Positions 1-33,041 of a DNA stretch of 33,041 nucleotides are shown here, piece after piece (positions within the stretch are counted from its first letter, which is position 1; each line of letters starts with the position of its first letter). Location of the stretch: NCBI GenBank assembly GCA_015066095.1, contig SVPC01000017.1, positions 1 to 33,041 of the forward strand, read 5' to 3'. The notes below the pieces were generated by a model that was not told the DNA's origin, ran no database searches, and saw only the letters and a list, made by a program, of their open reading frames with translations. This stretch comes from Oscillospiraceae bacterium (GTDB taxonomy: Bacteria; Bacillota; Clostridia; Oscillospirales; Acutalibacteraceae). The translations under genes and the position numbers were made by a program.

Positions 1-349
1 CAATTTTCTTTTCTATTGTAATACAAGAAGCTGTTAAAATTCTTTGAATTCTACCACAAAGATTTCTATGTTTTTTAAAAGCAATATCATCAATTGCATT
101 ATTAGAATATAAGAGTTTTAACCAACTTTCAGTTTCAACACATTCCTTGCGAGCAATTTTAAATTTTGACAGCATATCCGGCAAACTTTGAGGATATTGT
201 GCTTCAGTTATGTTGGCAAACACACTTGACGCAGATTTGCGAATTTGAAAAATAATATTTGAGTTACCTTTGTGTTCTAAATGTTTACAAAGAGATTCAA
301 TATCAACCGCCAACTGTTCGGCATTTTTAAGCAACGGATTATCTTTCAT
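1..349 (-). CDS. Four-helix-bundle protein (IVP/Avd-like family), 3' end off window
   Basis: The reading frame starts at ATG 349 behind a GAGGTGAG ribosome site (353-360) and runs open to the window edge, giving 116 residues with no stop. The protein begins MKDNPLLKNAEQLAVDIESL. It carries the pattern typical of the small four-helix-bundle family first found in 23S rRNA intervening sequences (TIGR02436 type): an IRKSASSVFANITEAQ segment near residues 36-51, then helices with KIARKECVE and a WLKLL motif. Family members are small basic helical proteins, usually about 115-125 residues, so little should be missing. The biochemical role is unclear; the relative Avd works with retroelement reverse transcriptases, but none is visible here. 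It has its own promoter (367-395), which touches the hairpin array. The base composition is AT-rich compared with the nearby housekeeping genes. Confidence 0.75.
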   Translation of the reverse strand, partial: MKDNPLLKNAEQLAVDIESLCKHLEHKGNSNIIFQIRKSASSVFANITEAQYPQSLPDMLSKFKIARKECVETESWLKLLYSNNAIDDIAFKKHRNLCGRIQRILTASCITIEKKI

Positions 350-366
350 ACTCTCACCTCTTTTAT

Positions 367-395
367 AGTATAGCAGAAAACCGTTTCTAAATCAA
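367..395 (-). promoter_or_regulatory. Sigma-A promoter of the four-helix-bundle gene
   Basis: On the minus strand TTGATT (395-390) and TATACT (372-367) are separated by exactly 17 bases, 18 bases upstream of the start codon at 349. The first three bases of the -35 box (395-393) are also the first bases of the outermost hairpin of the array, so the array ends directly at this promoter. Confidence 0.6.
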
Positions 396-589
396 GGCGT
401 AGCCTTGTATGGAATCCGACGAAGTCGGTATGTAATCATTTCGAAGAAATGCATGTAATCCACCGCAGGTGGTATGTAATCAATCCGAAGGAAGAAACAT
501 ACAAGTCTTACGACTTGATGACATACCGTTTGCAAAGCAAACGGATTACATACGCCTATCGGCGATTACATACCAATCTTTCGGATTGG
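393..589. repeat. Array of variable-stem hairpins separated by TATGTAAT / ATTACATA spacers
   Basis: Successive hairpins are: 393-407 (CAAGGC, loop GTA), 416-428 (CCGAC, loop GAA), 437-451 (CATTTC, loop GAA), 460-472 (CCACC, loop GCA), a degenerate unit from 481, 502-517 (CAAGTC), 526-544 (CCGTTTGC, loop AAA), 553-564 (CGCC) and 573-589 (CCAATC). Spacers in the left half read TATGGAAT, TATGTAAT, CATGTAAT and TATGTAAT (408-415, 429-436, 452-459, 473-480). Those in the right half read ATGACATAC, ATTACATAC and ATTACATAC (518-526, 545-553, 565-573), the inverse. The two halves are therefore an inverted pair meeting near 481-500. Read on the minus strand, the right-half loops are GTAA, TTT, GATA and CGAAA, so most share the G-N-(N)-A pattern. 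Stem sequences are all different. I do not recognise a named family. Confidence 0.85.
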
Positions 590-590
590 A

Positions 591-621
591 TAAAAATAAA
601 GGACTTCCGAAGAAGTCCTTT
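591..621 (-). terminator. Terminator of the tRNA cluster
   Basis: A 10-bp stem (598-607 with 612-621) closes on a TTCG loop when read on the minus strand, giving the very stable C(UUCG)G tetraloop, followed by ATTTTTA. It lies 7 bases after the tRNA-Cys 3' end. The plus-strand copy is also followed by a T-rich run, so it could work in both directions. Confidence 0.85.
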
Positions 622-627
622 ATTTTT

Positions 628-702
<75 letters not shown>

Positions 703-729
703 TTATACATATTCATTTTTTTGAAAAGA

Positions 730-753
730 AAGGGTGCTTTTTCAAGCACCCTT
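730..753 (-). terminator. Hairpin between tRNA-Gly and tRNA-Cys
   Basis: A 10-bp stem (730-739 with 744-753) with a 4-base loop begins at the last base of the tRNA-Gly CCA end. On the minus strand it is followed by TTCTTTTC. It looks like an intrinsic terminator or attenuator inside the tRNA run, which would lower read-through into tRNA-Cys; it might instead help 3' processing. Confidence 0.6.
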
Positions 754-828
754 GGAGCGGATTACGAGGCTCGAACTCGCTACCTCCACCTTGGCAAGGT
801 GGCGCTCTACCAGATGAGCTAAATCCGC
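753..828 (-). tRNA. tRNA-Gly (GCC)
   Basis: Acceptor GCGGATT pairs with AATCCGC, the anticodon stem is CCACC/GGTGG around loop TTGCCAA (anticodon GCC), the T-arm contains GTTCGAG, and CCA is encoded. It lies fourth in the run. Confidence 0.96.
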
Positions 829-835
829 ATATTGA

Positions 836-911
836 TGGTGCCTCCGGTCGGAATCGAACCAACGACACGGGGATTTTCAGTCCCCTGCTCTACCGACTGA
901 GCTACAGAGGC
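836..911 (-). tRNA. tRNA-Phe (GAA)
   Basis: Acceptor GCCTCTG pairs with CGGAGGC (one U-G pair), the anticodon stem is GGGGA/TCCCC around loop CTGAAAA (anticodon GAA), and the T-loop is TTCGATT. The discriminator is A and CCA is encoded. It lies third in the run. Confidence 0.96.
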
Positions 912-916
912 AAATG

Positions 917-993
917 TGGCGACCTGGATGGGGCTCGAACCCACGACCTCTAGCGTGACAGGCTAGCGTTCTAACCAACTGAACTACCAGGCC
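917..993 (-). tRNA. tRNA-Asp (GTC)
   Basis: The acceptor begins GGCCTGG, the anticodon stem is CTAGC/GCTAG around loop CTGTCAC (anticodon GTC), the T-loop is TTCGAGC, the discriminator is G, and CCA is encoded. It lies second in the run. Confidence 0.95.
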
Positions 994-996
994 ACA

Positions 997-1072
997 TGGT
1001 GGGAACAACAGGGCTCGAACCTGTGACCCTCTGCTTGTAAGGCAGATGCTCTCCCAGCTGAGCTATGCTCCC
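997..1072 (-). tRNA. tRNA-Val (TAC)
   Basis: Acceptor GGGAGCA starts the gene, the anticodon stem is TCTGC/GCAGA around loop CTTACAA (anticodon TAC), the T-loop is TTCGAGC, and ACCA is encoded. It is the first gene of the run and lies about 50 bases downstream of the promoter. A small leader hairpin, TTGCCA-T-TGGCAA (1090-1102), lies between them. Confidence 0.96.
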
Positions 1073-1121
1073 ACGATGACCGCGCTGGCTTGCCAATGGC
1101 AACTCACCGGCGACAAGCAAT

Positions 1122-1150
1122 ATATTAACACAATACATTAACTTTGTCAA
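1122..1150 (-). promoter_or_regulatory. Sigma-A promoter of the tRNA operon
   Basis: Minus strand: TTGACA (1150-1145), a 17-base spacer, then TAATAT (1127-1122). It sits between the hslO stop and tRNA-Val, and its near-consensus boxes fit strong stable-RNA expression. Confidence 0.8.
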
Positions 1151-1159
1151 GCAAAATTT

Positions 1160-2044
1160 TTAATTTTTTTCAATTTTTTTCAAAATGCCTTTTATATCAT
1201 CTTTTGTAAAGGTATAATCGGTATTGCAAAAGTGGCATTTCACATCAACTTGGGGTAAATCGCTATACATTCCCTCAAGTTCTCCCTTGCCGAGACCCCC
1301 AAGGGTTGCTTGGATTTTTTCACGGCTACATTTACATTTATATTCTACCTGTTCCTCATATATAACCTCTACATCAAAGCCTTGCAAAACATCGCGCACG
1401 ATATCTTCAATATCCATTCCTTGGTCCAAAAGTTGTGTGACAGGTTTTACACGGGCGAGATTTTTCTCGATTTTTTCGATAATCTCATTCTCGGTAAATG
1501 GTAAAAGTTGCAATATATAACCGCCTGCTTTTTTAACCGTTAAATCAGTATCAACAAGCACACCCAAAGCACAAACGGTGGGAATTTGCTCACTCACCGC
1601 ATAATAAGAGGTGATATCTTCCGCAATTTCACCCGAAACAATGGGTACAAAGCCGTTATAAGGCTCTTTCATACCAAGGTCCTTTACCACGAACAAACTG
1701 CCGTCAGTACCAACAGCACCCGAAACATCAAGTTTGCCGTTAGGTTTTAAAGGAATTTCAACAACGCTGTTTTGTGCATAACCGCGCACATTACCCGTAG
1801 AGTCTGCCGACACGGTAATAGCACCCGAAGGACCGCCGCCGTCAATCTTCATTGATATTGAATTATCCTTACCTTTTAGCATATTGCCCATCATAGAAAC
1901 TGCGGTAAGCATTCTGCCGAGTGCCGCTGTGATAACCGCCGAAGTTTTATGAATCTGCTCGGCCTTTGCTACAATATCGGTACTGTCTACCGCCGATACC
2001 ATAACCGCGCCTTCGCTTGTTATACATCTTATAAGTTTGCCCAT
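1160..2044 (-). CDS. hslO: Hsp33 redox-regulated chaperone
   Basis: This encodes a 294-residue Hsp33, the cytosolic holdase switched on by oxidation and unfolding. The N-terminal domain has the usual stretches (KAEQIHKTSAVITAALGR; SMKIDGGGPSGAITVSAD; ALGVLVDTDL). The C-terminal redox switch has its four zinc cysteines: CKC at about 237-239 and CHFC at about 270-273, the family CxC-CxxC pattern. The length is normal. Its ATG shares one base with the stop codon of the methyltransferase upstream (TAATG at 2046-2042), so translation is probably coupled. It is the last gene of a three-gene operon read from the promoter near 3083-3111. Confidence 0.96.
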   Translation of the reverse strand: MGKLIRCITSEGAVMVSAVDSTDIVAKAEQIHKTSAVITAALGRMLTAVSMMGNMLKGKDNSISMKIDGGGPSGAITVSADSTGNVRGYAQNSVVEIPLKPNGKLDVSGAVGTDGSLFVVKDLGMKEPYNGFVPIVSGEIAEDITSYYAVSEQIPTVCALGVLVDTDLTVKKAGGYILQLLPFTENEIIEKIEKNLARVKPVTQLLDQGMDIEDIVRDVLQGFDVEVIYEEQVEYKCKCSREKIQATLGGLGKGELEGMYSDLPQVDVKCHFCNTDYTFTKDDIKGILKKIEKN

Positions 2045-2784
2045 TATTTTACCTTTCTTGTTACAAAAATTGCCCTTTCGCTTGTGGCTTCAAGCGGTTT
2101 TTCGGTTCCGTCATCAAAAATTTCCACCAATTGAAGCCCTGCTTTTTGGAGTGCTTTCTCAACCTCTTCCAAAGAATATGCGCGTTCAGAAAACTGTTCA
2201 CTCTCACGATAGTAGTTTTCGCCGTCTTTTACAAAAAAATCAAGTGAAATATCTACCGTGCAGTTTTTCTCTTTAAACTTATTTGCCCACACACAGTAAA
2301 CATCCTCAGTTTCGATAACAAAAACATTGTCACCCAAAACATTGCGGTGCTTATACTCGGTATTAAGGTCGAATATAAAAAGGCTGCCCTCTTCTAAAAA
2401 CAAGGAAACACGGCTTATTGCTTTGCAAAAGTTTCTATAATCGGTTATATGATTCAAACTGTCAAGACAGCACACCGCACCGTCAACCGTGCCGTATAAA
2501 TCAAGTTCTTGTGCCTTTTGGCAAAGGTATAACACTTCACAGCTGGATTCTGCCGATTTTTCTCTCGCCACAGACAGCATTTCTTGTGACATATCTACAC
2601 CGATTACTTCTATTCCTGACTCAGCAAAACAGTTCGAAAAACTACCTGTACCGCAAGCCAAATCTAAAAGCAAAGTTGGTTTTTTATCATACTTTTTAAA
2701 AAGTTTCAAAAGATATGCCGTGCGTTTTTTATAATCAACATCCAAAGTAAGCCCGTCATAAAACGAAGCAAAATTACCGTACAT
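2044..2784 (-). CDS. Class I SAM-dependent methyltransferase
   Basis: This is a 246-residue cytosolic protein of the Rossmann-fold methyltransferase class. Motif I, LLDLACGTGSFS (about residues 38-49), forms the S-adenosylmethionine site. An acidic residue follows strand two (EVIGVDMSQEML), and a post-I aspartate segment (VDGAVCCLDSLNH) is also present. The N-terminus, MYGNFASFYDGLTLDVDY, matches YqeM-like small-molecule or ubiE-type methyltransferases. The substrate cannot be told from sequence. It starts one base after the yerC-like stop and overlaps hslO by one base, so all three genes are coupled. Confidence 0.85.
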   Translation of the reverse strand: MYGNFASFYDGLTLDVDYKKRTAYLLKLFKKYDKKPTLLLDLACGTGSFSNCFAESGIEVIGVDMSQEMLSVAREKSAESSCEVLYLCQKAQELDLYGTVDGAVCCLDSLNHITDYRNFCKAISRVSLFLEEGSLFIFDLNTEYKHRNVLGDNVFVIETEDVYCVWANKFKEKNCTVDISLDFFVKDGENYYRESEQFSERAYSLEEVEKALQKAGLQLVEIFDDGTEKPLEATSERAIFVTRKVK

Positions 2785-2785
2785 A

Positions 2786-3052
2786 TTATTTTAACCTTTC
2801 AAACGCCAACTCAAACCCCTCATTAATAGAGCGGTTTACACGGCTGATTGTAGCAGTAGAAGCACCTGTTGCCTTTACGATATCATTATAAATCTGCTTT
2901 TCGTTAAGCATTTTAGCAACCGCAAAGCGCTGTGCTATTGCCGAAATTTCTTTTGGAGTGCAAGCATCGCTAAAAAACTTGTACAATTCTTCACGGGTTT
3001 TGAGTGTTAAAATCGCATCAAACAGCAAATCGTTAAAATTGTTTTTTTCCAT
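2786..3052 (-). CDS. yerC: TrpR-like YerC/YecD family regulator
   Basis: An 88-residue protein with the TrpR-like helix-turn-helix fold. The middle part CTPKEISAIAQRFAVAKML is characteristic of the YerC/YecD family, and GASTATISRVNRSI is the recognition helix region (about 63-76). Family members have the normal length of about 90-100 residues and poorly defined targets; the link with tryptophan is by fold only. It is the first gene of the operon with the methyltransferase and hslO. The ATG is preceded by GAGGTG at a good distance. Confidence 0.88.
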   Translation of the reverse strand: MEKNNFNDLLFDAILTLKTREELYKFFSDACTPKEISAIAQRFAVAKMLNEKQIYNDIVKATGASTATISRVNRSINEGFELAFERLK

Positions 3053-3082
3053 AACGGCACCTCTTTTATCAAATATATAAAT

Positions 3083-3111
3083 ATTTTAACACATAAAAGC
3101 GCTAAAGTCAA
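3083..3111 (-). promoter_or_regulatory. Sigma-A promoter of the yerC-methyltransferase-hslO operon
   Basis: Minus strand: TTGACT (3111-3106), 17 bases, TAAAAT (3088-3083). It lies 31 bases upstream of the ATG, back to back with the yhaO promoter. Confidence 0.75.
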
Positions 3112-3133
3112 TTTTAAATCGCTTTATTTTTAA

Positions 3134-3162
3134 TTGAAAAATACGACAAATTATGATATTAT
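3134..3162 (+). promoter_or_regulatory. Sigma-A promoter of yhaO-yhaN
   Basis: TTGAAA (3134-3139), 17 bases, TATTAT (3157-3162). It is divergent from the yerC promoter, with only about 22 bases between the two -35 boxes. Confidence 0.7.
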
Positions 3163-3199
3163 ATTTATACAGATGAATTAAGTTCAAGGATGTGTTTTA

Positions 3200-4315
3200 G
3201 TGAGTAGCATTAAAATTCTGCATTGTGCGGATATTCACATAGGCGCGGCGGATGCATTTTTAGGTTCCTCTGCCGATTCGCGTATGTTTGAAACCCTTAT
3301 CACTTTTGAAAACATAATAGATTTAGCGGTACAAAACGAAGTGCAGTTACTTGCCATTGCAGGTGACCTTTTTGATGCACCAACCCCTGATGCTGCATTC
3401 GTAAACCCAGTTCTTTCCAAAATAGCATCAGCACCCAATCTCAAGGTGGTATACTGTGCAGGTAATCACGACCCACTTATTGCACAATCCCCCTTTGTTA
3501 TAAATACACTTCCGCAAAACTTATTTGTATTACCAACAGAAGACACCTGTTTGGTTTTTGACGATATAAAGTCGCGTGTTTACGGCAGGTCGTTTGATTC
3601 GGCGCACTTACAAGGGGAAGAAGAATTTTCACTAACTGTTCCGCAAGACGATTATATAAACATTTTGGTACAACATGGTGAACTTAAAAGCGACCTTAAT
3701 TCTGACTATAATGCCATAACTCCGCGTTTTATAAGAAACAGTGGTATGGATTATATCGCACTCGGTCACGTACATAAGCATACACCCGTCGGAAAACTTG
3801 AAAATGTAAGTTTTGCATACTGCGGTTGCCCCGAAGGTCAGGGTTTTGATGAACTTGACGAAAAGGGTGTTTATATGGGCACTGTCGGAAAAGGTAGTGC
3901 CGATTTGAAGTTTATCCCCGTAGCGCGCAGAAAACACATTCACGAAAAAATTGATATTACAAATGTAGAAGATATATCTTCTTTTATTTTAGAAACCTTA
4001 AAAGATCGCTACCAAAACTTTGGTGACCACCTATATAAAATAGAAATAATAGGAGAAATGGACCCCGACAGCACTATAAACTGTGCCGAACTTTCGGCGC
4101 GTCTTTCCACTGCGCTTTATTTTGTGAAAATCAAAGATTCTACCGAGTATAAGATAGACTTTGAAACTCTGGCAAAAGAAACCTCGCTTAAAGGTGTTTT
4201 TGTTAAAAAGATGCTTGAAAAACAAGAACAAGCAGAAGATAAAGAAACCGTAAAACGCGCACTTAAAATTGGTCTTAAAGCATTTAGTAACGAGGTGAAA
4301 TACAATGAAGATTAA
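3200..4315 (+). CDS. yhaO: YhaO/SbcD-like metallophosphoesterase (DNA exonuclease)
   Basis: A 371-residue nuclease of the Mre11/SbcD class. The metal-binding motifs appear in order: CADIHIG (D11, H13), AGDLFD (about 54-59), GNHD (about 92-95), QHGE (about 156-159) and GHVHKH (about 189-194). The start is GTG at 3200, 9 bases after AAGGA; the ATG at 3190 runs into a stop at once. It overlaps the ATPase gene by 11 bases, the usual two-subunit arrangement. By analogy with Mre11-Rad50 and SbcCD the pair should process DNA ends or hairpins. Assignment to the YhaO branch rests on the YhaN-type partner. Confidence 0.9.
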   Translation: MSSIKILHCADIHIGAADAFLGSSADSRMFETLITFENIIDLAVQNEVQLLAIAGDLFDAPTPDAAFVNPVLSKIASAPNLKVVYCAGNHDPLIAQSPFVINTLPQNLFVLPTEDTCLVFDDIKSRVYGRSFDSAHLQGEEEFSLTVPQDDYINILVQHGELKSDLNSDYNAITPRFIRNSGMDYIALGHVHKHTPVGKLENVSFAYCGCPEGQGFDELDEKGVYMGTVGKGSADLKFIPVARRKHIHEKIDITNVEDISSFILETLKDRYQNFGDHLYKIEIIGEMDPDSTINCAELSARLSTALYFVKIKDSTEYKIDFETLAKETSLKGVFVKKMLEKQEQAEDKETVKRALKIGLKAFSNEVKYNED

Positions 4316-6596
4316 GTCACTGCATATAGCCTCATTTGGCGGTATAAAAAACCTTGGTTTAGATTTTGACAGTTGCTTTAATGTGGTTTACGGCGATAAC
4401 GAAAACGGCAAAACCACCATTATGAATTTTATTAAAATGATGTTTTACGGTAGTGAACGGTCGGGTAAAGAATTCAACAAAAATATCCGTAAAAAGTACA
4501 CCCCTTGGGACGGCAGTAGTATGGCGGGTAGTATTGATTTTGAAAACAACGGCCGTAATTACCGACTTGAACGAATTTTCGGCAGTTCTAACTCGACTGA
4601 TAAGGTAACACTTATCGACCAGAATTTAGGTGAACGCGAAACCGTTACGCCAGATATAGGCACAAAACTTTTCGGCCTTACTCTCCCCGCTTTTGAACGC
4701 AGTATTTTTATAGGTCAATTCGGCTACCCCGAAAACAACGCATTGGCAGAAGGGGAACTGCAAAGCAAACTTTCCAATATGGCCTTTACCGGTGATGAAA
4801 CCGTTTCATACGAAGCGGTTAAAAAGAGATTGGAAACCGCAAGGTACGAACTTTCTTCCAAAAGCGGAAAAGCGGGTATTTATGATAAAAACTTAAAACT
4901 TTGCTTTGAACTTGAAAAACAACTGGAAGAAGAAAATGCACAACAAGCCACCATAAAATCGGCTAAAGAAAAAGCAGAACAACTTACGGCTTGTATAAAA
5001 TCATTACAAGAAAAAGCCGATGGCTTAAAGCAACAAATTGATGCGGAAAATGATATTCGCAACGCACAAAAATTAAAAGAATTATTAAGCCTTAAATCTC
5101 AACTTGATGCATTAAACCAAACCTTGACTTTGGACAACGGAAAAATTGCAGATGAAATGTTTGTCCGCAAAGTGGAATTTTGCCTTTCTAAAATAGAGAA
5201 TATTGAGTCAAAAATTGTTGCAAAGCAAAACGAAACCAATGTTTTAGAAAATAATCTTAAACTAGCACTAAACCCCACTAGTGATGCAACCCCCGAAAAG
5301 AAAAAGGAATTGGAAGAAAAAATCCAAAACCTGCAAAAAGAAAAAGCGTCAATTGGTGAGAGAATAGAAAAACTGCAAAAATGCGAAAAACCAAAAGCCA
5401 CTTATATAATATGGTATGTATTGGCGCTGATTTTAGGTGTTTTATCGGCGGTAGCATTTTCATTTACAAATTTGATAGCTTATGCAGGGTTGGGGCTAAC
5501 CGCTCTTTTGTTTATTTCAGCGATTGCTTTAACCCTGAAAGCCAAAGCCAAGGTTAAATCTCAAAACACCCAACTTTTAAGTTTACAACTTGAAGAAAAC
5601 CGCATACTTTCACTTATAGCGAGCGAAAACTCCAATCTCAATGCTATAAATACCGCTTTGGGAAGCAGTTCGGCTATGATTAAAAACCAAAAGGAAATAA
5701 TAAACCAAAACTTTAAAGATATTTCGGCTTGGCAAAACGAAATAAAATCCGAAGAAGAAACTTTATTCACCCTTTTCAAATGCTACAAATCAGTTGATAG
5801 CATAGCGGAAGTAAAACACGAATTACAAGGGATAAAAGAAACCGCAATCAAACAAAAAGATTTAAAGCAAAATATTAACTATATTCTGCGTGATGTCGGC
5901 AATATTTCTTATACCCAAGCCCAAGAAAAACTTGAAAATCTTAAAACCGATAATGCGGTTGATTTTGAAAAGGTTAAAGCTGATTATGAACTGCTTTTAC
6001 AACAAATTACCGAGCAAAAAACAACTCTTGCTACCATTGTAAACGAAGTTAAAAACTTAAGTTCCCGCACGGGCGATACCGAAAAAACAAAAACCCAATT
6101 ATTAGCGCTTAAAGACAACACTTCGAGCCAAAAGGAATATCTTGACAGTTTAGATTTAGCACTTTCGGTTTTAAACGACGCTTATGCAGAAGTTCGTCAA
6201 AGCTACAGTTCGGTATTAGAACAAAAGGCAAGTGAAATATTTGGTGCCATTACTGGCGGCAATTATAAAAATATGACCATTTCCAAAACATTTGGCATAT
6301 CAGTAGAAAAAAGCGATGTCTTTGGTAGCCACGAACTTGACTATCTATCAAGCGGTACAGTTGACCAGGCGTATTTAAGTCTCAGACTAGCCCTTTCGCA
6401 ACTTATTACAGACAACGAGCAAAAACTACCTGTGATTTTAGATGATGCGTTGGCACAGTATGATGATACCCGTACAAAAACCGCTCTCGGCTTTTTACAA
6501 AAATACTCCGAAAACGGACAAATTATAATGTTCACCTGCCATAAATCACTTATAGATTCCGCAAAAGACACAGGCGCAAATTGTATAAATCTTTAA
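4305..6596 (+). CDS. yhaN: YhaN-like Rad50/SbcC-type coiled-coil ATPase
   Basis: A 763-residue SMC-like ATPase, partner of the preceding nuclease. Walker A, GDNENGKTT, is at 30-38. Long charged coiled coils follow on both sides of a hydrophobic pair of segments at about 367-416 (YIIWYVLALILGVLSAVAF, then a second span). The signature region LSSGTVDQAYLSLRLAL is at about 680 and Walker B, VILDDALAQYDD, at about 709. Rad50 and SbcC carry a CxxC zinc hook at the coil apex; none is visible here and the membrane-like hairpin takes its place, as in YhaN. It is shorter than Bacillus YhaN (about 960 residues). The complex is probably held at the membrane. Confidence 0.9.
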   Translation: MKIKSLHIASFGGIKNLGLDFDSCFNVVYGDNENGKTTIMNFIKMMFYGSERSGKEFNKNIRKKYTPWDGSSMAGSIDFENNGRNYRLERIFGSSNSTDKVTLIDQNLGERETVTPDIGTKLFGLTLPAFERSIFIGQFGYPENNALAEGELQSKLSNMAFTGDETVSYEAVKKRLETARYELSSKSGKAGIYDKNLKLCFELEKQLEEENAQQATIKSAKEKAEQLTACIKSLQEKADGLKQQIDAENDIRNAQKLKELLSLKSQLDALNQTLTLDNGKIADEMFVRKVEFCLSKIENIESKIVAKQNETNVLENNLKLALNPTSDATPEKKKELEEKIQNLQKEKASIGERIEKLQKCEKPKATYIIWYVLALILGVLSAVAFSFTNLIAYAGLGLTALLFISAIALTLKAKAKVKSQNTQLLSLQLEENRILSLIASENSNLNAINTALGSSSAMIKNQKEIINQNFKDISAWQNEIKSEEETLFTLFKCYKSVDSIAEVKHELQGIKETAIKQKDLKQNINYILRDVGNISYTQAQEKLENLKTDNAVDFEKVKADYELLLQQITEQKTTLATIVNEVKNLSSRTGDTEKTKTQLLALKDNTSSQKEYLDSLDLALSVLNDAYAEVRQSYSSVLEQKASEIFGAITGGNYKNMTISKTFGISVEKSDVFGSHELDYLSSGTVDQAYLSLRLALSQLITDNEQKLPVILDDALAQYDDTRTKTALGFLQKYSENGQIIMFTCHKSLIDSAKDTGANCINL

Positions 6597-6602
6597 AACA
6601 AA

Positions 6603-6639
6603 AAACGCTCAGGGAATTTTCCCTGAGCGTTTGCTTTTT
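6603..6639 (+). terminator. Terminator after yhaN, shared with the convergent gene
   Basis: A 12-bp perfect stem (6603-6614 with 6621-6632) with loop AATTTT is followed by T-rich sequence on the plus strand and has a matching A-run on the other side. It can serve yhaN and the convergent gene ending at 6644. Confidence 0.85.
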
Positions 6640-6643
6640 AATA

Positions 6644-7252
6644 TTAACATTGTGAGTCAGCCACAATACCTTCTTCGATTATGCTATACATAATATTGTA
6701 ACCAAATGCAGACTCGGTATTTTCTAAGAAAACGGTTTCACAAGAAGCGGTTTCAAAGCTGCCGTCTTCATAAGAAATTTCAACCTCAGTCAATACTGTG
6801 TAGCTGCCGTCTTTATTATCGGTAACACTTGAAATTTCGTGGGTGTAGATATTATAACCACGAGGAATTATATAAACATAACCGTCTTTTTCGGTATCAC
6901 CCAAAAATCCGAAATCGTTATAAATCTTACCATACATATTAAAAATGTAATCACTTAAAACTGCACTGTCTACAAAGCCGTCCGGCGCAGCGTCAATCAA
7001 AGCCAACATAGAATCGTTTGCCAATGCACTGTCATTATAGAAAGCATCGTTATAAACAAAATTGTGGTTGAGCATATTCAAAAAACGTGCTTCAAGCACA
7101 CCGTCGGCAGTATTTGTATTAACAACATTAACAACGTCCATTTTGTCGGCATTAACTGTTGCTTCTTTAACCGCATCGGTTTTTACACACGCAAAAGACA
7201 GTACTACGACGCAAACTGTCATAATGAGTGATAACACAATATTTTTACGCAT
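6644..7252 (-). CDS. Exported protein of unknown function
   Basis: 202 residues. I do not recognise the family. The N-terminus (MRKNIVLSLIMTVCVVVLSFAC) is a signal peptide. The cysteine at residue 22 is preceded by LSFA, which is not a clean lipobox, so lipid attachment is possible but unproven. After a Thr/Asn/Val-rich linker come acidic segments and a C-terminal beta-rich part with Tyr/Ser/Glu-rich strands (about 120-195). It has no positively charged or catalytic-looking clusters. The start is supported by AAAGGAGG directly upstream. It stands alone, convergent with yhaN. Confidence 0.7.
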   Translation of the reverse strand: MRKNIVLSLIMTVCVVVLSFACVKTDAVKEATVNADKMDVVNVVNTNTADGVLEARFLNMLNHNFVYNDAFYNDSALANDSMLALIDAAPDGFVDSAVLSDYIFNMYGKIYNDFGFLGDTEKDGYVYIIPRGYNIYTHEISSVTDNKDGSYTVLTEVEISYEDGSFETASCETVFLENTESAFGYNIMYSIIEEGIVADSQC

Positions 7253-7501
7253 AATACCGCCTCCTTTATTAGTATAGTTTAATTATACACGCCGTGTCCC
7301 AAAAATACCAAAAACAATTCAGTTACAAATTATTTCACCTTTGTAATTTTTTAAGTAAAAATGCGGTGTAAAAAATAACATTTTGTAATCTTTTGGTTAC
7401 TGCTTTGAAATTTTAAATAAATTGAAGCTCTTTGTTTACTGCAAATTGTCTAAATTTATCACTTTTAAATAATTTTATTAGAAAAACTTAAAAAGTTTTA
7501 G
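7253..7501. other. AT-rich divergent intergenic region
   Basis: About 250 bases between two divergent genes. A possible -10 box (TATAAT, 7287-7282 minus) lies 30 bases before the exported-protein gene, with no good -35 box. The rest is AT-rich with no repeat, RNA fold or reading frame that I can support. Confidence 0.5.
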
Positions 7502-7530
7502 TTGTATTTACCAAAAAGATGTGTTATACT
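7502..7530 (+). promoter_or_regulatory. Sigma-A promoter of the EF-G-like gene
   Basis: TTGTAT (7502-7507), 17 bases, TATACT (7525-7530). Transcription would start near 7537, which lies downstream of the in-frame ATG at 7519 and so rules that codon out as the start. Confidence 0.7.
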
Positions 7531-7569
7531 ATTTTTTGTAAAGATATTCACTTAAAGGAGTGCATCAAA

Positions 7570-9606
7570 TTGAAAGATTATTCTCAAAATGCCGTTCGCA
7601 ATGTAGCCATTTTAGGCCATGGCGGTTCGGGCAAAACAACATTGGCTGACGCTATTCTCTTTTACGGAAAGGCAACCGACCGTATAGGTAAGATTAGTGA
7701 CAGTACAACGGTTATGGACTTTGATGCCGAAGAAAAGAAAAGAAAAACATCGGTTTCCACTTCGGTTTACTCGCTTGAAATAGCAGACAGTAAACTTAAT
7801 ATTATAGACGCTCCCGGTCTTTTTGACTTTGCAGGCGGTGTGCACGAAGCATTAACAGCAGCCGACAGCGCGATTGTTACAATTTCGGGTAAATCAGGTC
7901 TTACAGTAGGCGCTAAACAGGGCTTTGAAAAGGCTCGTGCTTTGGGTAAGAGTGTGGCATTCTTTGTTGGTAAACTCGATTCTTCCCACGCACACTTCTA
8001 CCGCGTACTTTCGGCTCTTGCCGGTCAATACGGCGCAGTTATTTGTCCTGTTATTGTGCCCTATCTCGAAAACGAACAGGTTAAATGCTACATAAACCTT
8101 ATCGAAAACAAGGCTTATGCTTGTACAGGTCTTGAAATCAAAGAAATGCGTCTTCCCGTAAGTGAAGAAATCGACAATATGAGAAGTATGCTTTTGGAAG
8201 CAATTGCCACCACAGATGAAGGACTTATGGAAAAATACTTTGAGGGTGAAGAATTTACAACCGAAGAAATGCTAACAGGGCTTTCCATAGGTGTTAAAAA
8301 CGGTGATATTTGCCCCGTTTACAGCGGTGTTCAGCAAAACGGTGACGCCGTACCTATGATGGTTGACAATCTTCTCCAGATTTTACCCGCTACCGATGTT
8401 TGCACCTATAAAAATGCCGACGGCGAAGAATGTGCTTTCGACGCATCGGGTAATGCCGCTTTATGCGTTTTCAAAACCATTGCTGACCCGTTTGTTGGAA
8501 AGCTTTCCTATTTCAAAGTTTTGTCGGGCGCTATTAAGAACGATATCCGCCTTATAAACAACCGCACAGGCGAAGAAGAACGCCTTTCAAAAATTATGTG
8601 GCTCAGGGCTTCCAAACAGGAAGATGCTTCTACTATCACCGCAGGTGACATAGGCGCAGTTGCCAAACTTGGCAATGTATTGACAGGCGATACACTCTCG
8701 GTTAAGGGCGATGTTGCTGTTGCCAAGATAGACTTCCCTGCCCCCAACCTTTCGGTTGCGGTTTACCCCAAAGCCAAGGGTGACGAAGAAAAGATTGCCG
8801 GCGCATTCAACCGTATGGCCGAAGAAGACCCCACAATCGCTGTTTTCAACGATAAAGAAACTAAGGAACTTATTTTGTCGGCTTTGGGTGAACAGCATAT
8901 TGATGTTATCGTTTCCCGCTTAAAATCAAAATTCGGTGCAGAAGTTGAACTTAAAAAGCCGAAAATCGCTTACCGCGAAACCATACGTAAGACCGTTCAG
9001 GTACAGGGCAGACATAAAAAACAATCGGGCGGTCACGGTCAGTTTGGTGATGTTTGGATTAGGTTTGAACCTTGCGACAGCGATGAATTAGTATTCTGCG
9101 AAGAAGTGTTCGGCGGTGCAGTACCCAAAAACTTCTTCCCCGCAGTTGAAAAGGGTCTTCGTGATTCTTGTCAGAAGGGTGTTCTTGCAGGTTACCCGAT
9201 GGTTGGTCTTAAAGCCACACTTTATGATGGTTCTTACCACCCTGTTGACTCATCCGAAATGTCATTTAAGATGGCGGCATCTATCGCTTATAAAGATGGT
9301 ATACCACAAGCAAACCCTGTATTGTTAGAGCCTATCGGCACACTTAAAGTTTTGGTTCCCGACGAAATGCTCGGTGATGTTATTGGTGATATCAATAAAC
9401 GTCGCGGCAGAATTATCGGTATGAACCCTTGTGATAACAAAATGCAGGAAATCATAGGCGAAGTACCGATTGCCGAAATGTCAGATTTCTCAACCGCTAT
9501 GCGCTCTATAACACAAGGCACCGCAACCTTTAATTTAACATTTGAAAGATACGAAGACGTACCCGCTCAAATAGCGCAAAAGGTTATTGAAGCCGCAAAA
9601 GAATAA
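7570..9606 (+). CDS. Elongation factor G-like translational GTPase
   Basis: A 678-residue protein with the EF-G domain plan: GTPase domain, beta-barrel domain 2, and domains III-V (GRHKKQSGGHGQFGDVWI in domain IV; MNPCDNKMQEIIGEVPIAEM in domain V). The P-loop is GHGGSGKTT (16-24) and G3 is DAPG (about 80-83). G4 reads GKLD (about 134-137) instead of NKxD. This is the EF-G paralogue branch (FusA2 / EF-G-2-like) rather than the main fusA, which usually sits with rpsL-rpsG and tuf. I start it at TTG 7570, 9 bases after AAGGAG (7555-7560); family members begin MKDY, and the ATG at 7519 precedes the transcription start. Its role beyond ribosome-linked GTPase activity is not known. Confidence 0.88.
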   Translation: MKDYSQNAVRNVAILGHGGSGKTTLADAILFYGKATDRIGKISDSTTVMDFDAEEKKRKTSVSTSVYSLEIADSKLNIIDAPGLFDFAGGVHEALTAADSAIVTISGKSGLTVGAKQGFEKARALGKSVAFFVGKLDSSHAHFYRVLSALAGQYGAVICPVIVPYLENEQVKCYINLIENKAYACTGLEIKEMRLPVSEEIDNMRSMLLEAIATTDEGLMEKYFEGEEFTTEEMLTGLSIGVKNGDICPVYSGVQQNGDAVPMMVDNLLQILPATDVCTYKNADGEECAFDASGNAALCVFKTIADPFVGKLSYFKVLSGAIKNDIRLINNRTGEEERLSKIMWLRASKQEDASTITAGDIGAVAKLGNVLTGDTLSVKGDVAVAKIDFPAPNLSVAVYPKAKGDEEKIAGAFNRMAEEDPTIAVFNDKETKELILSALGEQHIDVIVSRLKSKFGAEVELKKPKIAYRETIRKTVQVQGRHKKQSGGHGQFGDVWIRFEPCDSDELVFCEEVFGGAVPKNFFPAVEKGLRDSCQKGVLAGYPMVGLKATLYDGSYHPVDSSEMSFKMAASIAYKDGIPQANPVLLEPIGTLKVLVPDEMLGDVIGDINKRRGRIIGMNPCDNKMQEIIGEVPIAEMSDFSTAMRSITQGTATFNLTFERYEDVPAQIAQKVIEAAKE

Positions 9607-9616
9607 ATATAAACAA

Positions 9617-9653
9617 AAGAAAAGAAGCCGTATAAACGGCTTCTTTTCTTTTT
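9617..9653 (+). terminator. Terminator after the EF-G-like gene
   Basis: Stem AAAAGAAGCCG / CGGCTTCTTTT around loop TATAAA, followed by a run of T residues, 10 bases after the stop codon. Confidence 0.88.
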
Positions 9654-9670
9654 AAGGGGAGAAAAAATTT

Positions 9671-9722
9671 TAAACCTAAAAGGTTTTAAAATATACTCTA
9701 AGGGTGCGGCTCCCTACCGAGT
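9671..9722. other. Short structured intergenic element
   Basis: Two small folds lie in an otherwise AT-rich gap: TTTTAAACC with GGTTTTAAAA (about 9668-9691), and a nested fold in which ACTC (9695-9698) pairs with GAGT (9719-9722) around AGGG/CCCT (9701-9704, 9712-9715). The second is locally GC-rich. No known riboswitch was recognised, and no clear promoter was found for the gene at 9835. Confidence 0.3.
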
Positions 9723-9834
9723 ACAAGTATATAATAAACCAAATTTATTAAGTTTTTATTAACAAATTAAAAAATTATTTTAAAGAATATAAAGTCACGC
9801 TTTCGTCAATAATATTTTCGAAAGGATTGATTTT

Positions 9835-10533
9835 ATGAAATACACGCAATACTCCGACAACAAAAAAGGGAGTTCCGCTTTTTATATCATTATTGCTGTT
9901 TGTCTTGTAATAATCGGTGTTGCCGCTTGGGTTGCCTTTACAAGCACCGACACAAAACCCGATACTACATCTTCAAAAAATCAACCGGAAAGCAGCATAA
10001 ATGAATATAGCAGTAGCAACGACTCATATATTAGTAGTGTACCGCAGACACCGTCAAGCGACGGTTCTAACCCTGTTGACCAAGATGTCAAGGGTGAGAA
10101 ATACACATCTTCAAAGGTCACAACCAAAAAGCCGAAATCATACACTATGCCTGTAAACGGCGACATTTTAAAAGATTTTAGCCTTAAAACCTTACAATTT
10201 TCTGCAACCTATAACGATATGCGCATACATGCGGCGGTGGATATCGCTTGCTCGGAGGGCACATTTGTAAGCAGTGTGACCGACGGCAAAATTCAAAGTA
10301 TTGAACAAACTGCCGACTATGGCAAGTGTGTGACAATCGACCACGGTGACGGTCTTGTTATTAAATACTGCGGTCTTAAAAATATTGTGGTAGAAAAAGA
10401 TACACCTATAAAAATGGGTGACCGCATAGGCGCTGTTACTACTATCCCCTGTGAATGTTCAGACCAAAGCCATATTCACATTGAAGTTTACGAAAACGGA
10501 AAAGCAGTTTCGCTTTTAAAGTTTTTTGAATAA
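9835..10533 (+). CDS. Membrane-anchored M23 (LytM) protein, SpoIIQ-like
   Basis: 232 residues: a short cytoplasmic head, one membrane span (about 18-38, FYIIIAVCLVIIGVAAWVAF), a Ser/Thr/Asn-rich linker (about 40-100) and a C-terminal LytM domain. Both metal motifs of M23 endopeptidases are present: HAAVD (H132, D136) and HIHIEV (213-218, with the HxH pair). The general build matches SpoIIQ, the forespore membrane protein that docks with SpoIIIAH across the engulfing septum; clostridial SpoIIQ often keeps the zinc residues, as here. It could also be another cell-wall hydrolase. The ATG follows GAAAGGA by 8 bases. Confidence 0.75.
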   Translation: MKYTQYSDNKKGSSAFYIIIAVCLVIIGVAAWVAFTSTDTKPDTTSSKNQPESSINEYSSSNDSYISSVPQTPSSDGSNPVDQDVKGEKYTSSKVTTKKPKSYTMPVNGDILKDFSLKTLQFSATYNDMRIHAAVDIACSEGTFVSSVTDGKIQSIEQTADYGKCVTIDHGDGLVIKYCGLKNIVVEKDTPIKMGDRIGAVTTIPCECSDQSHIHIEVYENGKAVSLLKFFE

Positions 10534-10678
10534 GGTGACAAATTCAAGTCTTGTCACCCCAAGTTCATAACCAACCTTAAACGCGAGGTTGAAATTGCAA
10601 AAAAGAAGAGCCTCAACTACGCGAATCGCGTGTCGAGGTTCTCGACTGCCCTCGGAAAATTTATCGTTTAGGGGCGAC
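10534..10678 (+). ncRNA. Candidate structured RNA or 3' UTR, class unknown
   Basis: This begins directly after the SpoIIQ-like stop. Visible pairings are GGTGACAA (10534-10541) with TTGTCACC (10551-10558); CAACCT (10572-10577) with AGGTTG (10586-10591); and CCTC (10611-10614) with GAGG (10635-10638), enclosing ACGCG-AAT-CGCGT (10619-10631). CGAGG (10634-10638) can instead pair with CCTCG (10650-10654). GTCACCCC (10553-10560) can pair with GGGGCGAC (10671-10678) with one mismatch, which would close the whole region as a long rod-like fold, loosely like 6S RNA. The region ends at a strong terminator. No dedicated promoter was found, so it may be a processed 3' UTR. Confidence 0.4.
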
Positions 10679-10708
10679 CAAAAAACCGTCTTTTAAGGCG
10701 GTTTTTTC
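10679..10708 (+). terminator. Terminator after the SpoIIQ-like gene or candidate RNA
   Basis: Stem ACCGTCTT (10685-10692) with AAGGCGGT (10695-10702), flanked by an A-run and followed by six T residues. Confidence 0.88.
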
Positions 10709-10713
10709 TTATA

Positions 10714-10742
10714 TTGACAAAATTAGACAAAAGTTTTAAAAT
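10714..10742 (+). promoter_or_regulatory. Sigma-A promoter of the lipid kinase gene
   Basis: Perfect TTGACA (10714-10719), 17 bases, TAAAAT (10737-10742), 31 bases before the start codon. Confidence 0.8.
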
Positions 10743-10772
10743 ATAAGTAGTTTATTTTAAAGGTGGGTTTAT

Positions 10773-11636
10773 GTGAAATACGCTATTTTATACAACCCTT
10801 ATTCACACGGGGGTAAAGGACTCGATATTGCTAAGGAAATCGAGCCGCTTATGGGCAACCACGATTATACATATTTTGACCTTACTACTATTGAAAATCT
10901 TAATGATTTTGTCGCAAATACCGCGCCTGTCACCGATATAATACTCACAGGCGGTGACGGCAGTCTAAACAGTTTTGTAAATAGTGTTGAAACCGACAAA
11001 AATATTTACTTTTTCGCATCGGGCAACGGTAACGATTTTGCCCGTGATATTGGCTTGAAAAAACACACAAAACCTATTATTATAAACGATTACATAAAAA
11101 ATCTCCCCACCGCTAATATCAAGGGTAAAACCTATAAATTTTTAAATTGCATAGGCTCAGGTATGGACGGTTACTGCTGCGGTGAGGTTGAGCGCGTACG
11201 CAACCAACTTAATAAAAAAGGCAACTATCTTTTTGCCGCAATCAAAGCCTTGCTTTATGCTTATAAACCCTGCACCGCAACCGTTATTGCCGACGGTAAA
11301 GAATATATTTTCAAAAACACCTGGTTAGTTCCCACTATGAACGGCAGATTTTTCGGCGGCGGTTTTATGGCAGCGCCCAAGCAAGACCGTAAAAACCCAG
11401 ACGGCACTATTTCACTTGTAGCTATGCACAGCCGTAATTTCTTTAAAATTGTTATTGCCCTTTTGTTACTTATGAAAGGCAAACATACCAAAATGAAAAG
11501 TATGATTAAAGTTATAGAAGGCCACGAATTTTCGGTAAAACTTGATAAAAGCGCCACCTTGCAAATCGACGGCGAAACTATTCCCGATGTTATAGAGTAC
11601 ACGGTTTCTTCTGCTAAAATGAAAGTTACAAAATAA
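10773..11636 (+). CDS. Diacylglycerol kinase family lipid kinase
   Basis: 287 residues of the DagK/YegS/sphingosine-kinase class. The nucleotide loop GGDGS is at 60-64 in the context DIILTGGDGSLNSFV. A second conserved site, FASGNGNDFARDIG, follows at about residues 85-98. The C-terminal half has the usual beta domain (GRFFGGGFMAAPKQ; ATLQIDGETI). The likely role is phosphorylating diacylglycerol, returning it to phospholipid synthesis, with plsY and gpsA elsewhere in the window; the exact lipid is an inference. The start is GTG 10773 after AAAGGTGG; the ATG two bases earlier meets a stop at once. It is a single-gene unit with its own promoter and terminator. Confidence 0.88.
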   Translation: MKYAILYNPYSHGGKGLDIAKEIEPLMGNHDYTYFDLTTIENLNDFVANTAPVTDIILTGGDGSLNSFVNSVETDKNIYFFASGNGNDFARDIGLKKHTKPIIINDYIKNLPTANIKGKTYKFLNCIGSGMDGYCCGEVERVRNQLNKKGNYLFAAIKALLYAYKPCTATVIADGKEYIFKNTWLVPTMNGRFFGGGFMAAPKQDRKNPDGTISLVAMHSRNFFKIVIALLLLMKGKHTKMKSMIKVIEGHEFSVKLDKSATLQIDGETIPDVIEYTVSSAKMKVTK

Positions 11637-11644
11637 TTCAAACC

Positions 11645-11671
11645 ACAGGCATCAAAAGATGCCTGTTTTTT
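11645..11671 (+). terminator. Terminator after the lipid kinase gene
   Basis: Perfect 9-bp stem ACAGGCATC (11645-11653) with GATGCCTGT (11658-11666), loop AAAA, followed by a T-run. Confidence 0.92.
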
Positions 11672-11691
11672 ATGCAAAAATAACTTTTCTA

Positions 11692-11719
11692 TTGACTTTT
11701 TTGTAAATATAAGTATAAT
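11692..11719 (+). promoter_or_regulatory. Promoter of the Crp/Fnr-ABC transporter operon
   Basis: TTGACT (11692-11697), 16 bases, TATAAT (11714-11719). Transcription should begin near 11726, a few bases before the palindromic operator. Confidence 0.75.
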
Positions 11720-11731
11720 ATAATTGAAAAG

Positions 11732-11747
11732 TGTCTTAAATAAGACA
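11732..11747 (+). promoter_or_regulatory. Palindromic operator, probable Crp/Fnr-family site
   Basis: TGTCTTAAATAAGACA is a perfect 7-2-7 inverted repeat sitting at about +7 to +22 of the predicted transcript and just ahead of the regulator gene. Its size and symmetry match sites of Crp/Fnr dimers, although the half-site TGTCTTA is not the classic TGTGA or TTGAT. The position suggests repression or autoregulation. Confidence 0.6.
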
Positions 11748-11763
11748 GTTTAGGGGGTGCGGT

Positions 11764-12393
11764 TTGAACTATTCTGATTTATTCCTTTTCAAAGGGCTTG
11801 AAAACAGCCAAATAGAGGAACTGCATCTAAATGATGTCACCCACTTTAAAAAAGGTGATATTATTTATTCCGATACGGTTTTTAATAATGCAATCGGGTT
11901 TATAATAGAAGGCAGTGCCGTTGCGGTTTCTAACAACCATAACGAAACCTTTTTAAAAACCTTCACACAAAATATGTGTTTCGGTGCGGCGGCGGTATTT
12001 GGCGGTGACAAAAACTATGTTAGCACCATTACCGCAAAAAGTGACTGCCAAATTTTATTTATAACCGAAAAAGAATTACAAAGCATTTTTGAAAAATTCC
12101 CCCAAACTGCTATAAATTATATAACATTTTTATCCGATAAGGTGCGTTTTTTAAATAATAAACTATGCGTAATCTCTTGTTTGAGCGCCGAAGATACGGT
12201 ACTTACCTATCTGTCGAACGTAAAAGACAACGATGGTTACGCTCAAATTCCTAAAAATATGACCTTGTTTGCTAAAATGTTAGGTCTTAGCCGCGCAAGT
12301 CTTTACCGCGCACTTGACATTTTGATGCAAAACGGCAGTATTTTAAAGGAAAATAATAAATATAAGGTGATAAAAAATGAAAAAACTAATTAG
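11764..12393 (+). CDS. Crp/Fnr family transcriptional regulator
   Basis: 209 residues. An N-terminal cyclic-nucleotide-binding-type beta barrel (about 5-115; FKGLENSQIEELHL, FIIEGSAVAVSNN, FGAAAVFGG) precedes a dimer helix and a C-terminal winged helix-turn-helix (about 160-200; FAKMLGLSRASLYRALDIL). There is no N-terminal cysteine cluster of the kind that holds an FeS cluster in FNR, so the signal is probably a small molecule, perhaps the transporter's substrate. The start is TTG 11764 after AGGGGGTG. It overlaps the next gene by 17 bases, so it is co-expressed with the importer it probably controls. Confidence 0.88.
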   Translation: MNYSDLFLFKGLENSQIEELHLNDVTHFKKGDIIYSDTVFNNAIGFIIEGSAVAVSNNHNETFLKTFTQNMCFGAAAVFGGDKNYVSTITAKSDCQILFITEKELQSIFEKFPQTAINYITFLSDKVRFLNNKLCVISCLSAEDTVLTYLSNVKDNDGYAQIPKNMTLFAKMLGLSRASLYRALDILMQNGSILKENNKYKVIKNEKTN

Positions 12394-13342
12394 TATCCTA
12401 TTAGCCCTCGTATTACTTTTATCTCTTACCGCTTGCGGTGTTGATGTAAAAGAAGTAAAAGCAAATGTTTACGGTATTGCAGGTCCTACAGGTGTTGGTC
12501 TTGCAAATCTTATGAAAGATGCCAAAGACGGCAAAGGCAGTCTTGATTACAATATGCAGTTAGCCGCTTCCAATGACGAAATTGTGGCTAAAATCACAAA
12601 CAAGGAAGCCGATATTGCGGCAGTTGCTACCAACCTGGCTTCTACCCTTTACAATAAAACCAATGGCGGTGTTGTTGTACTTGCCGTTAACACTTTAGGT
12701 GTACTCAATGTGGTTGCCAAGGGTGTACAAGTGCCCACAATCGCCAGTCTTATGGGCAAAACTATTTATACAACAGGTCAGGGCGCAAACCCCGAATATA
12801 TAATTAACAATGTACTTAAAAACAATGGGCTTAAAGTTGGCAAAGATGTTAAGGTAGAATTTGTTTCACAACCGCAGGAACTCGTTTCTAAGGTTGTAAC
12901 CAATGAAAAAGCAATCGTTATTGCTCCCCAACCTGTTGCTACCGCGATTACCGTAAAAGATAAAAAAGCTAAAATTTTAATAAACATAAACGACGAATGG
13001 GAAAAATTTAACGATACAAAACTTGTAATGGGTTGCGTTATTGCCCGTAAAGAGTTTGTAGAACAAAACCCCGAAGCAGTAGAAGCATTTTTGGAAGATT
13101 ACAAGGCATCTATTGAAAAAACAAATAAGGATATCGACGGCACTGCCGCATTATGCGAAGAATTTGGCATTGTTACCCCTGCCGCCGTTGCTAAAAAAGC
13201 AATCCCCTTGTGCAACATAGTGTATGAAGACGGAGAAGAATTAAAAACCGACCTTTCTGCTTATCTTGAGTTTTTGTATAAACAAAATCCAAAGAGCATA
13301 GGCGGAAAATTACCTGCCGATGATTTCTACTATGGCAAATAA
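12377..13342 (+). CDS. ABC importer substrate-binding lipoprotein (NitT/TauT type)
   Basis: 321 residues. Signal peptide with a clean lipobox LTAC and lipidated Cys20, then a periplasmic-binding-protein-like fold: GIAGPTGVGLANLM, KITNKEADIAAVATNLAST and the region LMGKTIYTTGQGANPEYI. This layout is that of NMT1/SsuA-like proteins, which bind sulfonates, nitrate, thiamine precursors or similar compounds. The ligand cannot be read from the sequence. It is anchored to the outer face of the membrane and delivers substrate to the permease that follows, whose gene it overlaps. AAGGTGA lies just before the ATG. Confidence 0.85.
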   Translation: MKKLISILLALVLLLSLTACGVDVKEVKANVYGIAGPTGVGLANLMKDAKDGKGSLDYNMQLAASNDEIVAKITNKEADIAAVATNLASTLYNKTNGGVVVLAVNTLGVLNVVAKGVQVPTIASLMGKTIYTTGQGANPEYIINNVLKNNGLKVGKDVKVEFVSQPQELVSKVVTNEKAIVIAPQPVATAITVKDKKAKILININDEWEKFNDTKLVMGCVIARKEFVEQNPEAVEAFLEDYKASIEKTNKDIDGTAALCEEFGIVTPAAVAKKAIPLCNIVYEDGEELKTDLSAYLEFLYKQNPKSIGGKLPADDFYYGK

Positions 13343-14078
13343 AATTTTTAAAAAAATTGCCATACTGCTCCTTTGGGTTGCAGTATGGCAAATTTGCTCT
13401 ATGCTTGTAGCGCAAGAACTTTTAATTCCGTCTCCATTAAGTACTTTAAAAGCATTATACAATTTGGCGCAAACCAAACAATTTTATATTTCGGTAGCAA
13501 CTTCGCTCATGCGTATTTGTGTAGGGTTTAATTTAGGTGTTGTTACGGGCTTTTTATTTGGTATTTTATCGGCAAAGAGCACACTTTTCAAAGACTTTAC
13601 TTCACCCATCATTCAACTTACCAAAGCCGTGCCCGTGGCTTCGTTTATTATTCTTGCGTTTTTCTGGTTTGAAAGTAATTATCTTCCCATATTTATTGCT
13701 TTTCTTATGGTGCTACCTATAATATGGTCATCAACCGAAACCGCCCTTTTGGGTATAGACAATAAATATATAGAAATGGGCAAGGTATTTAAACTTTCAA
13801 ATGCGGATATATTTTTCAAAATCAAACTACCTCTTATATTCCCCACTTTTATAAGTTCATCTTTAACCGCATTAGGCTTTGCGTGGAAATCGGGTATTGC
13901 GGCGGAAGTTATATCTAAACCTGCAGCTTCCATAGGCAATATGTTAGAGCGTTCTAAAACGCATTTAGAAATATCTGAAGTTTTTGCCCTAACAGCCGTG
14001 GTGGCTTTACTATCCCTACTTTTGGAAGTAGTCCTAAAAAAAGCATTTAGGAGGTATAACTATGTTAAAGATAGATAA
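13332..14078 (+). CDS. ABC importer permease (SsuC/TauC type)
   Basis: About 248 residues with roughly six membrane spans (for example IAILLLWVAVWQICSMLVA near the start and ALTAVVALLSLLLEVVL near the end). The coupling-helix region EMGKVFKLSNADIFFKIKLP, followed by a proline-rich FPTFISS segment, is the EAA loop that contacts the ATPase. It belongs to the BPD_transp_1 family. I start it at ATG 13332 (MANKIF), overlapping the binding-protein gene by 11 bases. An ATG at 13320 is also in frame and neither has a clear ribosome site, so coupling to the upstream gene is likely. Confidence 0.88.
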   Translation: MANKIFKKIAILLLWVAVWQICSMLVAQELLIPSPLSTLKALYNLAQTKQFYISVATSLMRICVGFNLGVVTGFLFGILSAKSTLFKDFTSPIIQLTKAVPVASFIILAFFWFESNYLPIFIAFLMVLPIIWSSTETALLGIDNKYIEMGKVFKLSNADIFFKIKLPLIFPTFISSSLTALGFAWKSGIAAEVISKPAASIGNMLERSKTHLEISEVFALTAVVALLSLLLEVVLKKAFRRYNYVKDR

Positions 14079-14622
14079 TATCTCCTTTGCATACGGTGAA
14101 AATACCATTTTAAAAGATTTTTCGCTTGATATTGCACAGAATGAAAAAATTTGGCTTTACGGTGAGAGTGGTTGCGGCAAAACCACGCTTTTAAAACTCA
14201 TATTAGGGCTTTTAAAACCGCAAAAAGGCAGTGTTATAAACATAACAGGTGCAAAGCCGTCGGTAGTTTTTCAAGAAGACCGTCTACTCCCCTTTAAAAC
14301 CGCATTGCAGAATATTTTGCTTGTAAAAGACGACCCACAAAAAGCAATCGAAAACCTTTCGGCGCTCGGGCTTTCGGATTATATTAACGCCCCCGTAAGC
14401 GAGCTTTCGGGTGGTATGTGCCGTCGTGTAGCAATCGCACGAGCACTGACTGCAGATTTTGATTTTTTGGTTTTAGACGAGCCGTTTACAGGTCTTGATA
14501 AAGAAAATATTCAAAAAGCAGTCGAACAAATTTTAAGGGTGGCACAGGGTAAAACCATTATTCTTGTAACGCATTCTAAGGAAGAAGCCGAACTATTAGA
14601 CGCAACACAAATAAAATTATAA
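14062..14622 (+). CDS. ABC importer ATP-binding protein (SsuB/TauB type)
   Basis: 186 residues. All catalytic parts are present: Walker A GESGCGKTT (34-42), Q-loop VVFQEDRLLP, signature LSGGMCRRVAIARAL (from about 115), Walker B FLVLDEPF (from about 135), D-loop and switch histidine VTHS (about 170). Relatives are usually about 240-260 residues. This one ends soon after the switch histidine and lacks the C-terminal extension, yet has a normal stop and a terminator right after, so it looks like a compact form rather than a broken gene. It overlaps the permease gene by 17 bases and powers the importer. Confidence 0.9.
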   Translation: MLKIDNISFAYGENTILKDFSLDIAQNEKIWLYGESGCGKTTLLKLILGLLKPQKGSVINITGAKPSVVFQEDRLLPFKTALQNILLVKDDPQKAIENLSALGLSDYINAPVSELSGGMCRRVAIARALTADFDFLVLDEPFTGLDKENIQKAVEQILRVAQGKTIILVTHSKEEAELLDATQIKL

Positions 14623-14623
14623 C

Positions 14624-14653
14624 AAAGCGGTAGTTTAAAACTACCGCTTTTTA
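14624..14653 (+). terminator. Terminator of the ABC transporter operon
   Basis: Stem AAAGCGGTAGTTT with AAACTACCGCTTT, followed by further T residues, directly after the stop codon. Confidence 0.9.
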
Positions 14654-14689
14654 AATTATAGTTTATCGTGGAGTAAATTGTATCGTCAG

Positions 14690-14816
14690 GAAGCCTTCCC
14701 CTTGAGGGGAAGGGGGACCGCGATAGCGGTGGATGAGGTGGGAAACGCTATAAGATAATAGAAATTCACACCTCATCCGTCACTTCGTGACACCTTCTCC
14801 TCGAGGAGAAGGCTTT
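14690..14816. repeat. MITE-like palindromic repeat, copy 1
   Basis: A roughly 120-bp element with nested symmetry. The outer arms AAGCCTTCCCC...GGGGAAGG and CCTTCTCC...GGAGAAGGCTT are each hairpins and also pair with each other. Inner arms are GGATGAGGTG (14731-14740) and CACCTCATCC (14768-14777). Two small variable hairpins lie between: ACCGC-GATA-GCGGT (14717-14730) and GTCAC-TTC-GTGAC (14779-14791). The AT-rich middle (14741-14767) encodes nothing. A second copy is at 31469-31590. There is no transposase in the window. Confidence 0.9.
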
Positions 14817-14868
14817 GGTTTGTACGTTTCTTTTACCCCCTACAAACTATAATTTACTACCTAAATCA

Positions 14869-14897
14869 TTGACAACAAACATTGTTTGTACTATAAT
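14869..14897 (+). promoter_or_regulatory. Consensus promoter of ddh with an operator in the spacer
   Basis: TTGACA (14869-14874) and TATAAT (14892-14897), 17 bases apart, both perfect consensus. The spacer contains the perfect 7-1-7 inverted repeat ACAAACATTGTTTGT (14875-14889), placed so that a bound dimer would block RNA polymerase. The repressor is not identified. Confidence 0.8.
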
Positions 14898-14898
14898 T

Positions 14899-14998
14899 TT
14901 ATATTATATAAGTGAGAGATATTATAAAAATTCAAAACTTGCGCGGAAAACGCATTTTTTAGAGCCGCGCTTGAAATCAACTAATAGGAGTAATTTTA
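14899..14998 (+). promoter_or_regulatory. Untranslated leader of ddh
   Basis: A leader of about 95 bases lies between the predicted transcription start and ATG. It contains a GC-rich stem, GCGCGG (from about 14941) with CCGCGC (about 14974-14979), around an A/T-rich loop. It does not look like a terminator, and the length and sequence do not match a lysine riboswitch. The ribosome site AGGAG is at 14986-14990. Confidence 0.4.
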
Positions 14999-15979
14999 AT
15001 GAAAATAGCAATCTTAGGCTACGGCAACTTAGGCCGCGGAGTAGAAGCCGCAATTAAGCAAAACCCTGATACAGAACTTTTTGCGGTTTTTACCCGCAGA
15101 AATCCCGATACTGTAAAAATTCACACTGAAAACGCAAAGGTTTTGCATATCGACAATATTTTAGATTATAAGACCCAAATTGATGTTCTTATAATCTGCG
15201 GTGGCAGTGCTACCGACCTACCTGTCCAAACCCCCGAATATGTAAAATACTTTAATGTTATAGACAGTTTTGATACCCACGCAAAAATACCCGAACATTT
15301 TGAGAATGTTGATAAAAACGCTCAGCAAAGCGGTAAAATCGGCATTATATCAGTGGGTTGGGACCCAGGTATGTTTTCTCTCTCCCGTCTTTATGCTAAT
15401 GCAATTTTACCTGACGGTCAAGATTATACATTTTGGGGAAAAGGTGTCAGCCAAGGCCATTCAGATGCTATTCGTCGTATAGAGGGTGTTATTGATGCAC
15501 GTCAGTACACAATACCCGTACCATCAGCAATTGAATCTGTAAAAAACGGTGAATCACCCTCACTTACCACCCGCCAAAAGCACACACGTGAATGCTTTGT
15601 GGTTGCAAGTGACGGTGCCGACAAAGCACGAATTGAAAAAGAAATTGTTACTATGCCAAACTACTTTGCCGATTACGACACCACCGTGCATTTCATAACA
15701 ATGGAAGAAATGAAGCGCGACCACCAAGGTCTTCCCCACGGCGGTACTGTTATTCGAAGTGGTAAAACAGGGTTTGATAACCAAAACAGCGCTATAATTG
15801 AATATAATCTCAAACTTGACTCCAACCCCGAATTTACCTCAAGTGTACTTGTAGCCTACGCCCGTGCGGCATATAGACTTTGCCTAAAAGGTGAAAAGGG
15901 CTGCAAGACTGTATTTGATATCCCCCCCGCCCTTTTATCGGCAGACACACCCGAAAATTTAAGAAAGAAATTGTTATAA
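14999..15979 (+). CDS. ddh: meso-Diaminopimelate D-dehydrogenase
   Basis: 326 residues, the normal length. This NADPH-dependent enzyme interconverts L-tetrahydrodipicolinate and meso-diaminopimelate in one step, supplying peptidoglycan and lysine synthesis and by-passing the acylated or LL-DAP routes. The Rossmann loop GYGNLGRG is at 7-14. Family segments include ICGGSATDLPVQTP, SVGWDPGMFSLSR, FWGKGVSQGHSDAIRRIEGV and KHTRECFVV. It is a single-gene unit behind a strong promoter with a spacer palindrome (14869-14897) and is closed by a terminator, so expression is probably tuned by a repressor. Confidence 0.95.
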   Translation: MKIAILGYGNLGRGVEAAIKQNPDTELFAVFTRRNPDTVKIHTENAKVLHIDNILDYKTQIDVLIICGGSATDLPVQTPEYVKYFNVIDSFDTHAKIPEHFENVDKNAQQSGKIGIISVGWDPGMFSLSRLYANAILPDGQDYTFWGKGVSQGHSDAIRRIEGVIDARQYTIPVPSAIESVKNGESPSLTTRQKHTRECFVVASDGADKARIEKEIVTMPNYFADYDTTVHFITMEEMKRDHQGLPHGGTVIRSGKTGFDNQNSAIIEYNLKLDSNPEFTSSVLVAYARAAYRLCLKGEKGCKTVFDIPPALLSADTPENLRKKLL

Positions 15980-15985
15980 AAATTC

Positions 15986-16026
15986 AAAAACACCGTAGTT
16001 TCATAATAGAAACTACGGTGTTTTTA
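15986..16026 (+). terminator. Bidirectional terminator between ddh and the dCMP deaminase gene
   Basis: A long perfect stem (AAAAACACCGTAGTTTC with its complement) around ATAATA has T-runs on both strands and lies between two convergent genes. Confidence 0.92.
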
Positions 16027-16506
16027 TTAAAACTTCAAAGTCTGTTCTTTATTCGTAGGTACGTATTGTCTGTACTTAACACCTGCTGTGTCGAACATAC
16101 GCTTTGCCGCTCTTGTACTGTCGGTACTAGCGTACTTATCGTCTTTATAAACAATTTCCTTAATGCCCGACTGGATAATAGCCTTTGCACACTCGTTGCA
16201 AGGAAATAAGGTTACATAAACCGTACAACCGCGAACATTACCGCCAGCGCAATTGAGAATAGCATTAAACTCGGCATGGCAAACATAAAGATATTTCGAA
16301 TCGAAAGGATTACCCTCGCGCTCCCAAGGATATTCGTCATCACTGCAACAGCGCGGCATACCATTATAGCCCATAGACAAAATACGCTTGTCGTCATTTA
16401 CGATACAAGCCCCAACCTGTGTTGATGGGTCTTTACTGCGCATAGCCGAAAGCATAGCAATACCCATAAAATATTCATCCCAAGTAAGATAATCTTCTCT
16501 TTTCAT
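16027..16506 (-). CDS. Deoxycytidylate deaminase (ComEB-like)
   Basis: 159 residues of the zinc-dependent cytidine/deoxycytidylate deaminase family, which turns dCMP into dUMP for thymidylate synthesis. The zinc and proton-shuttle residues are H77-A-E79 (in VCHAEFNAI) and the PCNEC motif (102-106). The N-terminal part, DPSTQVGACIVNDD, is typical of dCMP deaminases. An extra CC pair at 53-54 (PRCCSDD) matches the second zinc-like region seen in many members. The ribosome site GAGGTGA precedes the ATG. It is a single-gene unit sharing its terminator with ddh. Confidence 0.92.
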   Translation of the reverse strand: MKREDYLTWDEYFMGIAMLSAMRSKDPSTQVGACIVNDDKRILSMGYNGMPRCCSDDEYPWEREGNPFDSKYLYVCHAEFNAILNCAGGNVRGCTVYVTLFPCNECAKAIIQSGIKEIVYKDDKYASTDSTRAAKRMFDTAGVKYRQYVPTNKEQTLKF

Positions 16507-16527
16507 TTATGTCACCTCTAATATAAT

Positions 16528-16556
16528 ATTATACTTTTTTGTCACATTTTGCAATC
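16528..16556 (-). promoter_or_regulatory. Probable promoter of the dCMP deaminase gene
   Basis: A perfect TATAAT (16533-16528, minus strand) lies 21 bases before the ATG. The -35 side is weak (GATTGC at 17 bases or TTGCAA at 15). Confidence 0.5.
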
Positions 16557-16567
16557 TTTATTTTAAT

Positions 16568-17224
16568 TTAATCAATTGCCATAATGATTGAAACCAATTC
16601 TTCGGGCGTTTGTGCCAGATAATCTGCGCCATTTTGAAGCAATTCTTCCTTTGTTCTGAAGCCCCAAAGCACACCAACCGCCACGCAATCTGCGTTTTTA
16701 GCGGTTGCCATATCCATACCCGAATCGCCCACAAAGGCACATTCGCACGGCTTTACGCCTAAACTTTTTATAATTTTGAGTGTAAGGGTTGGGTCAGGCT
16801 TTAAAGGATACTCTTCACGTTTGCCAAAAACCGCCGAGAAATTACAAGTAAGCAATTTCTCTACCACTTTTACCGCCATCTCGTCAACCTTGTTAGAAAG
16901 CACTGCCATTTTAAGACCCGTTTTTTCAAACTGCTCTAAACATTGCGGTATACCGTCATAAGGTGTTGTTTTGTCAAGATAATGCAATCTATAATGCTTT
17001 ATAAATGCTTTGTAAACATTTTTATGTAGTTCTTTAGTTAACTTTTGCGGATCGATTGCCCGTTCTATAAGTTTAGGTACACCGTCACCCACGAGGTAAT
17101 TAAACTCATTATATTTTCTTTCAGGCAAACCGTACTGCTTCAAAGCAAAATTGGTGCTATCACACAAATCGCCCAAAGAATTAACCAATGTACCATCTAA
17201 ATCAAAAATAACGGCCTTTATCAT
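16568..17224 (-). CDS. HAD-family phosphatase (phosphoglycolate phosphatase-like)
   Basis: 218 residues from the ATG at 17224, which has GGGAGG a few bases upstream; an in-frame extension of 13 codons to 17263 runs back into the rpmB terminator and is unlikely. HAD motifs are FDLDGTLVNS (nucleophile D8 and D10), VLSNK (motif II), the lysine of KPDPTL (motif III) and GDSGMDMATAKNA (motif IV). A helical cap lies between motifs I and II. This matches Gph-like phosphatases, which remove phosphate from small molecules such as 2-phosphoglycolate; the true substrate is unknown. Confidence 0.88.
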   Translation of the reverse strand: MIKAVIFDLDGTLVNSLGDLCDSTNFALKQYGLPERKYNEFNYLVGDGVPKLIERAIDPQKLTKELHKNVYKAFIKHYRLHYLDKTTPYDGIPQCLEQFEKTGLKMAVLSNKVDEMAVKVVEKLLTCNFSAVFGKREEYPLKPDPTLTLKIIKSLGVKPCECAFVGDSGMDMATAKNADCVAVGVLWGFRTKEELLQNGADYLAQTPEELVSIIMAID

Positions 17225-17242
17225 AATGCCTCCCAAGATATA

Positions 17243-17270
17243 CAAAAAGACCCTGAGCATCACTCAGGGT
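17243..17270 (-). terminator. Terminator of rpmB
   Basis: Stem ACCCTGAG with CTCAGGGT (17250-17257 and 17263-17270), followed on the minus strand by CTTTTTG. Confidence 0.88.
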
Positions 17271-17286
17271 TTGTTTGTAAGAAATA

Positions 17287-17475
17287 TTAGATAGCTCTGG
17301 TAACTTTACCGGAACGCAAACAACGGGTGCAAACATTGATACGACGGGGGGTGCCGTTAACGATTGCTTTTACCTTCTTTACGTTGGGTTTCCATGTTCT
17401 GTTAGAACGTCTGTGTGAGTGAGAAACCTTTATACCGAAAGCAATTTCTTTACTGCAGATATCACATTTAGCCAT
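17287..17475 (-). CDS. rpmB: 50S ribosomal protein L28
   Basis: 62 residues (MAKCDICSKEIAFGIKVSHS...). The N-terminal CDIC and the later CTRC pair form the zinc-binding version of L28. The segment SHSHRRSNRTWKPN is the conserved rRNA-binding part. The ATG at 17475 follows AAGGAGG by 8 bases; a GTG three codons earlier overlaps that ribosome site and is not a credible start. It is a single-gene unit with its own promoter and terminator, as is common in Firmicutes. Confidence 0.96.
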   Translation of the reverse strand: MAKCDICSKEIAFGIKVSHSHRRSNRTWKPNVKKVKAIVNGTPRRINVCTRCLRSGKVTRAI

Positions 17476-17497
17476 GGTCTGCACCTCCTTCTTTTTT

Positions 17498-17516
17498 GTC
17501 AGTCAATCTAACTGAC
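17498..17516 (-). promoter_or_regulatory. Leader hairpin of rpmB
   Basis: GTCAGT and ACTGAC pair across 7 bases in the rpmB leader, 8 bases before the ribosome site. It is not followed by a T-run on the coding strand, so it is not a terminator; a role in expression control is only a guess. Confidence 0.35.
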
Positions 17517-17531
17517 CGCATAGCAAAATAT

Positions 17532-17560
17532 ATAATATCACATCTGATACCAAAAATCAA
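17532..17560 (-). promoter_or_regulatory. Sigma-A promoter of rpmB
   Basis: Minus strand TTGATT (17560-17555), 17 bases, TATTAT (17537-17532). Confidence 0.72.
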
Positions 17561-17578
17561 GTGTTTTTTTATATTTTT

Positions 17579-18562
17579 TTAATGCTCACTTCTTGATGGC
17601 CTATTCATAAGATTTACAACAGATTTTTCAACATTTCCGCCCATATACAAAACATTATAACATTCGCTTATTATAGGCAACTCTACTTTATACTTACGAC
17701 TTAATTCATAAGCCATTTTTGCGGCATAATAACCCTCTACTGTGCCTACCTCTTGCAAAGCATCCGAAACTGCCATGCCGCTTCCTACCTTATAACCAAA
17801 GCGGTTGTTACGGCTATGACGCGAGGTACAGGTAACAACCAAATCGCCAATACCCGTAAGCCCTGCAAAGGTATATTCCTTAGCGCCCATACAAACACCA
17901 AGTCTTGTCATTTCAGCCAAGCCGCGTGTTATAAGCGCCGCCTTGGTGTTGTCGCCAAGTCCCAAGCCGTCACAAAAACCTGCCGCAATAGCAATAACAT
18001 TCTTTAAAGCACCGCCAAGTTCTACACCGATAAGGTCGGTCGAGGTGTAAACCCTTAAATTTTCACTTGACATAATATCTTGCACAACTTGCGATGCCGC
18101 AAGTGAATGTGAAGTAGCAACAATTGATGTAGGTATATTACGAGCAACCTCTTCTGCATGAGACGGACCCGACAAAACTACCACCGTAGCGTCAGGCAGT
18201 TCTTCGCTTATTACATCAGATAAAAACTTCAGACTGCTGTTTTCAAAACCTTTTGAAACGTTTACGATTATACCATCTGTCTTGTACTGCGCCAATTTAT
18301 GAGCTACTTCACGCACAGCAATAGACGGTGTGGCGATAATAGTTATATTGTCACCCTTTACCACAGATAAATCAGTTGTAATTTCTATTCCTTGCGGTAA
18401 ATATATGCCATTTAAAAGTTTTTCGTTTGTACGCTCGGTTTTTAGTATATTAACTTCATCTTCAAAAGGCGACCACAATGTCACCTCATTAAGATTTTGG
18501 AATGCTGAAATTGCCAAAGCCATTCCCCATCCGCCCGAGCCTAAAACTGTAATTTTAGCCAT
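17579..18562 (-). CDS. gpsA: Glycerol-3-phosphate dehydrogenase [NAD(P)+]
   Basis: 327 residues, normal length. It reduces dihydroxyacetone phosphate to sn-glycerol 3-phosphate, the backbone for phospholipids. The nucleotide site GSGGWGMALA (8-17) has the family's W-G pair. The catalytic lysine lies in GGALKNVIAIAAG, and GLTGIGDLVVTCTS and SRHSRNNRFG are family hallmarks. Its ATG follows the plsY stop directly (TAAATG), with GGAGG inside plsY. PlsY uses the product of this enzyme, so the two neighbours form consecutive steps. It is the last gene of the operon starting at 21864. Confidence 0.96.
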   Translation of the reverse strand: MAKITVLGSGGWGMALAISAFQNLNEVTLWSPFEDEVNILKTERTNEKLLNGIYLPQGIEITTDLSVVKGDNITIIATPSIAVREVAHKLAQYKTDGIIVNVSKGFENSSLKFLSDVISEELPDATVVVLSGPSHAEEVARNIPTSIVATSHSLAASQVVQDIMSSENLRVYTSTDLIGVELGGALKNVIAIAAGFCDGLGLGDNTKAALITRGLAEMTRLGVCMGAKEYTFAGLTGIGDLVVTCTSRHSRNNRFGYKVGSGMAVSDALQEVGTVEGYYAAKMAYELSRKYKVELPIISECYNVLYMGGNVEKSVVNLMNRPSRSEH

Positions 18563-19219
18563 TTACTTTCCTCCGAGTTTTACCTTAGACTCTGTACCTG
18601 CCATTAAACGCTCGATATTAGATTTATGCTTTACAATTACCAAAGTGCCCATAGCCAAACTTAAAATAATCTGCGGCCATATTACAGGCACTGCGGCATC
18701 CGACAATGTTATTATTATAGCACTCAATACAACAGCAACGGCACCGAAAACAGAGCCCAAAGAAACATATTTAGAAATTAGCAATGTTATGCCCCAAGTA
18801 GAAATACCGATTACCATAGCCCACGGGCAACAAACAATAAATATACCTACGCTTATAGCAACACCTTTACCTCCTTTAAAATCAAAGAAAAATGGAAAAA
18901 CATGTCCGAGCATACAAGCAAGACCGCAAAGATATGCGCCTACTGCCGGATACGATAGGTCGGTATGCAACTGACTGTTTATATATTCAAATACATACTG
19001 ACCCATATAACAGGCAAGAAACCCTTTTAACACATCACAAACAAAGGTCAAAGCGCCAGGCAAAAAACCTGCATTACGCATAACATTTGTAGTACCTGCG
19101 TTACCGCTACCCATATCTCTGACATCTTTTTTCAGAAAAGCCTTTGCAAAAATAACGGCAAAGTTTATACTACCAATCAAATAGGCGGCAAAAGCCGTAA
19201 CAATTACAGTCATAATCAT
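18563..19219 (-). CDS. plsY: Acyl-phosphate:glycerol-3-phosphate acyltransferase
   Basis: 218 residues, an integral membrane enzyme with about five to seven spans. It moves the acyl group from acyl-phosphate to glycerol 3-phosphate, the first committed step of phospholipid synthesis in most Gram-positives. The three conserved loops are visible: DMGSGNAGTTNVMRNAG (about 36-52), the lysine/glycine pair after FVCDVLKGFLAC, and DFKGGKGVAISVG. It sits between der and gpsA with a one-base overlap on the der side (TAATG). The ATG at 19219 or the one two codons later could be the start. Confidence 0.96.
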   Translation of the reverse strand: MIMTVIVTAFAAYLIGSINFAVIFAKAFLKKDVRDMGSGNAGTTNVMRNAGFLPGALTFVCDVLKGFLACYMGQYVFEYINSQLHTDLSYPAVGAYLCGLACMLGHVFPFFFDFKGGKGVAISVGIFIVCCPWAMVIGISTWGITLLISKYVSLGSVFGAVAVVLSAIIITLSDAAVPVIWPQIILSLAMGTLVIVKHKSNIERLMAGTESKVKLGGK

Positions 19220-20541
19220 TATTTATCGCCTCTTTCACGAATTACAAACCTTACAGGTGTTCCCTCTAAGCCAAAGGTTGAGCGTATTTGATTTTCCAAA
19301 TAACGCTGATAAGAAAAATGGAACAATTCAGCATTATTACAAAAGCACACAAATGTGGGCGGTTTTGTAGAAGCCTGTGTCATATAATAAATCTTAAGTC
19401 GTTTACCTTTATCAGACGGCGGTTGTACACGCGCAGTAGCCTCCGCCAAAATATCGTTAAGTTTACCCGTGGATATGCGCATGGTATTTTGTTCGTTTAC
19501 ATATTTTATAAGACTGAAAAGCCTGTCAACACGCTGGCCTGTTTTCGCAGAAATGAAAATAATAGGCGCATAAGGCATAAACGAAAAATCATTCATAAGG
19601 CTTTTGCGGTAACTGTCCATTGTTTTGCCGTCTTTCTCAACTGCGTCCCACTTGTTAACCGCTATAATACAAGCCTTGCCTTCTTCAAGTGCCAAACCTG
19701 CCACCTTAGAGTCCTGCTCGGTAAAGCCATCTTTACCATCTATCATAATAACGCACACATCGGCGCGTTCAATAGCCATTTTAGCGCGAAGTACGCTATA
19801 TTTTTCAATCTTATCGTCAACTTTACTTTTACGGCGAAGACCTGCTGTATCTATAAAGTTATAGGTAACACCGTCACGCTCAATCTTAGTATCAATAGCA
19901 TCACGCGTGGTACCTGCAATATTAGAAACTATAACCCTTTCTTCACCTGCGATTTGGTTTACAAGTGAAGACTTACCTGCATTAGGTTTGCCGATTATAG
20001 CAACGTTTATAATATCTTCGTCCTCTGCTTCAAACTCACTTTCGGGGATATTCTCTATAACTGCATCCAATAAGTCCCCCGTACCGTGACCATGTACCGA
20101 AGAAACCGCTATAGGCTCACCCAGTCCTAAATTATAAAATTCATAAAACTCTAGCGGAGTATCACCAATATTATCACATTTATTAACACACAAAACAATG
20201 GGCTTACCACTTTTTTGAAGCATTGAAGCCACATCCATATCAGCAGCAGTTACACCGCTTTTTAAATCGGTCACCAAAATTATAACCGAAGCGGTATCAA
20301 TCGCCAACTGTGCTTGTGAGCGCATACTTTTAAGAATAATATCGTCGGTTTTAGGCTCAATACCGCCCGTATCAACAAACATCATCTTTTTACCCAGCCA
20401 CTCGCCGTCACCGTAAATGCGGTCACGCGTAACGCCCGGTGTATCATCCACAATAGAAAGTCGTTTGCCTATTATTTTATTAAAAAGAGTAGATTTACCT
20501 ACATTTGGTCTGCCCACTACGGCAACAATAGGTTTTGCCAT
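19219..20541 (-). CDS. der: Ribosome biogenesis GTPase Der (EngA)
   Basis: 440 residues with two GTPase domains in tandem and a KH-like C-terminal domain, needed for 50S subunit maturation. Domain 1 has GRPNVGKST (10-18), DTPGVTRD and NKCD. Domain 2 has GKPNAGKSS (about 184-192), DTAGLRRKSKV and NKWD. The last 80 residues (TGKLNDILAEATARVQPPSD onward) form the KH-like part. The ATG is preceded by AAAAGGAG. It is the second gene of a DUF512-der-plsY-gpsA operon, an arrangement widespread in Clostridia. Confidence 0.97.
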   Translation of the reverse strand: MAKPIVAVVGRPNVGKSTLFNKIIGKRLSIVDDTPGVTRDRIYGDGEWLGKKMMFVDTGGIEPKTDDIILKSMRSQAQLAIDTASVIILVTDLKSGVTAADMDVASMLQKSGKPIVLCVNKCDNIGDTPLEFYEFYNLGLGEPIAVSSVHGHGTGDLLDAVIENIPESEFEAEDEDIINVAIIGKPNAGKSSLVNQIAGEERVIVSNIAGTTRDAIDTKIERDGVTYNFIDTAGLRRKSKVDDKIEKYSVLRAKMAIERADVCVIMIDGKDGFTEQDSKVAGLALEEGKACIIAVNKWDAVEKDGKTMDSYRKSLMNDFSFMPYAPIIFISAKTGQRVDRLFSLIKYVNEQNTMRISTGKLNDILAEATARVQPPSDKGKRLKIYYMTQASTKPPTFVCFCNNAELFHFSYQRYLENQIRSTFGLEGTPVRFVIRERGDK

Positions 20542-20553
20542 AATTTTCTCCTT

Positions 20554-21864
20554 TTAAATTTCTTCACCCGAAATTTTACTTACAAGGTCGTACCCGTCAA
20601 CCTCAACTATCGTAACAGGTACTCCTAATTCTTTTGCTAATTCTTCTACGGTTATGCTGTCTAAAAACATATCTCGTTCACTTCTGAGCATTACAGTGGG
20701 AATAAGCAACTCATCCCCTAACTCCTTACCGCTTAATTGCTTTATAATATCGGTAGCGGTCACAAGTCCTGCAACTGTTATAGAAGACCCAAAATAATCA
20801 TTCTCAATTGCATATACCCGACACTCTAAATTATCCCATTTTTTAAGCGCTTTGTCAACTATTTCCCTAATAAGCGGATAAGCCGACACACCTGTCACAA
20901 GAGAGACTTTCCTTTTATTTTCAATTTCATAGTCACAAAGCGAAAATGCCTCGTCCGCTTCGCTTTTAAGCAAAGACCACAATCCCACACCGTTTTCAAG
21001 TTGTAAAAACTCGCCATAATACTCGGCAGAGGGCATCTGACGTTTTGCCAACAAATAAAACTCATCCGAGGCATAACACCGTCTATTACCGTATTTTTCC
21101 AAAGTTTCATTACCAAAACCATCTATAATATCAATGGTTTTTTGAGCGCGTTCTTCATCAAAAGATTGAATCTTCGGTAAATCTTCTCGGTGTTTTGTGA
21201 GTCCCACAGGAACAGCGGCAATACACTCTACATTCTCGAGTGCGGTTAAATCACTTAACGAGCGTTCAAGTTCTTTACCGTCATTCATATCAGGTACCAA
21301 AACTAACTGACAGTTAATTTTTATACCTGCATCATTAAAACGTTTTATAAGTTCGAGCACTTTACCTGCGTTTTTATTACGCATCATTTTAACCCTTAGT
21401 TCAGGGTTGGTGGTGTGCACCGATATATTTATAGGACTTATGTGCATTTTAATTATGCGCTCAACCTCGTGCTCGGTAATATTGGTGAGAGTAATATAAT
21501 TACCGAAAAGGAACGAAAGGCGTGAATCATCATCCTTAAAATAAAGGCTGTCGCGCATACCTTTTGGCAACTGGTCAATAAAGCAAAATACACATTTATT
21601 AAGACAGGAATGTTGTTTATCCATAAGATAGGTCTGGAAGCCGAGTCCTAATTCGTCTTCTTCGCGCTTTTTAACCTTTTTATGCTTTATTTTGCCCTTT
21701 TCGTTTATAAATTCCACCAAAATTTTTTCGCCGTTCTGGTAAAAGCGGTAATCGAGCACATCCATAATTTCATTACCGTTGAGTTTAAGCAATGTAAAGC
21801 CGCTTTTAAGCCCTACCTTATATGCAGGACTGCCCTTTTCTACAGAATCTATTATTACAGACAT
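20554..21864 (-). CDS. DUF512 family protein with PDZ and radical-SAM-like cysteine motif
   Basis: 436 residues. An N-terminal PDZ-like domain (1-65; VEKGSPAYKVGLKSGF) leads into a C-x3-C-x2-C cluster (C87, C91, C94 in CLNKCVFCFIDQLP), which matches the iron-sulfur ligand pattern of radical SAM enzymes. A barrel-like middle (GNYITLTNITEHEVERI; ISPINISVHTTNPELR) and a C-terminal DUF512 domain with TGVSAYPLI follow. The family is nearly always next to der in Clostridia. The reaction is not established. The ribosome site AAAGGAGGG is excellent. The only visible promoter is that of yceD-rpmF upstream, through the rpmF terminator. Confidence 0.85.
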   Translation of the reverse strand: MSVIIDSVEKGSPAYKVGLKSGFTLLKLNGNEIMDVLDYRFYQNGEKILVEFINEKGKIKHKKVKKREEDELGLGFQTYLMDKQHSCLNKCVFCFIDQLPKGMRDSLYFKDDDSRLSFLFGNYITLTNITEHEVERIIKMHISPINISVHTTNPELRVKMMRNKNAGKVLELIKRFNDAGIKINCQLVLVPDMNDGKELERSLSDLTALENVECIAAVPVGLTKHREDLPKIQSFDEERAQKTIDIIDGFGNETLEKYGNRRCYASDEFYLLAKRQMPSAEYYGEFLQLENGVGLWSLLKSEADEAFSLCDYEIENKRKVSLVTGVSAYPLIREIVDKALKKWDNLECRVYAIENDYFGSSITVAGLVTATDIIKQLSGKELGDELLIPTVMLRSERDMFLDSITVEELAKELGVPVTIVEVDGYDLVSKISGEEI

Positions 21865-21883
21865 ACTCTACCCTCCTTTATAA

Positions 21884-21922
21884 TTAGAAAAAAATCAGAG
21901 AAGGAATACTCCCTCTCTGATT
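21884..21922 (-). terminator. Terminator of rpmF
   Basis: Stem AATCAGAG with CTCTGATT (21893-21900, 21915-21922) plus a partly paired inner part, followed on the minus strand by a run of T residues. Confidence 0.85.
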
Positions 21923-21938
21923 GCGTTTATCTTGCGAA

Positions 21939-22118
21939 TTATTCGGAAATTGCTACAACTTCACGGTCGTTATACTTACCGCAAGCAGCGCAAAGTCTGT
22001 GAGGGCGCTTATAAGCACCGCAAGCGCACTTTACTAATGTGGGAGCGCTTATCTTCCAAACGTTATTTCTTCTTTTATCTCTTCTTGCTTTTGAATGTTT
22101 TCTCTTTGGTACTGCCAT
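21939..22118 (-). CDS. rpmF: 50S ribosomal protein L32
   Basis: 59 residues, starting MAVPKRKHSKARRDKRR, which is the conserved L32 head. The zinc ribbon reads CAC...CAAC, with cysteines at 31, 33, 43 and 46. The first pair is CxC rather than the usual CxxC, one residue shorter, while the rest of the ribbon (PHRLCAACG) is normal. The stop is TAA at 21941-21939 and GGAGG precedes the ATG. It follows yceD, the usual partner, by 30 bases and is transcribed from the yceD promoter. Confidence 0.95.
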   Translation of the reverse strand: MAVPKRKHSKARRDKRRNNVWKISAPTLVKCACGAYKRPHRLCAACGKYNDREVVAISE

Positions 22119-22148
22119 TATGGCACCTCCTTAAATCAATTATCAAAA

Positions 22149-22646
22149 TTAAGTTTCTAGTAATTGTGCAAGTACAGAAAGTCTCGGGTCGATTTCCTTT
22201 GTGGGGCAATCGCACTTTCCGTCGTTAAGGTCTTTACCGCACTTAGAACAAACGCCTTTGCAGTCCTCACGACACAGATGCTTCATCGGAAGATTTACCA
22301 CCGTTTCGGTGTAAATAAAATCATCCACATCCAGTTTCATATCGGGAACTAAGAGGATAGTGTCGCTGTCCTCCCCCTCGATAGAGGTGGCCAAGATTTT
22401 ATCAACCTCTATTTTTACAACCGCCGCAGTTGGTTTGCCACAACGGTCGCAAGGAGCAGAAAACTCGAACACAATTTGTGCGAGAAACCTTATAAGACTT
22501 GCTTTGTTGGAAATTGTACCTTTGATGCTAACGGGCTTTTTGAGCGGAAAGAGTCCCGAATGTTCAAAGTCTGACATGTCCAACGAATAGTCCAATGGGA
22601 GAGAAGAATTTTCATTAACAAATATACTTTTTAAATCAATAATCAT
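22149..22646 (-). CDS. YceD family (DUF177) protein
   Basis: 165 residues of the DUF177/YceD family, found next to rpmF in most bacteria and linked to 23S rRNA or ribosome production. Recognisable parts are the central FEFSAPCDRCGKP (CxxC) and the C-terminal LCREDCKGVCSKCGKDLN cysteine block, followed by CDC and the closing PRLSVLAQL. The Cys-rich part may hold zinc. AGGAG lies before the ATG and a near-perfect promoter (22674-22702) drives it together with rpmF. Confidence 0.9.
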   Translation of the reverse strand: MIIDLKSIFVNENSSLPLDYSLDMSDFEHSGLFPLKKPVSIKGTISNKASLIRFLAQIVFEFSAPCDRCGKPTAAVVKIEVDKILATSIEGEDSDTILLVPDMKLDVDDFIYTETVVNLPMKHLCREDCKGVCSKCGKDLNDGKCDCPTKEIDPRLSVLAQLLET

Positions 22647-22673
22647 ACTTCCACTCCTAATGTCACAATGACT

Positions 22674-22702
22674 ATTATATATATTATAATCTCATTTGTC
22701 AA
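22674..22702 (-). promoter_or_regulatory. Sigma-A promoter of yceD-rpmF
   Basis: Minus strand TTGACA (22702-22697), 17 bases, TATAAT (22679-22674); both boxes are perfect consensus. Confidence 0.88.
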
Positions 22703-22723
22703 GCACTTTCTTTACAAATTACA

Positions 22724-22752
22724 AAAAAATACGGGCGGCTTTTGCCACCCGT
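22724..22752 (-). terminator. Terminator after the small P-loop gene
   Basis: Stem ACGGGTGGC with GCCGCCCGT around AAAA (one G-T pair), followed by ATTTTTTTG on the minus strand. Confidence 0.9.
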
Positions 22753-22760
22753 TAAAATGA

Positions 22761-23171
22761 TTAATTGCAAACTTCTGCGATATCGAAAAGTTTCTTGGGT
22801 AATTCGTCTTTATCAGCCGAAACTGTGAAGATAAATTCAACATCGTCAATCTTAGCAATTCTTTCAAAGAAAGTGCAGAGTTCATCATAATCGCGTGTGC
22901 CGATTCTAAGAGTTGCATCACCAAAAATGTGTGTAACGTCATGATTGCCCGATTTGATACCGGCTACCATACCGTAATATTCGCCATAACCAGAAATGCC
23001 GTATGCATCAGCATCGATAAGACGTGCTTTATGAGTAACAGAATAGGTCAAGGTGTCGCCTTTTTCTATGCAAACTACGTTGCCAAGACTTACTTTGGCA
23101 GCCTCGTTTACCATGTCAACCAATAACTTGGTCTTGCCTGAACCTTTTCTTCCGATAATGATTTTAATCAT
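22761..23171 (-). CDS. Small P-loop ATPase-like protein, function unknown
   Basis: 136 residues from the ATG at 23171, preceded by AAGGAG at 8 bases; a GTG three codons earlier overlaps the ribosome site. The Walker A sequence GRKGSGKT is at 7-14. A Walker-B-like strand with acidic ending appears in VTHIFGDATLRIG, and a further strand, VEFIFTVSADKDELP, lies near the end. No partner domain is attached. Similar short proteins are found as single conserved hypothetical genes in Clostridia, sometimes labelled as PilT-like; that label is not supported here. It follows pgi by 50 bases and probably shares its transcript. Confidence 0.75.
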   Translation of the reverse strand: MIKIIIGRKGSGKTKLLVDMVNEAAKVSLGNVVCIEKGDTLTYSVTHKARLIDADAYGISGYGEYYGMVAGIKSGNHDVTHIFGDATLRIGTRDYDELCTFFERIAKIDDVEFIFTVSADKDELPKKLFDIAEVCN

Positions 23172-23220
23172 TTGTATCACTCCTTCTTATTTTAACTGCA
23201 TATAGCAGTAATTTCTAAAA

Positions 23221-24552
23221 TTATTTATTTAAGCGTTTTTCAAGCTCTGCTTTTTGTGCTTCGTAACCTGGTTTACCGAGTAATGCAAACATATTTTTCT
23301 TATAGCTTTCAACACCGGGTTGGTCAAACGGATTTACACCCAACATATAACCCGATATCGCACAAGCCTTTTCAAAGAAATAAATAAGTCTGCCAAGGTT
23401 TTCTTCGTCAGGTTTATCAACACTAATAACAAGATTTGGAACCTGACCGTCGGTATGTGCCAAAACAGTACCTTCAAAAGCCTTCTCATTCACAAACGCC
23501 ATTGGCTTGCCTGCTAAGAAGTTAAGACCGTCACCGTCGTCGGCTTCTTTTTCAATTATAACGTCCTTGTCAGTTTCCGAGAAGGTAACAACAGTTTCAA
23601 AAAGAATTCTTGCACCATCCTGAACATATTGGCCCATAGAGTGCAAATCGGTCGAGAATGTAACTGCCGCGGGGAAAAGACCTTTGTTGTCTTTGCCTTC
23701 GCTTTCGCCGAAAAGTTGCTTAAACCACTCTGCCATCATAGTAAAGCGTGGCTCGTAACTTACAAGCAACTCTATAGCCTTACCCTTGCGGTAAAAAGCA
23801 TTTCTGAGAGCCGCATAGGTATAACAATCGTTATTTTGAAGTTTCGCATATTCTTTTGAAGCCTCACGCGCACCAAACATCAATGCATCAATATCTGCAC
23901 CTGCGGCAGCAATAGGTAAAAGACCTACTGCTGTAAGCACCGAGAAACGGCCGCCTACATCATCGGGTACTACAAAACATTCATAGCCCTTGCTATCTGC
24001 CAACTGTTTCAAAGTGCCCTTTGCCTTATCGGTTGTGCAGTATATACGCTTTGCGGCTTCACTTTCGCCGTATTTTTCTTCTAAATATTTGCGAAGCACA
24101 CGGAATGCGATTGCAGGTTCGGTAGTAGTGCCCGATTTAGAAATAATATTAACCGAAACACGTTTACCCTCGCAAAGTTTTAAAATATCATCAAGATAAG
24201 AACCGCTGATATTATTACCTGCGAAATAAATCTTGGGACCATTTGCCAAATCGTTATAAAACGGACCTTTCAAAAACTCGATAGCCGCTCTCGCGCCTAA
24301 ATATGAGCCGCCGATACCAATAACTATTAAAACATCAGTATCTTCTTTAATCTTTTGAGCCGCTTTCTTTATGCGGTCAAACTCTTCTTTGTCATAATCA
24401 GTAGGAAGATTAACCCAACCGAGAAAATCGTTACCTAAACCATTTTTTGCCTCTACCATTTTGTGAGCCGCTTCTACTTGAGCCTGTAACCCTAAAAGGT
24501 CATTTTCGCGTAAAAAAGGCTCTGCAAATGATGAATTAAACTTAATTGCCAT
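23221..24552 (-). CDS. pgi: Glucose-6-phosphate isomerase
   Basis: 443 residues, typical of the short bacterial form. It interconverts glucose 6-phosphate and fructose 6-phosphate in glycolysis. Signature regions are [13 protein letters not shown] (about 77-89), [19 protein letters not shown] (sugar phosphate loop), [19 protein letters not shown] (PGI signature 1 type) and the C-terminal [26 protein letters not shown] precedes the ATG, and a clear promoter lies 34 bases further up. The next glycolytic gene, pfkA, is in the same direction in this window but in another transcript. Confidence 0.97.
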
Positions 24553-24585
24553 TGAATTTCACCTGTGTATAATTTCTTTACATCT

Positions 24586-24614
24586 ATTGTACAATATTTC
24601 ACAAGATTTTTCAA
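24586..24614 (-). promoter_or_regulatory. Sigma-A promoter of pgi
   Basis: Minus strand TTGAAA (24614-24609), 17 bases, TACAAT (24591-24586). Confidence 0.72.
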
Positions 24615-24642
24615 GTAAAAATACACATATTTATAAAAAAGT

Positions 24643-25851
24643 TTACAAAGTAAGTATACCTTCCAAAATCCAACGCATCGTAACCCATAAAGTCAATTTT
24701 TCCACATCCTCATTAGCCGTTATGGGGAGTTTACCTATCTGCTCACCCGAACTGTAAATATTAACATAGCCCAATACATCATCTTTCTTAATCGGGGCTT
24801 TAATATTCTTGTTCAAAATAGTTTCCCTTGTAATCTCACCTTTGGAATTTTTGGGAAGCAAAACATTTACCTTGCCCTTGCAACTAACACCCACCGTTTT
24901 TTCTACACCGTTTTGCAATGGTACGCTTTCCTCTGCCAACTCACCCAAAATTTCTTTGAAACTGTAATTTGCAAAACCGTAATCTAACAGCTTTTTAGCG
25001 CCCGAAAAGCTGTCGTCACTGCTATCCCCTGCCAAAACCACCGCTACAAGTTCCATACCGTCACGCTCAGCAGTCGCCGAAAGGCAATACTTGGCTTTAC
25101 TTGTAGTGCCCGTTTTAAGCCCTGTTGTACCCTTATAAAATCTCACAAGTTTATTAGTATTTACAAGTTCGCTTTCACCGTTTCGCAAACTATCCATCCA
25201 TACAGTAGAATATTTTTTAATAAGCGGATATTTTATAAGCGCGGCAGACATCAAAGCCACATCGTGAGCCGATGTGTAGTGTTCATCCGCATCAAGGCCT
25301 GTGCAGTTTACAAAGTGTGTATTATTCATACCGAGCGCTTTTGCGCGTTCGTTCATAAGTTCTACAAAACCTTCTTCACTGCCGGCAATCGCTTCGCCCA
25401 AAGCCACACATGCATCATTAGCCGAAGCAATAACAGTGGCTTTCAGCAGTTCATCCACCGTCATACCCTCGCCCGGCTCAAGCCAAATCTGACTACCACC
25501 CATACTACAGGCGTGTTCTGATGCATAAACTACCGTTTCAAGCGCCAAGTCACCACGCTTTATTGCTTCCATTACAAGCAGTAAAGGCATTATTTTTGTA
25601 ATAGAAGCAGGCGGTAATTTTTCGTCAGCATTTTGTTCATATAAAATCTTGCCGGTATATGGCTCTAAAAGTATCGCCGATTTAGCCTTTATATCAAGTT
25701 TTCCGCCTATTTCGGTTTTTGTTTCTGCATTAGCCTCAGCAAAGGGTTTATCAATATCGGTTATATCACACTCACTTGAAACAGTTTTTGCTGAAACACC
25801 CATACCAAAAAATAAAGAAAAAATTAAAAATAAACTCAAAAATTTCTTCAA
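24643..25851 (-). CDS. D-alanyl-D-alanine carboxypeptidase (DacF/PBP5-like, S11 family)
   Basis: 402 residues. It trims the terminal D-alanine from peptidoglycan stem peptides outside the membrane. Signal peptide MKKFLSLFLIFSLFFGMGVSA; catalytic motifs SITK (83-86), SAN (143-145) and KTG (246-248, in GLKTGTTSKA). A C-terminal beta domain follows, then an amphipathic tail (TLWVTMRWILEGILTL) that probably anchors it. I start at TTG 25851, 11 bases from AAAGGG; the GTG at 25860 is in frame but only 2 bases from that site. DacF, a sporulation-related member, is a candidate name; dacA or dacB cannot be excluded. It lies downstream of mnmA. Confidence 0.93.
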   Translation of the reverse strand: MKKFLSLFLIFSLFFGMGVSAKTVSSECDITDIDKPFAEANAETKTEIGGKLDIKAKSAILLEPYTGKILYEQNADEKLPPASITKIMPLLLVMEAIKRGDLALETVVYASEHACSMGGSQIWLEPGEGMTVDELLKATVIASANDACVALGEAIAGSEEGFVELMNERAKALGMNNTHFVNCTGLDADEHYTSAHDVALMSAALIKYPLIKKYSTVWMDSLRNGESELVNTNKLVRFYKGTTGLKTGTTSKAKYCLSATAERDGMELVAVVLAGDSSDDSFSGAKKLLDYGFANYSFKEILGELAEESVPLQNGVEKTVGVSCKGKVNVLLPKNSKGEITRETILNKNIKAPIKKDDVLGYVNIYSSGEQIGKLPITANEDVEKLTLWVTMRWILEGILTL

Positions 25852-25901
25852 AAAAAGCACATCCCTTTATACTAATCTATAAAAGGATATGCCTTTAAAA
25901 A

Positions 25902-26948
25902 CTATTCTATTCCACCGATTATGGTGCCGCCACCTACGACGATATCACCATCGTAAAATACTGCCGCCTGTCCCGCGCTCGGCGCTCTTTGCGGTGTTTC
26001 AAATTCCACCAAAACTTCTCCATTTTCAAGCGGTTTTATTAAAGCAGGCTGTTCTTTCTGACTGTAACGCAGTTTGGCAGTGACTTTCATTTCATTATCC
26101 AAAATATCAAACGGAATGAAATTAGTGTCGCCCACTAAAACTTTCTTGTAAAACAAAAATTTCTCATCGCCCAACACAACGGTGTTGTCTTGAGCATTTT
26201 TAGAAATAACAAATGCGGGTTTGCCAAGCGCTATGCCAAGACCTTTACGCTGACCTATTGTATAATGTATAACACCGTTATGCTCACCAATTTTTTGACC
26301 ATCTCTATTCAGATAATCGCCTTTTTGTGAAATATAATTTGCCGTTCTTTCAATAAAAGAAGCATAATCGCCGTCGGGCACAAAGCATATATCCTGACTG
26401 TCTTTCTTTTTGGCATTTACAAGTTTATTTTGTTCTGCAAACTCGCGCACCTGTACTTTAGAAAGTGAGCCTAACGGAAATTCCGACTTTGACAATTGTT
26501 CTTGTGTAAGGCAATAAAGCACATAAGTTTGGTCCTTTGTCACATCTTCCGCCTTGCAAAGTAAATATCTACCACTATCATCTTTACGAATTTGTGCATA
26601 ATGACCTGTCGCAATTTTATGGTAGCCATACTCCTGCGCTAAATCAAGCATTTTACCAAACTTTATATACTTATTACAAACTATACAAGGGTTGGGTGTT
26701 CTGCCGTTTATATACTCGTTTATAAAGTTATCTATAACCTTTTGCTTAAAATCTATTTTAAGTTCGGCAGAAAAATGCTCTATACCCAATTTGTCGCAAA
26801 CGGCTTTTGCGTCGGCAATATTATTTACATCAAAACTGTCATTAAGATTAAGGGTTACGCCGCCCACGGTGAAGCCTTGTTGTTTTAACAAAGCGGCACA
26901 TACAGACGAATCTACACCGCCGCTCATACCAACCAAAATCTTTTCCAA
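25902..26948 (-). CDS. mnmA: tRNA-specific 2-thiouridylase MnmA
   Basis: 348 residues. It puts sulfur on U34 of tRNAs for Lys, Glu and Gln using ATP. The PP-loop is GMSGGVDSSV (7-16). The catalytic cysteine pair is C88 (in TPNPCIVCNKYIKF) and C188 (in DSQDICFVPDGDY). ATGHYA and GQRKGLGIALGKPAFV are also family hallmarks, as is the C-terminal beta barrel with RAPSAGQAAVFYDGDIVVGGG. The start is TTG 26948, 6 bases after AGGAG; no ATG is available. It follows pfkA after a terminator and runs into the dacF-like gene. Confidence 0.96.
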   Translation of the reverse strand: MEKILVGMSGGVDSSVCAALLKQQGFTVGGVTLNLNDSFDVNNIADAKAVCDKLGIEHFSAELKIDFKQKVIDNFINEYINGRTPNPCIVCNKYIKFGKMLDLAQEYGYHKIATGHYAQIRKDDSGRYLLCKAEDVTKDQTYVLYCLTQEQLSKSEFPLGSLSKVQVREFAEQNKLVNAKKKDSQDICFVPDGDYASFIERTANYISQKGDYLNRDGQKIGEHNGVIHYTIGQRKGLGIALGKPAFVISKNAQDNTVVLGDEKFLFYKKVLVGDTNFIPFDILDNEMKVTAKLRYSQKEQPALIKPLENGEVLVEFETPQRAPSAGQAAVFYDGDIVVGGGTIIGGIE

Positions 26949-26962
26949 TTTATACTCCTTTT

Positions 26963-26997
26963 AGAAAAAGAGCCGATTTTCACCGACCCTTTTTACT
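26963..26997 (-). terminator. Terminator of pfkA
   Basis: A 13-bp stem including three G-U pairs (minus strand AAAAAGGGTCGGT with ATCGGCTCTTTTT), loop GAAA, ending in a T-run. mnmA starts 15 bases later, so some read-through is likely. Confidence 0.75.
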
Positions 26998-27006
26998 TTA
27001 ATATTA

Positions 27007-27966
27007 TTAAATAGCTGTGATATCAGCCAAAAGGCAAAGATTATCTTCAAGCTCCTTTGTCATATTAAGCGCTTCATAAATATCATAATCTACAACCTTG
27101 CCGAGTTTGTAAGCAACAACACGATTGCCTATGCCTTCTTTTAAAAGTTGTACTGCTTCATAACCCATTTGGGTAGCAATGAGACGGTCACGAAGAGTAG
27201 GACTGCCACCGCGTTGAACGTGACCCAAAATTGTACCGCGGCTTTCAATGCCTGTTGCGGCTTCAATTTTTTCAGCCATTTGTGTTACACCGCCAACACC
27301 TTCCGCCACAACCACGATAAAATGTTTTTTGCCCATTTTTTGGGTTTCTTTAATCTTTTCAATAACAGCATCCAAATCGTTTTCGCGTTCAGGCACCATA
27401 ACCGCCAAAGCACCTACACCAATAGCGGTACGAAGCGCTATATGACCTGCGTGTCTGCCCATAACCTCAACAACCGAGCAACGCTCGTGGGAGTCACAGG
27501 TATCACGAAGACGGTCAACCATCTGAATAACGGTGTTCATAGCAGTATCAAAACCTATTGTATATTCGGTCGAAGAAATATCATTATCAATAGTAGCGGG
27601 AATGCCAACACAAGGGATACCTGCCAAAGACAAATCTCTAGCCCCGCGGAAAGAACCGTCACCGCCGATTACAACGATACCCTCTATTCCGTGCTTTTTA
27701 CAGTTTTCTACCGCTTCCTTTATGCCCTCTTCAGTCTTAAATTTGGGGCTACGTGCGCTATAAAGCATAGTACCGCCAAGTTGAATAATACCTGAAACCG
27801 CACGTGAATCCAAATCTATTATATCGCCTTCCATAAGGCCATTATATCCTCTGCGGATACCCTTTACATTTATGCCGTGATAAACAGCAGTTCTCACAAC
27901 CGCGCGAACAGCCGCATTCATACCGGGAGCGTCGCCGCCCGATGTCAATACACCAATAGTTTTCAT
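27007..27966 (-). CDS. pfkA: ATP-dependent 6-phosphofructokinase
   Basis: 319 residues, the usual bacterial length. It phosphorylates fructose 6-phosphate in glycolysis. The ATP site has GVLTSGGDAPGMNAAVRAVV and VIGGDGSFRGA. The glycine-aspartate pair in GGDGS marks the ATP-dependent rather than pyrophosphate form. The catalytic loop PATIDNDI, the substrate site MGRHAGHIA and the signature GHVQRGGSPT are all present. GGAG lies before the ATG and the promoter is 32 bases further up. The gene follows dnaE, the usual clostridial order. Confidence 0.97.
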   Translation of the reverse strand: MKTIGVLTSGGDAPGMNAAVRAVVRTAVYHGINVKGIRRGYNGLMEGDIIDLDSRAVSGIIQLGGTMLYSARSPKFKTEEGIKEAVENCKKHGIEGIVVIGGDGSFRGARDLSLAGIPCVGIPATIDNDISSTEYTIGFDTAMNTVIQMVDRLRDTCDSHERCSVVEVMGRHAGHIALRTAIGVGALAVMVPERENDLDAVIEKIKETQKMGKKHFIVVVAEGVGGVTQMAEKIEAATGIESRGTILGHVQRGGSPTLRDRLIATQMGYEAVQLLKEGIGNRVVAYKLGKVVDYDIYEALNMTKELEDNLCLLADITAI

Positions 27967-27997
27967 TTTATCATCTCCAAATAGTCGCTTAAGATAC

Positions 27998-28026
27998 AGT
28001 ATATACCATATTTGTCAAATTTTCAA
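27998..28026 (-). promoter_or_regulatory. Sigma-A promoter of pfkA
   Basis: Minus strand TTGAAA (28026-28021), 17 bases, TATACT (28003-27998). A TTGACA inside the spacer is only 9 bases from the -10 box and does not fit it. Confidence 0.7.
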
Positions 28027-28033
28027 CATTTTT

Positions 28034-31000
28034 TTATTTTACATATTTAATATTATTATTGCCCACAATTTTTGCCAACTCATCAAAAAGGCCTTGTGAG
28101 TAATTTATATATAATGAACGTGGCGCTTCAAGTTTTTTATTGTTGTCACTGCAAACAATGTATACCGCCGAATCGCCTTCATACCGTGACAAAACTTCTT
28201 TCACCTTTCCAAAATCAGGTGACTGGGCGCTTTTAATTTTTATATACAATCCACTTTTATATTTAGGACTAGGTGTGATGTTTTTAAGATTTTCATCAAT
28301 AATTTCACACTTTTCAAACACAATTTCCAGTTCTCTGTCCTCGTGTTCAGAAACCCTGCCCGTCATAATAACAGGTTTATTTGCGGTCAAAATCGGCTTG
28401 TACATTTCATAAGCATTTCCAAACACAGTTACATTTACAGACGAATTAAAATCTTCAATTTTAAGGCTGCAAAGCAGATTGTTATTTTTAAGTTGACGCA
28501 CTTTGAGTCCGCTTATAATACCTGCCACACATACACGCTTACCATCGGGATATTTACCGCCTTGAATATCAGCAATAGACTGTATTTGGGCATTTTGCAA
28601 ATAGCCTTTATAATCATCCATCGGATGTCCCGAAAGATAAAGTCCTGTTGCCTCTTTTTCAAATTCGAGTTTTGCTTCACGGCTCATTTCGGGTACGCTT
28701 TCCATTTCAAACTGAACTGAAGCACCCATCTGTTCAAACAAGTCCAACTGACCTTGTCCCGAATACTTGTGTTCATTTTCCACACTGGAAAGCAAATTTT
28801 CCATATTGTATAGCATTTCACGACGGTTAGAACCCACACAATCGAGCGCACCGCTTTTTATAAGACCTTCGAGCGCACGGCGGTTAAACTCACGCGAATA
28901 ATTACGCATACAAAAATCGTACAATGAGGTATATTCGCCGTTTTGTTCTCTTTCGGTTATTATTTTTGAAATAATACCTTGTCCCAAATTTTTAATGGCC
29001 ATAAGCCCAAAACGAATATTATTACCGTCAGGTGTGAAACCACTATTACTTTTATTTACCGATGGCGGTAAAACCTTTATACCGTTCTTTCGGCATTCAT
29101 TACTATAAAGCGAAATTTTGGTTTCGCTATCCATCATACTTGTCATAAGAGCCGCAAAATATTCGGCAGGATAATGACATTTTAAGTATGCTGTTCTGTA
29201 AGCCACAAAAGAGTACGCACAAGCGTGGGCTTTATTAAAAGCATAAGAACTGAAACTCGACATATCAGAAAACATTTTTTCTGCCGCCGCTTCATCGATT
29301 CCCTGAGCCACTGCGCCGCTTATAAAGGTTTCTTTTTCCTTTTGCATTACGGCGTGTTTTTTCTTTGCCATTGCACGGCGCACTATATCCGCCCTTCCGA
29401 GCGAATAACCTGCCAATGCCCTGAACACCTGCATTACCTGTTCTTGATACACAATACAACCGTATGTTACATCGAGAATAGGTTTTAAAAGCGGTGTGGA
29501 ATATACTATATTCTGCGGATTGTGACGGTTGCTTATATAACGCGGTATGGAATCCATAGGACCGGGTCGGTAAAGTGATAACACCGCGGTCAAATCTTCA
29601 ATACTTTCGGGGCCTAATTGCCGCAATACATTCTTCATTCCGTCAGATTCGAACTGAAAAACGCCTTCGGTTTTACCTTTTCCCATCATAGTATATGTCG
29701 CTTTATCGTCAAGTGGTATTTTTTCTACCCTAAAATCTATACCGCGCCGTCTTATAAACTTTTCAGTCTCGTCTATGACAGTTAGGTTGCGAAGACCTAA
29801 AAAGTCCATTTTTAGAAGACCCAATTCTTCCAAAGAGGTCATTGTAAACTGTGTTACAACCGATTGGTCGTTGACAGCAAGTGGTACATACTCCTCCACA
29901 GGCTTGTCCGAAATAACGACACCTGCCGCGTGGGTAGAAGCATGGCGAGGCATACCCTCAAGACTGCGCGCCATATCAATAAGTTCTTTAACCGACGGGT
30001 CATTCTCATAAAGGGAATATAGTTCTTTCCCTCCCTCTAATGCGCGGTCAATTGTCATACCGGGAGACTGCGGTATAAGTTTTGCCACCTTATCACAAGT
30101 AGCGTAAGGGATATCAAGCGCACGGCCGACATCCCTGACCGCCGCACGCGCCGCCATAGTACCAAAGGTGACTATCTGCGAAACGTGGTCTTGCCCATAT
30201 TTTTCGATAACGTAATCTATCACCTTTTGACGGTTTACATAGCAAAAATCTATATCAAAGTCAGGCATAGATACACGCTCGGGGTTTAAAAACCGCTCAA
30301 AATAAAGGTCGTATTTTATAGGGTCTATACCCGTAATACCAATACAATATGCCGCCAAAGAAGCCGCACCAGAGCCACGCCCCGGACCTACGGGTATACC
30401 ATTTGTTTTTGCATAATTTACAAAGTCGGCAACTATCAAAAAGTAGTCGACATATCCCATTTTATTTATAATCGAAAGTTCATAATCAAGGCGGTCTACA
30501 TACTCTTTTTGGGGATTATTACCGAAAATTTTATAAAGCCCCTCGTAACACTTTTCGCGGAAATACTCGGCGTGGTCACGCTTACCTATATCAAATCTCG
30601 GTAACTTTATTTTACCAAATTCAAACTCTAAATTACATTTATCTGCAATTATTTGGGTGTTGCTTATAGCATCGGGGTAATCGGAGAAAATTTCTGCCAT
30701 CTGCTCGGCAGATTTCAAATAAAACTCGTTAGTTTTAAACTCCAACGCGTTTTCTTCGGTTATTTTACTGCCTGTCTGTACACACAGCAAAACCTTATGC
30801 ATTTTATAATCAGTATCATTTATATAATGCACATCATTTGTAGCAACGAGCGGTATACCGGTTTCACGCGAAATATGAACAATTTGCGGATTAGTGAGTT
30901 TTTGTTCCTGTATGCCGTGGTCCTGAATTTCTAAATAAAAATCATCTTTAAATACATCTTTGTACCACAAAGCTGTTTGCTTTGCCTTTTCATAGTCACC

Positions 31001-31441
31001 GCGTAATAATGTTTGCGGAATTTCACCCGCCAAACAAGCCGAAAGAGCGATTAGTCCCTCGCTATGTTGTTTTAATAATTCTCTGTCTACACGGGGTTTG
31101 GAATAAAAGCCTTCGGTAAAACCTTTGGAAACCAGTTTTATAAGGTTTTGATAGCCTACAGAATTTTTACACAAAAGCACCAAATGGTTATAACTATCCA
31201 GGCCCTTTTGCTTGTCAAAACGGCTTCTTGTAGACACATAAACCTCGCAACCGATAATGGGCTTTATCCCTTTTTCTTTGGCGTATTTATAAAAATCAAT
31301 CACGCCGTACATAACGCCGTGGTCGGTAATAGCAATGCTCGTCTGCCCCAACTCACACGCACGGTCAATAACCTTTTTTATACGGGCGCACCCGTCCAAA
31401 AGGCTATACTCGGTATGCAAATGCAAATGCGTAAAATCCAT
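28034..31441 (-). CDS. dnaE: DNA polymerase III alpha subunit (DnaE)
   Basis: 1135 residues, full length for DnaE1. N-terminal PHP domain (FTHLHLHTEYSLLDG at 3-17; AITDHGVMYG). Polymerase core with GPGRGSGAASLAAYCIGIT and the catalytic aspartates in MPDFDIDFCY (about 390-400). Then the fingers region, the helix-hairpin-helix (RALEGLIKSGALDC) and an OB fold near the end (RVCVAGIISGLKVRQ). In Clostridia PolC usually acts beside DnaE in replication. Its ATG follows AAAGGGGGG. The leader holds MITE copy 2 and I find no good promoter between that repeat and the gene. It is followed by pfkA. Confidence 0.97.
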   Translation of the reverse strand: MDFTHLHLHTEYSLLDGCARIKKVIDRACELGQTSIAITDHGVMYGVIDFYKYAKEKGIKPIIGCEVYVSTRSRFDKQKGLDSYNHLVLLCKNSVGYQNLIKLVSKGFTEGFYSKPRVDRELLKQHSEGLIALSACLAGEIPQTLLRGDYEKAKQTALWYKDVFKDDFYLEIQDHGIQEQKLTNPQIVHISRETGIPLVATNDVHYINDTDYKMHKVLLCVQTGSKITEENALEFKTNEFYLKSAEQMAEIFSDYPDAISNTQIIADKCNLEFEFGKIKLPRFDIGKRDHAEYFREKCYEGLYKIFGNNPQKEYVDRLDYELSIINKMGYVDYFLIVADFVNYAKTNGIPVGPGRGSGAASLAAYCIGITGIDPIKYDLYFERFLNPERVSMPDFDIDFCYVNRQKVIDYVIEKYGQDHVSQIVTFGTMAARAAVRDVGRALDIPYATCDKVAKLIPQSPGMTIDRALEGGKELYSLYENDPSVKELIDMARSLEGMPRHASTHAAGVVISDKPVEEYVPLAVNDQSVVTQFTMTSLEELGLLKMDFLGLRNLTVIDETEKFIRRRGIDFRVEKIPLDDKATYTMMGKGKTEGVFQFESDGMKNVLRQLGPESIEDLTAVLSLYRPGPMDSIPRYISNRHNPQNIVYSTPLLKPILDVTYGCIVYQEQVMQVFRALAGYSLGRADIVRRAMAKKKHAVMQKEKETFISGAVAQGIDEAAAEKMFSDMSSFSSYAFNKAHACAYSFVAYRTAYLKCHYPAEYFAALMTSMMDSETKISLYSNECRKNGIKVLPPSVNKSNSGFTPDGNNIRFGLMAIKNLGQGIISKIITEREQNGEYTSLYDFCMRNYSREFNRRALEGLIKSGALDCVGSNRREMLYNMENLLSSVENEHKYSGQGQLDLFEQMGASVQFEMESVPEMSREAKLEFEKEATGLYLSGHPMDDYKGYLQNAQIQSIADIQGGKYPDGKRVCVAGIISGLKVRQLKNNNLLCSLKIEDFNSSVNVTVFGNAYEMYKPILTANKPVIMTGRVSEHEDRELEIVFEKCEIIDENLKNITPSPKYKSGLYIKIKSAQSPDFGKVKEVLSRYEGDSAVYIVCSDNNKKLEAPRSLYINYSQGLFDELAKIVGNNNIKYVK

Positions 31442-31468
31442 AGTCTAACCCCCCTTTCAAATTCCCAA

Positions 31469-31590
31469 AAGCCTTCTCCTTGAGGAGAAGGGGGACCGCT
31501 TGCGGTGGATGAGGTGGAAATAATTAAAATCATTTATTGAAACACCTCATCAGTCACCTTACGGTGACAGCTTCTCCTCAAGGAGAAGCC
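31469..31590. repeat. MITE-like palindromic repeat, copy 2
   Basis: The same design as copy 1 at 14690-14816: outer hairpins AGCCTTCTCC...GGAGAAGG and CTTCTCC...GGAGAAGCC, inner arms GGATGAGGTG (31507-31516) and CACCTCATC (31543-31551), and an AT-rich middle with a different sequence. The two internal hairpins are ACCGC-TT-GCGGT (31495-31506) and GTCACC-TTAC-GGTGAC (31553-31568); these differ from copy 1 in stem length and loop while staying self-complementary. It lies in the dnaE leader, and its right edge overlaps the DUF559 stop codon. Confidence 0.9.
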
Positions 31591-31943
31591 TATTTTTGTG
31601 CTATATTTTTTAATATGTCTATACATACTCCATAGAAATTTCTATCAATATCTAAATTCGAATATCTTAAAACCTTTATACCAAGATTTTCTAAATATTT
31701 ATCTCTAATTTCATCTTTGGATTTTCCCGTGTTTTCGAAATGTTGCGAACCATCAAGTTCAATGACAAATTTTTTAGAAGCACAATAAAAATCGACTATA
31801 TAATTGCCAAGAACCTTTTGTCTATGAAAAGTTATTGGTAATGTTTTTAAAAAATCATACCACAAGTGTCTTTCTTGCTTAGTCATATTTTTTCTAAGAA
31901 ATTTAGAATTCTCGGTTAATTTCGGATTATTTGTCTTATTCAT
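31590..31943 (-). CDS. DUF559 family endonuclease-like protein
   Basis: 117 residues of the DUF559 family, related to very-short-patch-repair type nucleases. The N-terminal FLRKNMTKQERHLWYDFLK is the family entry. The core GNYIVDFYCASKKFVIELDG followed by SQH gives the D...ExD spacing of a PD-(D/E)xK-type fold, and KYLENLGIKVLRYSN closes it. The function is unproven; members often lie in accessory regions. The gene is AT-rich compared with its neighbours and sits between whiA (27 bases upstream) and dnaE, which are often close together in Clostridia. Its TAG stop straddles the edge of MITE copy 2. Confidence 0.82.
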   Translation of the reverse strand: MNKTNNPKLTENSKFLRKNMTKQERHLWYDFLKTLPITFHRQKVLGNYIVDFYCASKKFVIELDGSQHFENTGKSKDEIRDKYLENLGIKVLRYSNLDIDRNFYGVCIDILKNIAQK

Positions 31944-31970
31944 AAATATACCATTTTATGTGACTTTTTC

Positions 31971-32870
31971 TTAATGAGAAGTCTTTTCATTCTCATAAAT
32001 CTCAATAATTCTCTTCAGTCGGTGGTTTATACCCGAAAGAGAAATTGCCGTAGGTGAAATTTTACAAAGTTCCTTTAAAGTGGCTTCGGGGTTTTCTAGT
32101 CGTAAAAGCGCCACTTCCAAAAGTTCCTGCGGCAAACTATAAAGGCGGTCGGTTTTTTGTAAAAATTCAATAGCCGTCCGTTGTTTTATAGAGGCTTCCA
32201 CCGTTTTTGAAATGTTTGCATTATCACAATTTCTTGCGCGGTTGATATTATTTTTAACGCTTTTCATTATTTTAGTATCCATAACATCGAGTGTACGCAA
32301 AGTATCACCCATAAGGGTGAGTAAATCTTCAATCACTCCGCTATCTTTGGTGTAAAGCACCGTAACTTTACCGCGTATTGTTTTTTTTAGATTTATACCA
32401 TACTCTGCTAAAATGGTGTTAAAATCATCTGCCAAAGCTTCATTTTTAACACAAAATTCGGCACGGTACTCCTTCTCAGGGTCGTTTATATTACCACAAG
32501 CCAAAAAAGCGCCGCGAATAAAAGACGGTACACAACATTCACGCAAAAACAAACTTCGGTCTATAACCGTTTCGCTTATACCAAAATCTATAAGCGCCAG
32601 TATTTTGAGTCGGTCGGCTTCGCTTTTAACCTCGGCTTTATATGTCGGGCGGACCGTTCCCCCTACTGTTATGTCCACCTGCGCTTTATAGGTGTGTTTT
32701 ATTATTTCAGCATATTCTTTTGCCACATTTTCATTATTAGTTTGAAGCGATATACGCTTTATAGAAAAAGACCGTCCAAACAGCATAAACCCGTAAATAT
32801 ATGACGGTTTACAGCAGACGCTCGGCCTTATGTTTATAAGTTCATTTTTAACTTCACTACAAAAAGACAT
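31971..32870 (-). CDS. whiA: DNA-binding protein WhiA
   Basis: 299 residues from the ATG at 32870 (MSFCSEVKNEL, the family's usual start), 7 bases after AAAAGGA; an in-frame TTG six codons earlier is less likely. WhiA joins an N-terminal LAGLIDADG-like fold (FLRECCVPSFIRGAFLACGN and GVIEDLLTLMGD) to a C-terminal helix-turn-helix (ATLKELCKISPTAISLSGIN). It influences cell division and chromosome segregation in Firmicutes and sporulation in actinomycetes. The gene begins 2 bases after the stop of the upstream gene, so their translation is coupled. Confidence 0.96.
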   Translation of the reverse strand: MSFCSEVKNELINIRPSVCCKPSYIYGFMLFGRSFSIKRISLQTNNENVAKEYAEIIKHTYKAQVDITVGGTVRPTYKAEVKSEADRLKILALIDFGISETVIDRSLFLRECCVPSFIRGAFLACGNINDPEKEYRAEFCVKNEALADDFNTILAEYGINLKKTIRGKVTVLYTKDSGVIEDLLTLMGDTLRTLDVMDTKIMKSVKNNINRARNCDNANISKTVEASIKQRTAIEFLQKTDRLYSLPQELLEVALLRLENPEATLKELCKISPTAISLSGINHRLKRIIEIYENEKTSH

Positions 32871-32872
32871 TT

Positions 32873-33041
32873 TTATATCCTTTTCCAAATTATAAGTTGG
32901 CTATCCTTACCGCCTTCGGAATATTCAAAAACCGCTAACTGTTTTTTATCGGTTACAAGACCGAAACAACGCTCACTGTTTTCTTTGGGCAGTTCAGCAA
33001 CATAATACATTTTGCTGTCATCAAGTATTTTAGCGGTTTTA
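32873..33041 (-). CDS. 3' end of an unidentified gene upstream of whiA
   Basis: An open frame enters from the window edge and ends at TAA 32875-32873 after 56 codons including the stop. The visible C-terminus reads KMYYVAELPKENSERCFGLV, then VTDKKQLAVFEY, and ends in SQLIIWKRI. I do not recognise the family. yvcK or rapZ are the usual genes before whiA, but this tail does not clearly look like either. The ribosome site of whiA lies inside its last codons. Confidence 0.6.
   Translation of the reverse strand, partial: KTAKILDDSKMYYVAELPKENSERCFGLVTDKKQLAVFEYSEGGKDSQLIIWKRI

Follow-up and report, generated by a model that had tools for sequence, protein, structure and literature searches.

The locus examined here raises the question of what a dense array of short hairpins with unlike stems is, and what it may do, at the place where a tRNA operon ends and the next gene begins. 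The array lies near the left end of the window, by which we mean the whole stretch of 33,041 nucleotides that was analysed from an Oscillospiraceae genome, and a sequence-only reading of it had known no family to which it could be assigned. Judged from the sequence comparisons given below, it belongs to a widespread DNA module that is conserved in structure and lies, in gut Clostridia, between the end of a tRNA or other stable-RNA gene and the promoter of an exchangeable cassette with a single gene. The features of this part of the window are as follows:

1 to 349, minus strand: cassette gene, cut by the contig start, for a four-helix-bundle or 23S rRNA-intervening-sequence protein (IVP), from profile matches
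351 to 360, minus strand: ribosome-binding-site-like GAGGTGAGAG, read in the sequence
367 to 395, minus strand: outward promoter with -10 TATACT (367-372), 17 nt and -35 TTGATT (390-395), read in the sequence
393 to 407, plus strand: left hairpin 1, CAAGGC-GTA-GCCTTG
416 to 428, plus strand: left hairpin 2, CCGAC-GAA-GTCGG
437 to 451, plus strand: left hairpin 3, CATTTC-GAA-GAAATG
460 to 472, plus strand: left hairpin 4, CCACC-GCA-GGTGG
473 to 501, plus strand: last left spacer TATGTAAT and the hairpin-less centre, with the inverted pair 481-492/577-588
502 to 517, minus strand: right hairpin R4, CAAGTC-GTAA-GACTTG on the minus strand
526 to 544, minus strand: right hairpin R3, CCGTTTGC-AAA-GCAAACGG
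553 to 564, minus strand: right hairpin R2, CGCC-GATA-GGCG on the minus strand
573 to 589, minus strand: right hairpin R1, whose family consensus served as the search pattern for further copies
592 to 627, minus strand: strong intrinsic terminator of the tRNA operon, an inverted pair with a 16-bp perfect stem and a 4-nt loop
628 to 702, minus strand: tRNA-Cys, the last of a Val-Asp-Phe-Gly-Cys cluster, found by ARAGORN and Rfam

The earlier description of at least eight short hairpins in some 200 bases, with stems of 4-8 bp that are each unlike the others, holds for this locus: eight were located within 393-589, seven with stems of 5-8 bp and one (553-564) with a stem of 4 bp. The loops are also as it gave them, GTA, GAA, GAA and GCA on the plus strand in the left half and GTAA, TTT, GATA and CGAAA on the minus strand in the right half. 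The nearly constant spacer that was said to flip in the right half is 8 nt long in the array and inverts half way; the left spacers are, in order, TATGGAAT, TATGTAAT, CATGTAAT and TATGTAAT, the right spacers ATGACATA, ATTACATA and ATTACATA, and because the letters of the two halves differ in this manner (TATGTAAT type versus ATTACATA type) the flip is real. Two elements had been missed, namely a centre at about 481-501 that has no hairpin of its own and in which AATCCGAAGG is complementary to the R1 hairpin, and the pairing of one left spacer with one right spacer. By eye, the hairpin-less centre covaries with R1 (AATCCGAAGG with CCTTCGGATT, AAGCCGAAG with CTTCGGCTT), here (481-492 and 573-589) and in other copies, and R1 therefore has two possible partners.

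Seven perfect hairpins with a stem of at least 5 bp are packed into the 199 nt of the array (393-591). Over 10,000 dinucleotide-preserving shuffles the number of such hairpins averaged 0.57, peaked at 5 and never reached 7. When the 33 kb were scanned in 1,314 segments of 199 nt at a step of 25, seven hairpins were reached solely from start 351, in a segment that overlaps the array. Single-strand DNA folds of 385-630, a stretch that takes in the neighbouring terminator, gave z-scores of -11.1 and -12.7, and in these folds a single strand of the array is predicted to form a tree. The array had been held to be neither a CRISPR nor a terminator cluster, and we agree on both points: in the array it is hairpins that vary, the constant element of 8 nt inverts half way, and a T run was read after the hairpin at 592-627 only.

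All five tRNAs of the cluster are on the minus strand. Since the terminator of their operon stands to the right of the array and a promoter with its gene to the left, the array fills the gap between the terminator and the next promoter, and the -35 element (390-395) even overlaps the first hairpin. The protein encoded at 2-349 on the minus strand matches PF05635 (E 1.4e-20) and TIGR02436 (E 3.5e-21), a family otherwise known from insertions in 23S rRNA genes. The IVP gene is a frequent cassette gene beside stable-RNA genes in these genomes.

The objection that the locus might be unique, which the earlier description had raised against itself, fails because copies occur in the same genome, in the genus and in other families of the order. 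The genome carries three arrays in all, with the two further copies at C14:97851 and C27:24369. The pattern TATGTAATC-N10..18-ATGTAATC is present in 17 of 70 genus genomes and its reversed control in none, and with the whole array as query 54 of 61 genus genomes yielded a match at E 1 or better, many of those listed being weak. An exact-pattern search for the right end gave 102 matches, located in 97 stretches of genome contigs; among the 80 titles listed for it, all name Clostridia, Oscillospiraceae, Eubacteriales or Bacillota, and 53 name a ruminant gut sample. Across 295 sampled genomes of the order, a near-identical pattern was found in 7, which are the genome of the window and six from three other families, and it was found in none of the 25 other sampled members of its own family. 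This patchy occurrence across the families of the order suggests that the array family has spread horizontally. A phage or plasmid origin of the array found no support: IMG/VR gave no match for the exact right-end pattern, and phage and plasmid records gave none.

A complete minus-strand tRNA is abutted by 54 of the 102 copies, and the ARAGORN table shows 55 copies whose flank contains a minus-strand tRNA, in one case at a greater distance, covering 15 amino-acid kinds. A Rfam scan of eight loci found 5S rRNA beside the array in two (L099, L106), tmRNA in two (L107, L192) and tRNA in one (L077), and no known RNA beside the array in the remaining three (L071, L072, L073). To the right of the array a hairpin of at least 7 pairs occurs in 97 of 100 assessable copies, 96 of them with a T run, as counted with no control set. 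On the promoter side the motif TATTATAGCATAAAAG, with at most 3 substitutions allowed and related to the promoter of the window, stands at the left end of 31 of the 97 copies with enough flank. With one mismatch allowed, TATAGCATAAAAGCGGC was matched 68 times, 28 of 70 genus genomes having it, and the reversed control 3 times; at the same setting it gave none in the genome of the window, which, like the share of 31 in 97, counts against the cassette reading. In the direction of the tRNA, the units shown by comparison consist of a stable-RNA gene, a terminator, a hairpin array, a promoter and a small gene.

We also selected sites by this promoter motif alone, which gave 33 sites from 29 loci after 3 short ones had been dropped, 4 sites lying in loci of the earlier set. 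A first count found an inverted repeat of at least 8 nt in 30 of them and a minus-strand tRNA within 420 nt in 13; an inverted repeat of at least 10 nt with arms at least 20 nt apart was present at 29 of the 33 sites versus 18 of 660 dinucleotide shuffles. A terminator was detected at 16 of the 33, a count that is due to a detector restricted to perfect stems. The spacers read by eye behind the same kind of promoter include TATATCATC, GTGAAATC, TGAAATA, GTGATATTC, ATGATG, ATTATTCATTATTCAT, TTACTTATTACC and TTCACTATTCACTATTAC, and several array families with different spacers share one architecture. The two halves of the arrays are matched as well: outside local hairpins, a left-right inverted match of at least 7 nt was found in 59 of 64 distinct arrays and in 110 of 320 shuffles, the local hairpins being masked in the arrays and the shuffles being made from unmasked letters, and not every one of the matched words is a spacer. 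XerD/dif half-sites were considered, TATGTAAT resembling a dif half-site, and were dropped, other array families having unrelated spacers.

The genes behind the arrays are small and diverse, and in some loci they stand in series. L127 has five promoter motifs of one orientation over about 3.1 kb, and behind each of them stands an array; these arrays fall by eye into three families, and the units measure 0.7-0.8 kb by site spacing, with one gene in each; four one-orientation motifs occur in L163 (the same stretch as L208) and three in L108 (the same as L211). A simple open reading frame rule applied behind 123 anchors, duplicates being dropped, gave 109 distinct proteins, some of them surely spurious, and failed at 14. 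By eye these include lipoproteins, membrane proteins and enzymes, 12 are IVP-like, and none of the 10 cassette-region proteins scanned was a recombinase. IVP homologues accompany arrays that adjoin tRNAs for Pro, Thr, Asn, Lys, Cys, Arg and Val. A common cassette end downstream of the IVP stop codon was seen in none of the 20 loci read, the sequence there being different, which again argues against cassettes.

One conserved gene, which 64 of 70 genomes have, adjoins tRNA-Thr in the cassette arrangement in 3 of 30 loci examined. At this tRNA-Thr locus the genome of the window has a TATGTAAT array with its genes, genome G003 a TTATTACC array with a small open reading frame, and genome G043 a tandem of two cassettes, whose arrays are of the TTCACTATT kind and, a short one, of the TGATATG kind; in G055 the tRNA-Thr is in the other orientation and carries a ATTATTCATT array. 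At tRNA-Cys an array was seen by eye in 6 of the 13 loci whose tRNA end could be located, and these arrays belong to five families; the remaining loci have other inserts or a contig end. These comparisons show that relatives carry different cassettes at one and the same tRNA 3' end, where one or two are present and a tandem is possible. Gene B of L127 has the same array family in L253 and another array family in L254; array and gene are therefore separable, which is evidence against the cassette reading.

Between the stop codon of one cassette and the next terminator there is a short conserved site, of which we distinguish three types, some of the pattern matches being chance hits inside genes. 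In two of the types GAAC lies as far from the terminator as it does in the T-loop of a tRNA. At this distance, plus or minus 1, GAAC occurs in 49 of 54 flanks with a tRNA and in 16 of 46 without a called tRNA, the background being 0.9% per position; five of these 16 are tmRNAs or partial or uncalled tRNAs, and 11 are therefore mimics. No such T-like site was seen behind the last cassette of L127, which, like the count in flanks without a called tRNA, does not favour cassettes. Some T-like sites resemble IS3-family ends, which are another possible origin for some of them. IS3-like ends lie next to array terminators in the left flank of L071 and in the right flanks of L155, L159 and L179, and the latter three are also counted among the T-loop mimics.

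Some breakpoints between related copies favour the cassette reading. L128 and L323 diverge where the promoter motif starts and where the tail of the site ends, and L127 and L166 at TTT|GGGACCGACAC; of the 27 rows that include a promoter, others have their breaks in different places, in some cases between promoter and array. In L211 and L259 the common stretch runs through the promoter and the array differs, which is contrary to the cassette reading. No obvious terminal inverted repeat or target duplication was seen by eye in the breakpoint contexts. A crossover inside the T-loop had been considered, several tRNA fragments ending near it, and was dropped for the array cassettes because the IVP gene adjoins complete tRNAs of several kinds; a junction after CCA fits better. 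Fragments of tRNA 3' ends that are cut near the T-loop lie between the terminator and foreign DNA in the right flanks of L119, L135, L137, L186 and L196, which looks like the integration of other elements into the neighbouring tRNA.

The interpretation that structure rather than sequence is kept was borne out by alignment of the hairpins. The left alignment took 48 of 49 distinct segments of 15 nt, the excluded one having no hairpin, out of 115 left segments, and the right alignment took all 28 segments of 12 nt out of 102 right segments. In the left hairpins 96.9% of cells pair, and in the right hairpins 87.5%. The covariation score was 0.837 on the left, versus 0.188 in shuffles and at most 0.329 in slid controls, and 0.470 on the right, versus 0.116 and 0.058, in rows that are not phylogenetically independent. 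The second half of the same interpretation, that the stems arise by a copying process such as template switching, is compatible with the data and not proven by them, and the parent module had gone unnoticed. We compared stems at matching positions in 281 pairs of arrays that are at least 80% identical, which gave 239 distinct changed hairpin pairs, and found that complementarity is kept in part: full compensation was seen in 77 (a single base pair in 42, two in 29 and three in 6), as template switching would have it, whereas 124 are uncompensated and 38 mixed. Some of the uncompensated changes are edge pairs beyond the true stem. Template switching has been reported to make and repair hairpins and can produce such paired changes in one event (PMC8794818). 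It is a fair explanation for part of the compensated stem changes, not for all.

On these data the array could be a passive by-product, a miniature palindrome-rich repeat whose stems come from template switching and which spreads by homologous recombination with no function. The 35 stems compensated at two or three pairs together are what such a process would leave, given the reported hairpin-making of PMC8794818, and mismatch types are not consistently filtered for wobble. The 124 uncompensated pairs mean that template-switch correction is not universal, however, and the recurring architecture, the C-G-closed loops and the matching halves across several families look selected; we regard a functionless by-product as unlikely. 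An insulator is a second candidate, in which extrudable palindromes between a strong stable-RNA operon and a promoter absorb supercoils and stop read-through, the array moving merely as an intergenic part. The position between terminator and promoter agrees with this, as do the loops, which are C-G-closed (91 of 102 distinct right hairpins and 91 of 115 left) and in many cases GNA, and which favour DNA hairpins; stable DNA minihairpins with GNA loops are known, according to PMC6479982, which cites Yoshizawa 1997. An insulator leaves the tandem cassettes, the T-like sites and the matching inverted halves of several families unexplained, and we consider it about as unlikely as the by-product.

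Whether the array acts as DNA or RNA was approached through its mismatches. If an RNA were under selection, G·U should clearly be in excess on its strand. Our wobble counts, made in four ways, disagree, and we put weight on the non-redundant ones. Among internal mismatches of 476 distinct hairpins from 185 segments of all families, which take in some flanking sequence, there were 20 G·T and 31 A·C on the plus strand (p 0.16), and 13 and 9, respectively, on the GNA strand (p 0.52). In the TATGTAAT family, counted per distinct mutated hairpin, the inner pairs gave G·T 14 versus A·C 12 (p 0.85) and the outer pairs 13 versus 6 (p 0.17). Counted per array pair in the same family, single uncompensated changes on the plus strand gave G·T 40 versus A·C 15, a redundant count that goes against the DNA reading, and the first 121 arrays gave 15 versus 3 on the GNA strand. 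The count per array pair would fit a plus-strand RNA and makes the RNA reading slightly less improbable; it includes identical mutated hairpins many times over, and with each taken a single time the excess is gone at inner pairs. The lack of a consistent wobble excess speaks weakly against RNA. From the loops alone DNA and RNA cannot be told apart, since both GNRA (70) and GNYA (26) are present among the 96 GNNA tetraloops.

A structured RNA, either a plus-strand sRNA that ends at the terminator or a minus-strand leader or read-through RNA, could draw on the strong covariation of the stems, the redundant G·T count, the share of GNRA loops and a predicted fold that is strong on either strand (raw minimum free energies of -68.8 and -76.6 kcal/mol, with no shuffle baseline), but it is very improbable, as G·T is not above A·C over all families or clearly so per mutated hairpin, the promoter that was read points away from the array, the minus-strand array lies behind the terminator-like hairpin in 97 of 100 copies, and no Rfam family apart from tRNAs reached the gathering score. 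The plus-strand sRNA in particular was rejected, no conserved plus-strand promoter being noticed by eye and no clear non-redundant G·T excess being present. In the window the five tRNAs are the sole Rfam matches at the gathering score, and three others lie far below it (E 0.008 to 0.22). A DNA-level role of the array is favoured, not strongly, because the non-redundant wobble counts are flat, no plus-strand promoter was noticed and the minus strand lies behind a terminator.

The arrangement matches none of the families tested. The integron cassette with its folded attC site is the nearest functional analogue, the array being attC-like in role and not part of an integron. Integrons share with the present units tandem cassettes of diverse small proteins and an imperfectly palindromic structured site in which structure is kept over sequence, and one integron-like trait was found directly, namely tandem single-gene cassettes in one orientation (L127, L163, L108). 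The present units differ in that they bring their own promoter and terminator and in that their outer anchor is often the 3' end of a tRNA, 5S rRNA or tmRNA. No genus genome out of 70 has a match above the curated cut-off to the integron integrase model TIGR02249; below the cut-off 69 of the 70 match, as do all 14 control genomes. The genome of the window (a MAG, 95.5% complete) has only two tyrosine recombinases, XerC/XerD-like and below the equivalog cut-offs. Membership among integrons fails because no genome reaches the integrase cut-off and these two recombinases are Xer-like. They lie on contigs other than those of the three arrays, which is unlike a tRNA-targeting phage or island and tells against the cassette reading. 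No GTTRRRY or RYYYAAC boxes were seen by eye in 29 plus 12 distinct T-like matches, some of which are chance hits in genes. At G007:C33:10742-16162 three tyrosine recombinase matches lie close together, perhaps in a recombinase-in-trio element.

Other known systems share single traits. tRNA-associated islands such as tycheposons also carry cargo at tRNA genes; the present units bear hairpin arrays, measure 0.7-0.8 kb with one gene each and gave no recombinase in the 10 proteins scanned. BOX, BIME/REP and MITE-type repeats are dispersed, modular intergenic palindromes of varying unit number; in the present case the stems differ within an array, the halves are mirrored and the place is between terminator and promoter. 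The hairpin promoters of the N4 virion RNA polymerase are C-GNA-G DNA minihairpins acting as DNA, whereas the array comprises many mirrored hairpins beside an ordinary promoter and has no phage match. The template-switch-made hairpins of PMC8794818 share paired, multi-base compensated stem changes; there a mutation process in RNA genes is described, and here an array with similar loops and spacers. We found no published description of the arrangement under integrons, cassettes, intergenic repeats or Clostridia and gut bacteria, in a search that scarcely covered subscription journals.

Our best explanation, held tentatively, is that the array is a DNA-level, structured noncoding boundary site of an exchangeable gene cassette. 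The array would act as DNA, extruded or single-stranded, folded into a tree whose C-GNA-G minihairpins branch from a spacer stem, and would serve downstream of stable-RNA genes as a recognition or boundary site for exchange, as attC does for integron cassettes. Exchange would be carried out by an enzyme acting in trans or by recombination with incoming single-stranded DNA; the cassettes may instead recombine by ordinary homology, a point against this reading. The array would form the main part of a DNA-structured boundary; what we infer is the enzyme, the place of crossing over and that the array is needed. The stems are probably kept perfect in part by template-switch correction as the DNA is replicated. 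A fuller proposal is more doubtful, namely a cassette-exchange system unrelated to integrons, with docking at the 3' ends of tRNA, 5S rRNA and tmRNA genes and at tRNA-like mimics, with C-GNA-G arrays recognised by an unnamed or housekeeping (Xer-type) enzyme in trans, and with cassettes that have their own promoter and terminator.

If the reading of the array as a boundary site is right, gut Clostridia would trade single genes through sites that owe their identity to DNA shape and have universal RNA genes as their anchor, in a cassette system with no dedicated integrase in sight. It would offer a ready explanation for the variable small genes found behind tRNAs in these genomes, and the arrays would provide natural, selected DNA hairpins on which cruciform extrusion and template-switch evolution could be tested in vivo.
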